Assembly: GCA_016177845.1 (NCBI GenBank)
Contig: JACOUO010000028.1
Coordinates: 62,001-126,000, forward strand
Source: Deltaproteobacteria bacterium
Lineage (GTDB): Bacteria; Desulfobacterota; GWC2-55-46
DNA length: 64,000 nt
Direction: 5' to 3'
The notes under the pieces are model-generated. The model saw nothing but the letters and a program-made list of their open reading frames with translations, was not told the origin of the DNA and searched no databases. Each line of letters starts with the position of its first letter. Positions within the stretch are counted from its first letter, which is position 1. The translations under genes were made by a program, and so were the position numbers. Of this stretch, positions 1 through 64,000 are shown in pieces.

Positions 1-764
1 AGCCTGCCGACGACTTCATCCATTTTTCTGTAAAAAGAAACGAATGTCTCATGATACCTGTGGCTGCCATCGAGAGCCGCGTCAAAGAAGAAGTGATGGA
101 GCCTGTCTGTCTCGGTTATTACGCCGATAAACAGCTCCCATGACTCGTTATTTAAAAAATGCTCATAAGCCTCTGCCCTCTTTTCAAGCGCAAGAAAAGC
201 TTCCCTGAAAAAACCCTCAGGGTCTGTTGCAGCCCTGTTTGCGTCAACATCAGGGATGTAGCCCATTGACTTAAGATAATCATACGCGCTCTCAGGATAT
301 GTCCCCTTCTTCAAATCAGGGCAGACAAAGCCTGCGGTAAGGATACCGTTTAAAGGCATTGCGGGGAATGTCTGCGGGATATTAAGCACAATTGACCTAA
401 GCGTTTTATCTACCTTGCCCCTGTACCTGTCAAAGAGAGTCGAGCCTTTCTCAGATTTGCCGCCTGTTATGTCCCATATGGAAGGGGCCTGCACATCCAT
501 GAAATTCGGAAAGGACATCTTGTATGTGCCGTACTTAAGTTCCATAAATCCGTAGATGCCGTGCTCGCCCGGATTTACCCCTGTCATAAATGAAGTCCAT
601 GAGGTTGAGGACACATCAGGGATGGACGCATCCATCTGCGCCAGATTAAAACCGCTCCCAAGTATCCTCTTGAAGTTAGGCAGATAGCCTCTCTCCATAT
701 ATTCGGAAAGCAGGGTGTATGGAGCCCCGTCAATTCCAATCACAAGTGTTTTCGGTGTACTCAT
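1..764 (-). CDS. Alkaline phosphatase superfamily (type I phosphodiesterase-like) enzyme, C-terminus cut by window edge
   Basis: Reading the minus strand from the ATG at 764 gives an open frame of 254 codons to the window edge. The N-terminus has the metal-binding motif VIGIDGAPY (residues 8-16), followed by the nucleophile region SSTSWTSFMTG and the family signature NPGEHGIYGFME. The same signature occurs in the gene at 8675-10375, so the locus holds two paralogues. Known members of this superfamily hydrolyse or transfer phospho-, sulfo- or phosphoglycerol groups; the substrate here is unknown. It starts 9 bp after the stop of the molybdopterin oxidoreductase gene, so it is probably the same operon. 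Only a weak ribosome site precedes the ATG. Confidence 0.8.
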   Translation of the reverse strand, partial: MSTPKTLVIGIDGAPYTLLSEYMERGYLPNFKRILGSGFNLAQMDASIPDVSSTSWTSFMTGVNPGEHGIYGFMELKYGTYKMSFPNFMDVQAPSIWDITGGKSEKGSTLFDRYRGKVDKTLRSIVLNIPQTFPAMPLNGILTAGFVCPDLKKGTYPESAYDYLKSMGYIPDVDANRAATDPEGFFREAFLALEKRAEAYEHFLNNESWELFIGVITETDRLHHFFFDAALDGSHRYHETFVSFYRKMDEVVGR

Positions 765-773
765 CTCGTTTGA

Positions 774-2885
774 TCAATTCTCCTTTTCAACTCTGCATAA
801 AAGCCCTCTCAACTGGTATGAGCCGAAAGCGCTGTCATAGGGCGGCGCGTTATTAGTAAGCACATTAGCGTTTGATTCAAAGACTCCGTAATCAGGCCCC
901 TGCCTTTCAGGGAACCACCAGCCATGTTCAACGCTCACCACATCAGGGTGAATATCTTCAGTGACTATGGCCTTCATCCTTATCGAGCCTCTTGGGGTGG
1001 ATATCTTGACCCAATCGTTGTTTTCGATATTATTCTTAAGGGCGGTCTTCGGGTGCAGCTCCACGCCTGGGTCAGGCCTCAATTTTCTCAAGGACTCTAC
1101 CTGCCTGTGTTCGCTATGGAAGAACTCTGCCCTTCTGCTGCCTGTGATAAGTATGTTCGGAAATTCCTTTGCCAAATCAGGCGCAGAGATTGGGCTTTCA
1201 GGCGGTTCCTTAAATGAAGGAAGGGTATCATACCCAAGCCTCTGAAGGGACTTGCAGAGGAGCTCGACCTTTCTCGAAGGCGTCCTGAACCCCTGCACCT
1301 CATATCTTCTGTATTCATGCTCAGGATAAATGAAGCCCTTTTCCTTAAGCGTCTTATAATCAATGCCCAGAGGCTCAAGCTGTGCGTTCATCACATCTTC
1401 AAGGCTCTCTTCGCTTCCGGGCAGATTAAGCCTTTTTGAAAGCTCGTTGATTATCCATTCGTCCTGCCTGCACTCGCCCCTCTGCGTTATCTTATTTTGC
1501 GCCATGACCATATTCTCAACAACAAGGGGATAACCTATGACCTGCTCAGTCTCTGTCCAGAAAGCCGCAGGCAGTACATAATCCGCAATGGCGGCGGTCG
1601 GCGTCATAAAAAGGTCTGTGACGACAAGAAGCTCGAGTGCTTTAAGGCTCTCATATACCTCTTTTGAATTGGCAACGGTTGTCAGAGGATTATTCCCGAA
1701 TATCAAGAGCGCCCTTATTTTATACGGGTCGCCCGTCCTCATTGCCTTGAATAATGCAGGTATGTGGGCTGAAGGCATAAATGCCCGCCAGCCGCCAAGA
1801 AGCTTGAACTCATCTCCGCCAAGGCGTTTTTTCCCCATGCCTTCGGGCAGCTTATCCTTTAGCGTAGGATAGCTTTTTATTACATTCATCCCGATGATAT
1901 CTCCGCCCGGGATGTCAATATTTCCTGTTATGGCCCTCAATATAGCAAGGGCCCTTACGGTCTGAAGCGAGTTATGGTTCTGCTCAATGCCAAGCCCCCA
2001 CTCAAGTATCGCGGGCTTATTCGTTGCGTATGTCCTTGCGGCCTCTATAATATTTGCTGATGGCACTGTCGTAATCAACTCCGCCCATTCTGGCGTGTAG
2101 GCTGCCACATGAGCCTTAAGCTCTTCGAACCCGACAGTCCACTTCTCTACAAATTCCTTATCGTAAATGCCTTCGCTGATAATCACATTTATCATTGCAA
2201 GGGCAAGCGCGGCATCTGTTCCAGGCCTTATCTGAAGCCACAGTCCGCACCGCTTCGCGGTCTCTGTACGCCTCGGGTCAACGGCTATCGCCTTACAGCC
2301 GCTGTCAAGCGCCCTCTTGACTGATATCGCAAGCTCTCCGTCAGGCCCTGTCACAAGCGGATTATGCGCCCAGAAAAGGATGCATTTGGGTTTCACTTCC
2401 CCGTAATAATCACCGACTACAAAACCGCCGTAGGTGAGATTACTTACCGTTATCCTTGGTATGAAGCACTGGGCAAGCCCGGGCTCGTACCAGTTCGGAG
2501 TGCCGAGCGCATTGGCAAACCTGACCACATGCATATAGTGGTGCCTGCCTGTGCCCTGGCCCAAAGCAACTGATTCAGTCCCGCTCTCAGTCCTTATCTT
2601 CGCAAGACGCTCCGCAATCTCTCCAAGCGCGTCTTCCCATGACAACTCCTGCCACTTTCCTTCTCCCCTGCCCCCTATCCTTTTAAGGGGCTTGGTGAGG
2701 CGGTCAGGGTGGTTTGCTATCTCAGGGGTCTTTAAGCCCTTCACGCACATCCAGCCCTTGTTCAATGGGGATTCAGGGTCGCCCTTTACCTTCACGACCT
2801 TGCCATCCTTGACATGGACAAAGACGCCGCAGCCGCCGTGGCATATCCTGCAAACGCTCTTATATATTATTTCAGTCTCACTCAT
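774..2885 (-). CDS. Molybdopterin-dependent oxidoreductase with N-terminal 4Fe-4S cluster
   Basis: A 703-residue protein of the DMSO reductase superfamily. The N-terminus has the 4Fe-4S ligands C12, C15, C19 and C47 (CRICHGGC ... GWMC). Cys140 in GLAQCFIPR sits where the molybdenum ligand of polysulfide, thiosulfate or formate enzymes is found. The C-terminus has the molydopterin-dinucleotide-binding region (LITGSRRAEFFHSEHRQ onward). There is no Tat signal, so it is probably cytoplasmic. No FeS subunit or membrane anchor is encoded beside it; its neighbours are glycan genes and a DUF362/ferredoxin protein five genes upstream. Substrate is not predictable; family assignment is secure. Confidence 0.85.
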   Translation of the reverse strand: MSETEIIYKSVCRICHGGCGVFVHVKDGKVVKVKGDPESPLNKGWMCVKGLKTPEIANHPDRLTKPLKRIGGRGEGKWQELSWEDALGEIAERLAKIRTESGTESVALGQGTGRHHYMHVVRFANALGTPNWYEPGLAQCFIPRITVSNLTYGGFVVGDYYGEVKPKCILFWAHNPLVTGPDGELAISVKRALDSGCKAIAVDPRRTETAKRCGLWLQIRPGTDAALALAMINVIISEGIYDKEFVEKWTVGFEELKAHVAAYTPEWAELITTVPSANIIEAARTYATNKPAILEWGLGIEQNHNSLQTVRALAILRAITGNIDIPGGDIIGMNVIKSYPTLKDKLPEGMGKKRLGGDEFKLLGGWRAFMPSAHIPALFKAMRTGDPYKIRALLIFGNNPLTTVANSKEVYESLKALELLVVTDLFMTPTAAIADYVLPAAFWTETEQVIGYPLVVENMVMAQNKITQRGECRQDEWIINELSKRLNLPGSEESLEDVMNAQLEPLGIDYKTLKEKGFIYPEHEYRRYEVQGFRTPSRKVELLCKSLQRLGYDTLPSFKEPPESPISAPDLAKEFPNILITGSRRAEFFHSEHRQVESLRKLRPDPGVELHPKTALKNNIENNDWVKISTPRGSIRMKAIVTEDIHPDVVSVEHGWWFPERQGPDYGVFESNANVLTNNAPPYDSAFGSYQLRGLLCRVEKEN

Positions 2886-2891
2886 TTTAAT

Positions 2892-3878
2892 TTATACCCT
2901 GCTGCGGAGCACTCCCCAGATCGCGCCGCTGCCAATTGAGGCGGCCCTCATCAATAATAAAAATGGAGAAAAAATCCCGACCAGCGGGTCATTCCTTAAC
3001 GCTATTGTTGCGAACGGCACTGAAAGGACAAGAAACCCTGCTACAGCGAACAGGAGAAAATAAATCCCTATACCCGGGAATATTGCCGCAATGGGAAGCG
3101 AACCTAAAAGAAGCAGCAAAAAGAGTATCTGGAACTTAAGAGCCTGAGGAGTATATGTATCCTTCAGCATCTTATCCGGGAATTTCTTATAGACCACTAT
3201 TCTCCAGTACCCTCTCCAGAACTTTATCCTTGCGTACCTTTTTACTGAATCAGGGTGATTGAGATGGCATACAATGGCTTTAGGATTAAAGACCATCTTA
3301 TGCCCTTGACTCGCCATCCTGTATGAAAGCTCGGTGTCTTCATTATTGGCTACGGGGAAGCTCGTATCAAAGCCGCCCATCTTTTTAAATATCTCTTTCC
3401 TGAAGCCTGCCGAATATGTATCTACCATGTCGATTGAGGAAACTTTCTTTAACATCTCAAACCTTTCCTCAAACTCGACCTGCGAAAACCTTGCTACCAA
3501 TCCCCTCTGTGATGTCCTGTATGCGCCTTTGACAGCGGCAACCTTTTCATTATCAAGAAACGGCCTGACCATCTCCGTTATCCAGTTTTTATCAGGCACG
3601 CAGTCAGAATCAGTGAAAAGTATTATCTCGCCCTTTGCCTGTTTCGCGCCCTTGTTGCGGGCCGTTGCGGGTCCCTTGTTCTTCTGGTGCAGATATTTTA
3701 CAGGGTACTTCTTTATTACAGCACCCGTATTATCGGCAGAACCGTCATCAACTATTACTATATCGTAAAGTCCCGCTGGATAGTCCTGCTCAAGGAGCGC
3801 CTCGATGCACCTGTTAACAGTCTTTTCGGCATTGTACGCAGGCACTATGATGCTGACTGTAGGAAGCCTCCCGCTCAT
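2892..3878 (-). CDS. Family 2 glycosyltransferase with C-terminal membrane segments
   Basis: A 328-residue GT-A-fold glycosyltransferase. Visible motifs are the nucleotide-sugar binding start VSIIVPAYNAEKTVNRC (residues 8-24), IVIVDDGSADN (40-50), the metal-binding FTDSDC (88-93), and the acceptor-site GGFDTSF with NEDTEL (168-184). The last ~80 residues hold two or three hydrophobic helices, so it probably works at the inner face of the inner membrane, adding a sugar to a lipid-linked glycan. The stop is 3 bp downstream of the start side of the next gene pair, consistent with one transcript with the radical SAM gene upstream. Sugar donor is unknown. Confidence 0.88.
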   Translation of the reverse strand: MSGRLPTVSIIVPAYNAEKTVNRCIEALLEQDYPAGLYDIVIVDDGSADNTGAVIKKYPVKYLHQKNKGPATARNKGAKQAKGEIILFTDSDCVPDKNWITEMVRPFLDNEKVAAVKGAYRTSQRGLVARFSQVEFEERFEMLKKVSSIDMVDTYSAGFRKEIFKKMGGFDTSFPVANNEDTELSYRMASQGHKMVFNPKAIVCHLNHPDSVKRYARIKFWRGYWRIVVYKKFPDKMLKDTYTPQALKFQILFLLLLLGSLPIAAIFPGIGIYFLLFAVAGFLVLSVPFATIALRNDPLVGIFSPFLLLMRAASIGSGAIWGVLRSRV

Positions 3879-3881
3879 CTA

Positions 3882-5348
3882 TCAAGCGCCTGCCTTCTGT
3901 ATATCAGAGCCCTTAAGGAGATACTTAAGGAAGGTCTTGCCGGCCTTAAGTGTCCTCTTTATCTCTCTTGGCTGAGTGATAAGCTGCTTGAGCTTGTACA
4001 AGAGATAACCCGGCCTCAGATAAAATTCGCGCCTTGCGTTGTCGCAGAACTTCACAAGGTCTTCGGCGGTTAAGTCCTCTGTCCTGATAACGGTATTATG
4101 CAATCCGTCAGGCGTAATCCATTTTGAGAAATCAGAGCTTCTGATAAGATTCTTTTTCTTATACCAGTCATAGGCCTCAGTGCCGGGATAAACCATTACA
4201 GGGTAGAACTGCACTGTATCTGGGCGAAGCGTTTTGGCAAGCTCAAGCGTCTCTTTCAAGGTCTCTTTTGTCTCGCCCGGAAGCCCTGCCATGAAACAGC
4301 CGTGAATAAGCATTCCCGCCCTTCTCGCATTCTCCATGAATTCCTTCATCTCGGTCAGGCGGGTCTTCTTTTTCATGTTATCAAGTATCTTCTGGCTGCC
4401 GCTCTCAAAGCCTACGCAGAGGTTCCTGCAGCCTGCCTTCTTCATTATCTTCATTGTTTCGTAATCAAGCCCGATCCTTGCGTTGGCATTCCATGTTATC
4501 CTCAGGCCCTTTTTGATAATCAGCTCGGAAAGCTCTATGCACCTCTTCTTGTTTACTGTAAGGGTGTCGTCCTCAAAGAATATCGCCTTGGCATTCGGGA
4601 AGTTATTTACAATATATTCCATCTCGGCCACGACATTTTCAACCGACCTGAGCCTAAAGCCTCTTCCCATGAGCGTCTGCGGATAAACGCAGAAGGTGCA
4701 CGGGAACGGACAGCCCCTGCTCGTGGTAATAGTAACCATCGGGTAAAGCGCATTAGGGTTAAAGTAGTTCTCGATTTTTAAGAACTTCTTATACACCTTG
4801 CTTACAAAAGGAACTTCATCGAGATTTTCAACAAACGGCCTTCTGCCTGTGTGGACTATCTTATTGCCTTCCTTGTAGCTGATACCGAGCACATTCCTGA
4901 GATTGCCTTTCTTCTCAATTGTCTGCACAAGGTCAAGTACGGTAAAGTCATACTCATAGCGGCAGACTGCGCCGATTCTGTTGTCCGCGTTAAGAGTGTC
5001 ATCAGGAAGCGCAGAGACATGAGTGCCGACAAGCGTGATAAAGGCCGATGGGCATAGTTCTTTCATTCGCCCCGCTATCATTATGTCGTTATTGATGGAC
5101 GGCGTGCTCGTGTCCATCACAATTACGGCAGGGTTGAACTTCCTTACCCTCTCTTCCACATCGGCAAGAGTAAGCCCGTCTGCGGGAGCGTCTATGAAAT
5201 CGACTTCATAGCCCTTCTCCATCACAACGGCGCATGCGTAAGCCAGCCACATCGGAAAGTAAAGCGTGCCGCTCTTTGTGACGGCAGGGCTCCTTTGCGG
5301 GCGTGAGAATTTTTTGTGGAACGGAGGATTCAAAAATAATACATTCAT
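3882..5348 (-). CDS. B12-binding-domain radical SAM protein (first of three)
   Basis: A 488-residue protein. Residues 1-145 look like a cobalamin-binding Rossmann domain (MNVLFLNPPF start, LVGTHVSALP in the middle). The radical SAM 4Fe-4S ligands are C213, C217 and C220 in TTSRGCPFPCTFC, followed by an Elp3-type barrel. Class B radical SAM enzymes of this layout methylate or rearrange unreactive carbon or phosphorus centres. Its start codon overlaps the stop of the DUF362 gene by one base (TAATG), indicating translational coupling. Two paralogues lie at 10372-11847 and 14916-16232; all three differ strongly and are not recent duplicates. Substrate unknown. Confidence 0.85.
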   Translation of the reverse strand: MNVLFLNPPFHKKFSRPQRSPAVTKSGTLYFPMWLAYACAVVMEKGYEVDFIDAPADGLTLADVEERVRKFNPAVIVMDTSTPSINNDIMIAGRMKELCPSAFITLVGTHVSALPDDTLNADNRIGAVCRYEYDFTVLDLVQTIEKKGNLRNVLGISYKEGNKIVHTGRRPFVENLDEVPFVSKVYKKFLKIENYFNPNALYPMVTITTSRGCPFPCTFCVYPQTLMGRGFRLRSVENVVAEMEYIVNNFPNAKAIFFEDDTLTVNKKRCIELSELIIKKGLRITWNANARIGLDYETMKIMKKAGCRNLCVGFESGSQKILDNMKKKTRLTEMKEFMENARRAGMLIHGCFMAGLPGETKETLKETLELAKTLRPDTVQFYPVMVYPGTEAYDWYKKKNLIRSSDFSKWITPDGLHNTVIRTEDLTAEDLVKFCDNARREFYLRPGYLLYKLKQLITQPREIKRTLKAGKTFLKYLLKGSDIQKAGA

Positions 5349-6589
5349 TATGCTATTTCCCTTGTTATAGTGTCGTATTGCCTTACCTGTTCAGTTAAAA
5401 AACCCATTTTACCCTTAAATTCAATTGCCTTTGTGGGGCAGACCAGAAAACAGTACATGCACCCGATGCAGCCGTTCTTCTTATCTTCCAGCACATCCGG
5501 AAGCCGCAGCTCAACAGGGCAGTAGTCACGGCATTTTGTGCAGCCTTTTTTGCAAAGGGATTTATTGAAGCCGAACCCCTGAAAATCCATTTCGTCTTTT
5601 ATGAAGTTATCCTGCCTCAAGCCTGTCTTAAAGAGCAGATGCCCGAAAAGCTTTGTGGAGCAAAGATAATTTAAAAAGGCTGTGTTCCGAATCTTTAAAA
5701 AATACTTCTGCCTCTTGGGGCTGTGAATGAAGGTGGCGAACGGGTTCGCTATCGGCTCCTTGAACTTCTTTGAGAGCTTTTGAAGCCCAAGAGAATCGAC
5801 AAACCTGTGATGCTCTTTTGTAAGAAGCCCCATCTCCTCCGCAAGCTTTAAAGTCCTTACCTTTTTATAATCGAACTGCGCAATCCTGCTGCACGCAAGG
5901 TCTATCATGTACGGGTCAGTGCCTATGATGAGAAGCCCTGTCCTTGTCGGTGTTCCTCTTGTGGGGCCAAGCCCTTCCATTGAAATGAGGCCGTCAACAA
6001 TATGAAGGCTCGGCTTGACCTGCCTGTTTATGTTCAGGATGTTTTTCGCAAGGCTCTGGTGCACCTTCTTCTTATTCTCCTGCCCTACAAGACAACCCAT
6101 AAGATTTTTAAGGCACACTGTCATGCCGTTCTCAAAATGAGTCTTGAGCTTGGGCATATTGATAAGGAAATCCGCCTCGACAATCTCTCTGGCAACCCCT
6201 GCCTTTATTCCGTCCTCAAATTCTATATTGGCCTTTTCAGAATAATTGAGGTCTTTTATCTTCACCCCATAATACTTTGCAAGCCTGTCATAGGAAAGCC
6301 TTGTGATGACGCTTATGCCGCTCCTGTAAAAGCCGCTGTTAGTGCCTTCGCATATGGTGATGTCCTTGTATCCGCGGCCTTTCAGGAATTTAACAACAGC
6401 CCCTGTAAGCCTCAAATCAGTAGTATTGCCTGTAAGCGCGTTCATGTTGCTGTTCATGTTAGGCTTAATGACAATCTTTGCCGAAGGGGAAGAAGGCAGA
6501 AGGTCCTTATAATTTGAAAGGGCCTTGGCAACCTTCTCATTTATCTCATCAACCGTATAAGCGGTTATAATATCAAGCCTGAATGCCAT
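5348..6589 (-). CDS. DUF362 domain protein with C-terminal 2x[4Fe-4S] ferredoxin
   Basis: A 413-residue protein. The N-terminal ~270 residues match the DUF362 pattern (IVIKPNMNS, then LINMPKLKTH, LKNLMGC). The last ~85 residues carry two cysteine clusters (CKKGCTKCRDYC and CIGCMYCFLVC) that should bind 4Fe-4S clusters. DUF362 proteins are widespread in anaerobes and thought to be redox proteins, but no reaction is established. It overlaps the downstream GT9 gene's neighbour arrangement on both sides (17 bp with the gene upstream, 1 bp with the radical SAM gene), so expression is coupled. It is a candidate electron donor for the radical SAM or molybdopterin enzymes; this is inference. Confidence 0.82.
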   Translation of the reverse strand: MAFRLDIITAYTVDEINEKVAKALSNYKDLLPSSPSAKIVIKPNMNSNMNALTGNTTDLRLTGAVVKFLKGRGYKDITICEGTNSGFYRSGISVITRLSYDRLAKYYGVKIKDLNYSEKANIEFEDGIKAGVAREIVEADFLINMPKLKTHFENGMTVCLKNLMGCLVGQENKKKVHQSLAKNILNINRQVKPSLHIVDGLISMEGLGPTRGTPTRTGLLIIGTDPYMIDLACSRIAQFDYKKVRTLKLAEEMGLLTKEHHRFVDSLGLQKLSKKFKEPIANPFATFIHSPKRQKYFLKIRNTAFLNYLCSTKLFGHLLFKTGLRQDNFIKDEMDFQGFGFNKSLCKKGCTKCRDYCPVELRLPDVLEDKKNGCIGCMYCFLVCPTKAIEFKGKMGFLTEQVRQYDTITREIA

Positions 6590-7745
6590 ACCCTGATTTT
6601 ACCTTTTCCTTCTCTTTTAATACGGTCTTTGCCGCGCTGAATACATCTTCGGAGGTGATGACCTCCATGCACTCGTTAAAGGGCTTGTGATTGCAGACAT
6701 CCTCATCGCAGGTGAACCTGCATGGGAAATCTTTTTCAACTACTTTATGAATATTTCCGTATGGCCCTGTTTCATTGCTCTTTGACGGGCCGAATATCGC
6801 AACTGTCGGCGTCTTCATCGCTGAAGCAATGTGAAGGGGCGCGCTGTCGTTTGTGATAAATAAATCGAGCTTTCCGATAAACGCTGCAAGCGTCCTCATA
6901 TCAGTCTTGCCCGCGAGATTGACCGCGGTATTTTTCATCTGCCTGATGATGCCGTCTATAAGCTCCTTTTCATTCGGTGCGCCGGTAAAAAACACCCTTG
7001 CTCCGAATTCAGAGATAAGGCGGTCAGCCACCTGAGCATACCTTGCAGGCACCCAGCATTTAAGGCTCTTTCTGCCGCCCGGATGCATGGCTATATTTAT
7101 CTGGCCTTTTGCCGTTGAAAGTATCTCTTCAGCCTTCCTGTTTTCCTCTTTTGTGGAATTAAGCCCCCAGTCGACGGAATCAACCTGCGCGCCAAGGTGC
7201 CTTGCCATATCAAGATGGTATTCGACCTTATGCTTTATCTCTTTAAACGGCACGGCATTCGTAAGGAGAAAGCCTCCTCCGCCTACTTTATAGCTGACCC
7301 TGTATCTCGCCCTGCCAAGATATGTGGTGAATATGATATCCCTGATATCGGCCCTCGCCTCTATTACAAGGTCATATCTCTTCTTCCTGAATTCCTTTAA
7401 AAAGGCCGCGTAATCCCTTTTATCCGAATTCGGATAGAACCAGAAGGCATCATATGTAATAACATAATCAACATAAGGATTGTTCTTAAAAAGGTCCCTT
7501 GCCCCGTTGCTCGTCAAAAAAGTTATCTTAGCCTTTGGGTAGAACTGCTTCAGAGGCTTAAGCAGAGGCAGCGTCATTATCACATCGCCGATGTAAGCTG
7601 TCCTGACTACTAGGATTTCCTTTATCTCTTTTTTGGGGATAGTTTTATTCCTGAAAAAGAGCGCAGGCAGCCACAGCGCATAGCCGAGGGTATCGGCAAT
7701 TTGCGTGGCTATCTTTTTCTTCCTGTTTATAATCTTGTAATACAA
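6573..7745 (-). CDS. Family 9 glycosyltransferase (heptosyltransferase-like)
   Basis: A 390-residue GT-B glycosyltransferase. It has the GT9 start ILVVRTAYIGDVIMTLPLL (residues ~44-62), the C-terminal donor-site run INIAMHPGG, and FITNDSAPLHIASAMKTP followed by AIFGPS. Family members add heptose or related sugars to lipid A core or other lipid-linked acceptors. The C-terminus has a Cys-rich stretch (FPCRFTCDEDVC) found in many GT9 proteins. Start at 7745 follows the acyltransferase stop directly, and the 3' end overlaps the DUF362 gene by 17 bp. Heptose as donor is likely from family but unproven. Confidence 0.87.
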   Translation of the reverse strand: MYYKIINRKKKIATQIADTLGYALWLPALFFRNKTIPKKEIKEILVVRTAYIGDVIMTLPLLKPLKQFYPKAKITFLTSNGARDLFKNNPYVDYVITYDAFWFYPNSDKRDYAAFLKEFRKKRYDLVIEARADIRDIIFTTYLGRARYRVSYKVGGGGFLLTNAVPFKEIKHKVEYHLDMARHLGAQVDSVDWGLNSTKEENRKAEEILSTAKGQINIAMHPGGRKSLKCWVPARYAQVADRLISEFGARVFFTGAPNEKELIDGIIRQMKNTAVNLAGKTDMRTLAAFIGKLDLFITNDSAPLHIASAMKTPTVAIFGPSKSNETGPYGNIHKVVEKDFPCRFTCDEDVCNHKPFNECMEVITSEDVFSAAKTVLKEKEKVKSGYGIQA

Positions 7746-8663
7746 TTATCTCAAACGCCTCTCGTGCAGCTCGTCCCAGAAGTGCCAATGATATGGCTGC
7801 TGTTTAAGATGCCCCTCAAATACGGAAGCAAACCCGCTCACCTTTTCTTCATCAGTCGCATCAGCCTTTAGTGAGATAGGCGGGTGTATGACCGACCTGT
7901 ATTTGCCGTCTTCCCCAAGCACAGTGAACATCGGCAGTATGGGGCTTTTGGTCTTATCAGCGATATTAAACGCCCCTACGGGAAAGCGCGTCATTGCGCC
8001 CATAAAAGGCACATACACATATTTTCCTATGAGCTTTCCGCCCCCTGCCCCGTCCCCGGTTATCATCAGAACGCCGTTATTCTTAAGCGCCTCAAATACC
8101 GGCCTTAAGAACTTATCCGCAGGCAGTATTGTTGCTGGTATCATGCTCTCGTATTTAACCCTGAGCCTGAACGCTACATTCTTCCCTATAAAACTGAGCC
8201 CTTCATCAGTAGGAAGCCCAAGCTGGATAACCTTATAGCCAAGCACTCCGAGCGCGCAAAGAGGAAGCTGCGCAGGGCCGAAGTGCGTGTGTAAAAGTAT
8301 ACAGCCCCGTTTTCCTTCGAGCGCTTTATTCAAGTGCTCTATTCCCGCAAATGTGTGATGCCTCTCCAGGTTCTTTTTGTTCAGCCTTGGAAAAAGAAAT
8401 ATCTGGAGCTGGTTTACATAATGGTTCTCCCTGTACCTTCGGATAATCCCTTTTATCTTTTCCTCGCCCATTCCTTTGCCGAATGCCGAGGTAAGGTTAT
8501 CCGCTATCACAGGGTTTATGCCTGAGGCCGCTGAGTGCAGCTTCCCAAGCATGCGCATGACTTTAAAACCCATGCCTATGGGCAATGCCCTTATAAAATA
8601 TCTGAACGGATACCATATGATCAATCTTAGGATATCCCTTGAAAAACTTTCCGAGACCAGCAT
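7746..8663 (-). CDS. LpxL/HtrB-like lysophospholipid acyltransferase family protein
   Basis: A 305-residue protein resembling lipid A late acyltransferases: hydrophobic N-terminus, then LLHTHFGPAQLP around residues 123-134, and the later GDGAGGG and PVGAFNIADKTKSPILP motifs. LpxL-type enzymes transfer an acyl chain from acyl-ACP to a glycolipid at the inner membrane. The usual catalytic H-x4-D/E is here H127-x4-Q132, so the acidic partner is replaced by Gln. Either the residue pair is displaced (H125 is also present) or activity is altered. Placed between a GT9 and an AP-superfamily gene, it may acylate the lipid anchor of the glycan made by this locus. Confidence 0.78.
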   Translation of the reverse strand: MLVSESFSRDILRLIIWYPFRYFIRALPIGMGFKVMRMLGKLHSAASGINPVIADNLTSAFGKGMGEEKIKGIIRRYRENHYVNQLQIFLFPRLNKKNLERHHTFAGIEHLNKALEGKRGCILLHTHFGPAQLPLCALGVLGYKVIQLGLPTDEGLSFIGKNVAFRLRVKYESMIPATILPADKFLRPVFEALKNNGVLMITGDGAGGGKLIGKYVYVPFMGAMTRFPVGAFNIADKTKSPILPMFTVLGEDGKYRSVIHPPISLKADATDEEKVSGFASVFEGHLKQQPYHWHFWDELHERRLR

Positions 8664-8674
8664 CCGTTGCCTTC

Positions 8675-10375
8675 CTACTCGATATAGCCGAGCCCGCGCA
8701 GGGTCTCTTCAACTGTCTTCTCCTCATCAGGCGAGTAAGACTGCTCATTTTTTGGAGCGTTGTCGCCGTCACCCTTTGTGTACTGTATGGGGCGTGATTT
8801 AAGGAACGCATCAGTGAATGTCTCTTTTGCGACTTTGCCGTCCATCTCCGAAGGTACAGGCTCGCCCATTATATGAAGGACTGTAGGCGCAAGGTCTATT
8901 ATCTCAAGCCCCTTCACCTCAACACCCTTCCTGAACTCTTTTCCTTTACCGATGAAAATGCCGTAAGGAGTATGGTTGCCTGTCCTCGGGTCTCCGATAT
9001 CCTTTTCGGTTATGACCACTTCCTTGCCGTTGATGTCGGTTGAAATAATGCCTGATATTACAAGCCCCTCTTTCCACCAGACGACGGTATCGGGCGCTTC
9101 ATCTATGTGCGCACCGTGGAAGACCTCATCACGCTTGAAAACCTTATCAACTATGCACTCGCCAGTAACCGTATCCCTTGACTCATAGAGCTTCTGGATA
9201 ACAAGGTCGAGAATCTCATTATATTCTTTGCCCGGCTCGATTATCCCGAAAGGCTCCCTGCCCTTAAGGTTTACCCTCGGTGAATAATGGAAAAAGCATT
9301 TTGTCTTTTTCCAGTCAACCGCGGAAAGCCTCCAACTGCTCTCAACCCTGTCCCGGATACCGGGGAACAGACCGTTTAAAAACCCTTTCGCCTTTACGCT
9401 TAAATGGTTATTGAGCCAGACATACTGTTTTTTGAGCATCCTCTTGCCTTTGGACTTTGACCAGAGCAAAGGGTTCTGAACAAGCGAGGGCGGCGTGTTT
9501 TTAAAATCAGCCATCATACCGATTTTGGAAAGCCAAGGCACCATGAACTGCACTCCGCCCTGATTGATGCCGTTGCCGTGGTCGGACATGACGATTATCG
9601 TAGTATCTTCGTCAAGGGTGGCCAATATCTCGGTAACAAAATCATCGCACCTCTTGTATATGCCGTAGATGGCATCCTCAAATTCCTTTGCCGCTTCAAC
9701 ATAATCACGGTGCTTCTTATCCATGAAGTGCCAGAAATAGTGCTGTACCTGGTCTGTCGCAAGCACAACAGTTACAAGAAAATCCCAATCGTATTTCTTC
9801 ATCAGCGTTCTTGTAACAGAGGTCTTCAGGTCAAACTCGTTATGTATCTCTTTCAATGCAAGGTCAGGCCTATCCTTGACCATGTGCCTTTTGACAGTGG
9901 GGAAAAGGACATAGTCGCCCTGCTCCTTTAATATGTCATCAATAAGGCTGTCGGGGTAAGTAAAACCCTTGCTCTTAATATTAGGCGCATTCCATCCTGT
10001 AATCATGCACCCGTCGACCTTATCAGCCGGATATGTCATCGGCACATTGAGGACAATAGTCTTTTTGCCTGATTTATTCAGCGCGCCCCAGATAGTCTCT
10101 CCGTCCCTGTGGGTTGAGTTCAGGTAATGCATGTCAACCGTGCCCGGAATGATATCCATGAAATTATATATGCCGTGGCCGCCGGGATTTTTTCCTGTTG
10201 AGAAAGATGCCCATGCCGAAGGGCTCATCGTGTCAGGCGATGACTTCAACTCGCCATAGGTGCCCTCTTTCATAAGCTTGGCAAAGGCAGGAAGTTTACC
10301 CTGTTTTATCCAAGGCTTGATGAGGTCGAATGTAGCTCCGTCAAAGCCGAAGATAAGTACGCGTTTTTTACTCAT
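8675..10375 (-). CDS. Alkaline phosphatase superfamily (type I phosphodiesterase/nucleotide pyrophosphatase-like) enzyme
   Basis: A 566-residue cytoplasmic-looking protein (no signal peptide). Metal and nucleophile motifs are LIFGFDGATF (residues 7-16), DTMSPSAWASFSTG (~48-61) and NPGGHGIYNFMD, with the second metal site IVMSDHGNG and a final ADTV/ GNHTPYG region. Such proteins cleave or transfer phosphate mono- or diesters. The C-terminal tail ends in a short acidic region and RGLGYIE, a feature common in this subfamily. Its start overlaps the next radical SAM gene by 4 bp. It is paralogous to the partial gene at 1-764. Substrate could be a nucleotide-sugar, a glycan phosphodiester or a polyprenyl phosphate; not decidable. 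Confidence 0.83.
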   Translation of the reverse strand: MSKKRVLIFGFDGATFDLIKPWIKQGKLPAFAKLMKEGTYGELKSSPDTMSPSAWASFSTGKNPGGHGIYNFMDIIPGTVDMHYLNSTHRDGETIWGALNKSGKKTIVLNVPMTYPADKVDGCMITGWNAPNIKSKGFTYPDSLIDDILKEQGDYVLFPTVKRHMVKDRPDLALKEIHNEFDLKTSVTRTLMKKYDWDFLVTVVLATDQVQHYFWHFMDKKHRDYVEAAKEFEDAIYGIYKRCDDFVTEILATLDEDTTIIVMSDHGNGINQGGVQFMVPWLSKIGMMADFKNTPPSLVQNPLLWSKSKGKRMLKKQYVWLNNHLSVKAKGFLNGLFPGIRDRVESSWRLSAVDWKKTKCFFHYSPRVNLKGREPFGIIEPGKEYNEILDLVIQKLYESRDTVTGECIVDKVFKRDEVFHGAHIDEAPDTVVWWKEGLVISGIISTDINGKEVVITEKDIGDPRTGNHTPYGIFIGKGKEFRKGVEVKGLEIIDLAPTVLHIMGEPVPSEMDGKVAKETFTDAFLKSRPIQYTKGDGDNAPKNEQSYSPDEEKTVEETLRGLGYIE

Positions 10376-11847
10376 ATGTTCTTCTCTTTCAATTGCAGTT
10401 TGTCGGTTTTAGCCCTTGTCAGCGCGAGCTTAACCCTGAAGCCGGCGGCAAGGATGAACTTCTTTGCAAGCCTTACTATATGCACCGGTATATAAAGAGG
10501 GTCGTACTGGATAATTATCTTTGCCAGCAGCAATGCCCTGTCGATTGCGAACGGGGATTTTGAAAAATCCCTCGTAAAAAGGTAATGGTTAAACCTGAGA
10601 TTCCCCTTCATGAATGCCCTTATCCTGTCCTTTTCCGGGTAATCTACGGTGTCGAATACAGAATAAGGCTTTCCGCTGAAGTACTCAATGGGTGTCTCTT
10701 GTTCGTCCTTAAGCACCCTTACGCCTTTCTGTTCATAAGCCTGCTCATAGGCTTTTGTCTTTTTAAGCGGGCAGAATATATGAAAGGTCGCCGTATGGAG
10801 ATTGAGCTTTTTGGCAAACCTGACAGACTCCAGGTCTTTTTCATAACTGCTCAGGGGCAGGCCGATGATAAATGAACCTTCCACCCTCATCCCGTTTTTC
10901 CTTAAAAAGCTTATGCCATGCTCTATATGGCCGAGCGTCTCACCTTTATTTATGGATTCAAAAATCTCAGGGGAGCCGCTCTCAATGCCTATCTTAACCA
11001 GCTTGCATCCGGCTTTCTTCATGAGAGCCGCAAGCTCATCGTCTATCTTATCGGCCCTGATGCCGTTCGGAAGCCTCCACTGGAGATTTAGCTTCTTATC
11101 TATCATTGCCTGACAAATCTCCTTCGCCCTCTTTATATTAAGGGTGAAGTTGTCATCGAGTATATCTACCCACCTGAGCGCAGGATAGGTCCTCTTTGCC
11201 CTTACAAGCTCTTCTATTACTTTATCAAGGCTCCTGTAACGGAGTTTTTTACCCGATACAGTCGGGCCGTTGCAATATGTGCAATTATAGGGGCATCCTC
11301 TGCTTGTGATTATCCCGTAAACCCTAAGGTCCTTCTCATATATGTCAAAGACCCTGTAATCAGGTATAGGCAGGCTCTCAAGGTCTTTGGTAAAATCCCT
11401 CTTCTCGTTTATAAAGACCCCTTTGGCATCCCTTCCGATTACGCCTTTTATCTCTCTTAAGTTCTTTTTCCCCTGTAAGAACTCAACGACATCCAGTATG
11501 GTCTCCTCAGCCTCTCCCGATATCGCCATCTCAAAGCACGGGTTCTCCTGCATGAAGCTGAAACCGTTTACCGTGATATTCGGGCCGCCGCATATGAGGT
11601 GAGAGCCTTTTTTCCGTTTGATGCCGTTGGCAAGCTGTACTATCCTTCTCGTGTCATTGGACCTGATAGAGAAGCCGATTAAGTCAGCGTCCTTCTCCGC
11701 GATACGCTTATTTATCGCGTCTATTCCTATATCATTCCCGATAACATGCACCCGATGCCCCTTTTCAAGCAGCACCGCCGAGAGATAGCCCAGCCCGATA
11801 TTACCCCCGTTTTTCAATGCGTTGATATCAATAAAAACGATATTCAT
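10372..11847 (-). CDS. B12-binding-domain radical SAM protein (second of three)
   Basis: A 491-residue protein with an N-terminal cobalamin-binding-like domain (residues 1-135; LICGGPNITV) and the radical SAM ligands C185, C189 and C192 in ITSRGCPYNCTYC. The barrel continues with KIGIESGSPEIFESINKG, typical of this class. The C-terminal ~90 residues contain a basic, partly hydrophobic helix that may rest on the membrane. The last codons overlap the AP-superfamily gene by 4 bp, so the two products are probably made together and may act on the same intermediate. Reaction unknown. Confidence 0.85.
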   Translation of the reverse strand: MNIVFIDINALKNGGNIGLGYLSAVLLEKGHRVHVIGNDIGIDAINKRIAEKDADLIGFSIRSNDTRRIVQLANGIKRKKGSHLICGGPNITVNGFSFMQENPCFEMAISGEAEETILDVVEFLQGKKNLREIKGVIGRDAKGVFINEKRDFTKDLESLPIPDYRVFDIYEKDLRVYGIITSRGCPYNCTYCNGPTVSGKKLRYRSLDKVIEELVRAKRTYPALRWVDILDDNFTLNIKRAKEICQAMIDKKLNLQWRLPNGIRADKIDDELAALMKKAGCKLVKIGIESGSPEIFESINKGETLGHIEHGISFLRKNGMRVEGSFIIGLPLSSYEKDLESVRFAKKLNLHTATFHIFCPLKKTKAYEQAYEQKGVRVLKDEQETPIEYFSGKPYSVFDTVDYPEKDRIRAFMKGNLRFNHYLFTRDFSKSPFAIDRALLLAKIIIQYDPLYIPVHIVRLAKKFILAAGFRVKLALTRAKTDKLQLKEKNI

Positions 11848-11893
11848 ACTCCACCTCTTAAAAAATGTTCTAAACTTTTTTTGTTTTTCAGGC

Positions 11894-13336
11894 TCAGGCA
11901 GTTGACTCTGCCCTGACCCTATTCCTTATCTCTATCTTTGATAATTTAAGCGCGGCGACAGCAAGCCCAAGGAAAAACCATAACATCGACATATTGTACT
12001 CGCCGTCAATCAAGCCGTGGGTGCCCATTGCCACAAGCCCGCCTATTGAGCCCCAGAGCATTGTCTGAATATAAGTCTTCTCAGAATTAACAAGCACAGG
12101 ATAGAACTTCGCGAACAGATAACCGATAAATACCGCAACCGCCACAAAACCTATCACCCCGAAATCAAACAGGAACGAGAGGTAAACATTATGCGCGTGC
12201 GGTATCCCGAGAGGGTCGAAATAATACTTAAGCCCTCCCGCGCCAAGCCCCACCAGCCCTGATTTTTCCTCAAGGAATCCGTAGCCCTTTATCCACCATG
12301 ATATCCTTTTATGTATCGAGTACTCGGAGGTAGAGGCTGAAAAACGGGAGCCTTCCCCAAACACATCCTCATGGTTTACTGTAACGAACACGCTCAGGAA
12401 TACGAGGAAAAAGAGCGCAAGGTTTTTCACATATCTCTTTCTTACCCACGGTATCGCGGCTATAAGGAACATCCACATAATGAAGCCGCCAACCAGCGCG
12501 CCCCTTGACTTAGTGTAAAGATGCGCAACCCCCATCATTATCAGAAAAGCGAACAGTATGACCTTGGGCATAAGCTTCTTTACGGTCATGAGCCTCGCAA
12601 AAACCAGAGCCATCGTAAAATTCATGATGGCTGCAACCGTGTTATGCGCGACAAAGCCCTGCGCCCTCGGGTTATATATCTGCTCGAATACGAACCAGTT
12701 CAGGTTGAAAGTGACAAAATCGGCAACCTTCCATGTAAATTCATAATTGCGGTAATGGTATATCGTTACCGAAAGAAAAGACGCTATGGCGATTACGAAC
12801 GCGCTGATAAAAATAATATTGATAATTGTCCTATGAGTGCCTTCATCCTTTACAGCGTTCACCATAAGGTAAAATACGATTGCATTTCCCAGGAGCCTTA
12901 TCCAATTAAGCAGACCGTGTTCAGCGCCCGGCGCCCACAATAATGTCAAAGCAGACCACGAGATAATGAACAGGATAAAATACTCTACATTGGGAGTTTC
13001 TCTTTCAAGCCCTCCGGGTATCTTTGAAAGTTTTCTAAGGGTCCAGCTTACAAACGCAAGTATCGCGACAGGATAAAAAATCCCCACGAAATCAGAAGGC
13101 ATGCTGTGGCTTGTAGTAAATACAAACTTCTGCGGCTCTACCATTATTAGCGGCACCATAAGGTAAAGCCCTGCCTTGTAATTGCAAAGGACGACAGCGA
13201 CAGCGAAAAAGCCAAAAAATGCCAGCCAGAAATTCCTGTACGGAATCGCCATGACCGCAAAACCCGCAACCATGCCCGCAAGCACGGTGTAGATAAGGGC
13301 TTTGTTATCGCCAAACCTCTCCAGATACGCGTACAT
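11894..13336 (-). CDS. Wzy/WaaL-type O-antigen polymerase or ligase family membrane protein
   Basis: A 480-residue protein with about eleven or twelve hydrophobic segments. A large soluble loop lies near residues 320-390 and ends in the conserved IPHAHNVYLSFLFDFGVIGF motif, as in Wzy_C/O-antigen ligase family proteins. These enzymes join glycan repeat units, or a glycan to a lipid, on the periplasmic side of the inner membrane using undecaprenyl-linked donors. Its neighbours (flippase, chain-length regulator, export lipoprotein) fit the Wzx/Wzy-dependent exopolysaccharide route, in which case this is the polymerase. Confidence 0.83.
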   Translation of the reverse strand: MYAYLERFGDNKALIYTVLAGMVAGFAVMAIPYRNFWLAFFGFFAVAVVLCNYKAGLYLMVPLIMVEPQKFVFTTSHSMPSDFVGIFYPVAILAFVSWTLRKLSKIPGGLERETPNVEYFILFIISWSALTLLWAPGAEHGLLNWIRLLGNAIVFYLMVNAVKDEGTHRTIINIIFISAFVIAIASFLSVTIYHYRNYEFTWKVADFVTFNLNWFVFEQIYNPRAQGFVAHNTVAAIMNFTMALVFARLMTVKKLMPKVILFAFLIMMGVAHLYTKSRGALVGGFIMWMFLIAAIPWVRKRYVKNLALFFLVFLSVFVTVNHEDVFGEGSRFSASTSEYSIHKRISWWIKGYGFLEEKSGLVGLGAGGLKYYFDPLGIPHAHNVYLSFLFDFGVIGFVAVAVFIGYLFAKFYPVLVNSEKTYIQTMLWGSIGGLVAMGTHGLIDGEYNMSMLWFFLGLAVAALKLSKIEIRNRVRAESTA

Positions 13337-13347
13337 CTTTAAATATC

Positions 13348-14904
13348 CTATCTAAGCCACATCACATAAACGGCTTTGCCGTTTTTGATGAATTTGTAGG
13401 CAAACACGTCTTCACCGAGATTGAGTCTTTCAATCCTTCTGAAATCGCTGCCTTCGAGTTTTTCTATGAGCATCTTGTAAGCGTAATACGAGAGCTTCTT
13501 TGAAGCGTCACCGTCACGCTTCGGGTTGTTTATAAGACCGACCGTATTAAAAAAGCTGTTAGCGTTGCCGCCCCAGCTCAGCTGGTCTGATATCCTTGAC
13601 CAGAAAATCTTCTCCACTCCGAGCGAAAATGAATATACGAACCTTTTCGGAAGCTCGGCAGCCTGGTCAAGCTCTGTCTGAAATTTAAAATCAACATTGC
13701 CCATCTTGGGTTTTCCGATGTGCGTGCACATCTCTGTTATCCAGAGAGGAGAGTCAAAATTATGCCTGATGAGCGTCCTTCTTATAAGCTCGACATAATC
13801 CTTGAAGCCCTCTATCCCTCCCATGAAGTGCTTGTTCGGGGCGTTCAGATATCCTCCGTCCCCGCCTACCCACCAATGGAAATCAAAGATATCGAAGAAC
13901 CTGTCCGAGCTCATATCCCTGAGCCTGTCGAGCTCTTCAAGCATGGGTTCGTAAAAGCTGATAAAGCCTCTCGGCATGCCCACCCCTGAGATGACTACCT
14001 GCGCGGCAGGGTTTGCGTCTTTTATAGCTTTATAAGAAGCCTTCTGGAGCCTTGCGAAATTCGCAGGGCTGTCTTTCCAGTCCAGGTCAGCCTCATTCGT
14101 TATCTGCCAATATTTGATGACAGGAGAGCCCGGCGCGTCATCCACTCCGTCCCCGTCATATCTTTCAACAATGCGCCTGAGGAAGTTCGAGTACGCATCC
14201 ATGTCCCTCGGAAGCTTGGCCTTGAGTTTTCCTTCCTGCTCTCCCGGATTTCTCTTCCATTGGGCCCAGAAATTCCTTGCCCTTTCATCGCCTAACTGGT
14301 CCCACGGGTTCTGGGTATATACTGTGACCATCATAGTTACGCCGTTCCTGTTGAACTCAGAAATAGCGCGGTCTATCTTATTTACATGCTCCCAGTCTAT
14401 CCTGCCCCTTTCAGGCTCTATCTGCCCCCACGCCATGCGGATGTCTCCGGCGCTCCTTACGAGCCTTACGCCAAGGTCGGCAAGATGCGGGTCATATTCG
14501 CCGGGCCCTTGAATGCCGAACGGATTGTCCTGCCTTGGTCTGTTCTCTGCTCCGGTATTCTCCTCAAGATAAATGGGTATGGTCGAAAGAGGAATGACAA
14601 GCTTTCCTCCCTCAGACCTTATCTTTTTTGACTGGAAAGCTGACCTGTAATCAGCTACCTGCCTGCCTTTTCTGAACAGAGGAACAGCAGGAGTAATGGT
14701 GAATGTCTTATCTACATTCAAGACAACCGCCCTTTGCCTGAAGTCCTGCATCTCGTCATTTACAAAATCAGGCCACGAGACCCTTGAATCGTCACGCATA
14801 TATTCAGCGGAAGCTCCTGAAAAACCGCCAAACGCAAAACTCAGAGTGGCAAACGAAATCAGGGCTGCCTTTGAATATCTTTTAAAAATGGTCTTAAATT
14901 CCAT
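13348..14904 (-). CDS. Secreted clan GH-A glycoside hydrolase (PslG/GH39-like)
   Basis: A 518-residue protein counted from the ATG at 14904, chosen because an AGGAGC ribosome site lies 5 bp upstream and the first ~33 residues form a signal peptide ending near FSGASA. A longer frame to 14964 would overlap the upstream gene and lacks this site. The clan GH-A catalytic pair is visible: acid/base E271 in YWQITNEADLDW and nucleophile E391 in SPLWITEMC. In Pseudomonas Psl, a comparable periplasmic hydrolase (PslG) is part of matrix polysaccharide synthesis; a similar trimming or quality-control role is likely here from its place between polymerase and flippase genes. Confidence 0.83.
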   Translation of the reverse strand: MEFKTIFKRYSKAALISFATLSFAFGGFSGASAEYMRDDSRVSWPDFVNDEMQDFRQRAVVLNVDKTFTITPAVPLFRKGRQVADYRSAFQSKKIRSEGGKLVIPLSTIPIYLEENTGAENRPRQDNPFGIQGPGEYDPHLADLGVRLVRSAGDIRMAWGQIEPERGRIDWEHVNKIDRAISEFNRNGVTMMVTVYTQNPWDQLGDERARNFWAQWKRNPGEQEGKLKAKLPRDMDAYSNFLRRIVERYDGDGVDDAPGSPVIKYWQITNEADLDWKDSPANFARLQKASYKAIKDANPAAQVVISGVGMPRGFISFYEPMLEELDRLRDMSSDRFFDIFDFHWWVGGDGGYLNAPNKHFMGGIEGFKDYVELIRRTLIRHNFDSPLWITEMCTHIGKPKMGNVDFKFQTELDQAAELPKRFVYSFSLGVEKIFWSRISDQLSWGGNANSFFNTVGLINNPKRDGDASKKLSYYAYKMLIEKLEGSDFRRIERLNLGEDVFAYKFIKNGKAVYVMWLR

Positions 14905-14915
14905 ATCCGCTCCTG

Positions 14916-16232
14916 TCACCTTCCGGCAGTAAGAATAGTCTTGAAAACATTTTTCATAACCCATAAGGAATTGAAAGACTTATCAACAAGCATGGAATTT
15001 TTATAAATCATTTTCTCATACGCCACTTTTGAGCCAAGGAATCTGGCGTTCCTGTCTATCATGCCCTTTTCCGAAGCAAGCTTGAAAAGCTCTGTATTGG
15101 GCTCTATATGAAGATGGCTGAAGAAAAACCTTTTTAGCTTATGACGCAGGAACAGCTTTGCCTTTATAAAGAAAAGGAGAAGCCTGATAAATGACACTAT
15201 GTCCTCGCCCGGGCCGTTGACAAAGAAGTTATAGCTGATGTTGGCGCCATCTACCTTTTTCATAATCCTGTATGTGTTTGTTATCTCCGCGTTTGTAATA
15301 TTCTTTTGCAGGAGCTTTAGCATCTTATCCGTATAAGCGTCAGGCGAGAACTCAAAGAGATAACAGCCAGCTCTTACGCACAGCCTTACAAAATCCTCTG
15401 TCATGTGCTTAGGGTGGAACCATGCGGTCCACTTTATATCGAGCTTTCTCCTGATAAGTTCCTCGCATATCTCCTGAGACTGCGACATGGGCACATTAAA
15501 GACAGTATCGACAAAGACGATATCTTTTATACCGAACCTATTGGAGAGGAACTCTATCTCATCTACAACCCTTTTTGTTGAGCGTGAGACTATCTTCGTT
15601 CCGCCAAGGAACGGGTATATGCAGTAAGAACAGGTAAAGGCGCATCCCCTCTTTGTCTGCACGCCGATACTGCCCTGAGATGTCAGATATTTATTGATAT
15701 CAAAGATATCGCGTTTGGGCAGAGGCAGATTGTCAAGGTCCTTGCATTTTGTCGGCCCTGTGAAGCAGACCTTGCCGCCTCTTTTGTAGTAAACCCCTTT
15801 CACGTTCTCCGGGGTGCCCAGATTTTTAAGGAGCTGTGAGAAACTCTCCTCGCCTTCCCTGAAAATACCGAAATCAACCTCGGGAAGCTCCTCCATTATC
15901 TCAGCGGCATAAGCCGTGAAACCTGCCCCTCCCATCACCACAGGATAATTGCCGCAGCTCTTTATCAACCTAAGGAGCGGAATGACAGCGTCTTTGTAAT
16001 AAAGCCCTCTCTCCTCATCAAAGGGCCAGATGTTCCTTAACGAGAAGCCGATGACATCAGGAGCAAAGTCACTTAAAACAGCCTTAAGCCTCTCCAGGTA
16101 ATTATCCTCGACATTCGGGTCAAACCCTCTTACCTCGTGGCCTTCGAGAGACCCTGCGATATATGAAAGGCCGATAGGAAAAACAGGGGTAATTCCCTTG
16201 CCCGTATATGACTGAATAAGCAGTACCTTCAT
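14916..16232 (-). CDS. B12-binding-domain radical SAM protein (third of three)
   Basis: A 438-residue protein. The N-terminal ~145 residues form a B12-binding-like domain (VVMGGAGFTAYA), and the radical SAM ligands are C197, C201 and C204 in TKRGCAFTCSYC. The helix-rich C-terminus contains a basic stretch (FLRHKLKRFFFSH) that may contact membrane lipid. It starts directly after the flippase stop and ends 11 bp before the glycosidase start. It is the shortest of the three radical SAM paralogues. The substrate is unknown; a modified sugar or lipid carrier of the glycan is the simplest guess. Confidence 0.85.
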   Translation of the reverse strand: MKVLLIQSYTGKGITPVFPIGLSYIAGSLEGHEVRGFDPNVEDNYLERLKAVLSDFAPDVIGFSLRNIWPFDEERGLYYKDAVIPLLRLIKSCGNYPVVMGGAGFTAYAAEIMEELPEVDFGIFREGEESFSQLLKNLGTPENVKGVYYKRGGKVCFTGPTKCKDLDNLPLPKRDIFDINKYLTSQGSIGVQTKRGCAFTCSYCIYPFLGGTKIVSRSTKRVVDEIEFLSNRFGIKDIVFVDTVFNVPMSQSQEICEELIRRKLDIKWTAWFHPKHMTEDFVRLCVRAGCYLFEFSPDAYTDKMLKLLQKNITNAEITNTYRIMKKVDGANISYNFFVNGPGEDIVSFIRLLLFFIKAKLFLRHKLKRFFFSHLHIEPNTELFKLASEKGMIDRNARFLGSKVAYEKMIYKNSMLVDKSFNSLWVMKNVFKTILTAGR

Positions 16233-17654
16233 CTAAACTTTACCGACTATCTTTCCGAAGTTCATCAATTCTGAGATTGAAATAGACCTTGTCGCAAAAA
16301 GGCCTCCGCAATAGACAACTCCACCGGACGCAACACCTAAAATAGAATTAAAATCCACAAGCGCGTATATCAATACGCCGCAGGCTAAAGCGCAGAGACC
16401 CGGCCTTAGTACGGATTTTGAGAATTGGAACATGCCGAGCCTTTTTATTACAAAATAAGTAGTGCCGAATGCCATCACGCCGAATGAGAAAAACTTCCCG
16501 ATGCTTGCGCCCACATGCCCGTAAAGAGGGATAAGAAATATATCCGCTGCCAGGTTTATCAGAATGCCAAAGAGCATTATCCCGACCGTTATGTTCTGCC
16601 TGTTAATGGCAATAAGCACATTGCCCATGTACATGATGACCGAGAAGAACAGGAAGACCCATATCATAATCCTCATGGAAGGCACGCTCTGGACAAATTT
16701 ATCGCTGAATATAAGCGTGATTATCTCTTCAGGGAAAAAAGTGAAGAGCACGCAAATAGGCAGCAGGACGATATTTATGTACTTAAAGCTCTGGCTCAGG
16801 AAATCCAGCGTCTCCTTATGCGATAGCTTCGCAAGCCTTGAAAATACCGGCAAGGTCGATTCCGTTATTACCACGGACAATATCATCAGCCTTGAGACTA
16901 TCCTCAATGGAACTCCGAAGAAGGCAACCTCGTCATAGCCCCTTGCCGTAAGAAAAAAAGTATCCATACGGAAAGATATCTCGATAAAGAAGGCGGCAAG
17001 GCCAATGACATAAGCCTCCCTCATGAAGAACCTGATCCTTTCCTTATCGAATGATACTTTCGGGACGATGAACTTTGAAAGCATCATGTAAAAGCCCAAA
17101 ATAGTGGAAACTATGTTAATCGCAATGGCTGATGTAAAGAGATTGTAAAAACCCCAGTCAAAATACGCCACGGCGATTGTAGCAACAAGTATCAAAAACC
17201 TGTTTACGGTTATAAGTATGGATACATACTTCATCCGTTCGTAGCCTATGAACACATCCGTGCTCATGCCTACGAGCGTAAATAAAAACTCGGATATCGC
17301 AGCAAGGTATATGGCAAACCTTATCTGGCTGTCTATTGCCATGCTCTCTGCCACGACTACGATGACAGCGGCTATTATTACAAAAATAAGGGTCCTTATG
17401 GCAAGGACAATAAATACATTCTCAGCCGCCTTTGCCCTGTCACGCGCTATCTCCCTCACAAGTATCTGTGAGAGGCCGAACTTGAGCAGAGGCACTACTA
17501 TGAAGATAGTATCCGTTGCAAGAGCGTATTTGCCGAACAGCTCGACACTTAAGTATCGGGCTATTATCGACATTATCAATATTGACTGAACTATATTGAA
17601 GCCCCTGGCAACCAGGAGCATCCCTATATTATGGAAAAGCTTTAAAACGCTCAT
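16233..17654 (-). CDS. Polysaccharide flippase (Wzx/MATE-like, MVF superfamily)
   Basis: A 473-residue, strongly hydrophobic protein with about 12-14 membrane helices, opening with the family pattern ARGFNIVQSILIMSIIARYLSVE cut short here as FNIVQSILIMSIIARYL and ALATDTIFIVVPLLKFGLSQ. Wzx proteins move undecaprenyl-linked oligosaccharide units from the cytoplasmic to the periplasmic leaflet. Context agrees: Wzz-like kinase gene immediately upstream (16 bp gap) and polymerase further downstream. Stop and the next radical SAM start touch. Confidence 0.87.
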   Translation of the reverse strand: MSVLKLFHNIGMLLVARGFNIVQSILIMSIIARYLSVELFGKYALATDTIFIVVPLLKFGLSQILVREIARDRAKAAENVFIVLAIRTLIFVIIAAVIVVVAESMAIDSQIRFAIYLAAISEFLFTLVGMSTDVFIGYERMKYVSILITVNRFLILVATIAVAYFDWGFYNLFTSAIAINIVSTILGFYMMLSKFIVPKVSFDKERIRFFMREAYVIGLAAFFIEISFRMDTFFLTARGYDEVAFFGVPLRIVSRLMILSVVITESTLPVFSRLAKLSHKETLDFLSQSFKYINIVLLPICVLFTFFPEEIITLIFSDKFVQSVPSMRIMIWVFLFFSVIMYMGNVLIAINRQNITVGIMLFGILINLAADIFLIPLYGHVGASIGKFFSFGVMAFGTTYFVIKRLGMFQFSKSVLRPGLCALACGVLIYALVDFNSILGVASGGVVYCGGLFATRSISISELMNFGKIVGKV

Positions 17655-17670
17655 TCAAGCCATTTTCTTT

Positions 17671-19710
17671 CTAAGAGAGGTAATCGCGCCTGACCTTGTT
17701 AAGAACAACTCCGGCAACATTTATATTTGCCTCTCTGAAAAGCCCCAGCGTGTATCCCGCCTCTTCCTTTACGGTCTTGCCTGCCGATGCCACGAATATC
17801 GCTGAATCTGATTTAGCCGAAATCTCAGCTGCCCCGCCACCCTGCTTTATGGATGCGGTATCTATGATGATGCGGTCGTATTTCAGCCTCAATGATTCAA
17901 TTGCTTTTGATATCTTCAACCGGGCTGTTATTACCTGTGAAAGGTCTGCCGCGGCGCAGGATATTACATCAAGGTTTTCCTCAGCCCTTGTAACAGAGCC
18001 TTCAAACGAGTCGCCCTGAACATTCAATATTCCCCTCTCAGAGGAGATATTAAAGAGCTTGCCGATTGTTTGATTCTGAAAATCCGCGTCTATCAAAAGC
18101 ACCTTCTCGCCTGAGCGCGCAAAGACATAAGCAAGAGAAGCGGCCACCGTGGATTTTCCGTCCCCATCCCTGCAGCTTACAATTGAGTAAACCTTTTTAT
18201 CTGATAAAAGGGCTATCCTCGATTTAAGGTTCAAAACAGAGTTCAGCGCCTCTTTGTCGTTCTTCACGGCATCAAGGCCTGCTTGCTTCTTTTTATCGTA
18301 TGCCGGTATTGCGCCGAGAACGGATGCGCCGAGCGCGTCTTTTACTTCTATCTCCGACCTGACAGTATTGTCCATGTACTCAAGGAGGAATACCCAGAAA
18401 AAGGCTATGAAAATTCCTGCAAGGCCTGCGAGCACAAGCGTCTTCTTTTTCCCTTTTGGGAAATAGCGGTTGTTGTCGATATTATCAGACACTGTGGCAG
18501 GCTGAATGACCTCGATATTGGCAAGCGACATCAGGCTTGCAAGCTTTGCCTTCTCAAGGTCTGAAAGCAGTGTAGAGTACCTTGTCCTTAAGTTATCGAC
18601 AACCGTCTTAAGCCTTATTGCCTCAAGGCGGTTCCTTGTCATTTCCTTTAATTTCTCATTCTTGGAATTTATCTGCTGGTTATAGGTATCTCTGCGAGCG
18701 GCATAGATTACCGAATTTATTTCGGAGTCAACGAAGTCCTTGAAAAGCTGAGTCCTGTCAATAAGCTGGTTATAATAATTCGAGGTATAATTATTTATTA
18801 TCTCGTCATTGATGTTCTTCTTTACAGAATCTATCTGCTCTTTTAATGAGCCTGCCTTAGGGTCACTTGCCCCATCAAAAGAGGCCAGCTGTTTTTCAAG
18901 CGCAAGGAGCTGTTTTTTATAATTCACGAGATTCGGGGTCTCGGTCTTATTCTCCGAATGCTTTCTAAGTGTTGCCTTAATCGATTTAAGTTTTGAGGAT
19001 GCGTCCGTTATGAGCCTCTCGGTTGTAGCCTTATCATTCTCAAGGGTTGACAGTTCCGTAATAAGTGTCTTTATCTGCTGGTCAACATCGATAACCCTTG
19101 CGCTTACCATGAAGCGCTCTTCCTCTTCCTCGGCAGCGGTAAGATTTGCCTTGACCTCTGCTATGCTGTTCTCGATTATTATCCGGTCAGCGGCGACCTG
19201 CTCATCGTTCCTGGAATAATAATTATCCATGAACTGCTTGACAAGCCTGTTTGCTATAAGGCTGCTTTCCTGCGGGTCAGTCGAATATCCAATTATCTCG
19301 AACACATTAGAGTCGGTTACGTAATCTACGCTTGCGCCCTTTTTGGCGGTGAACATCTTTTTGATGAAGTTCTGGTTCACGAAATCCGATGCCTCGAAAA
19401 GCTCATCGTCCTTATCCCTGATGTTCAGGTCAACTATTACCTTCTTAACGACAGGCTCACTCTCCAGTATGCTTTCGATAGTTGCTGTAACGAAGTCATT
19501 ATTGAAGTAATCAACCCTGCCGAACTGTTCCGGTATCTGGGATATCAGCCCTGTCTTCGGGTTCGTCTTTATCATCACAAGAGATGACGATTCATAAACA
19601 GGAGTTACCAGCATGGAGCCTAAAAAGGCCGTTGCCGTAATTACCGCTATGATCAAAAGGAAGCTGATTTTCCTTTGCCATAATATTTCAAGATATCTTC
19701 TTAATTCCAC
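17671..19710 (-). CDS. Wzz-type chain-length regulator fused to a BY-kinase-like ATPase
   Basis: A 679-residue protein. Membrane helix 1 is at ~14-36; a periplasmic Wzz region with long coiled coils spans ~170-400; the second helix is at ~425-445. The cytoplasmic P-loop has SCRDGDGKST (residues 512-521), where most BY-kinases have a PGEGKST-type loop, and a Walker A' LLIDADF. It ends shortly after VVLNKVRRDYLS with a single Tyr, so the usual C-terminal Tyr cluster that is autophosphorylated is missing. It should control polymer length and export with the Wzy and Wza-like proteins of the locus; whether it is a tyrosine kinase or only an ATPase is open. Confidence 0.87.
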   Translation of the reverse strand: MELRRYLEILWQRKISFLLIIAVITATAFLGSMLVTPVYESSSLVMIKTNPKTGLISQIPEQFGRVDYFNNDFVTATIESILESEPVVKKVIVDLNIRDKDDELFEASDFVNQNFIKKMFTAKKGASVDYVTDSNVFEIIGYSTDPQESSLIANRLVKQFMDNYYSRNDEQVAADRIIIENSIAEVKANLTAAEEEEERFMVSARVIDVDQQIKTLITELSTLENDKATTERLITDASSKLKSIKATLRKHSENKTETPNLVNYKKQLLALEKQLASFDGASDPKAGSLKEQIDSVKKNINDEIINNYTSNYYNQLIDRTQLFKDFVDSEINSVIYAARRDTYNQQINSKNEKLKEMTRNRLEAIRLKTVVDNLRTRYSTLLSDLEKAKLASLMSLANIEVIQPATVSDNIDNNRYFPKGKKKTLVLAGLAGIFIAFFWVFLLEYMDNTVRSEIEVKDALGASVLGAIPAYDKKKQAGLDAVKNDKEALNSVLNLKSRIALLSDKKVYSIVSCRDGDGKSTVAASLAYVFARSGEKVLLIDADFQNQTIGKLFNISSERGILNVQGDSFEGSVTRAEENLDVISCAAADLSQVITARLKISKAIESLRLKYDRIIIDTASIKQGGGAAEISAKSDSAIFVASAGKTVKEEAGYTLGLFREANINVAGVVLNKVRRDYLS

Positions 19711-19727
19711 TTCTATACCCTCTTTAT

Positions 19728-20894
19728 TTAATCCGGCATTTTAATGAGTATTTTGCCGTCCTGCCTTGTTGTAGAAAGCTTCATTGCATCCATTATCTTT
19801 TCAAAAGGAAAAACCGAAGTGATTATGCCTTCGGGCCTGAGCCTGTTATTTGCTATCATCTTTATAATTGAAGGGAATATTCCGTAGCCTGAATGCCCCC
19901 TTGCGCCGATTATCTTATTCGCCCCTGTTACAAGGTTGTCAAGGTGCATTGATGTTGAAGTGGCTGCCCTGCCGAGGTATATTATCTTGCCATTGACAGA
20001 CATTGCCTTCTCCATCTGCGGTACGGTATATAGTGCGGCCCCTGCGGCCTCAACCTGAATATCCGCTCCCCAGCCCTTTGTAAGCTCCATTACAATATCG
20101 CTTGCAGTCCTGCCGTCCATGTCATTTACATTGAACGCGTAGTCTGCACCAAGCCTGGTGGCTATCTCCACCCTTCCTTCGGTAACATCAAAGGCAATGA
20201 CAAGGCTTGCACCGCATGCCCTTGAAAGAGCTATTGCGCCAAGCCCGATGGGGCCCGCGCCGTAAACCACAACGATCGCTCCGGGGCGGAATCCGCCGCC
20301 TGCTATGAAAATCCCGTTATACGCGCATCCTATCGGCTCTATCAGCGCGCCTACCTCAAACATCTTATCATCGTCATAGACATCCTTAAGGTCATCTATC
20401 TTCCAGCAGTAGCGGGCATTGACTGCGGCATACTGCGCGAAAGCCCCGTCAGAACTGAGCCCCATAAGCTCGACATTGCTGCACTGGTTCAGCGCTCCGC
20501 TCCTGCATGATGTGCACATGCCGCACCACATTACGCTCTCAACTGCAACGAAGTCTCCGACCTTGAATTCAGTTACCCTGTCCCCGACCTTCTCAACAAC
20601 CCCTGAGAACTCATGGCCAATGACGCAGGGCAGTTTCGTAAGCCCTGAAAAAATGATGTACCCGTCCTTGTCGGTCTCATAAAGGTGCGTATCAGACCCG
20701 CATATTCCGCAGACCTTTACCTTTATCAGAAGCTCATCGTCCTTTGGTGCGGGCTTTGGGACATCTTTTATCGCGAAAGTCGGATTCCTCCAGGCACGGC
20801 TGCCCATCAAGGCCCTTTTGGTATTCTCTTCCGCTTTGCCCAATATGTAGCCCTGCCTCGGGCTCCACTCGGCATCTACGACCAACGCCTTCAT
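19728..20894 (-). CDS. Zinc-dependent medium-chain alcohol dehydrogenase family protein
   Basis: A 388-residue MDR enzyme. Catalytic-zinc residues are in KVCGICGSDTHLYE and LPCVIGHEFSGVVEKVG; the structural zinc cysteines are in CGMCTSCRSGALNQC. The NAD(P)-binding motif is VVYGAGPIGLGAIALSR. The protein has a ~35-residue N-terminal extension before the standard MDR start, but the annotated ATG is kept because it overlaps the stop of the upstream ligase gene by the coupled ATGA arrangement (20891-20894). Likely oxidises a polyol or sugar alcohol, or reduces the matching ketone; the specific substrate is not visible. Confidence 0.87.
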   Translation of the reverse strand: MKALVVDAEWSPRQGYILGKAEENTKRALMGSRAWRNPTFAIKDVPKPAPKDDELLIKVKVCGICGSDTHLYETDKDGYIIFSGLTKLPCVIGHEFSGVVEKVGDRVTEFKVGDFVAVESVMWCGMCTSCRSGALNQCSNVELMGLSSDGAFAQYAAVNARYCWKIDDLKDVYDDDKMFEVGALIEPIGCAYNGIFIAGGGFRPGAIVVVYGAGPIGLGAIALSRACGASLVIAFDVTEGRVEIATRLGADYAFNVNDMDGRTASDIVMELTKGWGADIQVEAAGAALYTVPQMEKAMSVNGKIIYLGRAATSTSMHLDNLVTGANKIIGARGHSGYGIFPSIIKMIANNRLRPEGIITSVFPFEKIMDAMKLSTTRQDGKILIKMPD

Positions 20895-22387
20895 ATGTGC
20901 TCCATCCGCAACACCTTTTTATTCACCTTGCCGCTGCCTATCTTGGGCAGCGACGCCCTTATCTCAACTACCTTCGGCGCTTTATAATTTGGAAGCCTCT
21001 CTCTGCAAAAGGCCATTATCTCTCGTTCAGTTATCGAAAAACCGTCTTTAAGTGAGACTATCGCCTTGGGCACTTCTCCCCTGAGGGCGTGATTTATCGA
21101 GATGACGGCGACATCCTTAATCGACGGATGCTCCATCAATACCTTTTCTATCTCCATCGGATAGACCTTAAGCCCGGCTATCTTCATCATGCCGCTCTTG
21201 CGGTCAACAAAATAGAAATTGCCTTCCTCGTCTTTTTTCCCGAGGTCTCCGCTGAAGTACCAGTTATCATTTAACGGAGCGCTCGCCCCTGTTATCCCGT
21301 AATATCCGCTTACAACAGCAGGCCCTTTGAATATCATCTCGCCTACCTCGCCGTGCGGCAGTTCGCTGCCGTCCTCATCCACTATCCTGACCTCATAATA
21401 TCTGCACGGTTTTCCGATTGAGCCGGGTATGGGCATCTCACCCGGGGTATTTGCCAAAGCAATGCCCGTTGTCTCGGTGCTGCCCCACACGGGTATTATT
21501 GGCACGCCTATCTTTTTCCTGAACCTCTCTATCAGGTCAGGCCTTGTGAACATGCCGCCGCTTTCCGGTATCCTAAGCGAGCTTAAGTCATAGTGTTTGG
21601 CATCAAGCACATCCAGGAGGTTCTCATACATGGGCGATAAGCCCATCATACATGTGACCCTGTTCTTCGATATAGCCTCGGCAATGGATTTGGGATAGAC
21701 CTTATCAAGAAGCACCATTGTGCCGCCAAGAAAGAGAGGGCGCGCAAAAATCTCATGCGGGTGCGCGAACGGGGCGAACATGCACAGGTGAATATCATCC
21801 TCAGTCAGCCCCAGAGTCTCAACAGAGGCCGCAGTATTCCAATATATGTTTGCGTGGGTTGTAATGGCTCCCTTGGAGTCACCCGTAGAGCCTGATGTGA
21901 AGTTCAGATAGACAAGGTCATCTTCTGATATCCTGCCTTCTATTTCCTGAGGCTTTGAGCATTTAATCAGCTCATCAAAAGATATCGCGCCTTCGGCCTT
22001 ATCCCCAACCGAGATGAGGGTTATATCCATGCCTTCGGGGATTGAGCTTTTGGCAAGGCTTATGAGGCTTGAACTCAAAATAAGGAATCTTGGCGTGATT
22101 GACTTTATGATATCCCTGATGTTCTCAGGGGTAAGCTCGTAATTGATGGGCGCGGCTACGCCATGGGATAATGCCGCGGCAAGAAAGCTTATCACAAGCT
22201 CAGGCACCCTTGGGAGCATGAGCCCTATCCTGTCCCCTTTGGAAAGCCCCATGCCGATAAGACCGGCACAAAGGCGCGCGCACAGTTCGTCAAGCTCAAA
22301 ATAGCTTATTGCCCTGTCATGATGGATTATGGCAGGCCTATCCGGCACAGCAGCGCAATTTCTTTTCAACATTTCAACAAGCGTCAT
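20891..22387 (-). CDS. AMP-dependent synthetase/ligase (acyl-CoA synthetase-like)
   Basis: A 498-residue ANL-superfamily enzyme. The AMP-binding motif is LVYLNFTSGSTGDSKGAITT, followed by the A5-type PVWGSTETTG and the hinge YFVDRKSGMMKIAG with the C-terminal catalytic lysine near KIGSGKVNKKVL. It activates a carboxylic acid as acyl-AMP and passes it to CoA or a carrier-protein thiol. A ligase in a glycan locus with an LpxL-like acyltransferase suggests acyl decoration of the glycan or its lipid anchor; this is inference. No acyl carrier protein gene is nearby. Confidence 0.85.
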   Translation of the reverse strand: MTLVEMLKRNCAAVPDRPAIIHHDRAISYFELDELCARLCAGLIGMGLSKGDRIGLMLPRVPELVISFLAAALSHGVAAPINYELTPENIRDIIKSITPRFLILSSSLISLAKSSIPEGMDITLISVGDKAEGAISFDELIKCSKPQEIEGRISEDDLVYLNFTSGSTGDSKGAITTHANIYWNTAASVETLGLTEDDIHLCMFAPFAHPHEIFARPLFLGGTMVLLDKVYPKSIAEAISKNRVTCMMGLSPMYENLLDVLDAKHYDLSSLRIPESGGMFTRPDLIERFRKKIGVPIIPVWGSTETTGIALANTPGEMPIPGSIGKPCRYYEVRIVDEDGSELPHGEVGEMIFKGPAVVSGYYGITGASAPLNDNWYFSGDLGKKDEEGNFYFVDRKSGMMKIAGLKVYPMEIEKVLMEHPSIKDVAVISINHALRGEVPKAIVSLKDGFSITEREIMAFCRERLPNYKAPKVVEIRASLPKIGSGKVNKKVLRMEHI

Positions 22388-22415
22388 TTTTCAGCCTTCA
22401 GCTAACAAAATAATA

Positions 22416-23672
22416 TTACCTTGCAGTCACAGAGGTGCTTGCCTTGTTGCCCTCGATCTGCTGTCCTAAGAAATAACCTGTCTCAAGCGAGACAACAGGA
22501 GAGATGATAGTTGAAAGATGTCCGAAGAACCTGTCAACATTTGATATCATTGTCCTGGGCACATAGACTATGTCGCCGGGCTTAAGAATTGGGTTCTGAG
22601 TGCTATCCCCTGAAAGCGCCTTCTCGATATCCACAACCTGAAGCTCAGGCTTGCCTTTGCCTGAGTTCCTTACAAGCAGGATACTGCTCTGCTTGCCGTC
22701 AAGGGTCGGGCCTGAAGCAGCGGAAATGGCCTCTATTACCCTTGTGTTGCCGTCAGCCAGATATATTCCCGGGCTCTTGACCTCGCCAAGCACAAATATC
22801 TTCTGCCCGCCGTAGCTTGACACCTCAATACCAACCTGCGGGTCCGCTATTCTCTTCGTATTTGAAAGGCGAGCGATATCTACTGAAACCTGCGGGTCGA
22901 CTACGACCTTTATGCTGCCGAATTTAGAGACATCTACGCTGACCTGCACATCTCCTACATAGCCTATCAGGCCTTCCCTTATCTTTTCCCTCAGTTCCTT
23001 CATGCTACTGCCCTCTGCCTTGATATCGCCGACAAAAGGATAGTAGATATAACCGTCAGGAGGAATGATTATCTTGCGGTCAAGGTCAGGGTTGCGGTAC
23101 ACGGTGATTGATATCTCATCGCCGGGTGAAAGATAGTCCTTCTTGTATTTGGAAAGGCCGTCCGTAAGAGTCTTTCTCAGCTCTTTGAAGGTCTTTCCCT
23201 CAGTATTTATTTCTCCTACAAGCGGAAAGAAGATACGCCCGTCAGACGGGATGATTATCCTTCTGTTGAGATCTGCGTTCCCGTAGATGCTGATTGAAAT
23301 CTCATCACCGGGCGCTACTGCCTGCTCCTTGAATTCCGAGAGCCCCTTTGTAATGACCCTGCGAAGCTCGGAGAGGCTCTTTCCCTTTGCGTCAACCTCG
23401 CCTACTATGGGGTAGAAGAACTTTCCGTCAGGAGGTATCTTTATCCTCCTTGAGAACTCATCGTGCTGGTACACGACTATATTAAGCTCATCACCGGGGG
23501 AGACCGTAAACTCGCTTATCTTAACTTCGCCTATCTCCTCTTTTGAGGCGCTCTCTGCCCCTGCCGTCTTCTTTGCGGATTTTGCGGCGGCACAGCCTGA
23601 AAGAACAAGAGCCGAAGCCACAAAAAGAGCCGAGGATAATCTGCTTAAATATTTTGCGTCAGAATAAAACAT
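22416..23672 (-). CDS. Wza-like polysaccharide export lipoprotein with three tandem Poly_export domains
   Basis: A 418-residue lipoprotein with lipobox LVLSGC (lipidated Cys27). Three consecutive copies of the ~62-residue polysaccharide-export domain start at residues 58, 120 and 182 (each x-PGDE...I.PDG...Y/FP.VG), and the strand that normally ends the domain is also repeated three times (QVSVDV, PQVSVDI, PQVGIEV, ~17-residue spacing). A single SLBB domain follows from VLGEVKSPGIYL (~295-380). Standard Wza has one such export domain. The protein should form the outer-membrane/periplasmic conduit for the polymer; the extra copies could lengthen the periplasmic ring stack. Confidence 0.88.
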   Translation of the reverse strand: MFYSDAKYLSRLSSALFVASALVLSGCAAAKSAKKTAGAESASKEEIGEVKISEFTVSPGDELNIVVYQHDEFSRRIKIPPDGKFFYPIVGEVDAKGKSLSELRRVITKGLSEFKEQAVAPGDEISISIYGNADLNRRIIIPSDGRIFFPLVGEINTEGKTFKELRKTLTDGLSKYKKDYLSPGDEISITVYRNPDLDRKIIIPPDGYIYYPFVGDIKAEGSSMKELREKIREGLIGYVGDVQVSVDVSKFGSIKVVVDPQVSVDIARLSNTKRIADPQVGIEVSSYGGQKIFVLGEVKSPGIYLADGNTRVIEAISAASGPTLDGKQSSILLVRNSGKGKPELQVVDIEKALSGDSTQNPILKPGDIVYVPRTMISNVDRFFGHLSTIISPVVSLETGYFLGQQIEGNKASTSVTAR

Positions 23673-23684
23673 TCATTTTCTCCA

Positions 23685-25445
23685 TCAGTATGCCCCTGCT
23701 TTTTGAAAGACCACTCGAATAGTCTTAATAAGTATCTTTATATCCATCCATAAGGACTGGTTCTGCACATAATGCACATCATGCCTTATCCAGTCATGGA
23801 AAGGCGCTTCACTCCTGCCCTGCACCTGCCACAGCCCTGTTATTCCGGGCTTTACTTTAAGCCTTATGCTCCTCCAGCTTGGGCTGAACTTCATCTCATC
23901 CATCACAAGCGGCCTCGGACCTACAAGGCTCATGTCGCCCTTGAGCACATTGAAAAGCTGCGGCAGTTCATCAAGGCTGGTCTTCCTTAAGAACTGTCCT
24001 GTCTTTGTTATCCTCGGGTCATTTACAAGCTTGAACATCGGACCGTCTACATTCTTCTCGGTTACAAGCTTCTGCTGCATCTTGTGAGCGTCCTTGACCA
24101 TTGTCCTGAACTTGAGCATCTCAAAGTCCACTCCGTGCTTTCCGCACCTCTTCTGCCGAAAGATCGCAGGCCCATCCGAGTCCATCTTCACAGCTATTGC
24201 AAGCGCGGCCAATATCGGGGCCGCGAGCACGAGAAGAAAAAACGCGCCTGTCATGTCAATGAGCCGCTTAAGCCCAAGGAATGCCGCGTATTTAAAACCG
24301 CCCATCTTAAGCGCAACCGACTCAACCACGCCGCTGAATTCATATTTAGGAGGAATCAGGTTTAAATCCCCGAGCTTGAGGCTGTCTACCACGACCTTAT
24401 TGTTAAACGAATCCCCGGCAAATACCCTTAGCCCGCGCCCGACAATACAGTACTTTAGGCTAGAATCCTCTTCCATCTCAAAGTCATTCCAAAGGATACT
24501 CTCCCTTATCTTAGCCCTTTTGCCAATGGTGCAGTTATCGCCTATTACTGTAGGGCCTATTATCTGGGCGTTATCCTCAATTTTACAATTCCTGCCGATT
24601 ATGGTGGGGCCGACGATATAAGCCCTTGGGGAGATGAAGGTATTGTCCCCTGCCCATACCCCTGCGGCTATCTCGGTCATATTGCCTGTTTTGACAGAGC
24701 CCCTGAACAGGCTTTCCCTCTGAACATTATAGTAATCATCTACGCTGTTAATGGGCTTGCAGTAGCCGTCTATCTCATACGCATGCACGGGAACATCTAC
24801 TGCCCTCAAAGCCGGGATGAGCTGTTCTTTTATGTCGTAATAACCCTTTTCCTTGATGTAGTTGAGGGCTTCGTGATTAAAAAGATATATGCCTACAGGC
24901 TTAAAAGGAGAACGCCTGTCCCTTGACGGATGTATAAAGGTATAACTCTTAACAGTGCCGTCCTTATCAATGGATATGCCCTCCATGGGCTTATTCCGTT
25001 CCCGGGTAACGCCGATGGTAATAACGGATTTTTTGTTTGTGTGCTCGTAATAAATATCATCAAAATCAATTTCGCTGATTAGGATATTGCTGTTTATCAC
25101 AAGGAAGTTTTCGTTCGAGAGGCTTTCCTTAAGGTCCCTCAGCGCGCCGGCGCTTCCCTTGGGCTTATCCTCTTCCACGAAAGCGACATTCAATTCAGAA
25201 TATTTTTGTTTTAGCGCGCCTACGAAATGCGCTATTGAGCCGGTATCATCCCTGGGGCCTGATATGAAAATCCTTTCAATGCCCCTTGCCCTCAAAAAGT
25301 CAATGGTATACTCCAGAAAAGGCCTGTTAAGCACAGGAAGCATGCAGACAGGGTTATCCCTTGTAAGGGGTCCGAACCCCTCATCATGCCATCCGCAAAT
25401 AAGCACCGCGGTGGTGAGTTTATTTTTAGTAAACACCAAGCCCAT
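23685..25445 (-). CDS. Fusion of a diverged nucleotidyltransferase/left-handed beta-helix module with a priming sugar-phosphate transferase
   Basis: A 586-residue protein. Residues ~10-245 resemble sugar-1-phosphate nucleotidyltransferases, ~265-340 are hexapeptide repeats of a left-handed beta helix (VGPTIIGRNCKIEDNAQIIG), and ~390-586 are a bacterial sugar transferase (KRLIDMTG, MLKFRTM, RKTSLDELPQLFNVLKGDMS, VGPRPL). The C-terminal module attaches the first sugar phosphate to undecaprenyl phosphate. The N-terminal signature GxGxRLxPLT...PK is degenerate here (CGWHDEGFGPLTRDNPV), lacking the usual Arg and Lys, so nucleotide transfer may be lost. Only one hydrophobic helix precedes the transferase core. 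It is the first gene of the locus on this strand. Confidence 0.87.
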   Translation of the reverse strand: MGLVFTKNKLTTAVLICGWHDEGFGPLTRDNPVCMLPVLNRPFLEYTIDFLRARGIERIFISGPRDDTGSIAHFVGALKQKYSELNVAFVEEDKPKGSAGALRDLKESLSNENFLVINSNILISEIDFDDIYYEHTNKKSVITIGVTRERNKPMEGISIDKDGTVKSYTFIHPSRDRRSPFKPVGIYLFNHEALNYIKEKGYYDIKEQLIPALRAVDVPVHAYEIDGYCKPINSVDDYYNVQRESLFRGSVKTGNMTEIAAGVWAGDNTFISPRAYIVGPTIIGRNCKIEDNAQIIGPTVIGDNCTIGKRAKIRESILWNDFEMEEDSSLKYCIVGRGLRVFAGDSFNNKVVVDSLKLGDLNLIPPKYEFSGVVESVALKMGGFKYAAFLGLKRLIDMTGAFFLLVLAAPILAALAIAVKMDSDGPAIFRQKRCGKHGVDFEMLKFRTMVKDAHKMQQKLVTEKNVDGPMFKLVNDPRITKTGQFLRKTSLDELPQLFNVLKGDMSLVGPRPLVMDEMKFSPSWRSIRLKVKPGITGLWQVQGRSEAPFHDWIRHDVHYVQNQSLWMDIKILIKTIRVVFQKAGAY

Positions 25446-25585
25446 TAGAGTCTAATTATCTCTTAAATATATTTATTATCGGTTATAAAGACACAGACCT
25501 GAAACTTGCCTTCCTTTTCAAGGATGACTGGTTTAAGATTCCATTGCCTTTCACTCGGTTTAAAATGAATCTGGTCTGGATGGAG

Positions 25586-25640
25586 CGAATTACACTAAAA
25601 CACGGGATTAAATCCGGGAATTTTATCTAAGAGTAATTCG
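25586..25640. repeat. Long-spaced inverted repeat (8-bp arms)
   Basis: CGAATTAC at 25586-25593 is matched by GTAATTCG at 25633-25640. Between them lies an imperfect inner palindrome (CGGGATTAAATCCGG). The whole 55 bp could fold as a two-part stem or be a regulator site upstream of the glycan locus. No copies are noticed elsewhere in the window. Confidence 0.45.
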
Positions 25641-25770
25641 TCGAGCTGGGATACCTAATATGATGTGATCTGATTTGGAAGAAATATAAATATGGGTGTA
25701 TTGCTATTTTGGCTTTCACTTTGCTCTCCTACGGCTATGCCCTCAAATGGCGGAATTCAAGTTTAACTTT

Positions 25771-25803
25771 GTTATGTTAATCAAGCCAGAGATTTAACAT
25801 AAC
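25771..25803. repeat. Perfect 10-bp inverted repeat
   Basis: GTTATGTTAA (25771-25780) and TTAACATAAC (25794-25803) form a perfect 10-bp inverted repeat with a 13-bp centre. It is AT-rich and lacks an adjoining T run typical of a terminator, so an operator or a weak hairpin in the long leader of the glycan locus is more likely. Confidence 0.5.
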
Positions 25804-26183
25804 TACCTTTTCATGCCCCCTTTCCAGCTACAGCTTTAGATTTTTTCCATCTCAGAATCAGCAAAAATGAATATGGGGTTTATAAAATATAATGTATTCA
25901 GACCATTATTGTAAAGTTATTTTTATATCTTCATGCAGGTTCCTGTCTAGTGCCTGCATAGTCCAATAGACTAGTTGATTAGCCATTCGGTTGAAAAAAG
26001 GAGGATTAGAGTTAACTTTTAAGATAAAAAATGAACCAATGAAATCTATTATTTATATTATCTTTAAATTTCATAAAAGTATAGTTTATTATTTTTTATG
26101 ATAAAAATCAGATATCTTTTGGGGGTTTTGCTGCTGACATAAGAGGAGTGTTGACCGGAAGAAGTGTGGAAAGAGTGTATCCG

Positions 26184-26867
26184 CTATTCAATAATGATGG
26201 ATAAGTTTCCTTTGCCTGTTTGAGAAACTATGCTTAGGCTGCCCTGCCCGCTCTGGCCGAGATAACTGTAATTCCCGATACCGGTCTGCTCAAGTATTGC
26301 AATGTGCCCGATGCCTGTCTGCACCTGCTGGGCGCTATTTAAGATTCCGGACTGAAAAATCCCGGCATCATTGCCAAACCCAGCCTGCACCTGAACAGCC
26401 GAATTCATGGAGCCTTCCTGGCTGATGTTCGCTAAGTTCAGTGTTCCGAATTGTGACTGATAAGAATAGTTCAGATTTTCTTCCATATTTATAAGGGAAA
26501 TATTTCCGCTTCCCTGCTGACTTTGGCGCGCCTGGTTCCAGTCGCCTTCCTGATATATAAAAGCAAAATTGGAGAGACTGCCGTCATTGTACTGGTACTG
26601 CTCTGCTGAATTTTCAGAGCCCTTCTGTGCTATTGCACCGCTATTAACGGAGTCCGCGTAAGCTCCGCTCTGTTCCTGATATGCGTAATTGGCGTCTCCA
26701 ATCTGATCTATGTTCCCGTATTGAGAGCCGTACTGCGCCTGCTCCGCATGGCCATGTTCTGAATCCCCGTACTGATAGACCTCAGAATAATCATCTGAGG
26801 CAAACGAAAGCTGAGGGACTGACAGTATTAAAATGAGAGGCACTATAAGGAAAAGACCATTGTTCAT
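26184..26867 (-). CDS. Curlin-repeat amyloid subunit (third, smallest)
   Basis: A 227-residue secreted protein: signal peptide to about residue 23 (LSFASDD), then repeated strands of the curlin type Q-x-G-x2-N-x-A/S-x3-Q. Repeats are less regular than in the two upstream subunits, with acidic residues (INMEENLNYSYQ) and a His-containing start (DSEHGHAEQ). It may be a minor or nucleating subunit like CsgB, or a capping variant. It follows a terminator-like hairpin (26894-26919), suggesting lower expression than the upstream copy. Secretion would be through the CsgG pore at 28886-30070. Confidence 0.8.
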   Translation of the reverse strand: MNNGLFLIVPLILILSVPQLSFASDDYSEVYQYGDSEHGHAEQAQYGSQYGNIDQIGDANYAYQEQSGAYADSVNSGAIAQKGSENSAEQYQYNDGSLSNFAFIYQEGDWNQARQSQQGSGNISLINMEENLNYSYQSQFGTLNLANISQEGSMNSAVQVQAGFGNDAGIFQSGILNSAQQVQTGIGHIAILEQTGIGNYSYLGQSGQGSLSIVSQTGKGNLSIIIE

Positions 26868-26893
26868 CAGCTACTCCGTCTTAAAAAAACAGT

Positions 26894-26919
26894 AGGCAGC
26901 CCTCTCTTGAGGGCTGCCT
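26894..26919 (-). terminator. Stem-loop between curlin genes (attenuator/terminator)
   Basis: AGGCAGCCCTC (26894-26904) pairs perfectly with GAGGGCTGCCT (26909-26919) around a 4-base loop. On the minus strand it is followed after 4 bases by a run of seven T. It lies between the second and third curlin genes and could reduce read-through to the third. Confidence 0.75.
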
Positions 26920-26931
26920 TGTAAAATCAGA

Positions 26932-27807
26932 TTACCACTGTAATACTGATGCTGTGTTGCCTGAGCCAAGCTGTGATACCGTGCTTGTATTGTATGAACC
27001 TATCTGTGTCTGGGCCGATGTATTCAAAGAGCCTATCTGTGAAACCATGGCGATGTTATAACTGCCTACCTGTGTCTGTGTTGCTACATTGTAATCGCCA
27101 AGCTGGGCAAGGACCTCAGCGTAGTTATTATCGCCTATCTGCGACTGTGTGGCTAAGTTGCCATTGCCTGTCTGGTATTCGACTTCAGCTTCGTTGAATG
27201 ACCCGAGCTGATAGATCTCGCTGTAGTTCCCAATGCCGCCCTGGTATTCTATTTCCGCGTCGTTATTGCTTCCAATCTGCGTCATTGTTGAGACGTTGCC
27301 TATGCCGTCCTGGCCGAACTCTATCTCAGCTTCATTGAACGCTCCTGTCTGGCTTACGGTAGAAATGTTTGAATATCCGTACTGTTTCTGGTAAGCGGTG
27401 TTGAGTGCGCCTGTCTGTGAGACGACGGCGAGGTTATCAGTTCCGACCTGTGTCTGTTCCGCGTAGTTGAATGACCCGTTCTGCGCGATGAAGGCGTTAT
27501 TTGTATGATAGCCGTACTGGTCCTGTGACTGTGTAGCAGTATTGAAATCGCCTGTCTGGGCTATTTCCGCATAGTTTGAGATCTGGCCTGCGTCAAGGTT
27601 TGTGCCTGACTGTACCTGTGAAGCCTGGTTGCCTGCGCCGTCCTGTGTGATTATCGCGCTCTGGTACTGTCCGCCGCCGTTTACGGGAGAGGCGTTTGTG
27701 TAGCCTAATGCCGGGGCTACGAATTCATCGCCTAAATCATCTGCGTGTGCGAACCCGCCGTATGCGACAACTGATGTGATCATTGCGGCCATCAAAAATC
27801 TTTTCAT
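26932..27807 (-). CDS. Curlin-repeat major amyloid subunit (second)
   Basis: A 291-residue secreted protein with signal peptide ending near GFAHADD. The rest is Gln/Asn-rich tandem curlin repeats, period ~22 residues, of the form Q-x-G-x-x-N-x-A (for example SQTGALNTAYQKQYG). About ten repeats are present, versus five in E. coli CsgA, so the predicted beta-solenoid is roughly twice as long. Several copies carry Glu in place of Ala or Thr (FNEAEIEFGQ, NNDAEIEYQ), giving an acidic face in the middle of the protein. AGGAGG ribosome site precedes the ATG. Probably the main fibre subunit together with the gene upstream. Confidence 0.87.
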   Translation of the reverse strand: MKRFLMAAMITSVVAYGGFAHADDLGDEFVAPALGYTNASPVNGGGQYQSAIITQDGAGNQASQVQSGTNLDAGQISNYAEIAQTGDFNTATQSQDQYGYHTNNAFIAQNGSFNYAEQTQVGTDNLAVVSQTGALNTAYQKQYGYSNISTVSQTGAFNEAEIEFGQDGIGNVSTMTQIGSNNDAEIEYQGGIGNYSEIYQLGSFNEAEVEYQTGNGNLATQSQIGDNNYAEVLAQLGDYNVATQTQVGSYNIAMVSQIGSLNTSAQTQIGSYNTSTVSQLGSGNTASVLQW

Positions 27808-27855
27808 AACTCCTCCTTAGGGGTTTTTATTTTGGGCAGCCTGATTGCCGCCGGA

Positions 27856-28791
27856 TTACCATTGCGTTACATTGGCGATATTGCCTGTTCCGGTCTGTGT
27901 TACATAGCTTGTGTTGTAAGAACCGTTCTGGGTCTGCACTATTGTATTGCTATAGCCAGTCTGCGAAGCTACAGCGATGTTGCCGATGCCTGTCTGTATC
28001 TGGGTGGCGGAGTTAAGATCACCCAACTGGTATATAGAGGCAGAGTTCGCTGTTCCAGCCTGCAGCTGTGTTGCGGTATTTCCGGTTCCTACCTGCATGA
28101 CAGAGGCTTCGTTTAAGGAGCCGAGCTGAATGGTACTTGCGGTATTCAGGTCGCCGTACTGCTCCTGCGCGACAGTGTTGCCAAACCCGCTCTGGTTTAT
28201 CACGCCGCTGTTGAAGTTCCCCTCCTGGTACTGATAGGCATAGTTAAAGCCGCCTGCCAGACCCCCCTGTATTATCTGCGCGTAATTTCCTGTGCCTACC
28301 TGGTATTCCATGGCAGTGTCATAGTCCATTTGGGAGATTTCGCCGTAGTTATAATCTCCTATGACCACTCGCTCAACAGCCCTGCCTGTGCCTACCTGAA
28401 TGATGCTCCCGTAGTTCCATGAGCCGACCTGAGTCTGAAGAGCGTAATTATAATCGCCTACCTGGTCAATAGTAGCGTAGTTGCTCCCGTTCCCTGTCTG
28501 CACCTGGTTCTGTTCCGCGGAGTTGAAATAACCTGTCTGGTTTATCTCCGCGTAGTTTGACAGACCGCTTGCGGATGCGCCTGACTGGTCCTGGTAAGCA
28601 TAGTTGCCCGCGCCCAACTGATTGATGACCGCGCTCTGGTAACTGTCATACTGCACCTGTTCGGCATAGTTCGGATTAACGGAGTCTTCGCCGAACTGGT
28701 TAATTACAGAGGTGTTGCTGTCGGCATTAGCAAGCCCCGCCAAGCCTGTGAAAACCGATAAAGCCGCTGCGAAAAATAATTTCCTCTTCAT
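27856..28791 (-). CDS. Curlin-repeat major amyloid subunit (first)
   Basis: A 311-residue secreted protein with a signal peptide ending near LANADSN, then about eleven curlin repeats. The last five are very regular (GLNTASTIQLG, SLNEASVMQVG, TGNTATQLQAG and so on), the middle ones deviate (YGEISQMDYDTAMEYQVG). It ends with the same NIANVTQW-like terminus as its neighbour (SVLQW), a shared C-terminal Gln-Trp. Ribosome site is AGGAGG. It is the first curlin gene after csgG in the operon. Equivalent to CsgA or CsgB; the two roles cannot be separated by sequence alone. Confidence 0.87.
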   Translation of the reverse strand: MKRKLFFAAALSVFTGLAGLANADSNTSVINQFGEDSVNPNYAEQVQYDSYQSAVINQLGAGNYAYQDQSGASASGLSNYAEINQTGYFNSAEQNQVQTGNGSNYATIDQVGDYNYALQTQVGSWNYGSIIQVGTGRAVERVVIGDYNYGEISQMDYDTAMEYQVGTGNYAQIIQGGLAGGFNYAYQYQEGNFNSGVINQSGFGNTVAQEQYGDLNTASTIQLGSLNEASVMQVGTGNTATQLQAGTANSASIYQLGDLNSATQIQTGIGNIAVASQTGYSNTIVQTQNGSYNTSYVTQTGTGNIANVTQW

Positions 28792-28885
28792 GCCTCCTCC
28801 TTTCTTTGTTGTTAAAGACCCTCCTCTCAGCCCCCTTTCAAATTTTTTAAAATTTGTTGTTTTTGCCTTTTACTCATAACCAAAA

Positions 28886-30070
28886 TCATTCCTGAGTTGA
28901 TTCGATAACTTTTTCCTCTGTTGCTATGCTTTCAAAGGAAGGCTCATCTTTTGTCTGTGTCTGCTCTATAGCCTTCTCAAACGGGATCTTATTTTCCTGA
29001 GTCTTTTGCATGAACGCATTTTTTACTTGTGCTTTTTTGACAGATGTTACATTTTCACGGCTTTGTTTTTTCTCATCTTCTCTTGCGTTCTCATCCTCCT
29101 TGGGCCAGAAAACCTTCCAGAATGGTTTTACCTGTCTATTATCAACTTCGACCTTTTCATTTTTGGCTTTTTTGATTTTGCCTCCGTCCTCAGGCCAGAA
29201 GACTTCCCAGAACGGTTTTACATCCTGGTCTTCAGGCAGATAGCTCGGAGTCTCGGTCACAAGGAGCTTGTCAAAATACGGCGCATCCTCAGGCCTTGAG
29301 GGCTCCCATAAGCCGCTTTTCACACCCCTTGCTATCAGCATAGAGACCGCTGTCTCTATGGCTTCCCTGACTGCCATTTGGACAGGCTCGTTATTCGTTA
29401 CCCCTATCTCCACTTCAAGGAGCCTGTTTGTCTTTACAAACCTGAAGACTCCGAAATCCGCTTCATAGCTTAAAATCCTTTTTGATACGCTCACCGTATC
29501 AACGACCATGCCTGTTGTTACTCTTACCAGCCTTAAGTCTATGACAGCGGAGGCGATGCTTACCTTTGTGTTAGGGCCGACTCCGAAGTATTTGATACCA
29601 ACTCCGCCGGTTACGATATTTTCATTGAACTCTGTGATGCCGCCCTCGATTATGAATTCGGGCAGCAAAAGATTCTGCTCTACATTCGTATCTTTGCCCA
29701 TGAAACCAAGCTTCTGCTTAAGTATCTTCTGCTCTGTCAGGAGGTCTCCCAGCCCCTCGCGCTCTGCCATCAGGAACCAGCCGCTGTCAAGGGCGGCCTT
29801 TATGACCATGGGGGTTGAGCCTTGAGTGACAGCAGTTGAGAACGATGTGGCAGTAGGGTGGAACTTATACTGTCCGGTCATGTCTTTGGTCTTATATACG
29901 GTTACGGATATCTTTCTCTTCGGGGGAGGTATCTTTGTGAGATTCTCGGTAACAGGCGTCAAATTCTCAAGCGCCCTGGTCTGCTTTACCTGTCTCCAGC
30001 CCGCGCATCCCGAAAAGAACAAGCCCAGGCTCAACATCAAAACAAGAAAGGAAATTTTTCGACTCAGCAT
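28886..30070 (-). CDS. csgG: Curli secretion pore lipoprotein CsgG with extra C-terminal tail
   Basis: A 394-residue lipoprotein with lipobox LFFSGC (Cys22). Residues ~40-255 match CsgG (ISVTVYKTKDMTGQYK, later VKTNRLLEVEIGVTNNEPVQMAVREAIE split across the pore-facing core). CsgG forms a nonameric outer-membrane channel for curlin subunits. E. coli CsgG ends at about 277 residues; here a ~125-residue charged tail follows, holding two copies of an aromatic motif, VKPFWEVFWPE (284-294) and VKPFWKVFWPK (314-324), then a Lys/Glu-rich, coiled-coil-prone end. The tail is expected on the periplasmic side. Confidence 0.88.
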   Translation of the reverse strand: MLSRKISFLVLMLSLGLFFSGCAGWRQVKQTRALENLTPVTENLTKIPPPKRKISVTVYKTKDMTGQYKFHPTATSFSTAVTQGSTPMVIKAALDSGWFLMAEREGLGDLLTEQKILKQKLGFMGKDTNVEQNLLLPEFIIEGGITEFNENIVTGGVGIKYFGVGPNTKVSIASAVIDLRLVRVTTGMVVDTVSVSKRILSYEADFGVFRFVKTNRLLEVEIGVTNNEPVQMAVREAIETAVSMLIARGVKSGLWEPSRPEDAPYFDKLLVTETPSYLPEDQDVKPFWEVFWPEDGGKIKKAKNEKVEVDNRQVKPFWKVFWPKEDENAREDEKKQSRENVTSVKKAQVKNAFMQKTQENKIPFEKAIEQTQTKDEPSFESIATEEKVIESTQE

Positions 30071-30099
30071 TAGCCACCATTCCTGATTTTTTTTGTAAA

Positions 30100-30393
30100 T
30101 TACGGATTCTGCTGATTAACCGTTACTGAGGTCTGGTTCTCTCCGCTCTGGATATTGATTGTCGCGTCCTTTACATTCCTCAGCGCCTCTCCGAGGTTTT
30201 GCATGCTATCTCCCGGCTTTGCGGTAAAATCGTTCTGGGCTGACATGTAGCTCATAAGCCACTGCCCGTTAATGGGAGAGCCTCCGAACGAAGGGCTTAC
30301 GAAGTTGTAGACAAGCTCGCCTGAAAAAGCGGAACCTGAAAGAGCCGCCAACAAGACCGGAATAGCCAGAAAAACAGATGCCTTTTTCTTCAT
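30100..30393 (-). CDS. csgF: Curli assembly protein CsgF
   Basis: A 97-residue protein counted from the ATG at 30393, preceded by an AGGAGG site; a longer TTG-started frame to 30435 is less likely. After a signal peptide (ending SAFSG) comes the CsgF signature ELVYNFVSPSFGGSP and NGQWLMSYMSAQN. In E. coli, CsgF binds the outer opening of CsgG and couples secretion to fibre nucleation. It lies 29 bp before csgG, in the expected order. The C-terminus ends in a Gln/Asn-rich strand (TSVTVNQQNP) that resembles a curlin strand. Confidence 0.9.
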   Translation of the reverse strand: MKKKASVFLAIPVLLAALSGSAFSGELVYNFVSPSFGGSPINGQWLMSYMSAQNDFTAKPGDSMQNLGEALRNVKDATINIQSGENQTSVTVNQQNP

Positions 30394-30633
30394 GGATGCG
30401 CGTCCTCCTTTTTCAACTGTAAAATTTTTTGACAACAGATTGAATTTCGCACAAAAAAATCCCTTTGCAATATAACTTTAGGATGATTTCCACCCTAAAA
30501 AGTATTAACGCAATATACCGGAGGTTTTAAAACGGGCTATCGATAGGCGTGGAAAATGCAGTCTTACCGAACAGGGCTTTTTAAATGCCCTGGTCGGTAT
30601 GAGCTGATTCGAATGGATTTGATTCAGATAAGG
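30394..30633 (-). promoter_or_regulatory. csgD-csgF intergenic leader with stem-loop
   Basis: About 240 bp between the regulator gene and csgF, the largest gap inside the curli cluster. An imperfect stem-loop at 30565-30599 (TACCGA...AGGGC/GCCCT...TCGGTA) lies 65 bp... more exactly just downstream of the regulator stop, without a T run. The AT-rich part at 30430-30480 probably contains a promoter for csgF-csgG-curlins; I cannot name its boxes with confidence. Confidence 0.4.
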
Positions 30634-31248
30634 TCAGTTATTTTCTGAGAGGAGCGGCTGGAGGTATATCGCAAGCTTTACACGGGTCTTTACATCGGAT
30701 TTTTTATATATCCTGTTCAGGTGAGCCTTGATGGTCTGCTCGCTGAGAGAAAGCATGTTTGCTATCTCCTTATTGCTTTTGCCTTCAATTACATATTTTG
30801 CAATTTCAAGCTCCCTTTTCGAAAGCACTATCTTCTTGGCGTTTGCTGCGCTTTCCGACTGAGACCAGACTTCGGAAAATATGCTCTTTATGGATTTTCT
30901 CTCTATCCATAATTCGCCGTCCTTTACTGCCCTGATAGCTTTTTTAAGAAAAAGAGGGGTCGTCCACGGCGGAATCAGGCCTGCCACATTCCCGCTTGAG
31001 AACAGGTTCAGGAGTTCCTGCTCCCTTGAGTCCAATACAAGCGCCTTTACCTGAGTATCCTTAAGCGCCGGGAGGATATCGGCAAGCATCGGGGTCTCTA
31101 CGAGCATCACATCGGCCCCGTTCTTTACAGCAATTTCAGCCCCCTCGCCATAGGAATTTACGACCTCTATCTCGTTATCGTCTCCAAGAAGCGATCTTAT
31201 GCCCTCGCTGAAAAGAAGATGGCTGCAGAGAATACCGACCTTGATCAT
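30634..31248 (-). CDS. LuxR-family response-regulator-like transcription factor, CsgD analogue
   Basis: A 204-residue protein. The N-terminal ~120 residues resemble a receiver domain that lacks the full acidic pocket, and the C-terminus (~140-200) is a LuxR/FixJ helix-turn-helix (LSKRELEIAKYVIEGKSNKEIANMLSLSEQTIKAHL in pieces: SKRELEIAKYVIEG and NKEIANMLSLSEQTIKAHL). CsgD of E. coli has the same architecture with a degenerate receiver and activates curli genes. The place between csgE and csgF supports that role. It is not a close CsgD homologue, so the symbol is left out. Confidence 0.82.
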   Translation of the reverse strand: MIKVGILCSHLLFSEGIRSLLGDDNEIEVVNSYGEGAEIAVKNGADVMLVETPMLADILPALKDTQVKALVLDSREQELLNLFSSGNVAGLIPPWTTPLFLKKAIRAVKDGELWIERKSIKSIFSEVWSQSESAANAKKIVLSKRELEIAKYVIEGKSNKEIANMLSLSEQTIKAHLNRIYKKSDVKTRVKLAIYLQPLLSENN

Positions 31249-31265
31249 CTTTAACCCCGTTCTTT

Positions 31266-31604
31266 TTATCTTGGAATACTTTTTTTCGAAGCCAAAAATT
31301 GGGTTACGGATTCAACTGCGTCTTTTGCGGTGTCTTCTATTTCCGCGTAATTAAGCTTTGGGGTCTGATATATTTCATCCCCATTGACCAGCACCTTTAC
31401 TATGCTGCCGAACCTGCCTGTCTCTTCGGTTATATAGACATTGTAAGCGCCATTGCCTTGATAATATTGGGTAAATACGCGGTGAAACTCTATGCCAAGC
31501 GGGGTCAAGGTCTCATTGATTACCGCTCCCAACTCGGCACAAACTGACGCCTGAGCATAGGCAAGCAGAAGAAATGCAAATAAAAAGACCCTGAATATCC
31601 GCAA
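31266..31604 (-). CDS. csgE: Curli secretion specificity factor CsgE
   Basis: A 112-residue secreted protein: signal peptide to about residue 23 (ASVCAELG), then the CsgE pattern LGAVINETLTPLGIEFHRVF, YNVYITEE and IVKVLVNGDEIYQT. CsgE caps the periplasmic vestibule of CsgG and selects substrates. The start is a TTG at 31604 behind a GGAGG site. It is the first gene of the curli operon, 17 bp before the regulator gene. Confidence 0.88.
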   Translation of the reverse strand: MRIFRVFLFAFLLLAYAQASVCAELGAVINETLTPLGIEFHRVFTQYYQGNGAYNVYITEETGRFGSIVKVLVNGDEIYQTPKLNYAEIEDTAKDAVESVTQFLASKKSIPR

Positions 31605-31730
31605 AACGAATAATACCTCCGCCCGTTTTCAATGTTTCCGTTAATACAGAAGTATGCAGGCAATATGAAGGATTGTCAAATCGGGTTCGCCCGGGTGTAG
31701 AGGGGGGCTTAAGCCCCGGACAAAAAAAAA

Positions 31731-31752
31731 GGCCGGCAATCTCTTGCCGGCC
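31731..31752 (-). terminator. Intrinsic terminator after the DEAD-box helicase gene
   Basis: GGCCGGCAA (31731-31739) and TTGCCGGCC (31744-31752) form a perfect 9-bp stem. A run of nine A at 31722-31730 gives the minus-strand T tract. It ends transcription of the helicase gene (stop at 31779); the T run at 31753-31757 would make it work in both directions. Confidence 0.9.
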
Positions 31753-31778
31753 TTTTTGGATATCTGTAAAATTTTTTA

Positions 31779-33419
31779 TCAGCGCCTTCTCGATCTCCCG
31801 GAATCTCCCCCAGCCCTCGGTTTAGCCGGAGCTACCGCGATCTTCCTGCCCGAGATTATGGACTGGTGCATGAACTCGATAACCTGCTCAGCAGCATCCC
31901 TCGGGACCTCGACAAAGGTGAATGTATCGAATATATTGATTCCCTTTATCGCCTGCTTTGGGATATTGGCCTTTCTTGTGATGGCGTTTATGATATCGCC
32001 TGCCTTTATATTCTGCTCCTTGCCGATGGTCATGAAGAGCCTTGCCATGCCCGGAGCCGCCCCTGTATCATCGAGAGATATCTCTTCGCGATTCGATTCA
32101 TGGGCTGTTTCGGGATTGCCGACACCTTCAAGCTGGAACTTAAGGAGCGCTGCTATCGCGCTCATCGGCTCGACCTCTTCGGTAAGCCTGCCTGCAAGGC
32201 TTAAGAACCTGTCAAATTTCTTATCATCGATAAATTCGTCTATCTTCACTTTCAGATTTGAAAAGCGTGATATCATTACTTCCTCTTTTGAAGGAAGCTT
32301 TCCTCTTTTTATTGTTGCTTTTGATACTGACATGATCAACCTTAATTGCTTTTCCTCTCTCGGCGTGACAAATGTTATGGCCACACCTTCCCTGCCTGCC
32401 CTTCCCGTCCTTCCTATCCTGTGCACATAAGACTCAGGGTTCTGAGGGATTGAATAGTTTACTACATGGGATATATTGCTGATATCAAGGCCCCTTGCGG
32501 CGACATCGGTTGCCACAAGCACATCTATCCTTGAGTTCTTGAACTTCTTAAGTACGGCTTCCCTCTGTGCCTGGGTGAAGTCGCCGTGCATTGCGTCAGC
32601 CTCATAACCGCGGAGCTTAAGGTGCGAGGCAACCTCATCCACCTCTCTCTTGGTATGACAGAATACGAGGAACACTCCTCCGTCATCCGCGTCGATAAGC
32701 CTTGAGAGCGCGTCTACCTTGGCGTCATTGCGCACTTCATAAAATATCTGGTTTATCTTGGGGGCGGTAAGCGCGTCTGAAGCTATCCTTATCTTTTCAG
32801 GGGTCTTCATGTAGCGCTTGGAGATTCTTAATATCGCCTCAGGCATTGTGGCCGAGAATAAAAGGGTCTGCCTGCTCGCGGGCGTCTCGTTCATTATCCT
32901 TGTGATGTCATCGACAAAGCCCATGTCAAGCATCTCATCGGCCTCATCAAGAACAGCAATGCTTACATTCTTAAGCGAAAGGGTCTTCCTTTCTATGTGG
33001 TCAAGGACCCTTCCCGGCGTGCCGACCACGACCTGAACGCCTTTCTGCAGCGCCTTAATCTGCCTCTCAATCGATGTGCCGCCGTAAACAGGTATTGCCT
33101 GAATCCTTTTATATTGGCCTATCTTGTTCATCTCTTCAGCGGCCTGTATGGCAAGCTCCCTTGTAGGAGCAAGTATTAACGCCTGCACTCCATGTACGGA
33201 ACGGTCAACCTTTTCAATGATGGGAATACCGAATGCCGCTGTTTTGCCTGTGCCTGTCTGTGCCTGCCCGATGACATCCTTGCCTGACAAAAGCACAGGG
33301 ATAGTCTTTTCCTGAATGGGCGTCGGCTCCTCAAAGCCCATCGCGGATACCGCTTTCAATACCTCATTGCTTAGATCAAAATCCCGAAATGTAATGCTAC
33401 TCTTTACAGTCTTTTCCAA
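31779..33419 (-). CDS. DEAD-box ATP-dependent RNA helicase (CsdA/DeaD type)
   Basis: A 546-residue helicase. Motifs seen: Q-motif F..PTPIQEKTIP, motif I AQTGTGKT, Ia APTRELAIQ, II VLDEADEM, III SAT, and motif VI HRIGRTGRAGREG. The C-terminal ~75 residues match the RNA-binding DbpA/CsdA RRM-like domain (INAITRKANIPKQAIKGINIF), followed by a basic Arg-rich tail (GDSGRSRRR). It should unwind structured RNA, in ribosome assembly or cold adaptation. It lies directly downstream of the tiny-gene array on the same strand, separated by ~200 bp. Confidence 0.9.
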   Translation of the reverse strand: MEKTVKSSITFRDFDLSNEVLKAVSAMGFEEPTPIQEKTIPVLLSGKDVIGQAQTGTGKTAAFGIPIIEKVDRSVHGVQALILAPTRELAIQAAEEMNKIGQYKRIQAIPVYGGTSIERQIKALQKGVQVVVGTPGRVLDHIERKTLSLKNVSIAVLDEADEMLDMGFVDDITRIMNETPASRQTLLFSATMPEAILRISKRYMKTPEKIRIASDALTAPKINQIFYEVRNDAKVDALSRLIDADDGGVFLVFCHTKREVDEVASHLKLRGYEADAMHGDFTQAQREAVLKKFKNSRIDVLVATDVAARGLDISNISHVVNYSIPQNPESYVHRIGRTGRAGREGVAITFVTPREEKQLRLIMSVSKATIKRGKLPSKEEVMISRFSNLKVKIDEFIDDKKFDRFLSLAGRLTEEVEPMSAIAALLKFQLEGVGNPETAHESNREEISLDDTGAAPGMARLFMTIGKEQNIKAGDIINAITRKANIPKQAIKGINIFDTFTFVEVPRDAAEQVIEFMHQSIISGRKIAVAPAKPRAGGDSGRSRRR

Positions 33420-33625
33420 TTTCTGCCCTTCTCCTTTTTACAGCTTGTATAAAATTTAATTCATCATCTTATCACAAAAATTCAAATAAGTGTTAAAAAA
33501 AATGCTGCTTCAATTTGCCTATGCCGGGCAAAGAGAAGTGCATGGGGAAAGCAGGCCTGAGCCTCCTTTCAGCGCCTTTTATATTTTTGATATCAGGAGA
33601 AGACCTGCGGTAATCAGGTAGCGGG
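33420..33625 (-). promoter_or_regulatory. Leader region of the helicase gene
   Basis: About 206 bp between the last tiny gene and the helicase start. Long leaders are typical of cold-shock helicase genes. No convincing promoter boxes, tiny gene or riboswitch is seen. A short hairpin (ACCTG/CAGGT, 33603-33619) lacks a T tract. Confidence 0.35.
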
Positions 33626-33715
33626 TTAAAGGATAGAGCCGCCGTAGATGGCAAATACAAGAGCTGCGGTTGTAAGCACAGCGAAGAGTTCTCCTATTAA
33701 TTTAAACCTGTTCAT
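33626..33715 (-). CDS. Tiny single-helix membrane peptide, array member 1 (29 aa)
   Basis: ATG at 33715 to TAA at 33626, with a GGAGGT ribosome site 8 bp upstream. The peptide has a short basic N-terminus (MNRFK), then one hydrophobic helix of ~20 residues and a Gly-Gly containing end. It carries the family Glu at position 9 (GELFAVL), but the Asn found four residues later in the other six members is Val here, so it is the most divergent copy. It lies 31 bp after the stop of member 2 and has no promoter of its own, so the two are probably one transcript. Confidence 0.65.
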   Translation of the reverse strand: MNRFKLIGELFAVLTTAALVFAIYGGSIL

Positions 33716-33746
33716 TTTCAATACCTCCATTACTGTCAGACCCTGT

Positions 33747-33827
33747 TCAGATGATTACAGCCGCAATGATCACTACGATTACGGCGAGATTTGCCACTGC
33801 CTCGAAAATTTCGTTCATTCCATTCAT
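33747..33827 (-). CDS. Tiny single-helix membrane peptide, array member 2 (26 aa)
   Basis: ATG at 33827 to TGA at 33747, with AAGGAG 8-13 bp upstream. The N-terminus is polar (MNGMNEIF), then E9-x3-N13 and an uninterrupted hydrophobic run (LAVIVVIIAAVII) that ends the protein. At 26 residues it is the shortest member. A conserved promoter element precedes it at 33878-33910. The peptide should insert as one transmembrane or membrane-surface helix. No homologue is known to me. Confidence 0.75.
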   Translation of the reverse strand: MNGMNEIFEAVANLAVIVVIIAAVII

Positions 33828-33877
33828 ATTCTTTCTCCTTTCTTTTTTGAAAAAGGCGTAACCCATTTTCTGATTCC

Positions 33878-33910
33878 ATTATACCTGTTCCAAATTAAGG
33901 GATTATTAGA
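33878..33910 (-). promoter_or_regulatory. Conserved array promoter element, copy A
   Basis: Minus strand: TCTAATAATCC, 1 bp, TTAATTT, 8 bp, perfect -10 TATAAT (33878-33883), then GGA. The -35 position holds no TTGACA; the TCTAATAATCC block sits there instead. It lies ~50 bp upstream of array member 2. Confidence 0.7.
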
Positions 33911-33975
33911 TTCGCCCCAAAAGGCGGGATTGCGCAGAGCACCCATGAAAGGAGAAAGGAATCAGAGGGAAAAGC

Positions 33976-33996
33976 AGGGAGGCTTTTCGCCTCCCT
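33976..33996 (-). terminator. Stem-loop after array member 3
   Basis: AGGGAGGC (33976-33983) pairs with GCCTCCCT (33989-33996) across a 5-base loop. It lies 34 bp after the member 3 stop; the minus-strand T tract (GCTTTTCC) is short but consistent with an intrinsic terminator. Confidence 0.65.
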
Positions 33997-34029
33997 CGAT
34001 TTCGCGTTAGGTTTTCCCTGTTGTGGAGA

Positions 34030-34119
34030 TTATGCGGAGGCAACGACCGAGGCTATAAGAAGGATTGCTACGCAAAGGTTCGCGAAAATCTCCACAAGGT
34101 GGTATGCGGTCAATTTCAT
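34030..34119 (-). CDS. Tiny single-helix membrane peptide, array member 3 (29 aa)
   Basis: ATG at 34119 to TAA at 34030 with a GGGAGG ribosome site 7-12 bp upstream. The N-terminus (MKLTAYHLV) is followed by E10-x3-N14 in EIFANL and a hydrophobic helix with one Cys (LCVAILLIASVVASA). Its promoter differs from that of other members: a sigma-70-like pair at 34162-34189. Its own terminator follows, so it is a single-gene transcript. Confidence 0.75.
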   Translation of the reverse strand: MKLTAYHLVEIFANLCVAILLIASVVASA

Positions 34120-34161
34120 TTGAATACCTCCCGGTTAGTGTTTTCTAAACCTTAATAATAA

Positions 34162-34189
34162 ACTATAGCAGAAGAAATCCCGCCTGCAA
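34162..34189 (-). promoter_or_regulatory. Sigma-70-like promoter of array member 3
   Basis: Minus strand TTGCAG (34184-34189), 16-bp spacer, TATAGT (34162-34167). This copy lacks the TCTAATAATCC block of its neighbours, so member 3 may be expressed under different conditions. Confidence 0.55.
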
Positions 34190-34230
34190 CTTTTTCGGTG
34201 TTTTTTTTAAAAAACGCAGAAAATGCAGCG

Positions 34231-34256
34231 CGCGCTTCACTCGGTTCGCAATGACA
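34231..34256 (-). repeat. Fragment of a dispersed TGTCATTGCGAAC-type repeat
   Basis: The minus strand reads TGTCATTGCGAACCGAGTGA followed by AGCGCG. This resembles the core of small dispersed palindromic repeats seen between genes in many bacterial genomes. Only this one copy is noticed in the window; identification is by memory of the pattern, not a search. Confidence 0.4.
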
Positions 34257-34307
34257 TACACTCCCTCTTCAAGGGTTTTGCGCAGCGGGCAGCATGATAA
34301 TAAAAAA

Positions 34308-34337
34308 GCGGGGAGGCCCCGTTTTGAGCCTCCCCGC
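34308..34337 (-). terminator. Intrinsic terminator after array member 4
   Basis: GCGGGGAGGC (34308-34317) pairs perfectly with GCCTCCCCGC (34328-34337). The minus-strand T tract is the six A at 34302-34307. It lies 20 bp after the stop of member 4: a strong intrinsic terminator. Confidence 0.9.
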
Positions 34338-34356
34338 CATCTTCAGTTTTTTTATT

Positions 34357-34440
34357 TTATGATAACGCTACTGCTGACACCAATACAAGAACAAGCGCCA
34401 GGTTTGTGAATATCTCGAAGAATTCATTGGTCTTTGTCAT
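34357..34440 (-). CDS. Tiny single-helix membrane peptide, array member 4 (27 aa)
   Basis: ATG at 34440 to TAA at 34357, with GGGAGGG about 10 bp upstream. N-terminus MTKTNEFF, then E9-x3-N13 (EIFTNL) and a Leu/Val-rich helix (ALVLVLVSAVALS). It has both a promoter element of the array type (34487-34519) and a strong terminator directly after it, making a compact independent unit of about 180 bp. Confidence 0.8.
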   Translation of the reverse strand: MTKTNEFFEIFTNLALVLVLVSAVALS

Positions 34441-34486
34441 GGCTTGTGCCCTCCCCGGTTTGGTTTTGAACTTCAGTTACAACTCC

Positions 34487-34519
34487 ATTATATCTACGGC
34501 GCATTAGAAGGAGATTAAA
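34487..34519 (-). promoter_or_regulatory. Conserved array promoter element, copy B (diverged)
   Basis: Perfect TATAAT (34487-34492) followed by GGAG, with TTTAAT and CTAAT blocks upstream at the same spacing as the other copies (27 bp from block start to -10). The TAAT pair spacing is kept although the rest is changed. It abuts the stop codon of array member 5. Confidence 0.55.
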
Positions 34520-34612
34520 TTACCCGATGGAAACTACATTCGAGATTATTATTACGACCACCGCCAAATTCAGCACAATCTCGATATAATCGTTTACCTT
34601 GCGGCTTCTCAC
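34520..34612 (-). CDS. Tiny single-helix membrane peptide, array member 5 (30 aa)
   Basis: GTG at 34612 to TAA at 34520; the start is set by a full AGGAGGT site ending 6 bp upstream. The N-terminus is basic (RSRKVNDY), followed by E11-x3-N15 (EIVLNL) and the helix AVVVIIISNVVSIG. It is the only member with a GTG start, which suggests tuned translation. A possible -10 (TAAAAT, 34658-34663) lies upstream but without the conserved upstream block. No terminator separates it from the promoter of member 4. Confidence 0.75.
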   Translation of the reverse strand: MRSRKVNDYIEIVLNLAVVVIIISNVVSIG

Positions 34613-34728
34613 TGCAACACCTCCTGATTAATCTTAAGATCCAAAAACTAATCATGGATTTTACACGAAAGGGAGCTTAGGGGGCTGTGAGTTTTGCTAC
34701 AGGGGATTTTTTATTTTTCATATGGCGC

Positions 34729-34885
34729 AAAAAAGGCGAGGAGGCCCGGAGGCCTCCTCGAATAGGCTGGATAGGGAGCGGGATAATTAAATCGGGGAAG
34801 TTTAGGAAGGTTATCCGCTGCAAAAGCCGCGGTAAGGTAGCAAATTTAAAAAGACCGAGCTGTTTTAAAAATCTGATTTTACTTT
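34729..34885 (-). ncRNA. Candidate small RNA or decayed array member (promoter and terminator, no frame)
   Basis: The minus strand has an array-type promoter (34892-34925) and, about 150 bp downstream, a strong terminator (stem 34737-34760, T tract 34729-34734). Between them there is no ATG or GTG frame with a ribosome site and no E-x3-N helix. Predicted RNA is ~150 nt from near 34885. It could be a regulatory RNA co-controlled with the peptides, or the remains of an eighth gene. Start and existence are inferred only from the flanking signals. Confidence 0.35.
34737..34760 (-). terminator. Intrinsic terminator of the orphan transcript
   Basis: CGAGGAGGCC (34737-34746) and GGCCTCCTCG (34751-34760) form a perfect 10-bp stem with a 4-base loop. 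Six A at 34729-34734 supply the minus-strand T tract. Confidence 0.88.
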
Positions 34886-34891
34886 ATTGCA

Positions 34892-34925
34892 ATTATAAAG
34901 AACTGAAGATTAAAGAATCATTAGA
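34892..34925 (-). promoter_or_regulatory. Conserved array promoter element, orphan copy
   Basis: Minus strand TCTAATGATTC, 1 bp, TTAATCT, 9 bp, TATAAT (34892-34897). It differs from copies A, C and D at three or four positions and has one extra spacer base. No tiny reading frame follows before the terminator at 34737-34760. Confidence 0.55.
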
Positions 34926-34946
34926 AAAGCTGTCCCGAACCGTTTT

Positions 34947-35042
34947 TTACAAAATCGCCCTGAAAAGAGTAACCAGTATCACCGAAACTACCATCACATT
35001 TACACCTACCTCAAGTACTGTTCCCATCTCTGCTTTTGCCAT
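34947..35042 (-). CDS. Tiny single-helix membrane peptide, array member 6 (31 aa)
   Basis: ATG at 35042 to TAA at 34947; AAGGAG lies 9 bp upstream. An in-frame ATG at 35063 would add seven residues but has no ribosome site. The peptide has E11-x3-N15 in EVGVNV, a helix MVVSVILVTL and, unlike other members, a charged C-terminal side (FRAIL). Conserved promoter copy C lies 35 bp upstream. Confidence 0.75.
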   Translation of the reverse strand: MAKAEMGTVLEVGVNVMVVSVILVTLFRAIL

Positions 35043-35076
35043 TTTTTTGTTCTCCTTATTCATTCTTTATGCCTCC

Positions 35077-35109
35077 ATTATACCTAACGCAAATTAAAGG
35101 ATTATTAGA
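35077..35109 (-). promoter_or_regulatory. Conserved array promoter element, copy C
   Basis: Minus strand TCTAATAATCC, T, TTAATTT, 8 bp, TATAAT (35077-35082), GGAG. Identical to copy A in both upstream blocks. The TAA stop of array member 7 is inside the TCTAATAATCC block, so the units are packed end to end. Confidence 0.7.
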
Positions 35110-35203
35110 AGCCGACCTTAATAATGGTTGAGACGATTATCACAAGGACTGTTACATTTACGAAGATCTCGAGCACCCCGTTTACATTCAGGCTCTTTTC
35201 CAT
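35105..35203 (-). CDS. Tiny single-helix membrane peptide, array member 7 (32 aa)
   Basis: ATG at 35203 to TAA at 35105 with AAGGAG ~11 bp upstream. N-terminus MEKSLNVNGVL, then E12-x3-N16 (EIFVNV), a Val/Ile-rich helix (TVLVIIVSTII) and a short KVGF end. It is the first gene of the array in transcription order and the longest member. Promoter copy D lies ~50 bp upstream. Confidence 0.78.
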   Translation of the reverse strand: MEKSLNVNGVLEIFVNVTVLVIIVSTIIKVGF

Positions 35204-35250
35204 TTTCTTTTTTCTCCTTTCTGTTTTAGCTCCGTTCAATTTACAACTCC

Positions 35251-35283
35251 ATTATACAAACTTAAAATTAACGGATTATTAGA
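35251..35283 (-). promoter_or_regulatory. Conserved array promoter element, copy D
   Basis: Minus strand TCTAATAATCC, G, TTAATTT, 8 bp, TATAAT (35251-35256), GGAG. Same upstream blocks as copies A and C while the 8-bp spacer differs, which points to selection on the blocks. Confidence 0.7.
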
Positions 35284-35363
35284 AAGAAAAGATTTTAGTT
35301 TTTTTGAAAGGAAATTTTTGCATGGGAGGGGATTGCTTGTAGACAACTACTTGATTTTATTAC

Positions 35364-36593
35364 TTATTTCACATTAACCATCTTCACCCCCGAAGGCCTC
35401 CAGGCAGGAGAAATCACGCCTGCTTCACTCTCATATTCCTCAAATATGGTGCCCCATGTAAGGGTAAATTCGCCGAAGTGCATGTTAAGAGAGTCCATTA
35501 CTTCAAGGAGTTTTTCCTTTTTCCTGTCCTCCTCGAAAAGCGGCATCTGCAAAGAGCCCTTGGCAATATCGAAAATGGATACGCCTATGAGCCTTACGGC
35601 AGATCTAAGCCTCTGCGCCTCAAGGATATTAAGCGCGGTCATATAGATGCTATGCGTATCATTGGTATATGAAGGAAGAGTCCTTTGCGTGCTGAATGTA
35701 TAAAAGTCAGGATACCTGAGCGTAAGGCTCACCTTTCTGCCTTTAAGGTTATGCCGCCTTGCCCTTGCCCCGACCATCTCTGAAAGCTTCAGGATATACC
35801 TTCTGATGACTGCCTTATCAGAGACATCAGCCGGTAAAGTAGTAGAATGACCTACGCTTTTAGCCTCCTCTTCCTCGCCCATGGGAACTATGGGGCTTGC
35901 GTCCATCCCCTGCCCCATTGATTTAAGCCTCTCCCCTATTATGCCGAACCGCTCCCGTAAGATACTCTCGGGAAATGCGCCAAGCTGGCCGCAGGTCCTT
36001 ATGCCCATTGCGCCAAGGTGCATCGTGAGCTTCGGCCCTATGCCCCAAAGCTCCCCTACTGGCAAATCCCTCAAAAGGGCCGCCTTGCTCTCTTCGGTGA
36101 TGATGACAAGGCCGTCAGGTTTTTTCATGTCAGAGGCAAGCTTTGCCAGAAGCTTATTCGGGGCTATTCCTATTGAACAGGTCAGCCCAAGGTCTTTCCT
36201 TATCCTGTCCTTGATGGAGGCGGCAAGCGTCTCAGGAGAGCCGAAGAGCGACCCTGTGCCGCTTATGTCAACGAAAGCCTCATCAATGGAGTACGCCTCA
36301 ATCCTTGGTGAGAAGTCCTTTAAAATGGCAAGTATCCTTACTGATGTATCGATATACTTCTGGTTATCTCCTATTACGAATATAAGGGACGGGCACGCCT
36401 TCCTGGCCTCCCATTTGTTCATGCCTGTCTTGACCCCGAACCTGCGGGCCTCGTAAGAGGCTGTAGTTACGACAGTCCTTTTTGCCGAGCCTATCACTGC
36501 AATCGGCTTGCCCCTCAGTTCAGGGTTAGACCTCTGCTCAACCGAGGCAAAAAAGGCGTTCATGTCTATGTGCATTATCAGAGGGGCTTTCAT
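35364..36593 (-). CDS. dinB: DNA polymerase IV (Y-family, DinB)
   Basis: A 409-residue Y-family polymerase counted from the ATG at 36593, which overlaps the stop of the preceding small gene as ATGA; a frame seven codons longer exists but is less likely. Catalytic motifs are IMHIDMNAFFASVEQ and AYSIDEAFVDISGT, with helix-hairpin-helix ELWGIGPKLTMHLGAMGI and a little-finger domain after it. The C-terminus lacks the canonical QLxLF clamp motif; LQMPLFEED may serve this role. Translesion synthesis under SOS control from the lexA promoter upstream. Confidence 0.9.
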   Translation of the reverse strand: MKAPLIMHIDMNAFFASVEQRSNPELRGKPIAVIGSAKRTVVTTASYEARRFGVKTGMNKWEARKACPSLIFVIGDNQKYIDTSVRILAILKDFSPRIEAYSIDEAFVDISGTGSLFGSPETLAASIKDRIRKDLGLTCSIGIAPNKLLAKLASDMKKPDGLVIITEESKAALLRDLPVGELWGIGPKLTMHLGAMGIRTCGQLGAFPESILRERFGIIGERLKSMGQGMDASPIVPMGEEEEAKSVGHSTTLPADVSDKAVIRRYILKLSEMVGARARRHNLKGRKVSLTLRYPDFYTFSTQRTLPSYTNDTHSIYMTALNILEAQRLRSAVRLIGVSIFDIAKGSLQMPLFEEDRKKEKLLEVMDSLNMHFGEFTLTWGTIFEEYESEAGVISPAWRPSGVKMVNVK

Positions 36594-36823
36594 GCCGTTT
36601 GTTCGAGTGACCATTTCATTGTGGACTGGTTATAGGCGAGTTCAAAGAGGGTTGCGCCGTCCGTTACAGAGAAGTGGATTATATTCTGGCTTCCGTCCCT
36701 CGATACCCAGGTATACGCTATCTCCTCTACCTTATAGACCCTGTTCTTCCATTTGAATTTCGCTGGTTTTATGCCGTTATCAAAGACAGCTACCACCTTT
36801 ATCGATTCTTTTATTGTTGCCAT
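36590..36823 (-). CDS. Small conserved protein between lexA and dinB (DUF6504-like)
   Basis: A 77-residue protein, beta-rich, with the pattern PAKFKWKNRVYKVEEIAYTW and a C-terminal FELAYNQSTMKWSLE. It resembles small proteins encoded beside Y-family polymerases and annotated as DUF6504; I recall the pattern but could not search. It overlaps dinB by 4 bp and follows lexA after 20 bp, so it is SOS-regulated and may assist the polymerase. Function is unknown. Confidence 0.65.
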   Translation of the reverse strand: MATIKESIKVVAVFDNGIKPAKFKWKNRVYKVEEIAYTWVSRDGSQNIIHFSVTDGATLFELAYNQSTMKWSLEQTA

Positions 36824-36843
36824 GATTACCCTTGTTCCAGCGT

Positions 36844-37464
36844 TTATTTCTCTACCTGCTTTATTACGGAGATGACCTTTCCTATGATACTGAACTCACC
36901 GCTCATCTCATCTATTATAATGGGCTCAAGGTTCGGGTTCTCAGGCTTAAGCATGACAGAGCCGCCTTTTCTGAAAAACCTCTTTACGGTAGCCTGCCCG
37001 TCAAGCATAGCCACTACTATCTCACCATCCGAAGCATCTTTTTCCGGCCTTACGATAAGAAAGTCCCCTTCATCGATGCCTGCCCCTGTCATGCTGTCAC
37101 CCTCGACTTTGAGCATGAACGCGTCCCTGCATTTAAAAAAACGGCTGTCAAGGGCAACATGGCCGAGGATGTCCTCTATTGCAGGGTGCGGGCTTCCTGC
37201 CCTGACATGGCCTACTATAGGGATTGAGACAGCGTTCTTTACCGCACTGTCAATTATCTCTATCGCTCTTGAAATATTAGGGTTCCTTTTTATAAAGCCT
37301 TTCCTCTCAAGGGCATCAAGGTGCTTAGCGGCGTTCTTCGGCCCTTTGATGCCGAAGCGCTCACAAATATCCCTCAAAGATGGCGGGTATCCGCCCTCTT
37401 CGATAAATTCTTTCAGGAAATCAAATATTTCCTTCTGCCGCTGTGTAAGTGCTCTATTTTTCAT
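36844..37464 (-). CDS. lexA: SOS repressor LexA
   Basis: A 206-residue repressor-protease. The N-terminal winged helix-turn-helix covers ~1-65 (GGYPPSLRDICERFG, AAKHLDALERKGFI). The self-cleavage site is A89-G90 (VRAGSP), with catalytic Ser124 (VEGDSM) and Lys161 (ATVKRFF). It heads the operon lexA-small protein-dinB. No Shine-Dalgarno sequence precedes the ATG; the promoter and dyad operator lie immediately upstream, so the mRNA leader is only ~15-20 nt. Confidence 0.92.
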   Translation of the reverse strand: MKNRALTQRQKEIFDFLKEFIEEGGYPPSLRDICERFGIKGPKNAAKHLDALERKGFIKRNPNISRAIEIIDSAVKNAVSIPIVGHVRAGSPHPAIEDILGHVALDSRFFKCRDAFMLKVEGDSMTGAGIDEGDFLIVRPEKDASDGEIVVAMLDGQATVKRFFRKGGSVMLKPENPNLEPIIIDEMSGEFSIIGKVISVIKQVEK

Positions 37465-37466
37465 TT

Positions 37467-37484
37467 GGGATACATTTGTTACCC
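37467..37484. promoter_or_regulatory. Probable LexA operator (GGGnnACAnnTGTnnCCC)
   Basis: An 18-bp dyad on the minus strand, GGGTAACAAATGTATCCC, symmetric at GGG, ACA, TGT and CCC. It lies 3 bp upstream of the lexA ATG and downstream of the -10, covering the expected transcription start. Position and symmetry suggest lexA autoregulation, but no second site was found in the window to confirm the motif. Confidence 0.6.
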
Positions 37485-37485
37485 T

Positions 37486-37514
37486 ATCCTACTCTTTTAA
37501 AAAAAATTAGTCAA
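37486..37514 (-). promoter_or_regulatory. lexA promoter
   Basis: Minus strand TTGACT (37509-37514), a 17-bp spacer, and TAGGAT (37486-37491). The spacer contains an eight-T run. It directly precedes the dyad operator. Confidence 0.7.
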
Positions 37515-37562
37515 GGGATTAAAGTTGTAAAAAGAAACGCCGATAAGGTCATTATGGATTGG

Positions 37563-37568
37563 TATAAT
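37563..37568 (+). promoter_or_regulatory. Extended -10 element upstream of hemerythrin gene
   Basis: TGGTATAAT: a perfect TATAAT with the TGn extension. No good -35 is seen, as is usual with extended -10 promoters. It lies ~88 bp before the hemerythrin ATG. Confidence 0.45.
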
Positions 37569-37655
37569 GTCTTAACAGGTAATGAGCACGGGGAGTTTCA
37601 TAAAGAGAAAAATGGCGGCTTCAAGCAGAGAAAAACATACTTAAAGGAGGCAATT

Positions 37656-38066
37656 ATGTCGGCGCTTTCATGGAAGAAGAATCTGGAAACAGGGATTGAA
37701 TGGCAGGACTCAGAACATCAAGAATTATTCGGGAAGATAAATGCCCTTCTCGATGCCATGCTTGGCTGCAGGGATGAGGAAGAGGTGTTTAATCTTGTAA
37801 AATTGCTGGACAGCTCCATGCAGGTGCATTTCAGGGCTGAAGAGCAGGTCATGGGCGAGATAGACTACACTGAGCGCAATGCCCACAACGCTGAGCATGT
37901 CCAGTTCAAAAAGCTGATGCTTAAGATCAAGAGGGACCTTATCGAAGGCATCTCCCCTGAGCATATCTTCAAGACTCAGCAGAAGACGATTGAGTGGTTC
38001 CTGAACCACATCAGAAAAAGCGATAAAAAACTCGGCGAGTTTATCAAGTCAAGAGCGGCAGCCTGA
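37656..38066 (+). CDS. Bacteriohemerythrin
   Basis: A 136-residue protein from the ATG at 37656 behind AAAGGAGG; longer frames upstream lack support. All seven di-iron ligands of hemerythrin are present: H21 (EHQELF), H58 and E62 (HFRAEE), H77 and H81 (HNAEH), H118 and D123 (HIRKSD). It should bind O2 reversibly, for storage, sensing or delivery, in the cytoplasm. It stands alone on the plus strand, back to back with lexA. Such proteins are common in microaerophiles and facultative anaerobes. Confidence 0.92.
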   Translation: MSALSWKKNLETGIEWQDSEHQELFGKINALLDAMLGCRDEEEVFNLVKLLDSSMQVHFRAEEQVMGEIDYTERNAHNAEHVQFKKLMLKIKRDLIEGISPEHIFKTQQKTIEWFLNHIRKSDKKLGEFIKSRAAA

Positions 38067-38091
38067 AAAAACCGCCAACTGTTTACAGGAC

Positions 38092-38907
38092 CTATTCAGG
38101 CTGTGCCGGTTCTTTGGGCTGTTCCTGAGGAACGGTTTCCTGTGCCGGTTCAGCCTGCGAAGGGGTCTGAGCGTCAGAGGCCTCCTGGCCTTGTATCTCG
38201 GCGTTTACCTCGTCAAGTTCGGGGACAACTATGCCTCTTCTTATCATAATGCTGTATATCAGGTTGGAGCGGCTGTTCACAAACCTCTGGTCGCCTGATG
38301 CGTCAAACCTCCTCGGGTTTGGAAGCACTGCGGCAAGGCGCGCGGCCTCCATTGCCGTAAGGTCAGATGCAGGTTTGCCGAAATGATGGCGGGATGCCGC
38401 CTCAATTCCAAAAATGCCGTCTCCCCACTCAACCACATTCAAATAAAGCTCAAGTATCCTTTTCTTTGAAAGGGTCCTCTCTATCTTCCATGTGATGGCG
38501 GCCTCTCTCAGCTTCCTTATCGGGTTCTTCCGCGGGGTGAGATAAAGGTTCTTTGCGAGCTGCTGGCTTATGGTGCTTCCGCCTACCTTGAACTTCTTAG
38601 CCTTCAAATCCTTTTCAATTGCCTTCTGTATCGCCTCATAGTCAAACCCTTCATGGCTCCAGAATTTGTCATCCTCGGCTATTATTATTGCCTTGGCTAC
38701 ATAAGGGGAAATCCGTGAGTACGGCACCCAGACCTGATAAGCCTTCCTTTTCTTTCCCTTTGCCGCCCACTCAGACTCCCTGTACTCCATCAGGGAACTC
38801 TTCTTGGGATTTTCCTTTTTCAGCCTGGAGACATCGGGCAAGGTGACAATAAAGAGGATTGTGAGGATTATGACGGAAATAGCTGATATGTATGTTATTT
38901 TTTTCAT
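38092..38907 (-). CDS. mtgA: Monofunctional peptidoglycan transglycosylase
   Basis: A 271-residue GT51 enzyme with an N-terminal membrane helix (~7-24). Catalytic motif 1 is IAEDDKFWSHEGFD, then GGSTISQQLAKNLYL, and RKLREAAITWKIERTLSKKR cut here as KLREAAITWKIERTLSK. It polymerises glycan strands from lipid II in the periplasm. The last ~40 residues are a Pro/Gln/Glu-rich low-complexity tail (QEASDAQTPSQAEPAQE), unusual for MtgA. Confidence 0.88.
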   Translation of the reverse strand: MKKITYISAISVIILTILFIVTLPDVSRLKKENPKKSSLMEYRESEWAAKGKKRKAYQVWVPYSRISPYVAKAIIIAEDDKFWSHEGFDYEAIQKAIEKDLKAKKFKVGGSTISQQLAKNLYLTPRKNPIRKLREAAITWKIERTLSKKRILELYLNVVEWGDGIFGIEAASRHHFGKPASDLTAMEAARLAAVLPNPRRFDASGDQRFVNSRSNLIYSIMIRRGIVVPELDEVNAEIQGQEASDAQTPSQAEPAQETVPQEQPKEPAQPE

Positions 38908-38994
38908 TCTATATACAACTGTCCCTTATGCTTTGAAGCTCTTGAATACCCCGCTGTTTATTACGGGATTTTCGCCGGGCGCCCGATTAAAAAA

Positions 38995-39024
38995 GGCCCG
39001 CCGGAGATTATTCTCCTGCGAGCC
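38995..39024 (-). terminator. Intrinsic terminator after apgM
   Basis: GGCCCGCCGGAG (38995-39006) pairs with CTCCTGCGAGCC (39013-39024) with two mismatches; minus-strand T tract from the A run at 38989-38994. The plus-strand T run (39025-39029) makes it usable in both directions. Confidence 0.8.
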
Positions 39025-39057
39025 TTTTTATATATGCATCAGTCATTTTAACCTTTA

Positions 39058-40275
39058 TTATACTGCGGCACAGGCTTCCTGCCTGCCAAAAAACTCTTCG
39101 ATAAGCGCTTTGCAGTCCTCAACCAGCACACCTGTCTTTTTTGCCTCGCGCTCGGTAAATTGCGCCCCGCTATTACGCTCCGACCCGCTTTTGTAAAGAG
39201 CGAACGGGATAGGGTCAGGCGTATGTGTCTTAATCGCAATGGGTGTGGGATGGTCAGGAAGAACCATTACCCTGTACTCGCCGAACTTCTCCAGTCCTTT
39301 AAGGATAGGGCCGACTATCTGCCTGTCAAAGTCCTCTATTGCCTGAAGCTTGTCTTTGAGGCTTCCGTTATGGCCTGCCTCGTCAGGGGCTTCCACATGG
39401 ACGCAGACAAAATCCTTTGTCTCAAGCGCGTTTAGGGCTGCATCAGCCTTACCCTTGTAATTCGTATCAATATAGCCTGTTGCGCCGGGCACATTGATGA
39501 CCTCAAGCCCTGCGTAGATGCCGATACCCTTCATGAGGTCAACGGCTGAGATGATGGAGCCTTCAATGCCGAACCTCTCTCTCATGGCAGGCATCTGAGG
39601 CGCGCTGCCCTGCCCCCAAAGCCAAATGGATGTAGCAGGCTTTTTGCCGTTGGCTATCCTTCTTTTATTGACGGGATGGTCTTTAAGCACATCCCATGAA
39701 AGTTTCATAAGCTCGATGAGCTTTTCCGCCCCTGTGCCTTTCGGGAGGTGCTCATCTATCTTTTTATCTGATATATCGTGCGGCGGTGTGGTCTTAAGCG
39801 CCTTCTGGCCGTCCTTCCACACCATCAGGTGCCTGTAGCTTGTGCCTGGGTAAAATCTCACGCCCTCTTTTGAAAGCGCCTTGTCAAGGTCAAGGACAAT
39901 CTCTCCGGCGTCTTCGGTCGTGATGTGGCCTGAGCTGTAATCGCCCATTACGGTTGAGCCGCCCTCGTTTATAAGCGTAACAAGATTGCACCTGAACGCT
40001 ATATCAGTGGGCCCGAGCTTTACGCCGATAGAGGCTGCCTCAAGGGGCGCCCTTCCCGTATAGTATTTTTTAGGGCTGTATCCGAGAACGCTTAGGTTGG
40101 CGACATCGCTTCCCGGTGAATAGCCTTCGGGAACTGTTGAGAAAAGGCCGAACTTGCCTGAAGAGGCCAGCCTGTCCATATTAGGTGTTGCCGCGAACTC
40201 AAGAGGGGTTTTGCCTCCAAGTGAATCAATAGGAGCATCTGCCATTCCGTCGCCGATAAGGATTACATATTTCAT
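39058..40275 (-). CDS. apgM: 2,3-bisphosphoglycerate-independent phosphoglycerate mutase (archaeal type)
   Basis: A 405-residue aPGM/ApgM-type enzyme of the alkaline phosphatase superfamily. Signature residues are VILIGDGMADAPI at the N-terminus, PGSDVANLSVLGY (nucleophile Ser), DEAGHNG and VLPDHPTP for the metals. It interconverts 3- and 2-phosphoglycerate in glycolysis/gluconeogenesis. In this gene order, next to thrC and hom, it is often annotated as a phosphoserine/homoserine kinase candidate in some lineages, so an alternative role as homoserine kinase (ThrB2-like) should be kept open: no thrB is present between hom and thrC. Confidence 0.8.
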   Translation of the reverse strand: MKYVILIGDGMADAPIDSLGGKTPLEFAATPNMDRLASSGKFGLFSTVPEGYSPGSDVANLSVLGYSPKKYYTGRAPLEAASIGVKLGPTDIAFRCNLVTLINEGGSTVMGDYSSGHITTEDAGEIVLDLDKALSKEGVRFYPGTSYRHLMVWKDGQKALKTTPPHDISDKKIDEHLPKGTGAEKLIELMKLSWDVLKDHPVNKRRIANGKKPATSIWLWGQGSAPQMPAMRERFGIEGSIISAVDLMKGIGIYAGLEVINVPGATGYIDTNYKGKADAALNALETKDFVCVHVEAPDEAGHNGSLKDKLQAIEDFDRQIVGPILKGLEKFGEYRVMVLPDHPTPIAIKTHTPDPIPFALYKSGSERNSGAQFTEREAKKTGVLVEDCKALIEEFFGRQEACAAV

Positions 40276-40365
40276 AGTGAACTTCCGCTCTTTGAATTTT
40301 CAAAAAATGAGGCGCTTGTTTCTGATTATCCGCCCTGTTTTGCCTGCCTGTCAATGGGCGAAAAC

Positions 40366-41436
40366 TTAAAAACCCATTATCTCTAAAATCTTATCTATAT
40401 CAACAGGCACCTTTGTAGGCTTTGGTGAATTGTTCATGGCATTATCCGGGTCCTTAAGGCCGTGGCCGGTAAGCGTGCAGACTACGGTGTCACCATCATT
40501 GAGCACGCCTTCTTTCTTCATCTTTATGGCTCCGGCAAGGCTTGCGGCTGAAGCAGGCTCGCAGAACACGCCCTCCCTTGAGGCCAGAAGTTTATATGCC
40601 TCAAGTATCTCTTCATCGCTTACCATATCTATTACGCCGCCGCTCTCTTTCTTTGCCTTAAGGGCGCCTTCCCAGCTTGCCGGGTTGCCTATCTTAATGG
40701 CTGTAGCGATTGTGTGCGGGTCTTCGATAGGATGCCCAAGCACGATAGGGGCTGAGCCCTCTGCCTGAAAGCCCATCATCTTGGGAAGGTTCGAGATAAA
40801 GCCCTCCCTGTAATATTCGTTATACCCTTTCCAGTAGGCGGTGATATTGCCTGCGTTGCCTACGGGCAGGAAGTGATATGTCGGGGCAAAGCCAAGATGC
40901 TCGCAGACCTCGAACGCCGCTGTCTTCTGGCCTTCTATCCTGAACGGGTTAATGGAGTTTACCAGCTTTATCGGGTAGTTCTTTGTAATCTCTTTGACAA
41001 GGTTAAGCGCATCGTCAAAGTTGCCTTTTATCTGGAGTACCAATGCGCCGTGCATCATTGCCTGAGAGAGCTTGCCGAGGGCAATGCCGCCGTCCGGTAC
41101 AAGCACATATGCCTTCATGCCTGCCTTTGCGGCATATGCGGCGGCAGAGGCCGAGGTATTTCCTGTTGAGGCGCATATTACTGCCTTTGCGCCTTCTTCC
41201 CTTGCCTTTGAAACGGCAAATGTCATACCCCTGTCCTTGAATGACCCTGTGGGGTTAAGCCCTTCGTACTTAAGGAGCAACCTTATATCCCCGAAGATAT
41301 CCTTGAGGTTTTCCACTTCAACAAGGGGTGTGTTGCCCTCGCGAAGCGTTGTAATGGCGCTGTCGCTTATCTCAGGGAGAAAATCCCTGAACTCCCTGAT
41401 AAGTCCGCCCCATAATCCTTTTCTAGTTAGCTGCAC
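40366..41436 (-). CDS. thrC: Threonine synthase
   Basis: A 356-residue PLP enzyme of fold type II. The Schiff-base lysine is in NPTGSFKDRGMT, the phosphate-binding loop is PVGNAGNITAYWKGY. It converts O-phosphohomoserine to threonine. It overlaps the upstream hom gene by 14 bp (41423-41436), so the two are translationally coupled. Its partner homoserine kinase is not recognisable as a classic ThrB here; the adjacent aPGM-like gene is a candidate. Confidence 0.92.
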   Translation of the reverse strand: MQLTRKGLWGGLIREFRDFLPEISDSAITTLREGNTPLVEVENLKDIFGDIRLLLKYEGLNPTGSFKDRGMTFAVSKAREEGAKAVICASTGNTSASAAAYAAKAGMKAYVLVPDGGIALGKLSQAMMHGALVLQIKGNFDDALNLVKEITKNYPIKLVNSINPFRIEGQKTAAFEVCEHLGFAPTYHFLPVGNAGNITAYWKGYNEYYREGFISNLPKMMGFQAEGSAPIVLGHPIEDPHTIATAIKIGNPASWEGALKAKKESGGVIDMVSDEEILEAYKLLASREGVFCEPASAASLAGAIKMKKEGVLNDGDTVVCTLTGHGLKDPDNAMNNSPKPTKVPVDIDKILEIMGF

Positions 41437-42787
41437 CGAGGTTCTCCTCTATCCTGATATAAATTATTTTATCGTGTATTATGTCCATCTTCTGTATCTC
41501 TTCAATCGCGCTCCTGAGTTCCTTTTCAAGCGCGTGATGGGTAAGGATGACCAGGGGAACAGCTCCGCCTATCTTCCTGTCCCTCTGGATTACAGAAGAA
41601 ATGCTTATATTGTATTTGCCGAGCACGCCTGAGACCTTTGAAAGCGCACCGGGCTTATCAATAGCTAAAAACCTTATATAATAAGGGCTTTCAAGGTTTT
41701 CCATAGGTTTTATCTTAACAGTTTTCACAGCCTCTTCGGTATATGAAAGCGGGGGCAGCCTCTTTGATATGCCCTTCTTCATATTCCTTGCTATGTCCAT
41801 GAGGTCAGCCGCTACCGCGCTTGCCGTAGGCATCATCCCTGCTCCCATGCCGTAGAACATCACAGGCCCGACTGCATTGCCATGCAGATGGACCGCGTTG
41901 AAAACTCCGTCGATGTTGGCAAGGGGATGCTCTGTGGGTATCATGGTCGGGTGCACCCTTGCTTCAATGTGGCCGTCAATGTTCTTGGCGATTGCCAGGA
42001 GCTTTATCCTGTAGCCGAATTCCTTTGCGAACTTTATATCAAGCTGGCTGATGCTGCTTATGCCCTCGGTATAGATGTCTTCAAGCCTCACATATGTGCC
42101 GTAGGCAAGATTTATAAGGATGGCAAGCTTATTGGCTGTATCGATACCCTCTACATCATAGGTCGGGTCAGCTTCTGCATAGCCCTTCTCCTGCGCCCTT
42201 CTGAGCACATCTTCGAACTTGCCGCCCTCATTGGTCATCTTTGAGAGGATGTAGTTCGCTGTTCCGTTTATGATGCCGTAAATAGAATCTATCTTATTGG
42301 CTGCAAGCCCTTCCCTTAAAGCCTTGAGGATGGGTATGCCTCCGCCAACACTTGCCTCAAAATAGATATCCACTCCCTTTTCAGCGGCCTTCTTAAATAT
42401 CTCTTCACCGTGGATGGAGAGCAGGGCCTTGTTTGCGGTCACCACATGCTTTCCGCGCTCAAGGGCTTCCATTATGAATGTCCTGGCTATCCCTGTTCCG
42501 CCAACAAGCTCAATGACAATGGATATCTCAGGGTCGTTTATGATATCCATCGCGTCAGGGGTGAGGACGCCGTCCTCTAATTTTACTCCCCTGTCCCTTG
42601 TCGTGTCCTTGTCAGCCACCCTTTTAAGATGGAGCTCGCAGCCGAGCTTATCAAGTATGATGCCGGAGTTTTCCTTGAGCACCTTTACAACGCCTGTGCC
42701 CACTGTGCCGAAGCCGATAAGCCCGACATTTATCCTCTCGGTCTTGACTGACGGAATATGGGTAATCTTCTTTTCAGCGGTTGTCAT
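41423..42787 (-). CDS. hom: Homoserine dehydrogenase
   Basis: A 454-residue enzyme. NAD(P) motif VGLIGFGTVGTGVVKVL, then IVIELVGGTGIAR and the catalytic-domain run GIINGTANYILSKM and EADPTYDVEGIDTANKL. The C-terminal ~85 residues are an ACT domain (IRFLAIDKPGALSKVSGVLG), usually the site of threonine feedback. Reduces aspartate semialdehyde to homoserine. Start is 16 bp after the aminotransferase stop. Confidence 0.93.
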   Translation of the reverse strand: MTTAEKKITHIPSVKTERINVGLIGFGTVGTGVVKVLKENSGIILDKLGCELHLKRVADKDTTRDRGVKLEDGVLTPDAMDIINDPEISIVIELVGGTGIARTFIMEALERGKHVVTANKALLSIHGEEIFKKAAEKGVDIYFEASVGGGIPILKALREGLAANKIDSIYGIINGTANYILSKMTNEGGKFEDVLRRAQEKGYAEADPTYDVEGIDTANKLAILINLAYGTYVRLEDIYTEGISSISQLDIKFAKEFGYRIKLLAIAKNIDGHIEARVHPTMIPTEHPLANIDGVFNAVHLHGNAVGPVMFYGMGAGMMPTASAVAADLMDIARNMKKGISKRLPPLSYTEEAVKTVKIKPMENLESPYYIRFLAIDKPGALSKVSGVLGKYNISISSVIQRDRKIGGAVPLVILTHHALEKELRSAIEEIQKMDIIHDKIIYIRIEENLGAAN

Positions 42788-42803
42788 TCTCTGATATACC
42801 TTC

Positions 42804-44030
42804 TTAATCTAATTTAACGCCAGCCTTGATGGCTTCATTTATCATAACTGCCTTATCGGGCGTTTCAAAAGCTTTCTTTATGCATTTCGCGGCCTGTCTT
42901 ATCCTGTGCTCGTTCTCCACAAGCGCAAGCCTTACATAATCATCTCCGTACTCTCCGAAGCCAATGCCGGGAGATACTGCGACCTTTGCCTTATTAAGCA
43001 GGAATTTAGAGAACTCAAGGGACTTCATATCCTTGAACTGCTCAGGTATCTTGGCCCATACGAACATGGTTGCCTTTGGCTTCTGTATGTCCCAGCCTGC
43101 CTTGCCAAAGCTCTCTATAAGGGCATTTCTCCTTGATTCATATACCTTGCACATCTCATCCACGCAGTCCTGCGGGCCGTTAAGGGCGACAATACCGGAA
43201 ATCTGTATAGGCTGGAACATCCCGTAGTCAAGATAGCTCTTTATCCTTGTAAGCGCGGCGATAAGCTTTTTATTTCCTACCGCAAAGCCTACCCTCCAGC
43301 CGGGCATATTGTAGCTCTTTGATAATGTAAAGAACTCTACGCCCACATCCTTGGCGCCGGGGGCTTCAAGGAAGCTCGGGGCCTTGTAGCCGTCAAATAC
43401 TATATCGGCATACGCAAGGTCATGAATGACCATGAGGTCATTTTCCTTCGCGAAATCAACTACCTTTTTAAAGAACTCAAGGTCAACGACCTCTGTTGTC
43501 GGATTATGCGGGAAGTTAAGTACAAGCAGCTTGGGCTTGGGCCATGTCTGCTTGACTGCCTTCTGAAGCTCATCAAAAAAGTCAACGCCCGGAAGAAGCG
43601 GAATGCTTCTTACATCGCCTCCGGCAATGATTATTGAATATGTATGTATCGGGTAAGTCGGATTGGGCACGAACACCACATCACCGGGACCGATTATGGC
43701 AAGGGCAAGGTGCGCTATGCCTTCTTTTGAGCCTATTGTGGCAACAGCCTCTGTCTCAGGGTCGATATCGACATTGTAACGCCTCTTGTACCAGTCGGCT
43801 ATGGCAAGCCTTAGCTTATAGATGCCACGGGAGGCTGAATAGCGGTGATTCCTCGGGTTGTGCGCTGCCTCTATGAGCTTATTGACTATATGGGGAGGCG
43901 TGGGCTGGTCAGGATTGCCCATACCGAAATCGATTATGTCTTCCCCTCTTTTTCTTGCCGCAACCTTAAGGTCGGTTACGATATTGAACACATATGGCGG
44001 AAGCCGTTTGATCCTATGAAATTCGTCCAT
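42804..44030 (-). CDS. Class I aminotransferase (AlaC/glutamate-pyruvate or LL-DAP-like)
   Basis: A 408-residue PLP enzyme of fold type I. The PLP lysine is in [23 protein letters not shown] and [11 protein letters not shown] are the cofactor-contact motifs. The closest characterised members are alanine transaminase AlaC and related aspartate-family aminotransferases. Being upstream of hom and thrC suggests a role in the aspartate family pathway or amino acid interconversion; the exact substrate cannot be set from sequence alone. Confidence 0.85.
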
Positions 44031-44075
44031 TGAAAACCCATCCGGTTTGATTGTTATCTGCTTTATATATCGGTA

Positions 44076-44924
44076 TTATTTACCGTTTATTAACTGTTCA
44101 GCGTTATACGAACTTCTTACGAACGGCCCTGAATAGACATATTTCAGGCCGATTGCCTTGCCGTATTCCTCATATTCCTTAAAGACTTCCGGCTCAACAT
44201 ATTCCCTTACTTCAAGGTTATTGCGCGTGGGCCTAAGGTACTGCCCGATAGTGACTGCATCGCAGCCTGACGCCAAAAGGTCCCTTAAGACCTCTTTCAC
44301 CTCTTCTTTTGTCTCGCCAAGCCCCACCATTATGCCGGATTTTGTCATTACACCGGCTTGCTTTGCCCTTCCAAGCACATCAAGAGACCTTTGGTAGTCT
44401 GCCTGAGGCCTTACCACCGAATAAAGGGACGGCACTGTCTCAAGGTTATGGTTGAAGATATCGGGCCGGGCATCCAGAACTATCTTTAAAGCCTCTTGGT
44501 CGCCCTCGAAATCAGGGGTCAGCACCTCGACTAAAATGTCGGAAATGTTATCTTTTATCGCCTTGATTGTCAAGGCAAATTGGTCTGCTCCGCCGTTTGG
44601 AAGGTCATCCCTTGTAACCGAAGTTATGACCACATGCTTAAGCCCCAGCTCTTTTGCCGTAAGGGCAATATTGGCTGGTTCATGGGGGTCGACCAACAGC
44701 GGGTCGGCCTTTTTTTCAATGGAGCAGAACCCGCACGTGCGGGTGCAGACATCCCCAAGTATCATAAAAGTGGCAGTGGGCTTGGAAAAGCACTCCCCGA
44801 TATTGGGGCATCGTGCGGACTCGCAGACAGTATGGAGGTTTCTTTTCCGAAGGATGGATTTCATCTCATGGAGCTTGCTTGCAGGCCCCAGCGTCTTTTT
44901 TGCCCAGGAAGGGAGTCTTTTCAT
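44076..44924 (-). CDS. lipA: Lipoyl synthase
   Basis: A 282-residue radical SAM enzyme. The auxiliary cluster motif is CESARCPNIGEC and the radical SAM cluster is CTRTCGFC. The C-terminal conserved RSSYNAEQ supplies the Ser ligand of the auxiliary cluster. It inserts two sulfurs into protein-bound octanoyl groups. No lipB or lipM lies beside it. Length matches the family. Confidence 0.94.
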   Translation of the reverse strand: MKRLPSWAKKTLGPASKLHEMKSILRKRNLHTVCESARCPNIGECFSKPTATFMILGDVCTRTCGFCSIEKKADPLLVDPHEPANIALTAKELGLKHVVITSVTRDDLPNGGADQFALTIKAIKDNISDILVEVLTPDFEGDQEALKIVLDARPDIFNHNLETVPSLYSVVRPQADYQRSLDVLGRAKQAGVMTKSGIMVGLGETKEEVKEVLRDLLASGCDAVTIGQYLRPTRNNLEVREYVEPEVFKEYEEYGKAIGLKYVYSGPFVRSSYNAEQLINGK

Positions 44925-45036
44925 GATTTTAAGAGGATAATCCGTTCAAAACCTTAGAAATTTACCTCAACAACATACCATTTTAAAGAGGGAAATACAA
45001 TGGAACAGTTGGATCTCCCTCAAATTACGGCAAGCC

Positions 45037-45696
45037 TCAGTAAAGGGCCCTCTCAAGGGAGTTTAAAAATGCCGAACTTGCGGGTGCATTGGGGTTGTCT
45101 TTAAGGAGCGGAAGGTCGAAAGGTATGTCAATATCATACCAGGGATTGAGAAGTTTGAAATTTAACGCGCTCTCCTTTACCCTTTTAATGGTCTCTTCGA
45201 GGACTTTATTTGTGCTCCAGGGGATATTTATAAAAGGCGCATTGCTTAGGCCGTTCATGGCTACAAGGTAGTAGCCTCCGTCATCGGCAGGGCCGAGCAC
45301 AAGCCTTGTCTCACCCTCAAGGAGATCAAATGATTCAGTTATGAAATACCCCGGCATATCAGGACTGTCAGAACCTATAAGACATACCTTTTTATAACCT
45401 TTTGCAAATAAGTACCTGAAGCTATTGCATATTCTTTCGCCAAGGCCATCCCCTTCCTGGGGAAACGATGCAATATCTTCAGGGATGAATCCTTCAATAT
45501 CATCGCCTTGCGCAAGGGGCGCGTACGACGCAAATATATCAACACCCTTGGCTTTACGCGCGTTCGAGAAAGTATCTGCCAGAAAGCACTTATAAAGCTC
45601 CGCCGCTTCTTCATGCGAAAGCGGCGGCACAAGCCTTGTCTTTACATCCCCCGGTCTCGGGGCTTTCATCATTATAATTACGGCGTTGGTATTCAT
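45037..45696 (-). CDS. TIGR04282/DUF2064 glycosyltransferase-like (CofC-related) protein
   Basis: A 219-residue nucleotidyl-/glycosyl-transferase-fold protein: MMKAPRPGDVKTRLVPPLS near the N-terminus, CLIGSDSPDMP in the middle and LGPADDGGYYLVA further on. This family is common in bacteria next to sterol-, hopanoid- or arsenosugar-type genes, but the reaction is not generally established. It ends a run with two small genes 11-12 bp upstream. Confidence 0.8.
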   Translation of the reverse strand: MNTNAVIIMMKAPRPGDVKTRLVPPLSHEEAAELYKCFLADTFSNARKAKGVDIFASYAPLAQGDDIEGFIPEDIASFPQEGDGLGERICNSFRYLFAKGYKKVCLIGSDSPDMPGYFITESFDLLEGETRLVLGPADDGGYYLVAMNGLSNAPFINIPWSTNKVLEETIKRVKESALNFKLLNPWYDIDIPFDLPLLKDNPNAPASSAFLNSLERALY

Positions 45697-45707
45697 CTCA
45701 GATAATA

Positions 45708-45881
45708 TCAGGCCTTTTCAGCGGTCTTATGCCTGCCTGTGCGCTCCTGCTCTTTTTTATCGGAACAGGCTGCGCAGGCATACCTCTTCTCATGCCTTAC
45801 CGTAAGCCTGTCGTAATCCTTATCAAGGGCTACCCTTACTACCTTCTCTGTCTCTTTTCCGCAAAAATCACAACGCAACAT
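45708..45881 (-). CDS. Small zinc-ribbon protein
   Basis: A 57-residue protein from the ATG at 45881 (GGAGAAG just upstream), overlapping the previous gene's end by 14 bp. Two cysteine pairs, CDFCG and CAACS, should bind one Zn. Between them is a basic strand (LDKDYDRLTVRHEKR). The function is unknown; translational coupling to the DUF3343 gene suggests a shared job. Confidence 0.65.
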   Translation of the reverse strand: MLRCDFCGKETEKVVRVALDKDYDRLTVRHEKRYACAACSDKKEQERTGRHKTAEKA

Positions 45882-46107
45882 ACTCTTCTCCTTCCTTCCT
45901 GTAAATGGTTTTAGGCTCAAGCCCAGAGTTCTTCAGGGCCTCTTTGGCATCAACCAGAGATTCATCCTTCATTGATATCACAAGGTCGCAATACGGGGCA
46001 AGGGCCTTAGGCGCAGGCAGAAGCCTGAACGGGACAGATGCCTCCTTTAATATCTCCTCAGCCTTAAGCGCCTTATGCGCTGAGCCAAAGGCCAGAATAT
46101 ATTCCAT
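45868..46107 (-). CDS. DUF3343 family protein
   Basis: A 79-residue protein starting at the ATG at 46107 (MEYILAFGSAHKALKAEEIL), the position that matches the family; twelve further residues are possible upstream but neither start has a good ribosome site. DUF3343 proteins are small sulfur- or selenium-relay candidates; the pattern includes PYCDLVIS with one Cys. In this operon it precedes the zinc-ribbon gene. Confidence 0.72.
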   Translation of the reverse strand: MEYILAFGSAHKALKAEEILKEASVPFRLLPAPKALAPYCDLVISMKDESLVDAKEALKNSGLEPKTIYRKEGEEYVAL

Positions 46108-46358
46108 AAAAATGAAGTTAGCAGATTTCAAAGCCATAAGCAAGAATAAGGCAAAACCAATTTAGGAGCTAAATATTTTTACACTGAAAATCCCCTTTTT
46201 AACAAGAATCCTTTTCAGGGCCTTAAATAAAGTAAACGAATTTTACGCTCACGCTCGGGCATTAAAAAAATCCCTGAGAATAACCCGGTTTTTAGAATTG
46301 ATTTCAGATGGAATATAGCTTGCAATCAAATATTCAAAACACGGAAAAGGAGGCAGGG

Positions 46359-47252
46359 ATGAAAAAAAGCTTTACATTTTTATCGACATCCGCGCTCAGC
46401 GCTTTGCTTATCAGCTTCTCGTCAGTGCCGTCATATGCGGTATCATACCTTGAGTACAACGGCAGGATGACCATTGTGGCAGACGGGGCAGTGATAAATG
46501 AAGCCGCGTCCTCAGTTCAAGGCGCCTTACCCTTTGAGAATACCGGCCTTACCCTAAGCGGAGGTTCAGGCAACGCAGGGGGCTTTCTTATCACGACAGC
46601 TTATCTTGACTACGGCAGGTTTGGCGTAGCCTATGACGGGCAGGCCGAAGTCAGCGCACCGGGCTCATGGATAGAGTTTGCGGCTAATCACGAAATGCGC
46701 TGGTATGACACTGCCCGTATCTTTTCAGACACCCTGAGACAAGGCACAATAGTAGAGTTTGCAGCAACTATTCCTTCACAAAGCGGCTCAGCGTACATGG
46801 GCATAAAAGGAAGCGGACAGGAGGGCAACGGGCTTTCCGAGCTTTGGGCAGGCCCAGGCGGAGATAATACTACAACAATCTTTCAGGGCCGAGTAGGCGA
46901 CACCCTCGGCATTACAGGCTCATGGAATGTAAGGGGCGGCATGTATGATGATTACGCCTCTCAGGGGCTCGACGGCTATATTGAGCAGATTTGGTCTCAA
47001 AATGCAGACTTCTACCTTGACCCGATCACTGGAGGGGTAAGCCTTATATCAGAGAGCGGAGCCTCGTATTCATCAGGCGCATACGGCACAAAACCTCCGA
47101 TATACACGCCTCCCATTTACAGGGAAACCTCGCACAACGCCGCGGAATCTTCTACCCTTTTACTTTTGGGCTGCGCCCTCACCTCATTTTTCTTCATCGG
47201 GAAAAGGAGACAGGATAAATATCCTGAAACAAATCAGCAAATAAGGGCTTAG
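46359..47252 (+). CDS. Secreted protein with PEP-CTERM-like sorting tail
   Basis: A 297-residue protein from the ATG at 46359 (AGGAGG site). A signal peptide ends near VPSYAVS. The middle is beta-rich and Gly/Ser-rich with no recognised enzyme domain. The last ~40 residues are a tripartite sorting tail: AESSTLLLLGCALTSFFF then GKRRQ, i.e. a motif, a membrane helix and a basic cluster. The canonical PEP triplet is replaced by AES. Exosortase systems recognise such tails and usually accompany exopolysaccharide loci; no exosortase is visible in this window. Confidence 0.72.
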   Translation: MKKSFTFLSTSALSALLISFSSVPSYAVSYLEYNGRMTIVADGAVINEAASSVQGALPFENTGLTLSGGSGNAGGFLITTAYLDYGRFGVAYDGQAEVSAPGSWIEFAANHEMRWYDTARIFSDTLRQGTIVEFAATIPSQSGSAYMGIKGSGQEGNGLSELWAGPGGDNTTTIFQGRVGDTLGITGSWNVRGGMYDDYASQGLDGYIEQIWSQNADFYLDPITGGVSLISESGASYSSGAYGTKPPIYTPPIYRETSHNAAESSTLLLLGCALTSFFFIGKRRQDKYPETNQQIRA

Positions 47253-47280
47253 CCGATATTTTCTCACCGGAATAAAAAAA

Positions 47281-47303
47281 GCCTGCCGGAAAAACCGGCA
47301 GGC
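47281..47303. terminator. Bidirectional intrinsic terminator
   Basis: GCCTGCCGG (47281-47289) pairs perfectly with CCGGCAGGC (47295-47303); A run before (47274-47280) and T run after (47304-47308). Serves the plus-strand PEP-CTERM-like gene and the minus-strand glyA. Confidence 0.92.
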
Positions 47304-47331
47304 TTTTTGATTTTTGGATAAGAACAGTGGC

Positions 47332-48588
47332 TTATACTGCCGCGTTCACAAGGCTCTTATAGAACGGGAATTTTATGCAAAGCTCTTTTACTTCGGCCTT
47401 TATCGCTGCAAGCGCGTTCTCATCGGCGCGGCTCTTAAGAGCGCTGTCTATAAAGCCGGCGATAAGCTTCATCTCAGCTTCGTTCATGCCCTTTGTAGTT
47501 GCGGCGGGAACGCCTACCCTGATTCCGCTTGTCACGAACGGGCTTCTTGTCTCAAACGGGATGGTATTTTTGTTCACTGTGATACCGGCTTTTACAAGCG
47601 CCTCTTCAGCCTCTTTGCCTGTGATGTCCTGCTTTGTAAGGTCAACGAGCATCAGGTGATTGTCTGTTCCGCCTGATACAAGGTTATAGCCTTTGTTCAT
47701 AAGCTCTTCTGAAAGGACTTTCGCGTTGGCCAATACCTGCTTCTGATATGTGATGAATGACGGGTCGAGGGCTTCTTTGAACGCGACTGCCTTTGCGGCG
47801 ATTATGTGCATAAGCGGGCCACCCTGTATTCCGGGGAATATCTGCTTGTCAACTGCCTTTGCGAACTCCTCACGGCACATTATCATGCCGCTTCTGGGCC
47901 CTCTCAAGGTCTTGTGGGTTGTTGTAGTGACGAACTCGGCAACAGGCACCGGGCTCGGATGGAGGCCTGCCACGACAAGGCCAGCGATATGGGCGATATC
48001 GACCATCATCACTGCGCCCACTTCATCGGCTATTGACCTGAATGCGTTGAAATCTATGATTCTCGGGTAAGCGCTCGCACCTACAACTATCATCTTCGGG
48101 CGATTCTGCTTTGCAAGCTCTCTTACCTGGTCATAATCTATGCGGTGCGTATCCGGCCTTACGCCGTAAAATACAATATTATAAAGCTGGCCAGAGAAGT
48201 TTACAGGGCTTCCGTGAGTAAGGTGTCCGCCGTGGGAAAGGTTCATGCCCATTACAGTGTCACCCGGCTTTACAGCGGCAAGATAGACCGCCATATTGGC
48301 CTGTGAGCCTGAATGGGGCTGGACATTTACATGCTCGCATCCAAAAAGCTTTTTTGCCCTCTCTATGGCAAGCCTCTCGGCAATATCAACAAATTCACAT
48401 CCGCCGTAATACCTTTTGCCCGGGTACCCTTCGGCGTACTTGTTTGTCATTACGCTTCCGGCAGCTTCCAAAACCGCTTCGCTGACAAGGTTCTCGGAGG
48501 CGATAAGCTCTAACTTATATTCCTGCCTCTCGGCCTCAAGCCTAATGGATTCGTAGATTTCAGGGTCAAAATTCTTGAGAACTGACAT
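47332..48588 (-). CDS. glyA: Serine hydroxymethyltransferase
   Basis: A 418-residue PLP enzyme. PLP lysine in [15 protein letters not shown], cofactor motifs [12 protein letters not shown] and [10 protein letters not shown]. Converts serine and tetrahydrofolate to glycine and methylene-THF. It is the last gene of the yceD-to-glyA group, 33 bp after rpiB; no riboswitch fits in that gap. Confidence 0.95.
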
Positions 48589-48621
48589 TTTAAACTGCCT
48601 CCGTATAAAATAAAAAAACGC

Positions 48622-49074
48622 TTATTGCTTCTTCTTCTCTACTTCGTGGATCTTATCAAGCCTTCTCTGATGCCTTCCGCCTTCAAACCTTGTCTCAAGC
48701 CAGGTCTTTGTTATCTCTCTGGCAAGCCCCTTGCCTACGATACGGCCTCCGATGACAAGTATGTTGGCGTCGTTATGCTCTTTTGCCATGCGCGCGGTAT
48801 AGACATCGCTTACAAGCGCGGCCCTGACATTATCGTACTTATTGGCAAGAATCGACATGCCGATGCCTGTGCCGCACACGAGTATCCCTTTTGCGATTTC
48901 GCCCTTTGAGACCCTCTCTGCAACAGGTGAGCCGTAATCAGGGTAATCGACAGACTTATCTTCGCTGTCAACTCCCAGGTCTATTACTTCAACCCCAAGG
49001 TCTTTGAGGTATTCCTTTATATCTTCCTTAAGCTCGTGACCTGCGTGGTCGCTTGCTATTACAACCTTTTCCAT
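48622..49074 (-). CDS. rpiB: Ribose 5-phosphate isomerase B
   Basis: A 150-residue LacAB_rpiB-family isomerase: IASDHAGHELKEDIKEYL, DYPDYGSPVAERVSKGE, LVCGTGIGMSILANK and VLVIGGRIVG-type run ILVIGGRIVGK. Interconverts ribose and ribulose 5-phosphate in the pentose phosphate pathway. Classic position between fabF and glyA. Confidence 0.93.
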   Translation of the reverse strand: MEKVVIASDHAGHELKEDIKEYLKDLGVEVIDLGVDSEDKSVDYPDYGSPVAERVSKGEIAKGILVCGTGIGMSILANKYDNVRAALVSDVYTARMAKEHNDANILVIGGRIVGKGLAREITKTWLETRFEGGRHQRRLDKIHEVEKKKQ

Positions 49075-49163
49075 AGAGGCGTTTCCTCCGATTTTTCAAG
49101 ACGGCTTTTAGTTTAAAAAGTATATCTTTATATTATAGTTCAGCGCGCCGCCTTAATCAAATC

Positions 49164-50399
49164 CTACTCAAAGCGTTTGAAAGCGAGGACGCCGTTTGTT
49201 CCGCCAAAGCCGAAGGAGTTTGAAATAACCGCTTTGACCTTAAGCTCCCTTGCCGTGTTCGGCACATAGTCGAGGTCGCATTCAGGGTCAGGCGTCTCAT
49301 GGTTTACAGTCGGGGGCAGAACCCCTTCCTTTAATGACATGACTGAAAACACTGCCTCTATTCCGCCTGCCGCGCCTAAAAGATGGCCTGTCATGCCCTT
49401 TGTGGAGCTTACGGCAAGTTTCTTGGCGTGGTCGCCAAAAACCTTCTTTATGGCCATTGTCTCGTAAAGGTCATTATAATATGTAGAAGTGCCGTGGGCG
49501 TTTATGTAGCCGATATCTTCCTTGTTAAGGCCTGAGCCTCTGAGGGCAAGCTCAATGCACTTTGACGCGCCCTCTCCGTTTGGGGAAGGTGTGGTCATGT
49601 GGTGGGCATCGGAGTTCGCGCCGTAGCCTACGACTTCAGCGTAAATCTTTGCGCCCCTCTTCTTTGCCGACTCAAGCTCTTCCAATACAAGGACGCCTGA
49701 GCCTTCTCCGACTACGAAGCCGTCCCTGTCCTTGTCAAACGGCCTGCTCGCCCTTAAGGGCTCGTCATTGCGGGTCGAAAGCGCCTTCATCGCGTTAAAT
49801 CCCGCTACGCATAAAGGAGTGATTGTCGATTCGGTTCCGCCTGCTATCATCACATCAGCCATATCGTTCTGAATGAGCCTGAAAGCGTCGCCTATGGAAT
49901 GAGTGCCTGTGGCGCAGGCTGTTACCGCGCAACTGTTAGGGCCTTTTGCGCCTAATTTTATGGAGACCTGCCCTGAGGCGAGGTTGATTATAACCATCGG
50001 AATGAAAAACGGGGTTATCCTGTCCGGGCCTTTTTCTTTCAATACATCGTACCAGTGCTCGATTGCCGGCAGACCGCCAATCCCTGCGCCGATATATACG
50101 CCTACTCTTTCAGCGTTCTCTTCTGTAATTTTATAGCCCGAGTCCTCGAATGCCATTGTGCTTGCTGACATGGCATACTGGATGAAGAGGTCCATCTTTT
50201 TGACCTCTTTTTTCTCAATGGCCGTGGTCGGTTCAAAATCAGGGACTTCGCCTGCTATCTTTACAGGGAAGGTCGAAGCGTCAAACCTTGTTATCGTCCT
50301 GATGCCTGAACGGCCTTCCTTTGCCCCGCCCCAGGACTTCTCTATCCCGGTCCCTAAAGGGCTTACTATGCCTACGCCTGTTACGACTACTCTTCTCAT
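49164..50399 (-). CDS. fabF: Beta-ketoacyl-ACP synthase II
   Basis: A 411-residue condensing enzyme counted from the ATG at 50399 ([16 protein letters not shown]), which matches the family; a twelve-codon longer frame has an AAGGAAG site and cannot be excluded. Catalytic Cys in [15 protein letters not shown], histidines in [11 protein letters not shown] and [15 protein letters not shown]. Elongates acyl-ACP with malonyl-ACP. It lies 159 bp downstream of acpP across a long hairpin. Confidence 0.94.
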
Positions 50400-50488
50400 A
50401 ATTTTCCAATTCAGAACGCCCTCTTTGATGGGCATTCCGCTCGCTTCCTTATTATAATATCAGTTTATTAAGCCAATTTAAATCAAAT

Positions 50489-50523
50489 GGCGTTGAGCCT
50501 GGGAAATTCCAGCGCTCAACGCC
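50489..50523 (-). terminator. Long stem-loop between acpP and fabF
   Basis: GGCGTTGAGCCTGG (50489-50502) pairs with CCAG-C-GCTCAACGCC (50509-50523) with one bulged base, giving a 14-bp stem. No T tract follows on the minus strand, so it is more likely an mRNA-stabilising or attenuating structure that lets acpP be made in excess than a full terminator. Confidence 0.6.
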
Positions 50524-50557
50524 TTAAATACAGCCTTTTCTGCGGTTTTGTCAGGTA

Positions 50558-50797
50558 TTACTTGCCGGCTTTTTTCTGGATGTATTCCACGGCATCCTGA
50601 ACTGTCTTTATCTTCTCGGCGTCTTCGTCAGGGATCTCGATTGAGAACTCTTCCTCAAATGCCATTACCATCTCAACTGTATCAAGTGAATCAGCGCCGA
50701 GGTCATCGACAAAAGAGGCCTGAGATGTTACTTCTTCCTCTGTGACATCGAGCTGGTCTATTATGATTTTCTTTACCTTATTTTCAATTGAAGACAT
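50558..50797 (-). CDS. acpP: Acyl carrier protein
   Basis: A 79-residue acidic protein from the ATG at 50797 (GGAGG site 9 bp upstream). The 4'-phosphopantetheine Ser is in [21 protein letters not shown]. Carries growing acyl chains for FabD/H/G/F and for acyltransferases. Its own start is two codons inside a slightly longer frame. Confidence 0.96.
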
Positions 50798-50937
50798 TTG
50801 CACTACCTCCTAAAGATTATGATTTTATTTATAAAATACGGCCTTTGCCTTCGGACTTTAAAGCTTTTTCACGCAGTGGTTTTGGATAACAACACTGTAT
50901 AACACCTATCAGTGCCATTGTCAATTTTTTATCAAGC

Positions 50938-51678
50938 CTACATCGCCATTCCACCGTTTATGTTAAGCACCTGGCCCGTGATGTAGTTTGAGGCGTTTGA
51001 AGCAAGGAAAAGCACGCCCATTGCCACATCATTGGCACCGCCAAGCCTGCCAAGCGGTATCTTGTTCAGAAGGTCTGACTTTACCTGCGGGGAAAGCACA
51101 TCCGTCATTGCCGTCTCGATAAAGCCGGGAGCTACGGCGTTGACTGTGATATTCCTGCTTGCGACTTCCCTTGCAACGCTCTTTGTAAAACCAATAAGGC
51201 CTGCCTTGCTTGCGGCATAGTTAGCCTGCCCTGCATTGCCCATCACGCCCACAACAGAGGCAATATTGACGATACGGCCCCACTTCATCTTTGTCATGTA
51301 TTTAAGGACTGCCTTGGTGCAGGCGAAAGCGCCCTTAAGGTTGATGTTCATTACAGAGTCCCAGTCCTCTTCCTTCATCCTCAGGAGAAGCCCGTCACGG
51401 GTAATGCCTGCGTTATTTACAAGTATGTGAATGCCTTCAAGGTCGGTAAAGACCTTTTCAGCCATCTCTTCAGTTTCCTTTACGTTTGAGACATCCACCT
51501 TAAGCGCAAGGGCCTTTCTGCCCATATCCTTTACTTCTTTCGCTGTCTCTTCCGCCTTCTCAAGGTTTATGTCAACAACCGCAACATCCGCCCCATAAGA
51601 AGCAAGCTTTAAAGCGATTGCCTTTCCGATGCCTTGACCCGCGCCTGTTACAATGGCAACTCTTCCTGATAATTGCAT
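50938..51678 (-). CDS. fabG: 3-oxoacyl-ACP reductase
   Basis: A 246-residue SDR enzyme. Cofactor motif AIVTGAGQGIGKAIA, the active-site triad in SVVGVMGNAGQANYAASKAG, and the family end YITGQVLNINGGM. Reduces beta-ketoacyl-ACP with NADPH. Start behind AAGGAGGG; 125 bp downstream of fabD. Confidence 0.95.
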   Translation of the reverse strand: MQLSGRVAIVTGAGQGIGKAIALKLASYGADVAVVDINLEKAEETAKEVKDMGRKALALKVDVSNVKETEEMAEKVFTDLEGIHILVNNAGITRDGLLLRMKEEDWDSVMNINLKGAFACTKAVLKYMTKMKWGRIVNIASVVGVMGNAGQANYAASKAGLIGFTKSVAREVASRNITVNAVAPGFIETAMTDVLSPQVKSDLLNKIPLGRLGGANDVAMGVLFLASNASNYITGQVLNINGGMAM

Positions 51679-51716
51679 CTTGTACCCTCCTTATGAAAAA
51701 ACTTTTTTAAGCCTTC

Positions 51717-51834
51717 AATCCTGTGCTTATCTTTTCAAGTCAAAAAACGCCGCTCATTATTGAAAGGCCGCGCTTATCTTTTCAAGTCAAAATGCCTGAT
51801 GCTCTATTGAAAAGCCGTAGTTATCTTTTCAAGT
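51717..51834 (-). repeat. Short direct repeats after fabD
   Basis: A phrase of the type TTATCTTTTCAAGT occurs at about 51728, 51775 and 51820, spaced 47 and 45 bp, with partial similarity around it (ttgaaaggccgcgc / ttgaaaagccgtag). The last copy is the 3' end of fabD, the other two lie in the fabD-fabG gap. It looks like tandem duplication of the end of fabD. Confidence 0.6.
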
Positions 51835-52742
51835 TCAGAGGCCTCATTGAGGTTGAAGGAGTTTATCTCCTTCTCAATGCGCTTGATAAGGCCTGTGAGC
51901 ACCTTGCCCGGCCCGACCTCTATGATATTGGCAACTCCGTCCTGCTTCATCCTTCTTATGATATCCACCCATCTGACAGGGCTTGTAAGCTGGTCTTTGA
52001 GCAGCCCTTTTATCTTTGAGGCGTCGCTAAGGGGCTTCGCCTCAACATTTGTCAGTACCGGGATGTTGAAGTCCTTGAATGTTATCTTATTTAATTCTTC
52101 CGCAAGCCTTTCAGCCGCCGCCTCCATAAGGGGCGAATGCGAAGGAGCGCTTACCTGAAGGGGCACTACCCTCTTGGCTCCCCTCTCCTTTGCGAGGTTT
52201 GCCGCTATTTCAACCGCTGCGGCGTGGCCTGAGATGACTATCTGCTCAGGGCTGTTTATGTTTGCTGGCACTACCCTTGCGGCATCTATGGAAGCTGAAT
52301 CGCATATCACCTGCACATCTTCTATGCCAAGCCCAAGAATGGCGCACATCCTGCCCACACCCTGCGGAACGCTCTCCTGCATGAACTTGCCCCTTAAGTG
52401 GACAAGCTTTACCGCGTCCCTGAACTCAAGGGAGCCTGCGGCAACAAGCGCAGTATACTCACCGAGGCTGTGGCCTGAGAGGTACGCAGGCTTAAGGTCT
52501 GTCTTTTCATTCAAGACCCTTAAGGCCGCTATGCTTGCGGTCAAAAGAGCAGGCTGGGTTATCTCGGTTTTATCTATTTCTTCCTGAGGGCCTTCAAAGG
52601 AAAGCCTTGCTATATCAAAACCAAGCGCGTCATTTGCCTCTTCAAAGGTCTTTCTGGCGATATCGAATGATTCAAAAAAACTCTTGCCCATTCCAACCGA
52701 TTGGGAACCCTGGCCCGGAAATACAAAAGCAAGTTTACTCAT
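51804..52742 (-). CDS. fabD: Malonyl-CoA:ACP transacylase
   Basis: A 312-residue enzyme: AFVFPGQGSQSVGMGKSF at the N-terminus, nucleophile Ser in LSGHSLGEYTALVAAG, and PSHSPLM for the catalytic His. Loads malonate onto ACP. It ends with LEKITTAFQ; the same C-terminal phrase in the region 51700-51800 (repeated IEK-like direct repeats of the DNA) is noted as a finding. Confidence 0.95.
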   Translation of the reverse strand: MSKLAFVFPGQGSQSVGMGKSFFESFDIARKTFEEANDALGFDIARLSFEGPQEEIDKTEITQPALLTASIAALRVLNEKTDLKPAYLSGHSLGEYTALVAAGSLEFRDAVKLVHLRGKFMQESVPQGVGRMCAILGLGIEDVQVICDSASIDAARVVPANINSPEQIVISGHAAAVEIAANLAKERGAKRVVPLQVSAPSHSPLMEAAAERLAEELNKITFKDFNIPVLTNVEAKPLSDASKIKGLLKDQLTSPVRWVDIIRRMKQDGVANIIEVGPGKVLTGLIKRIEKEINSFNLNEASELEKITTAFQ

Positions 52743-52769
52743 CTAAATTAACCTCAGAGGGGAAATTAT

Positions 52770-53744
52770 CTACCACTTAACAGCGGCTGATGCCCATGTA
52801 AGCCCGCCGCCGAATGAAACAAAAACTATCACATCCCCATCCTTTATCTTGCCTGTCCTTACTGCCTCATCAAGGGCAAGCGGGATGGAGCCTGCCGAAG
52901 TATTGCCGTACCTGTCAAGGTTTGTATAGACCTTGTCATCGGTTAATTTAAGCCTGTCCCTTGTGGCGTTTATTATCCTTAAATTGGCCTGATGGGGAAT
53001 CAGAAGGCTTATATTGTCCGCCGTAAGACCGTTGGTCTCCATGGCCTCGGTGATGGCATTGCCCATTGTACGGACTGCTATCTTGAATGTCTCATTGCCG
53101 TTCATCTTAAGGAAAGGGCTTGCCTGTTCCTTGTCTTCAAAAGGGGTCTGAGGGCAGGAGTTCTGGGCATAGAGCATATCCCAGTGCTTTCCGTCAGAAT
53201 GTATATGGCAGGAAAGGACTCCCTTGCTGCCTTTTTCAGCCGAAAGCACGACCGCGCCCGCGCCGTCTCCGAACAGGACGCAGGTTGCCCTGTCTTTCCA
53301 GTCGATTATCTTTGAGAACCTGTCAACGCCTATTACAAGCGCCTTTTTTACTTCGCCTGATTTTATGTATTTGTTCGCTATGTCGAGGGCGTAAAGGAAG
53401 CCTGAACATGCCGCGGAAACATCGAATGCGGCTGCCCCTGACCTGACTCCGAGGTCAGACTGCACCAGGCAGGCTGTTGCCGGGAATGCCATCTCAGGCG
53501 TGACCGTGCCTACTACGATGAGGTCGATATCCTTGGGAGAGACTCCTGCGGCCTTAAGCGCGTTCTTTGCGGCCTTTGAGGCCATGTCAGCGGTTGTGTC
53601 GGTGACGCAGACCCTTCTTTCCCTGATGCCTGTCCTTGTTGAAATCCAGGTGTCTGATGTCTCAACCATCGCCTCAAGGTCCTGGTTGGTCAGCACCTTC
53701 TCCGGCACATAAGAACCTGTGCCGACAATCCTTGCCCTAAGCAT
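52770..53744 (-). CDS. fabH: Beta-ketoacyl-ACP synthase III
   Basis: A 324-residue condensing enzyme. Catalytic Cys in DVSAACSGFLYALD, His in LLIPHQANLRI and Asn in YGNTSAGSIPLAL. Starts fatty acid synthesis by condensing an acyl-CoA with malonyl-ACP. It lies 27 bp before fabD and begins 5 bp after plsX. Confidence 0.95.
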   Translation of the reverse strand: MLRARIVGTGSYVPEKVLTNQDLEAMVETSDTWISTRTGIRERRVCVTDTTADMASKAAKNALKAAGVSPKDIDLIVVGTVTPEMAFPATACLVQSDLGVRSGAAAFDVSAACSGFLYALDIANKYIKSGEVKKALVIGVDRFSKIIDWKDRATCVLFGDGAGAVVLSAEKGSKGVLSCHIHSDGKHWDMLYAQNSCPQTPFEDKEQASPFLKMNGNETFKIAVRTMGNAITEAMETNGLTADNISLLIPHQANLRIINATRDRLKLTDDKVYTNLDRYGNTSAGSIPLALDEAVRTGKIKDGDVIVFVSFGGGLTWASAAVKW

Positions 53745-53749
53745 ACGGA

Positions 53750-54787
53750 TTAACTCCCTGCTGCCGCTTCGTTTGTGCGGCTAAGCCTTTCTAAATCGCC
53801 GTCTTTTTCAATATATTCAGCAAGATAGGAATTAACCTTGCTCTCTGAGAACTCTTTTGCCCTTAATATCGCGTTCCTGATTGCCCTTGGGTTAGACCTG
53901 CCGTGGCTTATGATGCACACGCCGTCTATCCCAAGCAGAGGCGCGCCGCCGTATTCGGCATAATCTATCTTCTTTTTTAAATTTTTAAAAGCGCCTTTTG
54001 AAAGAAGATATCCTATCTTGGAAGGCACGCTTGCCATTATCTCATTTTTAAGCATTGTGGTTACGGCCTCTACAAGGCCTTCGCTCAGCTTTAATACCAC
54101 ATTGCCCACAAAGCCGTCAGTGACTATTACATCAATGTCGCCCTGATAGATATCCCTGCCCTCGACATACCCTATATAATTAAGCGAGGTCTTCTTTAAC
54201 AGGGCGTTTGTCTCCCTTGTAAGCTCGTTCCCCTTGCCTTCCTCTTCTCCGTTTGAGAGGAGCCCGACCTTGGGACGGTCTTTTTTAAGGATGAACCGGG
54301 CGTACTGCTCTCCCATTATTGCGAAATGCACAAGATGTATTGGCTTACAGTCGACATTACCGCCCACATCGAGGACAATAGCGGGGTTTTTCATGGTAGG
54401 GACCGTGACTGCTATGGCCGGCCTTTCAACGCCCTTGACCTTCTTTAAAAGGAACATCCCTGCTGCCATTGCCGCGCCTGAGTTTCCCGCGCTTACTACG
54501 GCATCAGCCTCCCCTGCCTTTACAAGGTCAAAACATACCTTTAATGATGAGTCCTTCTTCTTTCTAATGGCCTGAGCAGGAGGCTCGCACATCTCTATGA
54601 TTTCAGTGGTGTGCCTTATGGAAATAAGGGACCTGTCAGCGCCAAGCCTGTTAAGCTCCGCCTCGACCCTGTCCTTATCGCCTACAAGAATAACAGGAAT
54701 GCCCAGCTCTGTAGCGGCCAGGACGGCCCCTTCAACTACAGCCGCAGGGGCATGATCCCCTCCCATTGCGTCTACTGCTATTTTCAT
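53750..54787 (-). CDS. plsX: Phosphate acyltransferase PlsX
   Basis: A 345-residue enzyme: [13 protein letters not shown] at the N-terminus, [23 protein letters not shown] and [14 protein letters not shown]. Makes acyl-phosphate from acyl-ACP for phospholipid synthesis. Classic operon position between rpmF and fabH. C-terminus slightly longer than in E. coli-type relatives. Confidence 0.95.
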
Positions 54788-54816
54788 ACTGTTTTGGCTG
54801 AATAATTAAAAAGGAT

Positions 54817-54835
54817 GCCGCTTTTTTGAAGCGGC
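54817..54835 (-). terminator. Stem-loop between rpmF and plsX
   Basis: GCCGCTT (54817-54823) pairs with AAGCGGC (54829-54835). On the minus strand CCTTTTT follows after two bases. Probably a partial terminator that separates ribosomal-protein output from lipid synthesis genes. Confidence 0.6.
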
Positions 54836-54934
54836 TGATTAAAAACGAAATGAGTTACCGGCGGGGGAAATAACCCACTGCGGATTATTTCAACCCTGCC
54901 GGTATCAATAAGATCAAAGGCCAGCACCGTCAGC

Positions 54935-55120
54935 TTAGACTGCCTCTTCTTTTTTAATGACGGCTCTGCCCTTGTATGTTCCGCAACTCGGGCAAACATA
55001 ATGGGGACGCTTCGGCTCGCCGCACTGCGGGCAGGTGGAAATAGCCGGGGCTGAAAGAGCGTCGTGGCTCCTTCTCTGCATCCTCTTGCACCTTGAATGT
55101 CTTTTCTTTGGATTCGGCAT
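54935..55120 (-). CDS. rpmF: Ribosomal protein bL32
   Basis: A 61-residue zinc-containing bL32: [13 protein letters not shown] start, then two cysteine pairs CPQCGEPK and CPSCGTYKG that bind Zn (C+ type). Located in the large ribosomal subunit. Followed after 147 bp by plsX. Confidence 0.94.
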
Positions 55121-55161
55121 TGTTTGTTACCTCTCTTTTTTATTCTTTCCTAAAGGGAAAA

Positions 55162-55686
55162 CTATTTTATCTTAAAATCCTTCAACTTTGCAAATTTAGA
55201 TTCAGTCTTGCCGCCTTTCGGGCATCCGCACTCGCCTAAATTAAGGTCCGCGCCGCAGTTCGGGCACAGTCCCTTGCACTCAGGGTCATGCAAAGGGTTC
55301 ATCGGCAGTTCAAGGGAAATCTGCGATAGTAAAAGCTCGTTCGTGTCTATCTCATGGCCTTCGAGATAATTTACTTCCATGTCCTCAGGCTTAAGCTCTT
55401 TTTCCTTTTCGGCTTCTCTCTTCTTTGAGTAGAAATCAGTAAAGGTTGAAGAGAAACCGTAGTCGAAATCCTTAAGACACCTGCTGCAGCTAAGCTTAAG
55501 GGTTGTTTTGACATCTCCCCTTACAAATATGTCCCCGTCAGTCTTTGAAAGCTCAAGATGAGCGGCCACAGTAGAGGCAAACCTGAAATCAAGTTTTCCG
55601 CCCGCAACCTCTTCAAGCGCCTTGCCTTCTTCGGTCAGGTCAAGGGTCAGTCCGTCTTCCGGAATATCGTATATGTCTATCTTCAT
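55162..55686 (-). CDS. yceD: YceD/DUF177 family protein
   Basis: A 174-residue protein. Central CSRCLKDF and the C-terminal cysteine set CPNCGADLNLGECGC give Zn sites; the middle has the acidic DUF177 pattern. Plant and bacterial DUF177 members influence 23S rRNA processing; yceD-rpmF linkage is widespread. First gene of the fatty acid operon in this window. Confidence 0.85.
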   Translation of the reverse strand: MKIDIYDIPEDGLTLDLTEEGKALEEVAGGKLDFRFASTVAAHLELSKTDGDIFVRGDVKTTLKLSCSRCLKDFDYGFSSTFTDFYSKKREAEKEKELKPEDMEVNYLEGHEIDTNELLLSQISLELPMNPLHDPECKGLCPNCGADLNLGECGCPKGGKTESKFAKLKDFKIK

Positions 55687-55821
55687 AATATTATCTTAGT
55701 ATAAAGACTTAAAAGTATACAAGAATTAATTGCGGATTGTCAATAAAATTTACTTGACATATAATCTGCCGCTGTTTATATTTATAAAGCTAATCGCGCT
55801 GCAAACACTTCCACAACCAAC

Positions 55822-55895
55822 TGGGGGATCGTCTAACGGCAGGACAACGGGCTCTGAACTCGTTTATCTAGGTTCGAATCCTGGTCCCCCAGCCA
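55822..55895 (+). tRNA. tRNA-Gln (anticodon CTG)
   Basis: A full cloverleaf with encoded CCA: acceptor TGGGGGA/TCCCCCA, anticodon stem ACGGG/CTCGT, loop CTCTGAA giving anticodon CTG (reads CAG), and T-loop GGTTCGAATCC. Discriminator base G. It stands alone on the plus strand. Confidence 0.95.
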
Positions 55896-56004
55896 ATTTT
55901 TCTTTCGGATTTTCTTCCATAAATCAAACTATTTCCCTCTGGCATGGGCAAGAGATACGCGCGGAGATTTCCAAGGATAGGCAATATTTGGGGCTGGCTG
56001 TGGT

Positions 56005-56280
56005 TTAGAACTGGTCAACTACATAGCGTAAAGAGACAAGTATCAGATTCAATATGGAGATAAGAAGTACAGCTATGGTGGCGTGATACACATATTTATT
56101 CCTGCGTGATTCCCGGCCGGACAGGCCCTTTATAATGACATCGTGTATACTCGCCCTAAGCCAGCCCGTCATCCCCTGTATATCCCTTTTTTCTTCAAAA
56201 CGGCAGATAAGCTCCTCAAAGTATATATCGAGGATATTATCTACCTTTCGTTTTAGTTCATCCAATTCTTTCGGGTCCAT
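56005..56280 (-). CDS. Small protein with C-terminal membrane helix
   Basis: A 91-residue protein. The N-terminal half is charged and helical (LDELKRKVDNILDIYFEELICRFEEKRD-like, coiled-coil prone), the C-terminus has one membrane helix (HATIAVLLISILNLILVSLRY). No ribosome site is evident. It is not recognised; it might be a small membrane tether. It converges on the tRNA gene. Confidence 0.55.
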   Translation of the reverse strand: MDPKELDELKRKVDNILDIYFEELICRFEEKRDIQGMTGWLRASIHDVIIKGLSGRESRRNKYVYHATIAVLLISILNLILVSLRYVVDQF

Positions 56281-56424
56281 ACTGATAAGTATACGCAGAG
56301 ATCATTCCCTTGCAACATCGGCTTTATTGCAAATAAGCTTCTTAGTTGCAATATATCGAAATTATTGTCATTTTGCTGTAGTGATGTTATAAATGAGATA
56401 GAATATTTTCTCTGAGGACTCTCC

Positions 56425-58149
56425 ATGCCGACAAAGAAGATAGGCGAACTCCTGATCGAATCAGGGCTCATAACCGAGTCGCAGTTAAAAATGGCCCTCA
56501 GGGAATGCAAGGAAGAACAAGGGTTAAAATTAGGCGCTGTCCTGATAAAAATGGGCTTTGCCTCCGAGATAGACATTGCTCAGACTCTCGCCTTCCAGCT
56601 TAATATGCCGTTCGTAGATATCGCCTCTGAATCTGTTGACCCCGAAGTAACAACCCTTGTAAACGAAAAACTCGCAAAAAAATACCTCCTCATGCCCCTA
56701 TACAAGGAAGGCAGGGTCCTCAAAATAGCAATGACAGACCCGCTTAACCTTAATGCCATTGACGACATTAGGTTTTCAACCGAACTGGACATCGAGCCCT
56801 GTGTCGCAACCATCTCGGATGTCACCACCGCGATAAGAGCCAACTACCACCTGCTGAACGAGCCCATTGATGAAATGATGGGCGATTTTAAAAAAGAAAC
56901 TTATGTCGAGGTCATACATGATTCCGAGCTCAGGCTGGACATCTCCGAGCACATCAAGCAGAGTTCCGCGCCCCCGATAATCCGTATGGTGGACTCCATG
57001 ATCACGCAGGCAGTGGACAACAGGGCCAGCGACATCCATCTTGAGCCGCAGGAAAATCAGATGAAGCTCAGGGTCCGAATTGACGGCATCATGCGTGAGA
57101 CGCTGCAGCTTCCCAAATGGGTGCAGGGGCCTGTCACTTCAAGGATAAAGCTGATGGCGAGGATGGATATTACGGAAAGGAGGGTCCCTCAGGACGGAAG
57201 GATAAAGGTGCGGCTTGGCAAAAAAAAGCTGGACCTTAGGGTATCCACACTCCCGACACAGTACGGGGAGACTGTTGTAATGAGGGTGCTTGACCCAAAG
57301 TCCGCCATTGTGGACCTTAAAGGGATAGGGCTTGAAAGGACTGACCTGCAAAAAATCACTGAGGTAGTAGGCAAGCCTCAGGGCATGGTGCTTGTGACAG
57401 GGCCTACGGGAAGCGGAAAGACCTCTACCCTTTACTCCATAATTTCCCATATAAAAAAGCCTGAGATAAACATAATCACCCTTGAAGACCCCATAGAATA
57501 TGAGCTCAAGGACATAAATCAGGTAGCGGTCAATGAAAAGACAGGCCTTACTTTTTCATCCACACTGCGCTCTGTGCTCAGGCAGGACCCTGATGTAATA
57601 CTTGTAGGCGAGATGAGGGACGCTGAGACCGCTCAGATAGCTCTTCAGGCATCCATTACAGGCCACCTTGTATTCTCTACCCTTCACACCAACGATGCCT
57701 TATCGTGCATAGTAAGGCTTAAGAATATGGGCATTCCGCAGTACATGATAGCTTCGGCGCTCACCTGTGTTGTAGCGCAGAGGCTGGTAAGGAAGATATG
57801 CCAACATTGCAAAGAACCTTATATTCCTTCAATCGAAGAACTTGAGAAAACAGGGATAACCCTCCGGTGCAGGGAAACTCTTTACAGGGGACGCGGATGC
57901 AAGAAGTGCGGCGGCACCGGGTACATGGGAAGGATGGGAGTTTTCGAGGTGCTAACCGTAAACAACAGGATGAAAAAGCTGATAGCCTCAGATGCTGATG
58001 AACAGGAGATCATGACAGCGGTTGCCGCCTCAGGCATGGTCTCGCTATATGAAGACGGCACAAAAAAGGTGCTCGGCGGGTTGACTACGATCAGCGAGCT
58101 TTCAAGGGTAGTCTGCCTCCCCGGTGAAGCTGAGGATATGCCGGTTTAA
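56425..58149 (+). CDS. GspE/PilB-type secretion ATPase
   Basis: A 574-residue ATPase. The N-terminal MshEN/T2SSE_N domain (GELLIESGLITESQL, VLIKMGFASEIDIAQTL) is followed by Walker A VTGPTGSGKTSTLYS, the Asp box TLEDPIEY, Walker B DPDVILVGEMRD and the His box GHLVFSTLHTNDA. A zinc tetracysteine insert has CQHCKEP and CKKCGGTGYMGRMG. It drives pilus extension or type II secretion from the cytoplasmic face. No other pilus gene is next to it here. Confidence 0.92.
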   Translation: MPTKKIGELLIESGLITESQLKMALRECKEEQGLKLGAVLIKMGFASEIDIAQTLAFQLNMPFVDIASESVDPEVTTLVNEKLAKKYLLMPLYKEGRVLKIAMTDPLNLNAIDDIRFSTELDIEPCVATISDVTTAIRANYHLLNEPIDEMMGDFKKETYVEVIHDSELRLDISEHIKQSSAPPIIRMVDSMITQAVDNRASDIHLEPQENQMKLRVRIDGIMRETLQLPKWVQGPVTSRIKLMARMDITERRVPQDGRIKVRLGKKKLDLRVSTLPTQYGETVVMRVLDPKSAIVDLKGIGLERTDLQKITEVVGKPQGMVLVTGPTGSGKTSTLYSIISHIKKPEINIITLEDPIEYELKDINQVAVNEKTGLTFSSTLRSVLRQDPDVILVGEMRDAETAQIALQASITGHLVFSTLHTNDALSCIVRLKNMGIPQYMIASALTCVVAQRLVRKICQHCKEPYIPSIEELEKTGITLRCRETLYRGRGCKKCGGTGYMGRMGVFEVLTVNNRMKKLIASDADEQEIMTAVAASGMVSLYEDGTKKVLGGLTTISELSRVVCLPGEAEDMPV

Positions 58150-58185
58150 ATAAGATAGACCCGACCCCCTTTTCCTTATGCCTCA

Positions 58186-59412
58186 TTAACAAACCACTTC
58201 TACTCGATTTCTACCCTTATTTTTAGCCTCATACATGGCCTGGTCAGCATTTATCACTATCTCTTCTTTTTTGGTCATTCCCTTATGATATGCAGTAACG
58301 CCAAGGCTTATGGTAACCCCTGTCGCATTCCCTATATTCTTCCTTATTCTTTCAGCTACCTCAACAGCCTCGGTTATGCCTGTCTGATGGAGCAGTATAA
58401 AGAATTCCTCACCTCCGTACCTGACCGCAAGATCAGTCTTTCTTATCTCCATTGAGATTATGCCCGCAACCTTGGAAAGCAGATTATCACCTGCCTTGTG
58501 TCCGTGCCGGTCATTATAATCCTTGAAATAATCTATATCCGCCATGATGGCTGAGAGTTGATTGCCGTACCTCTCAGAAAGGTCAAAACTCTCTTCAAGG
58601 TCGAGTTCCATAAAACGCCTATTGGCGAGCCCGGTAAGCGGGTCATGCAGCGATAAAGACTTGGTTTCTTCGTAAGCTCTTGCGTTCTTTATCGTATGCC
58701 TCGTAAAAGTAACAAGAGTGCCTGTAACCAGAACCCATAATAATAAATGCGTTACGATGATGATATTTCTTGTTTGCCTCTCGGCTGCGTAGAAAGGCCT
58801 GAGAGGAACAGCTATACTTATTCCGCCCCGAACATCTCCTACACTATAACCTTGATGTGCATGGCATTTCAGGCAGCTTGCCTCCACGAAAAACGGCTTC
58901 ATTAGCCTTAGGTAAGGCTGTCCATTTATATTTGCTACTTCCATCGCCTCTTCTCCTCCCTTTTCAAAAGAATGGAGAGTTGCCTTCTCCCATACATCAG
59001 GGTTATTTATGGGATTTAGAGTCTTAAGGCTTGTGATCTTATTTAAAACAGGCTCTTCAGAGCCTTTTTTAATCTGTTCAAAAACAATCCTTGTCATATA
59101 TGAAGGGTTTACAAGAGTAAGCTTTCGACCGTCTGTTGCCGTTATATCCCTGTCAGGGACTAACAGGTACGGATTAGGCGCAATATTGCTGACAGGCACA
59201 TATACTCCGCCCAAACCTGCCATTACCGTTCTGTAAAACTTATTAAGGTCAAAATAGGTCCTTGCCTCGATGGAGGCGTATTTAAGCGTATTTCTATTAT
59301 TATGATAAAGGGTGAGGGCCAAGGAGATGATTACGATGAGAGTCCAGCTGACATGCAGATAAAGATAATACCTTTTTATAATGCGATCAGGTTTTGAAAG
59401 TAAATTTTCCAT
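58186..59412 (-). CDS. Diguanylate cyclase with periplasmic heme-type (DUF3365) sensor
   Basis: A 408-residue protein. Helix 1 at ~15-35, then a periplasmic domain with a CLKCH c-type heme site in SCLKCHAHQGYSVGDVRGG, helix 2 at ~228-250, then a GGDEF domain (active site RYGGEEFFILL; metal site MADIDYFKDYNDRHGHKAGD). It should make c-di-GMP in response to redox or a gas bound at the heme. An I-site (RxxD) is not obvious: check DLAVRYGG. c-di-GMP commonly controls biofilm matrix, of which two systems lie in this window. Confidence 0.88.
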   Translation of the reverse strand: MENLLSKPDRIIKRYYLYLHVSWTLIVIISLALTLYHNNRNTLKYASIEARTYFDLNKFYRTVMAGLGGVYVPVSNIAPNPYLLVPDRDITATDGRKLTLVNPSYMTRIVFEQIKKGSEEPVLNKITSLKTLNPINNPDVWEKATLHSFEKGGEEAMEVANINGQPYLRLMKPFFVEASCLKCHAHQGYSVGDVRGGISIAVPLRPFYAAERQTRNIIIVTHLLLWVLVTGTLVTFTRHTIKNARAYEETKSLSLHDPLTGLANRRFMELDLEESFDLSERYGNQLSAIMADIDYFKDYNDRHGHKAGDNLLSKVAGIISMEIRKTDLAVRYGGEEFFILLHQTGITEAVEVAERIRKNIGNATGVTISLGVTAYHKGMTKKEEIVINADQAMYEAKNKGRNRVEVVC

Positions 59413-59650
59413 AAACCCTATTGTCAGTTCAAATCAAAACCTGCTGCCATTAACTTTAGTTGAACAGAAATAGATAAAAGGAGCGGCGCACATTCGTGAT
59501 TGAAGAGCTATAGCGGCATGAATCAAAGTACTCAGGATTCTCTTGATAATACCATTTTTCGCAATATTCATCCAGTCATATAGTCATATGCTCCATTTTC
59601 CACAAAAAACTTTATTAGGGCATCTAAAAAACTCGCCCTGCCTTAAAAAA
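59413..59650. other. Intergenic, no feature seen
   Basis: About 240-300 bp upstream of the diguanylate cyclase gene. AT-rich; the gene's promoter is expected here but is not resolved. No tiny gene with a ribosome site was found. Confidence 0.4.
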
Positions 59651-59688
59651 AAGAGAAGGAAGAAATTTAAAAAATTCTTCCTTCTCTT
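59651..59688 (-). terminator. Intrinsic terminator of the 80-aa gene
   Basis: AAGAGAAGGAAGAA (59651-59664) and TTCTTCCTTCTCTT (59675-59688) form a perfect 14-bp stem with a 10-base loop; a minus-strand T tract follows at 59645-59650. Confidence 0.88.
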
Positions 59689-59712
59689 CACGGCAGCACA
59701 AATTTATATACA

Positions 59713-59955
59713 TCATCTGAACTGGGTCAGGAAAAACCAGAAGCGTGCTCCATAAGCCTTTGCTATCAATCTCACCCTTTTATTCCCGATAGGTTTGGAG
59801 CCGAACCCGACACCTTCCATAGGCTCAGTCGGTATATCCTCCTCCTGAGGAATTATTTCCACAAATTCCTCATGGTCTTTGCCGCGCACCGCGCGTTCAT
59901 CTATCCTTACGGATGTACCTGTATTATCATATTCACCAGAGTTTTTCTCAGGCAT
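59713..59955 (-). CDS. Small acidic hypothetical protein
   Basis: An 80-residue protein from the ATG at 59955 (GGAGGTGAGGCAA before it). The first half is acidic (EEFVEIIPQEEDIP), the C-terminus basic and aromatic (RLIAKAYGARFWFFLTQFR). It has its own strong terminator. No family is recognised. Confidence 0.65.
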   Translation of the reverse strand: MPEKNSGEYDNTGTSVRIDERAVRGKDHEEFVEIIPQEEDIPTEPMEGVGFGSKPIGNKRVRLIAKAYGARFWFFLTQFR

Positions 59956-60142
59956 TTGCCTCACCTCCGATTTCCGGTGAACTTAAGGAACCGCTTAAGA
60001 CTCCTATATTTATTATATCCCATTACCAGAGTGGAAGAACTCGCCCCTGAGTTTGACTTCCAAAAAATCTAAATTACAATCAATATGAAAGCAAAATCTT
60101 TGAATGAGCTCTTTAGCTATTGCCAACTCAGGAGGAATTTTT

Positions 60143-60652
60143 ATGAGGAACTTACGGCTAAAAATTTTAATTCTGCTCCTGCTCGTCTTAAGCCTCGCGG
60201 CAGTTCAGGATTCGCACGCGCAGAAAAAAGAGGCTGCAAAAAAAGAAAAAGCGGTAATGGTAATAATGACACCTGACCAAGTCACATGGACTGCGGGCCC
60301 GAGCGCCCTGCCGCAGGGCGCTCAGGCGGCGGTGCTTGAAGGCGACCCGACGAAATCAGGCACGTTTACAATGAGGCTTAAATTCCCGAAAGGATATAAG
60401 ATACCTCCCCATTCACATCCGCACGTTGAACATGTAACCGTGATATCCGGCACATTCAATCTTGCCAGAGGAGAAAAAGCCGACAAAACAGCAGGCATCA
60501 GCCTGCCTCCGGGCAGTTTCTTCATGGTATCTCCGAATACAGCGCACACCGCATGGGTTGATGAGGAGACTATTGTCCAGCTGCACGGGACAGGGCCATG
60601 GAGCATAAAATATGTAAATCCATCTGACGACCCGAGGACCAAAAAGAAATAA
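60143..60652 (+). CDS. Secreted cupin-domain protein
   Basis: A 169-residue protein from the ATG at 60143 with an AGGAGG site. Signal peptide ends near DSHAQ. The cupin barrel motifs are PPHSHPHVEHVTVISG (metal histidines) and SPNTAHTAWVDEET. It may bind a metal and an anionic ligand in the periplasm. It converges on the URO-D gene across a bidirectional terminator. Confidence 0.85.
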   Translation: MRNLRLKILILLLLVLSLAAVQDSHAQKKEAAKKEKAVMVIMTPDQVTWTAGPSALPQGAQAAVLEGDPTKSGTFTMRLKFPKGYKIPPHSHPHVEHVTVISGTFNLARGEKADKTAGISLPPGSFFMVSPNTAHTAWVDEETIVQLHGTGPWSIKYVNPSDDPRTKKK

Positions 60653-60656
60653 AATA

Positions 60657-60686
60657 AAGGGGCTGCGGCATGGCCCGCAGCCCCTT
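60657..60686. terminator. Bidirectional intrinsic terminator
   Basis: AAGGGGCTGCGG and CCGCAGCCCCTT flank a 6-base loop. A and T runs on both sides. It separates the convergent cupin and URO-D-family genes. Confidence 0.9.
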
Positions 60687-60707
60687 TTATCGTTTTAAAA
60701 GCCCGCC

Positions 60708-61778
60708 TCAATTGCTCAGACGCTGAAGCCAAACAAGCGGATATTTACCCCAGGTATGCACTGCTTCGGAGATGGACAAAAGGACATCTTCAGGAACATA
60801 ATAGGGTATTTCGCCATTGTTATCCGAAAGTATAAAACCTCCCCCCGGCGCAGCCTTTGAGATTAAAAGCTTCACGGCATTTTCAGCATCATCCCCCTTC
60901 CAGCCGCCCATCTCAGCGCCGTTGAGATTGCCAAGTATGCTCAATTTCTCGGAGCAGGCATTTTTAAGTTCGGCAATATTATCGAGCTGACTTACAGCTA
61001 TCATTCTTGTGCCGGTGCCGGCTATCTCATCCAAAATAGGCATGGTCTTTCCCGAAGCAAGGTGCGTTGCCGTCGGCCCGCTTATCCTCGTTATGGTCCG
61101 CTTCGCTATCGGAAAGCCAGTTTTTTTATAGACCTCAGGAGCGATTATGGAAGTTGAGGACATAGGGTCAAAATAACTGATTATTGAAGCTCCTGCGTCA
61201 AGCTGGGCATTCGCCCATTCTACGCAGAATTCCTCATTGAGCCTCATCAATCTCTCGAACAGGTCAGGCCTGTCAAAAAGGACCTGCATGTATTTGTCAA
61301 AACCCATCTGCGCGACAGGCAGAGAGAACGGAGAGGTAACAGCGCCGATGATAGGTATATGGTGATGAGCCCTGCGCCTTAGCATGTCAAGCGACTTAAG
61401 TACTTTGACCAATGCAGGCGACTCATTTATCTTAGGCGGTTTGATTGTCTTTATGTCTTCAAGGCTATTGATTATTTTAGAATTGCAAAGCGGCGGGCCA
61501 TCTTCACTGTAATTCAGTTCCGCTCCCCATGCCTCCATTTCAACCGCTGAATAATAAAAGCCGTACAGGCAGTCACTGCGGTATTTTTTCTGCATCCTCA
61601 ACTGGGCCTCGACCACATTTTCAGGCCTTGAGAAATATTGTTTAATTGTCATGCCAAGTTCCTTTGCCCCGTGCAGCCCGAGGAATAGAAAAAAAGGCAC
61701 CCGGTCAGGTTCTCTTTTGGAAAGCGTAACCGCGACGCGCTCCGTAGAGGTCAATGCCCTATGAAAAGGATTATACAT
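60708..61778 (-). CDS. Uroporphyrinogen decarboxylase-family (MtaA/CmuA-like) protein
   Basis: A 356-residue TIM-barrel protein of the URO-D superfamily: RVPFFLFLGLHGAKELG at the N-terminus, MRLNEEFCVEWANAQLDAGASII, and the Zn-site region. Corrinoid/CoM methyltransferases of this family have HxCG; here the matching sequence is THLASGKT, with Ala for Cys. A later Cys is in NACSEKL. So it may be a non-zinc member or use a different ligand. It could act in methyl transfer or porphyrin metabolism; not decidable. No corrinoid protein is adjacent. Confidence 0.75.
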   Translation of the reverse strand: MYNPFHRALTSTERVAVTLSKREPDRVPFFLFLGLHGAKELGMTIKQYFSRPENVVEAQLRMQKKYRSDCLYGFYYSAVEMEAWGAELNYSEDGPPLCNSKIINSLEDIKTIKPPKINESPALVKVLKSLDMLRRRAHHHIPIIGAVTSPFSLPVAQMGFDKYMQVLFDRPDLFERLMRLNEEFCVEWANAQLDAGASIISYFDPMSSTSIIAPEVYKKTGFPIAKRTITRISGPTATHLASGKTMPILDEIAGTGTRMIAVSQLDNIAELKNACSEKLSILGNLNGAEMGGWKGDDAENAVKLLISKAAPGGGFILSDNNGEIPYYVPEDVLLSISEAVHTWGKYPLVWLQRLSN

Positions 61779-62049
61779 ATCAATTACCTTTTATTTTTTG
61801 AGGAGAGGACTTCTAAACGCCGCAGATGCGTATCTCCATGTACGCGCCTGCCCGACAGTTTTGATTGAAAGACAGAAAGATTAAACCTTTATTCCGGCAA
61901 GGTTAGGGGTGGAAAGCAGCGGTAGGGTAAGGACTAAAGATAATCTTACGAGCGGGTTTTTTTATAAAAAAACTTCTCCTCTCAATTATACAATTATCAG
62001 GGAGAAGTAAAAACCTTTTTTTTAAAAAAAATTCAGTACGGAAATTCCG
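61779..62049 (-). other. Intergenic before the URO-D-family gene
   Basis: About 270 bp. Contains the terminator of the ABC permease gene (61972-62008) and unassigned sequence. A stretch at 61908-61935 (GGTTAGG...GGAAAGCAGC) was checked as a possible signal recognition particle RNA and rejected. Nothing else was found. Confidence 0.4.
61972..62008 (-). terminator. Intrinsic terminator after ABC permease genes
   Basis: ACTTCTCC (61972-61979) pairs with GGAGAAGT (62001-62008) around a long AT loop; a minus-strand T tract lies at 61965-61971. About 40 bp after the permease stop. Confidence 0.75.
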
Positions 62050-63216
62050 CTACCCTGCCCTGAGCGCTTCTACTATATTCATCTTTGATGCCTTAAGCGC
62101 AGGCAGCAGCCCTCCTACAAGTCCCATCAAGACTGCGGCGAAGAGCGATTTAAAGGCAATTGCAGGGGTGAGCGTAAATGTGAACGCAAGTTCCGAGAAG
62201 GTCTGGAAGTTAAGCGTAGATACAGTAAAGAGCTGAAGGAAAGAAGCAAGAAAAAGGCCTGCGAGGCCGCCGATAAGCCCTATGATAAGCGATTCGGCCA
62301 GAAAAGCCGCAAGGATATTGCCCCTTCCAAAACCAAGGGCGCGCAGGGTGCCTATCTCACCTATCCTGTTCGCCACCGCTGAATACATCGTTATCATTGC
62401 CCCGATTATCGCGCCCAACGAAAAGATTACCGTCAAAGAAGTACCCAGTATCCTTAAAAACTTCGCCATTACCTCTGACTGCTCGGCATAGAACTCCGTT
62501 TCTCTTTTTACCTCAAGCGTAAGCCTCGGGTCTGTCTCTATCCTGCTCCTGACCTCATTGAATTTAGAAGTATTACTCAGCCTGAAGATAACCGAAGTAT
62601 AGACCGGCCTCCTGAAGGCCTGCATAAGCTGGTCAACATCTCCCCAGACCTCTGAACTGAAACCGGTTGCGCCAGCATCGAAAATACCCACTACCTGCCA
62701 GTCCCTCATGGCAAACCTTAAGTACTCTCCAAGCCCTCCACCGGTAAATCTTCTTGCTATGCTCTTTCCGGCCAGTATCTCGGTAGTGCCGGGCCTCGGC
62801 AGTCTTCCTGCCACAAGGTGTACCTGCGGCCTTAATGACAATGAATTTTCAGATATGCCTCTTATGACTACATTTGACAGCTTCCCCGTATCACGCTTCG
62901 GCATGGATACCAGCACAAGGACCTCCTTCGCAAGGAGCTGCCCTCCGTTTTGTCCAACGGCTATTTCAGGCTCACCCTCGATAATTGCTGCCTGGTCCCT
63001 GCTGATATTGCTCTGCACCTCTGAAAGGGCCCCTTTTCTGATTATCACTGCATTGTCCCGTGAGCCTGTTTCAACAAGGGTCTTCTCAAGCCCTTCAGCA
63101 AGCATGGAGAGCGCGGCAAAGACAAATACCACAAGCGCCATGCCTGAGGCCGTCAATATTGTGGTCAGCTTCCTTGTCCATACGCTTCTGTAACTGTAGA
63201 AGAACGGGATAGCCAT
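62050..63216 (-). CDS. FtsX/MacB-type ABC transporter permease
   Basis: A 388-residue permease: one N-terminal helix (~12-40), a large periplasmic domain (~45-250) and three C-terminal helices with FtsX-family sequence GEIGTLRALGFGRGNILAAF and LVGGLLPALKASKMNIVEALR. The start directly follows the stop of the neighbouring permease. Such proteins transmit ATPase motion to the periplasm for lipoprotein, peptide or lipid export. The ATPase gene is not within the window. Confidence 0.85.
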   Translation of the reverse strand: MAIPFFYSYRSVWTRKLTTILTASGMALVVFVFAALSMLAEGLEKTLVETGSRDNAVIIRKGALSEVQSNISRDQAAIIEGEPEIAVGQNGGQLLAKEVLVLVSMPKRDTGKLSNVVIRGISENSLSLRPQVHLVAGRLPRPGTTEILAGKSIARRFTGGGLGEYLRFAMRDWQVVGIFDAGATGFSSEVWGDVDQLMQAFRRPVYTSVIFRLSNTSKFNEVRSRIETDPRLTLEVKRETEFYAEQSEVMAKFLRILGTSLTVIFSLGAIIGAMITMYSAVANRIGEIGTLRALGFGRGNILAAFLAESLIIGLIGGLAGLFLASFLQLFTVSTLNFQTFSELAFTFTLTPAIAFKSLFAAVLMGLVGGLLPALKASKMNIVEALRAG

Positions 63217-64000
63217 TTATCCTATCCTCCTCAAGGCATCCACTATGGATACCGACATTGCCCTGTAGGTAGGTATCACCGCTGAAATTACTGCAACGAT
63301 AAAGGCGGCAAGGATATCGAGATAGATGGTCTGGGTTTTGACATTAAATATCGGGAAATATGCGCCAAGCTGGGAAGAGAACATCTGTGCGGCAGGGAAG
63401 GTAAGCGCAATGCCGGCGATGCAGCCAAGCGCGGTAATAACGATTGATTCGCCGAATATGAGGATTGCTATATGGAGCCATCCAAAGCCCATGGTCTTAA
63501 AGATAGCATACTCGCCCATCCTTTCGCGCACCGACATTGCCATCGTATTTGCCATGACAGCCATTATGATGATTATGATTACAAATGATACAAGCTGGAT
63601 GGCGGTCATGATAGCCTCTGTCATTGTGACAAAGCTCATCTGAAAGGCTTTTTCAGTCTCGGTCAGGGTCTCGGCAAGAGAGTTCCTGAACTGAGCATCC
63701 ACCCTCTCTGAGACTTCGGCAGCCATGTTGGGGTCTTTTATCTTGATGATGTAGAAGCCGACCTCATCAGCCCTGAGAGGTTCGACCTGCTTGACTGTCT
63801 CATTAAGGTAATCCCAGTGAAAGAAGAACTGCGTCTCGTCCGTGGTCCTGTCCCTGCCCTTATATATGGCTTTCAGCACAAAGTCCCAGTTGCCGGGAAA
63901 TATCGTCCCTTTCAGCGTAATCTGGTCGCCTATCTTCCAGCCGAACCTCTCGGCAAGCTTTACCCCGGCAACCGCCGCCTTCCTGTCCTTGAGAAAATCC
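63217..64000 (-). CDS. FtsX/MacB-type ABC transporter permease, 5' end beyond window
   Basis: The frame is open to the right edge (last in-frame codon ends at 63999), so the start lies outside. A GTG at 63879 is an internal codon, because in-frame coding continues upstream with AERFGWKIGDQITLKGTIF. C-terminal helices contain RMGEYAIFKTMGFGW and AVISAVIPTYRAMSVSIVDALRRIG. It pairs with the permease gene directly downstream, probably as a heterodimer. Confidence 0.85.
   Translation of the reverse strand, partial: DFLKDRKAAVAGVKLAERFGWKIGDQITLKGTIFPGNWDFVLKAIYKGRDRTTDETQFFFHWDYLNETVKQVEPLRADEVGFYIIKIKDPNMAAEVSERVDAQFRNSLAETLTETEKAFQMSFVTMTEAIMTAIQLVSFVIIIIIMAVMANTMAMSVRERMGEYAIFKTMGFGWLHIAILIFGESIVITALGCIAGIALTFPAAQMFSSQLGAYFPIFNVKTQTIYLDILAAFIVAVISAVIPTYRAMSVSIVDALRRIG

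Follow-up and report, generated by a model that had tools for sequence, protein, structure and literature searches.

An array of seven predicted one-helix micropeptide genes and its direct-repeat promoter box in a groundwater bacterium

PmrR of E. coli and Salmonella is a membrane peptide that inhibits LpxT and whose expression PmrA induces through a PmrA box (PMC8129183, PMC3973317). MgrB, a PhoP-induced membrane protein of 47 aa, inhibits PhoQ (PMC2789325, PMC8404706), and the 27-aa YohP of E. coli is a stress-induced membrane protein that lowers membrane potential and fluidity (PMC12719787). BqsR is an OmpR-family regulator, and a direct repeat of the type TTAAG-N6-TTAAG overlaps the −35 region of its promoters (PMC4682146).

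Here we describe an array of micropeptide genes in a 64-kb stretch of DNA (the window). It resembles the PmrR system in that short, predicted one-helix inner-membrane peptides are encoded behind the tandem-repeat box of a putative OmpR/PhoB-family regulator. However, PmrR is encoded by one gene next to pmrAB, whereas about 15 peptides occur here in one genome, in the array and scattered; the regulator subfamily is also different, and the array peptides did not match the PmrR profile. MgrB is comparable as a regulator-induced small membrane protein within a two-component regulon, but it is a longer, single-copy protein with a periplasmic region, and its profile was not matched by the array peptides either. 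The likeness of the array peptides to YohP lies in their size, predicted membrane location and presumed stress-type induction. YohP differs in being encoded by a single gene, and we know of no acid-x3-polar signature in it.

The array and its peptide family

The array consists of seven head-to-tail ORFs on the minus strand (33626-35203), each preceded by a Shine-Dalgarno-like sequence, which encode peptides of 32, 31, 30, 27, 29, 26 and 29 aa (genes 1-7). All the frames of 26-32 codons with ribosome sites listed in a preliminary description of this DNA were thus present. That description had regarded the stretch as otherwise empty; we found five predicted regulator-type promoters, three intrinsic terminators and one ORF-less promoter-terminator unit in it, arranged as follows.

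35364..36614, minus strand: dinB, conserved neighbour upstream of the array (context)
35251..35284, minus strand: predicted regulator-type promoter of gene 1, TTCTAAT-N4-CGTTAAT ... TATAAT; PWM score 32.6
35105..35203, minus strand: micropeptide gene 1, MEKSLNVNGVLEIFVNVTVLVIIVSTIIKVGF; other-genome HMM E 1e-7
35077..35110, minus strand: predicted regulator-type promoter of gene 2, overlapping the gene 1 stop codon; PWM score 35.3
34947..35042, minus strand: micropeptide gene 2, MAKAEMGTVLEVGVNVMVVSVILVTLFRAIL; HMM E 0.02, rank 6 of 811
34892..34926, minus strand: predicted regulator-type promoter of the ORF-less unit; PWM score 32.6
34737..34891, minus strand: possible small RNA of ~150 nt with no peptide ORF, ending in an intrinsic terminator (stem 34760-34737)
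34520..34612, minus strand: micropeptide gene 3, starting with GTG, MRSRKVNDYIEIVLNLAVVVIIISNVVSIG; without a recognisable box
34487..34520, minus strand: predicted regulator-type promoter of gene 4, overlapping the gene 3 stop codon; PWM score 25.7
34357..34440, minus strand: micropeptide gene 4, MTKTNEFFEIFTNLALVLVLVSAVALS; other-genome HMM E 1e-8
34307..34338, minus strand: intrinsic terminator after gene 4
34030..34119, minus strand: micropeptide gene 5, MKLTAYHLVEIFANLCVAILLIASVVASA; likewise without a recognisable box
33976..33996, minus strand: intrinsic terminator after gene 5
33878..33911, minus strand: predicted regulator-type promoter shared by genes 6 and 7; PWM score 31.7
33747..33827, minus strand: micropeptide gene 6, MNGMNEIFEAVANLAVIVVIIAAVII; among the six HMM-recovered ORFs
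33626..33715, minus strand: micropeptide gene 7, divergent and lacking the Asn, MNRFKLIGELFAVLTTAALVFAIYGGSIL
31779..33419, minus strand: DEAD-box RNA helicase gene, conserved neighbour downstream of the array (context)

All seven peptides (<50 aa) have one predicted transmembrane helix and a mean Kyte-Doolittle value over 16 residues of at least 2.1. Only 14 strongly hydrophobic ORFs of 20-45 aa with a Shine-Dalgarno-like sequence exist in the 64 kb, and all seven array ORFs are among them. As had been noted before, six of the seven peptides carry a Glu with an Asn four residues further on (E-x3-N); that of gene 7 retains the Glu at the helix start and lacks the Asn. Gene 7 starts 31 nt past the end of gene 6, and its position and layout match those of the last array peptide in two arrays of other genera (L122 and L123).

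We built a family HMM from 18 peptides, all from other genomes. The six E-x3-N ORFs of the array occupied ranks 1-6 of the 811 small ORFs of the window (E-values 1e-8 to 0.02), followed by the next window ORF at 1.8 (reversed control: 1.4). All 39 curated members combine an acidic residue (E or D) with N, H, S, Q, Y or T at position +4, His being the residue there in 11 of them; around the acid, 65 K/R residues precede it and 10 follow. Paralogues in the host genome lie outside the window at C18:167968, C20:53280 and C16:107812. Searches of related genomes found members in other genera and in 16 of the 30 searched genomes of the host's taxonomic family; none was found outside this family in a phylum sample. 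Searches of Pfam with four peptides (E up to 0.1) and of NCBIfam with nine (E up to 10) matched no family, whether PmrR, MgrB, KdpF, CydX or any other curated small-protein family. PADLOC, searched with eight peptides, gave no match to an anti-phage defence model. A PDB search with array-family peptides gave no match, and PHROGs gave two isolated, marginal single-member matches (E 0.007 and 0.02).

The order dinB-array-DEAD-box gene is kept at four loci in other genera (L122, L123, L136 and L139). Absence of the frames from relatives with conserved surroundings had been named as evidence against these genes; since other genera have orthologous arrays in this very interval, flanked by dinB and the DEAD-box gene, the objection does not apply. 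The substitution pattern, the other point raised, showed a synonymous bias: synonymous changes exceeded nonsynonymous ones, with a dN/dS of about 0.22 over 385 codons, a value somewhat lowered because the pairs were picked by peptide similarity. A second array type adjoins ubiE and contains several near-identical tandem copies. The arrays persist across genera while their peptide sequences diverge; the host, which has relatives carrying arrays, is a groundwater bacterium. Taken together, HMM recovery, dN/dS and the library and structure searches agree with the earlier view of a paralogous, selected family and support the array peptides as an undescribed family of predicted membrane peptides.

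The promoter box and the linked regulator operon

In the five array promoters, the direct repeat [CT]TAAT-N6-[CT]TAAT replaces the −35 hexamer and lies 10-11 nt before TATAAT. Its TTAA-type half-sites have an 11-bp period and overlap the −35 position, a geometry that matches the BqsR box TTAAG-N6-TTAAG (PMC4682146) and the PmrA box (PMC3973317). Geometrically, the array box is a PmrA/BqsR-type operator and a predicted regulator site. Apart from these five boxes, no site in the window scored above 16.1 on the box PWM, which found no recognisable box for genes 3 and 5. The neighbouring dinB and lexA genes had suggested LexA/SOS control of the TisB type; this is unsupported because what the promoters have in common is a direct-repeat box that, within the window, occurs only in the array.

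The same box precedes, on the same strand, an operon of cytochrome b561, an OmpR-type regulator and a histidine kinase in 20 of 21 genomes (opposite-strand control: 1 of 21). In the host genome, this operon lies elsewhere, outside the array, and its first gene had no Pfam match; the regulator gene is at L074:12052-12726. Its best matches were to the CopRS/CzcRS-type heavy-metal family (TIGR01387/TIGR01386), below cut-off for both the regulator (266.4 vs 279.2) and the kinase (274.6 vs 292.55). PhoB control was considered since the 11-bp direct repeat resembles a Pho box, and was rejected: the box-linked regulator scored 196.7 with the NCBIfam PhoB model against a cut-off of 296.2, and the operon also carries cytochrome b561. 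The BqsRS/CarRS and DbfQRS modules (PMC4682146, PMC12714742, PMC12666569) resemble the array system in different respects. BqsR is an OmpR-family regulator with a direct-repeat operator. DbfQRS has the PepSY protein DbfQ beside it, and a PepSY protein gene likewise lies beside the two-component module in two genomes of a sister family (G032 and G039). Unlike in these modules, the kinase lacks the iron-sensing motif RExxE and the operon carries cytochrome b561; we know of no micropeptide array described for their regulons.

Across the whole taxonomic family, the co-occurrence of regulator and peptides is loose. Within genus g5, four peptides occur in the single genome that encodes the regulator, and the five other genomes lack both. 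Three genomes (G009, G012 and G019) contain peptides and no regulator orthologue was found in them, the assemblies of G012 and G019 being fragmented or incomplete and that of G009 near complete. The reverse, a regulator but no family members, is seen in eight genomes, among them G003, which has other box-driven micropeptides.

Genome searches with the box alone yielded 10, 10 and 28 sites, against 0, 2 and 1 with reversed-pattern controls. A one-helix micro-ORF followed 30 of 49 box sites and 41 of 4000 random positions (1%), an association that is partly circular in its own-genome part because peptide promoters, most of them from the host, served as the seed of the matrix. The micropeptides found in this way belong to several unrelated sequence types beyond the E-x3-N family, which brings the host genome to about 15 such genes. 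The box also precedes genes that do not encode micropeptides: TlpA/ResA-like genes, one gene of the CcdA type (DsbD_TM) and the cytochrome b561 operons. There is a copy immediately 5' of ApbE as well. The shared box, the likely regulator and the wider micropeptide set are additions to the preliminary description. The composition of the regulon suggests that the switch may work largely by inserting many different one-helix peptides in the inner membrane. To our knowledge, no bacterial regulon built mainly of such micropeptides is known. The sequences themselves show the genes, the selection on them and their family, as well as the common box and how it is linked to the regulator operon.

Proposed function and alternatives

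We propose, with a probability of roughly 60%, that the array encodes undescribed inner-membrane micropeptides of 26-32 residues in the regulon of one OmpR/PhoB-family regulator, which act in the manner of PmrR or MgrB by tuning or stabilising partners. The activated kinase would phosphorylate the regulator, which would bind [CT]TAAT-N6-[CT]TAAT just 5' of the −10 and recruit RNA polymerase. Strong ribosome sites and short unstructured leaders would allow efficient translation, and each peptide would insert as a single helix with its N-terminus inside. The acid and the polar residue one turn on (E/D-x3-N/H/S) may form a polar face at the inner helix end that contacts partner helices. When the kinase senses redox, metal or envelope stress, the peptides might then bind membrane proteins and tune or stabilise them in the way of PmrR, MgrB or CydX, and paralogues with different faces could address different partners. 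Which regulator binds, the induction, the topology and the membrane insertion are what we infer from these patterns. Against this proposal stand genes 3 and 5 with no recognisable box, the near-complete genome G009, which has peptides and no detected regulator orthologue, and the possibility that peptides this small and hydrophobic are toxic or affect the membrane by their sheer amount.

Stress-induced bulk action, as reported for YohP, which lowers membrane fluidity and potential in E. coli (PMC12719787), would mean that accumulating or oligomerising peptides shift fluidity and proton-motive force towards a protected low-activity state. The high copy number, the strong ribosome sites and the single type of putatively inducible promoter fit abundant products; the conserved acid and polar residue, spaced by one turn, and the variety of peptide types favour specific contacts, and bulk action would not need the constraint seen in dN/dS (0.22). 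We consider it unlikely. The peptides could also serve membrane redox complexes, such as cytochrome b561 or cytochrome c maturation proteins, as small subunits or assembly factors that are co-regulated with them like CydX or KdpF. The box before TlpA/ResA-like, CcdA-type DsbD_TM and cytochrome b561 genes, the copy right before ApbE and the His at +4 in 11 of 39 members point in this direction, but most peptide genes are unlinked to any complex operon, near-identical tandem copies lie beside ubiE, and most members have Asn or Ser instead of His, which makes this role rather improbable. A conserved haem ligand at +4 is unlikely for the last reason, Gln, Tyr and Thr occurring there as well. Of the roles suggested previously, that of a membrane-complex subunit remains alongside that of a regulatory membrane peptide, and that of signal peptides found no support.

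The third suggestion, type I toxins, would imply membrane-damaging peptides that are silenced by small RNAs, either antisense or acting in trans; the ORF-less unit (34926-34737) would be a possible antitoxin RNA. Ldr, Ibs, ZorO and TisB (PMC8309996) are likewise short hydrophobic peptides, sometimes tandem paralogues, and box-driven ORF-less RNAs with C-rich stretches were found in several arrays. However, the predicted duplex energies between the ORF-less RNA and each of the seven leaders were within about 1.7 sd of shuffles, a sequence test found one antisense sigma70-like site in the array versus 4.2 expected, and the leaders (27-43 nt) folded no better than shuffles. An Rfam search of the array region and relatives gave no score near the gathering threshold. 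With no convincing antisense promoter, short unstructured leaders and an activator-type promoter common to several copies, the toxin role is disfavoured and appears very unlikely. Still less credible are untranslated frames that arose by chance because T-rich codons give hydrophobic residues: the frames are very short and two are without promoter boxes, but recovery by the other-genome profile, the dN/dS of 0.22, conserved synteny and the invariant acid-x3-polar signature make this an extremely improbable origin.

PmrR and MgrB are regulator-induced membrane peptides known singly; here, a whole regulon appears to be largely made of such peptides. The diverging arrays offer a natural series of variants that may show what a 28-residue helix needs to recognise its membrane partner. 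Annotation pipelines tend to miss micropeptide genes because of their small size, and the promoter box is a practical finder for them, having uncovered several further types on its own. Tentatively, a two-component system with a diversified micropeptide set as its main output might form a combinatorial layer that reprograms many inner-membrane proteins together. If true, the diversified micropeptide output of one two-component system would be a new kind of response.

The micropeptide array and its family

The preliminary description had read seven minus-strand frames of 26-32 codons as paralogous genes for membrane peptides, maintained by selection. The frames lie head to tail at window 33626-35203, from gene 1 (35105-35203) to gene 7 (33626-33715). 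Six of the seven peptides carry the E-x3-N signature (Glu, with Asn four residues on), and the seventh keeps the Glu at the helix start without the Asn. Identity between copies is low at the peptide level (10-40 % against the first copy). A profile built only from peptides of other genomes placed the six E-x3-N copies at ranks 1-6 of the window's 811 small ORFs; the reversed-peptide control gave no matches. Selection on the family was seen in 14 close-relative pairs (385 codons; pS 0.34, pN 0.094), with a dN/dS of 0.22 that is somewhat low because the pairs were picked on peptide similarity.

A profile of the copies detected three further clear members elsewhere in the genome, beyond the window (C18:167968, C20:53280 and C16:107812). 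A 26-member profile matched 16 of the 30 genomes searched from the same taxonomic family, and 33 other genomes of the class gave no match; in a phylum sample of 395 genomes, matches were likewise confined to this family. The relatives found via dinB were 'Deltaproteobacteria bacterium' groundwater assemblies and UBA5799, several with peptides downstream of dinB. The array is kept in the dinB/DEAD-box gene interval at four related loci (L122, L123, L136 and L139). In L122 and L123 the final peptide (GEILALLxA...) is the counterpart of the divergent window peptide 7 in place and layout. A second array type, in one genus, adjoins a ubiE-like methyltransferase gene:

L119, 1523-2064: ubiE-side array
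L120, 5777-6355: ubiE-side array
L124, 4641-5036: ubiE-side array
L127, 4226-4691: ubiE-side array

These arrays hold three or four near-identical tandem copies (e.g. MTRIFETVASLAVIVTLVAVSAINFVM) with E-x3-S instead of E-x3-N and the same promoter box. Among 39 curated members, the acid is E in 31 and D in eight, and position +4 is always N, H, S, Q, Y or T. Positive charges are concentrated before the acid (65 vs 10 after), which suggests that the N-terminus is inside. The peptides had no match in Pfam, NCBIfam, PADLOC or PDB sequences and two single, marginal matches in PHROGs; the family, as first supposed, appears undescribed in the libraries searched.

The promoter box and its targets

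Most members share an upstream element in which CTYTAAT occurs twice, 4 nt apart, followed after 10-11 nt by TATAAT or TATACT; a normal -35 is missing. Written as half-sites, the box is [CT]TAAT-N6-[CT]TAAT, the geometry of the PmrA box (PMC3973317) and of the BqsR operator, TTAAG-N6-TTAAG, one pentamer of which overlaps the -35 (PMC4682146). Five box promoters occur in the window, all within the array, with scores of 25.7-35.3; the next best site in the 64 kb scores 16.1, and with a first-order Markov background the expectation at score 20 or more is 0 per Mb. Two of the five overlap the stop codon of the peptide gene before them. No box promoter is recognisable at genes 3 and 5, and gene 7 starts 31 nt past gene 6. 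Three intrinsic terminators set the units apart, and the leaders (27-43 nt) do not fold better than shuffles.

Elsewhere in the window, a further short hydrophobic ORF preceded by a Shine-Dalgarno sequence, MYHATIAVLLISILNLILVSLRYVVDQF (56005-56091, minus strand), is without the box. Three consecutive genes with N/Q/G-rich repeats (26184-28791, minus strand) look curlin (functional amyloid)-like by eye; they lie near a putative CsgG-like gene (28886-30070) and a putative LuxR-type regulator gene (30634-31248).

Searching genomes with the box pattern yielded 10, 10 and 28 sites vs 0, 2 and 1 with reversed-pattern controls, the last search covering nine relatives. We found 49 distinct box sites by DNA pattern alone. 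A strongly hydrophobic, SD-preceded ORF of 20-50 codons lies downstream of 30 of them at a distance of up to 200 nt, vs 41 of 4000 positions picked at random. Most of the sequences that seeded the matrix came from the own genome, which makes the result for its sites partly circular; the 29 sites in other genomes showed the same association. Many box-driven peptides lie outside the E-x3-N family (MDRELKVANRIY.../MEREKKIANAVY... and MKVFAADIAANLVV...; the tandem type MQIKSNFTTSIVSF...; MNRTVDLVEFLIAIANL... with its partner MKISELYFPLAFILGQL...). The box also lies upstream of larger genes, namely TlpA/ResA-like ones and a CcdA-type DsbD_TM gene, and of cytochrome b561 operons. More unrelated micropeptide types, some in tandem pairs, recur across two genomes or are present twice within one:

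L234, 1501-1900: box-driven micropeptides
L235, 1501-1750: box-driven micropeptides
L220, 1501-1860: box-driven micropeptides
L215 and L216: box-driven micropeptides

The regulator and kinase operon

One own-genome box precedes an operon for an 80-aa exported-looking protein, a cytochrome b561, an OmpR/PhoB-family regulator and a histidine kinase. The best NCBIfam matches of regulator and kinase, both just below cut-off, are the CopR/CzcR/SilR family and its partner family. A box (score ≥18, same strand, ≤1.5 kb upstream) was present at the regulator in 20 of 21 genomes of the order (15.1 in the 21st), vs one of 21 on the opposite strand. Several families share this footprint, including some that lack the peptides, which indicates that the box predates the peptide family. 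The regulator operon of two sister-family genomes starts with a PepSY protein gene, as in DbfQRS-like modules (PMC12714742).

Within genus g5, G029 carries the regulator together with four peptides, and five genomes (G004, G014, G021, G024, G027) have neither. Peptides without a detected regulator occurred in G009, G012 and G019. The near-complete G009 (L120, L128), with boxes, peptides and no close regulator orthologue found (best 58 % identity), is an unexplained exception; possibly the gene was lost or unassembled, or a paralogous regulator took over.

A second conserved box lies just past the histidine kinase gene:

L275, 7571: post-kinase box
L276, 7535: post-kinase box
L278, 7455: post-kinase box
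L279, 7370: post-kinase box
L280, 6672: post-kinase box
L274, 483 (minus strand): post-kinase box
L074 (own genome), 14303: post-kinase box

In many relatives it precedes a gene of ~120 codons starting M-x-I-x-FD(L/V)-x-GTV-(F/L)-G, HAD-like by eye; the L074 copy had no Pfam match.

Small RNA candidates and proposed mode of action

Units without an ORF combine a regulator-type promoter with an intrinsic terminator:

window 34737-34926 (minus strand): ORF-less unit
L122, 4433-4560: ORF-less unit
L123, 6500-6677 (minus strand): ORF-less unit
L136, 6288-6450: ORF-less unit
L221, in another family of the order: ORF-less unit

The RNA is conserved in L122, L123 and L136, with a near-invariant, anti-Shine-Dalgarno-like CTCCTTTCCACA segment, and L221 has C-rich stretches too. 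The units, which had no Rfam match, possibly encode a regulator-driven small RNA.

Sequence comparison establishes the genes, their selection and synteny, the box and its footprint at the regulator. The most economical model, by analogy with PmrR and MgrB but multiplied, is that regulator-induced peptides tune inner-membrane proteins: the regulator would bind the box and activate the peptide promoters, the peptides would insert with the N-terminus inside, and the acid-x3-polar face would contact partner proteins. The peptides may instead act on the bulk membrane, like YohP (PMC12719787), or serve as subunits. The type I toxin role offered in the preliminary description is the least likely of these functions, since antisense promoter-like sites numbered 1 vs 4.2 expected, the array leaders are unstructured and their pairing with the ORF-less RNA was not significant.

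The mode of action proposed in the tuning model is of a known kind. Literature searches in an open-access library, which misses subscription journals, turned up no description of such a regulon. The two-component system of regulator and kinase may have membrane micropeptides as its main output, which, if true, would be categorically new.
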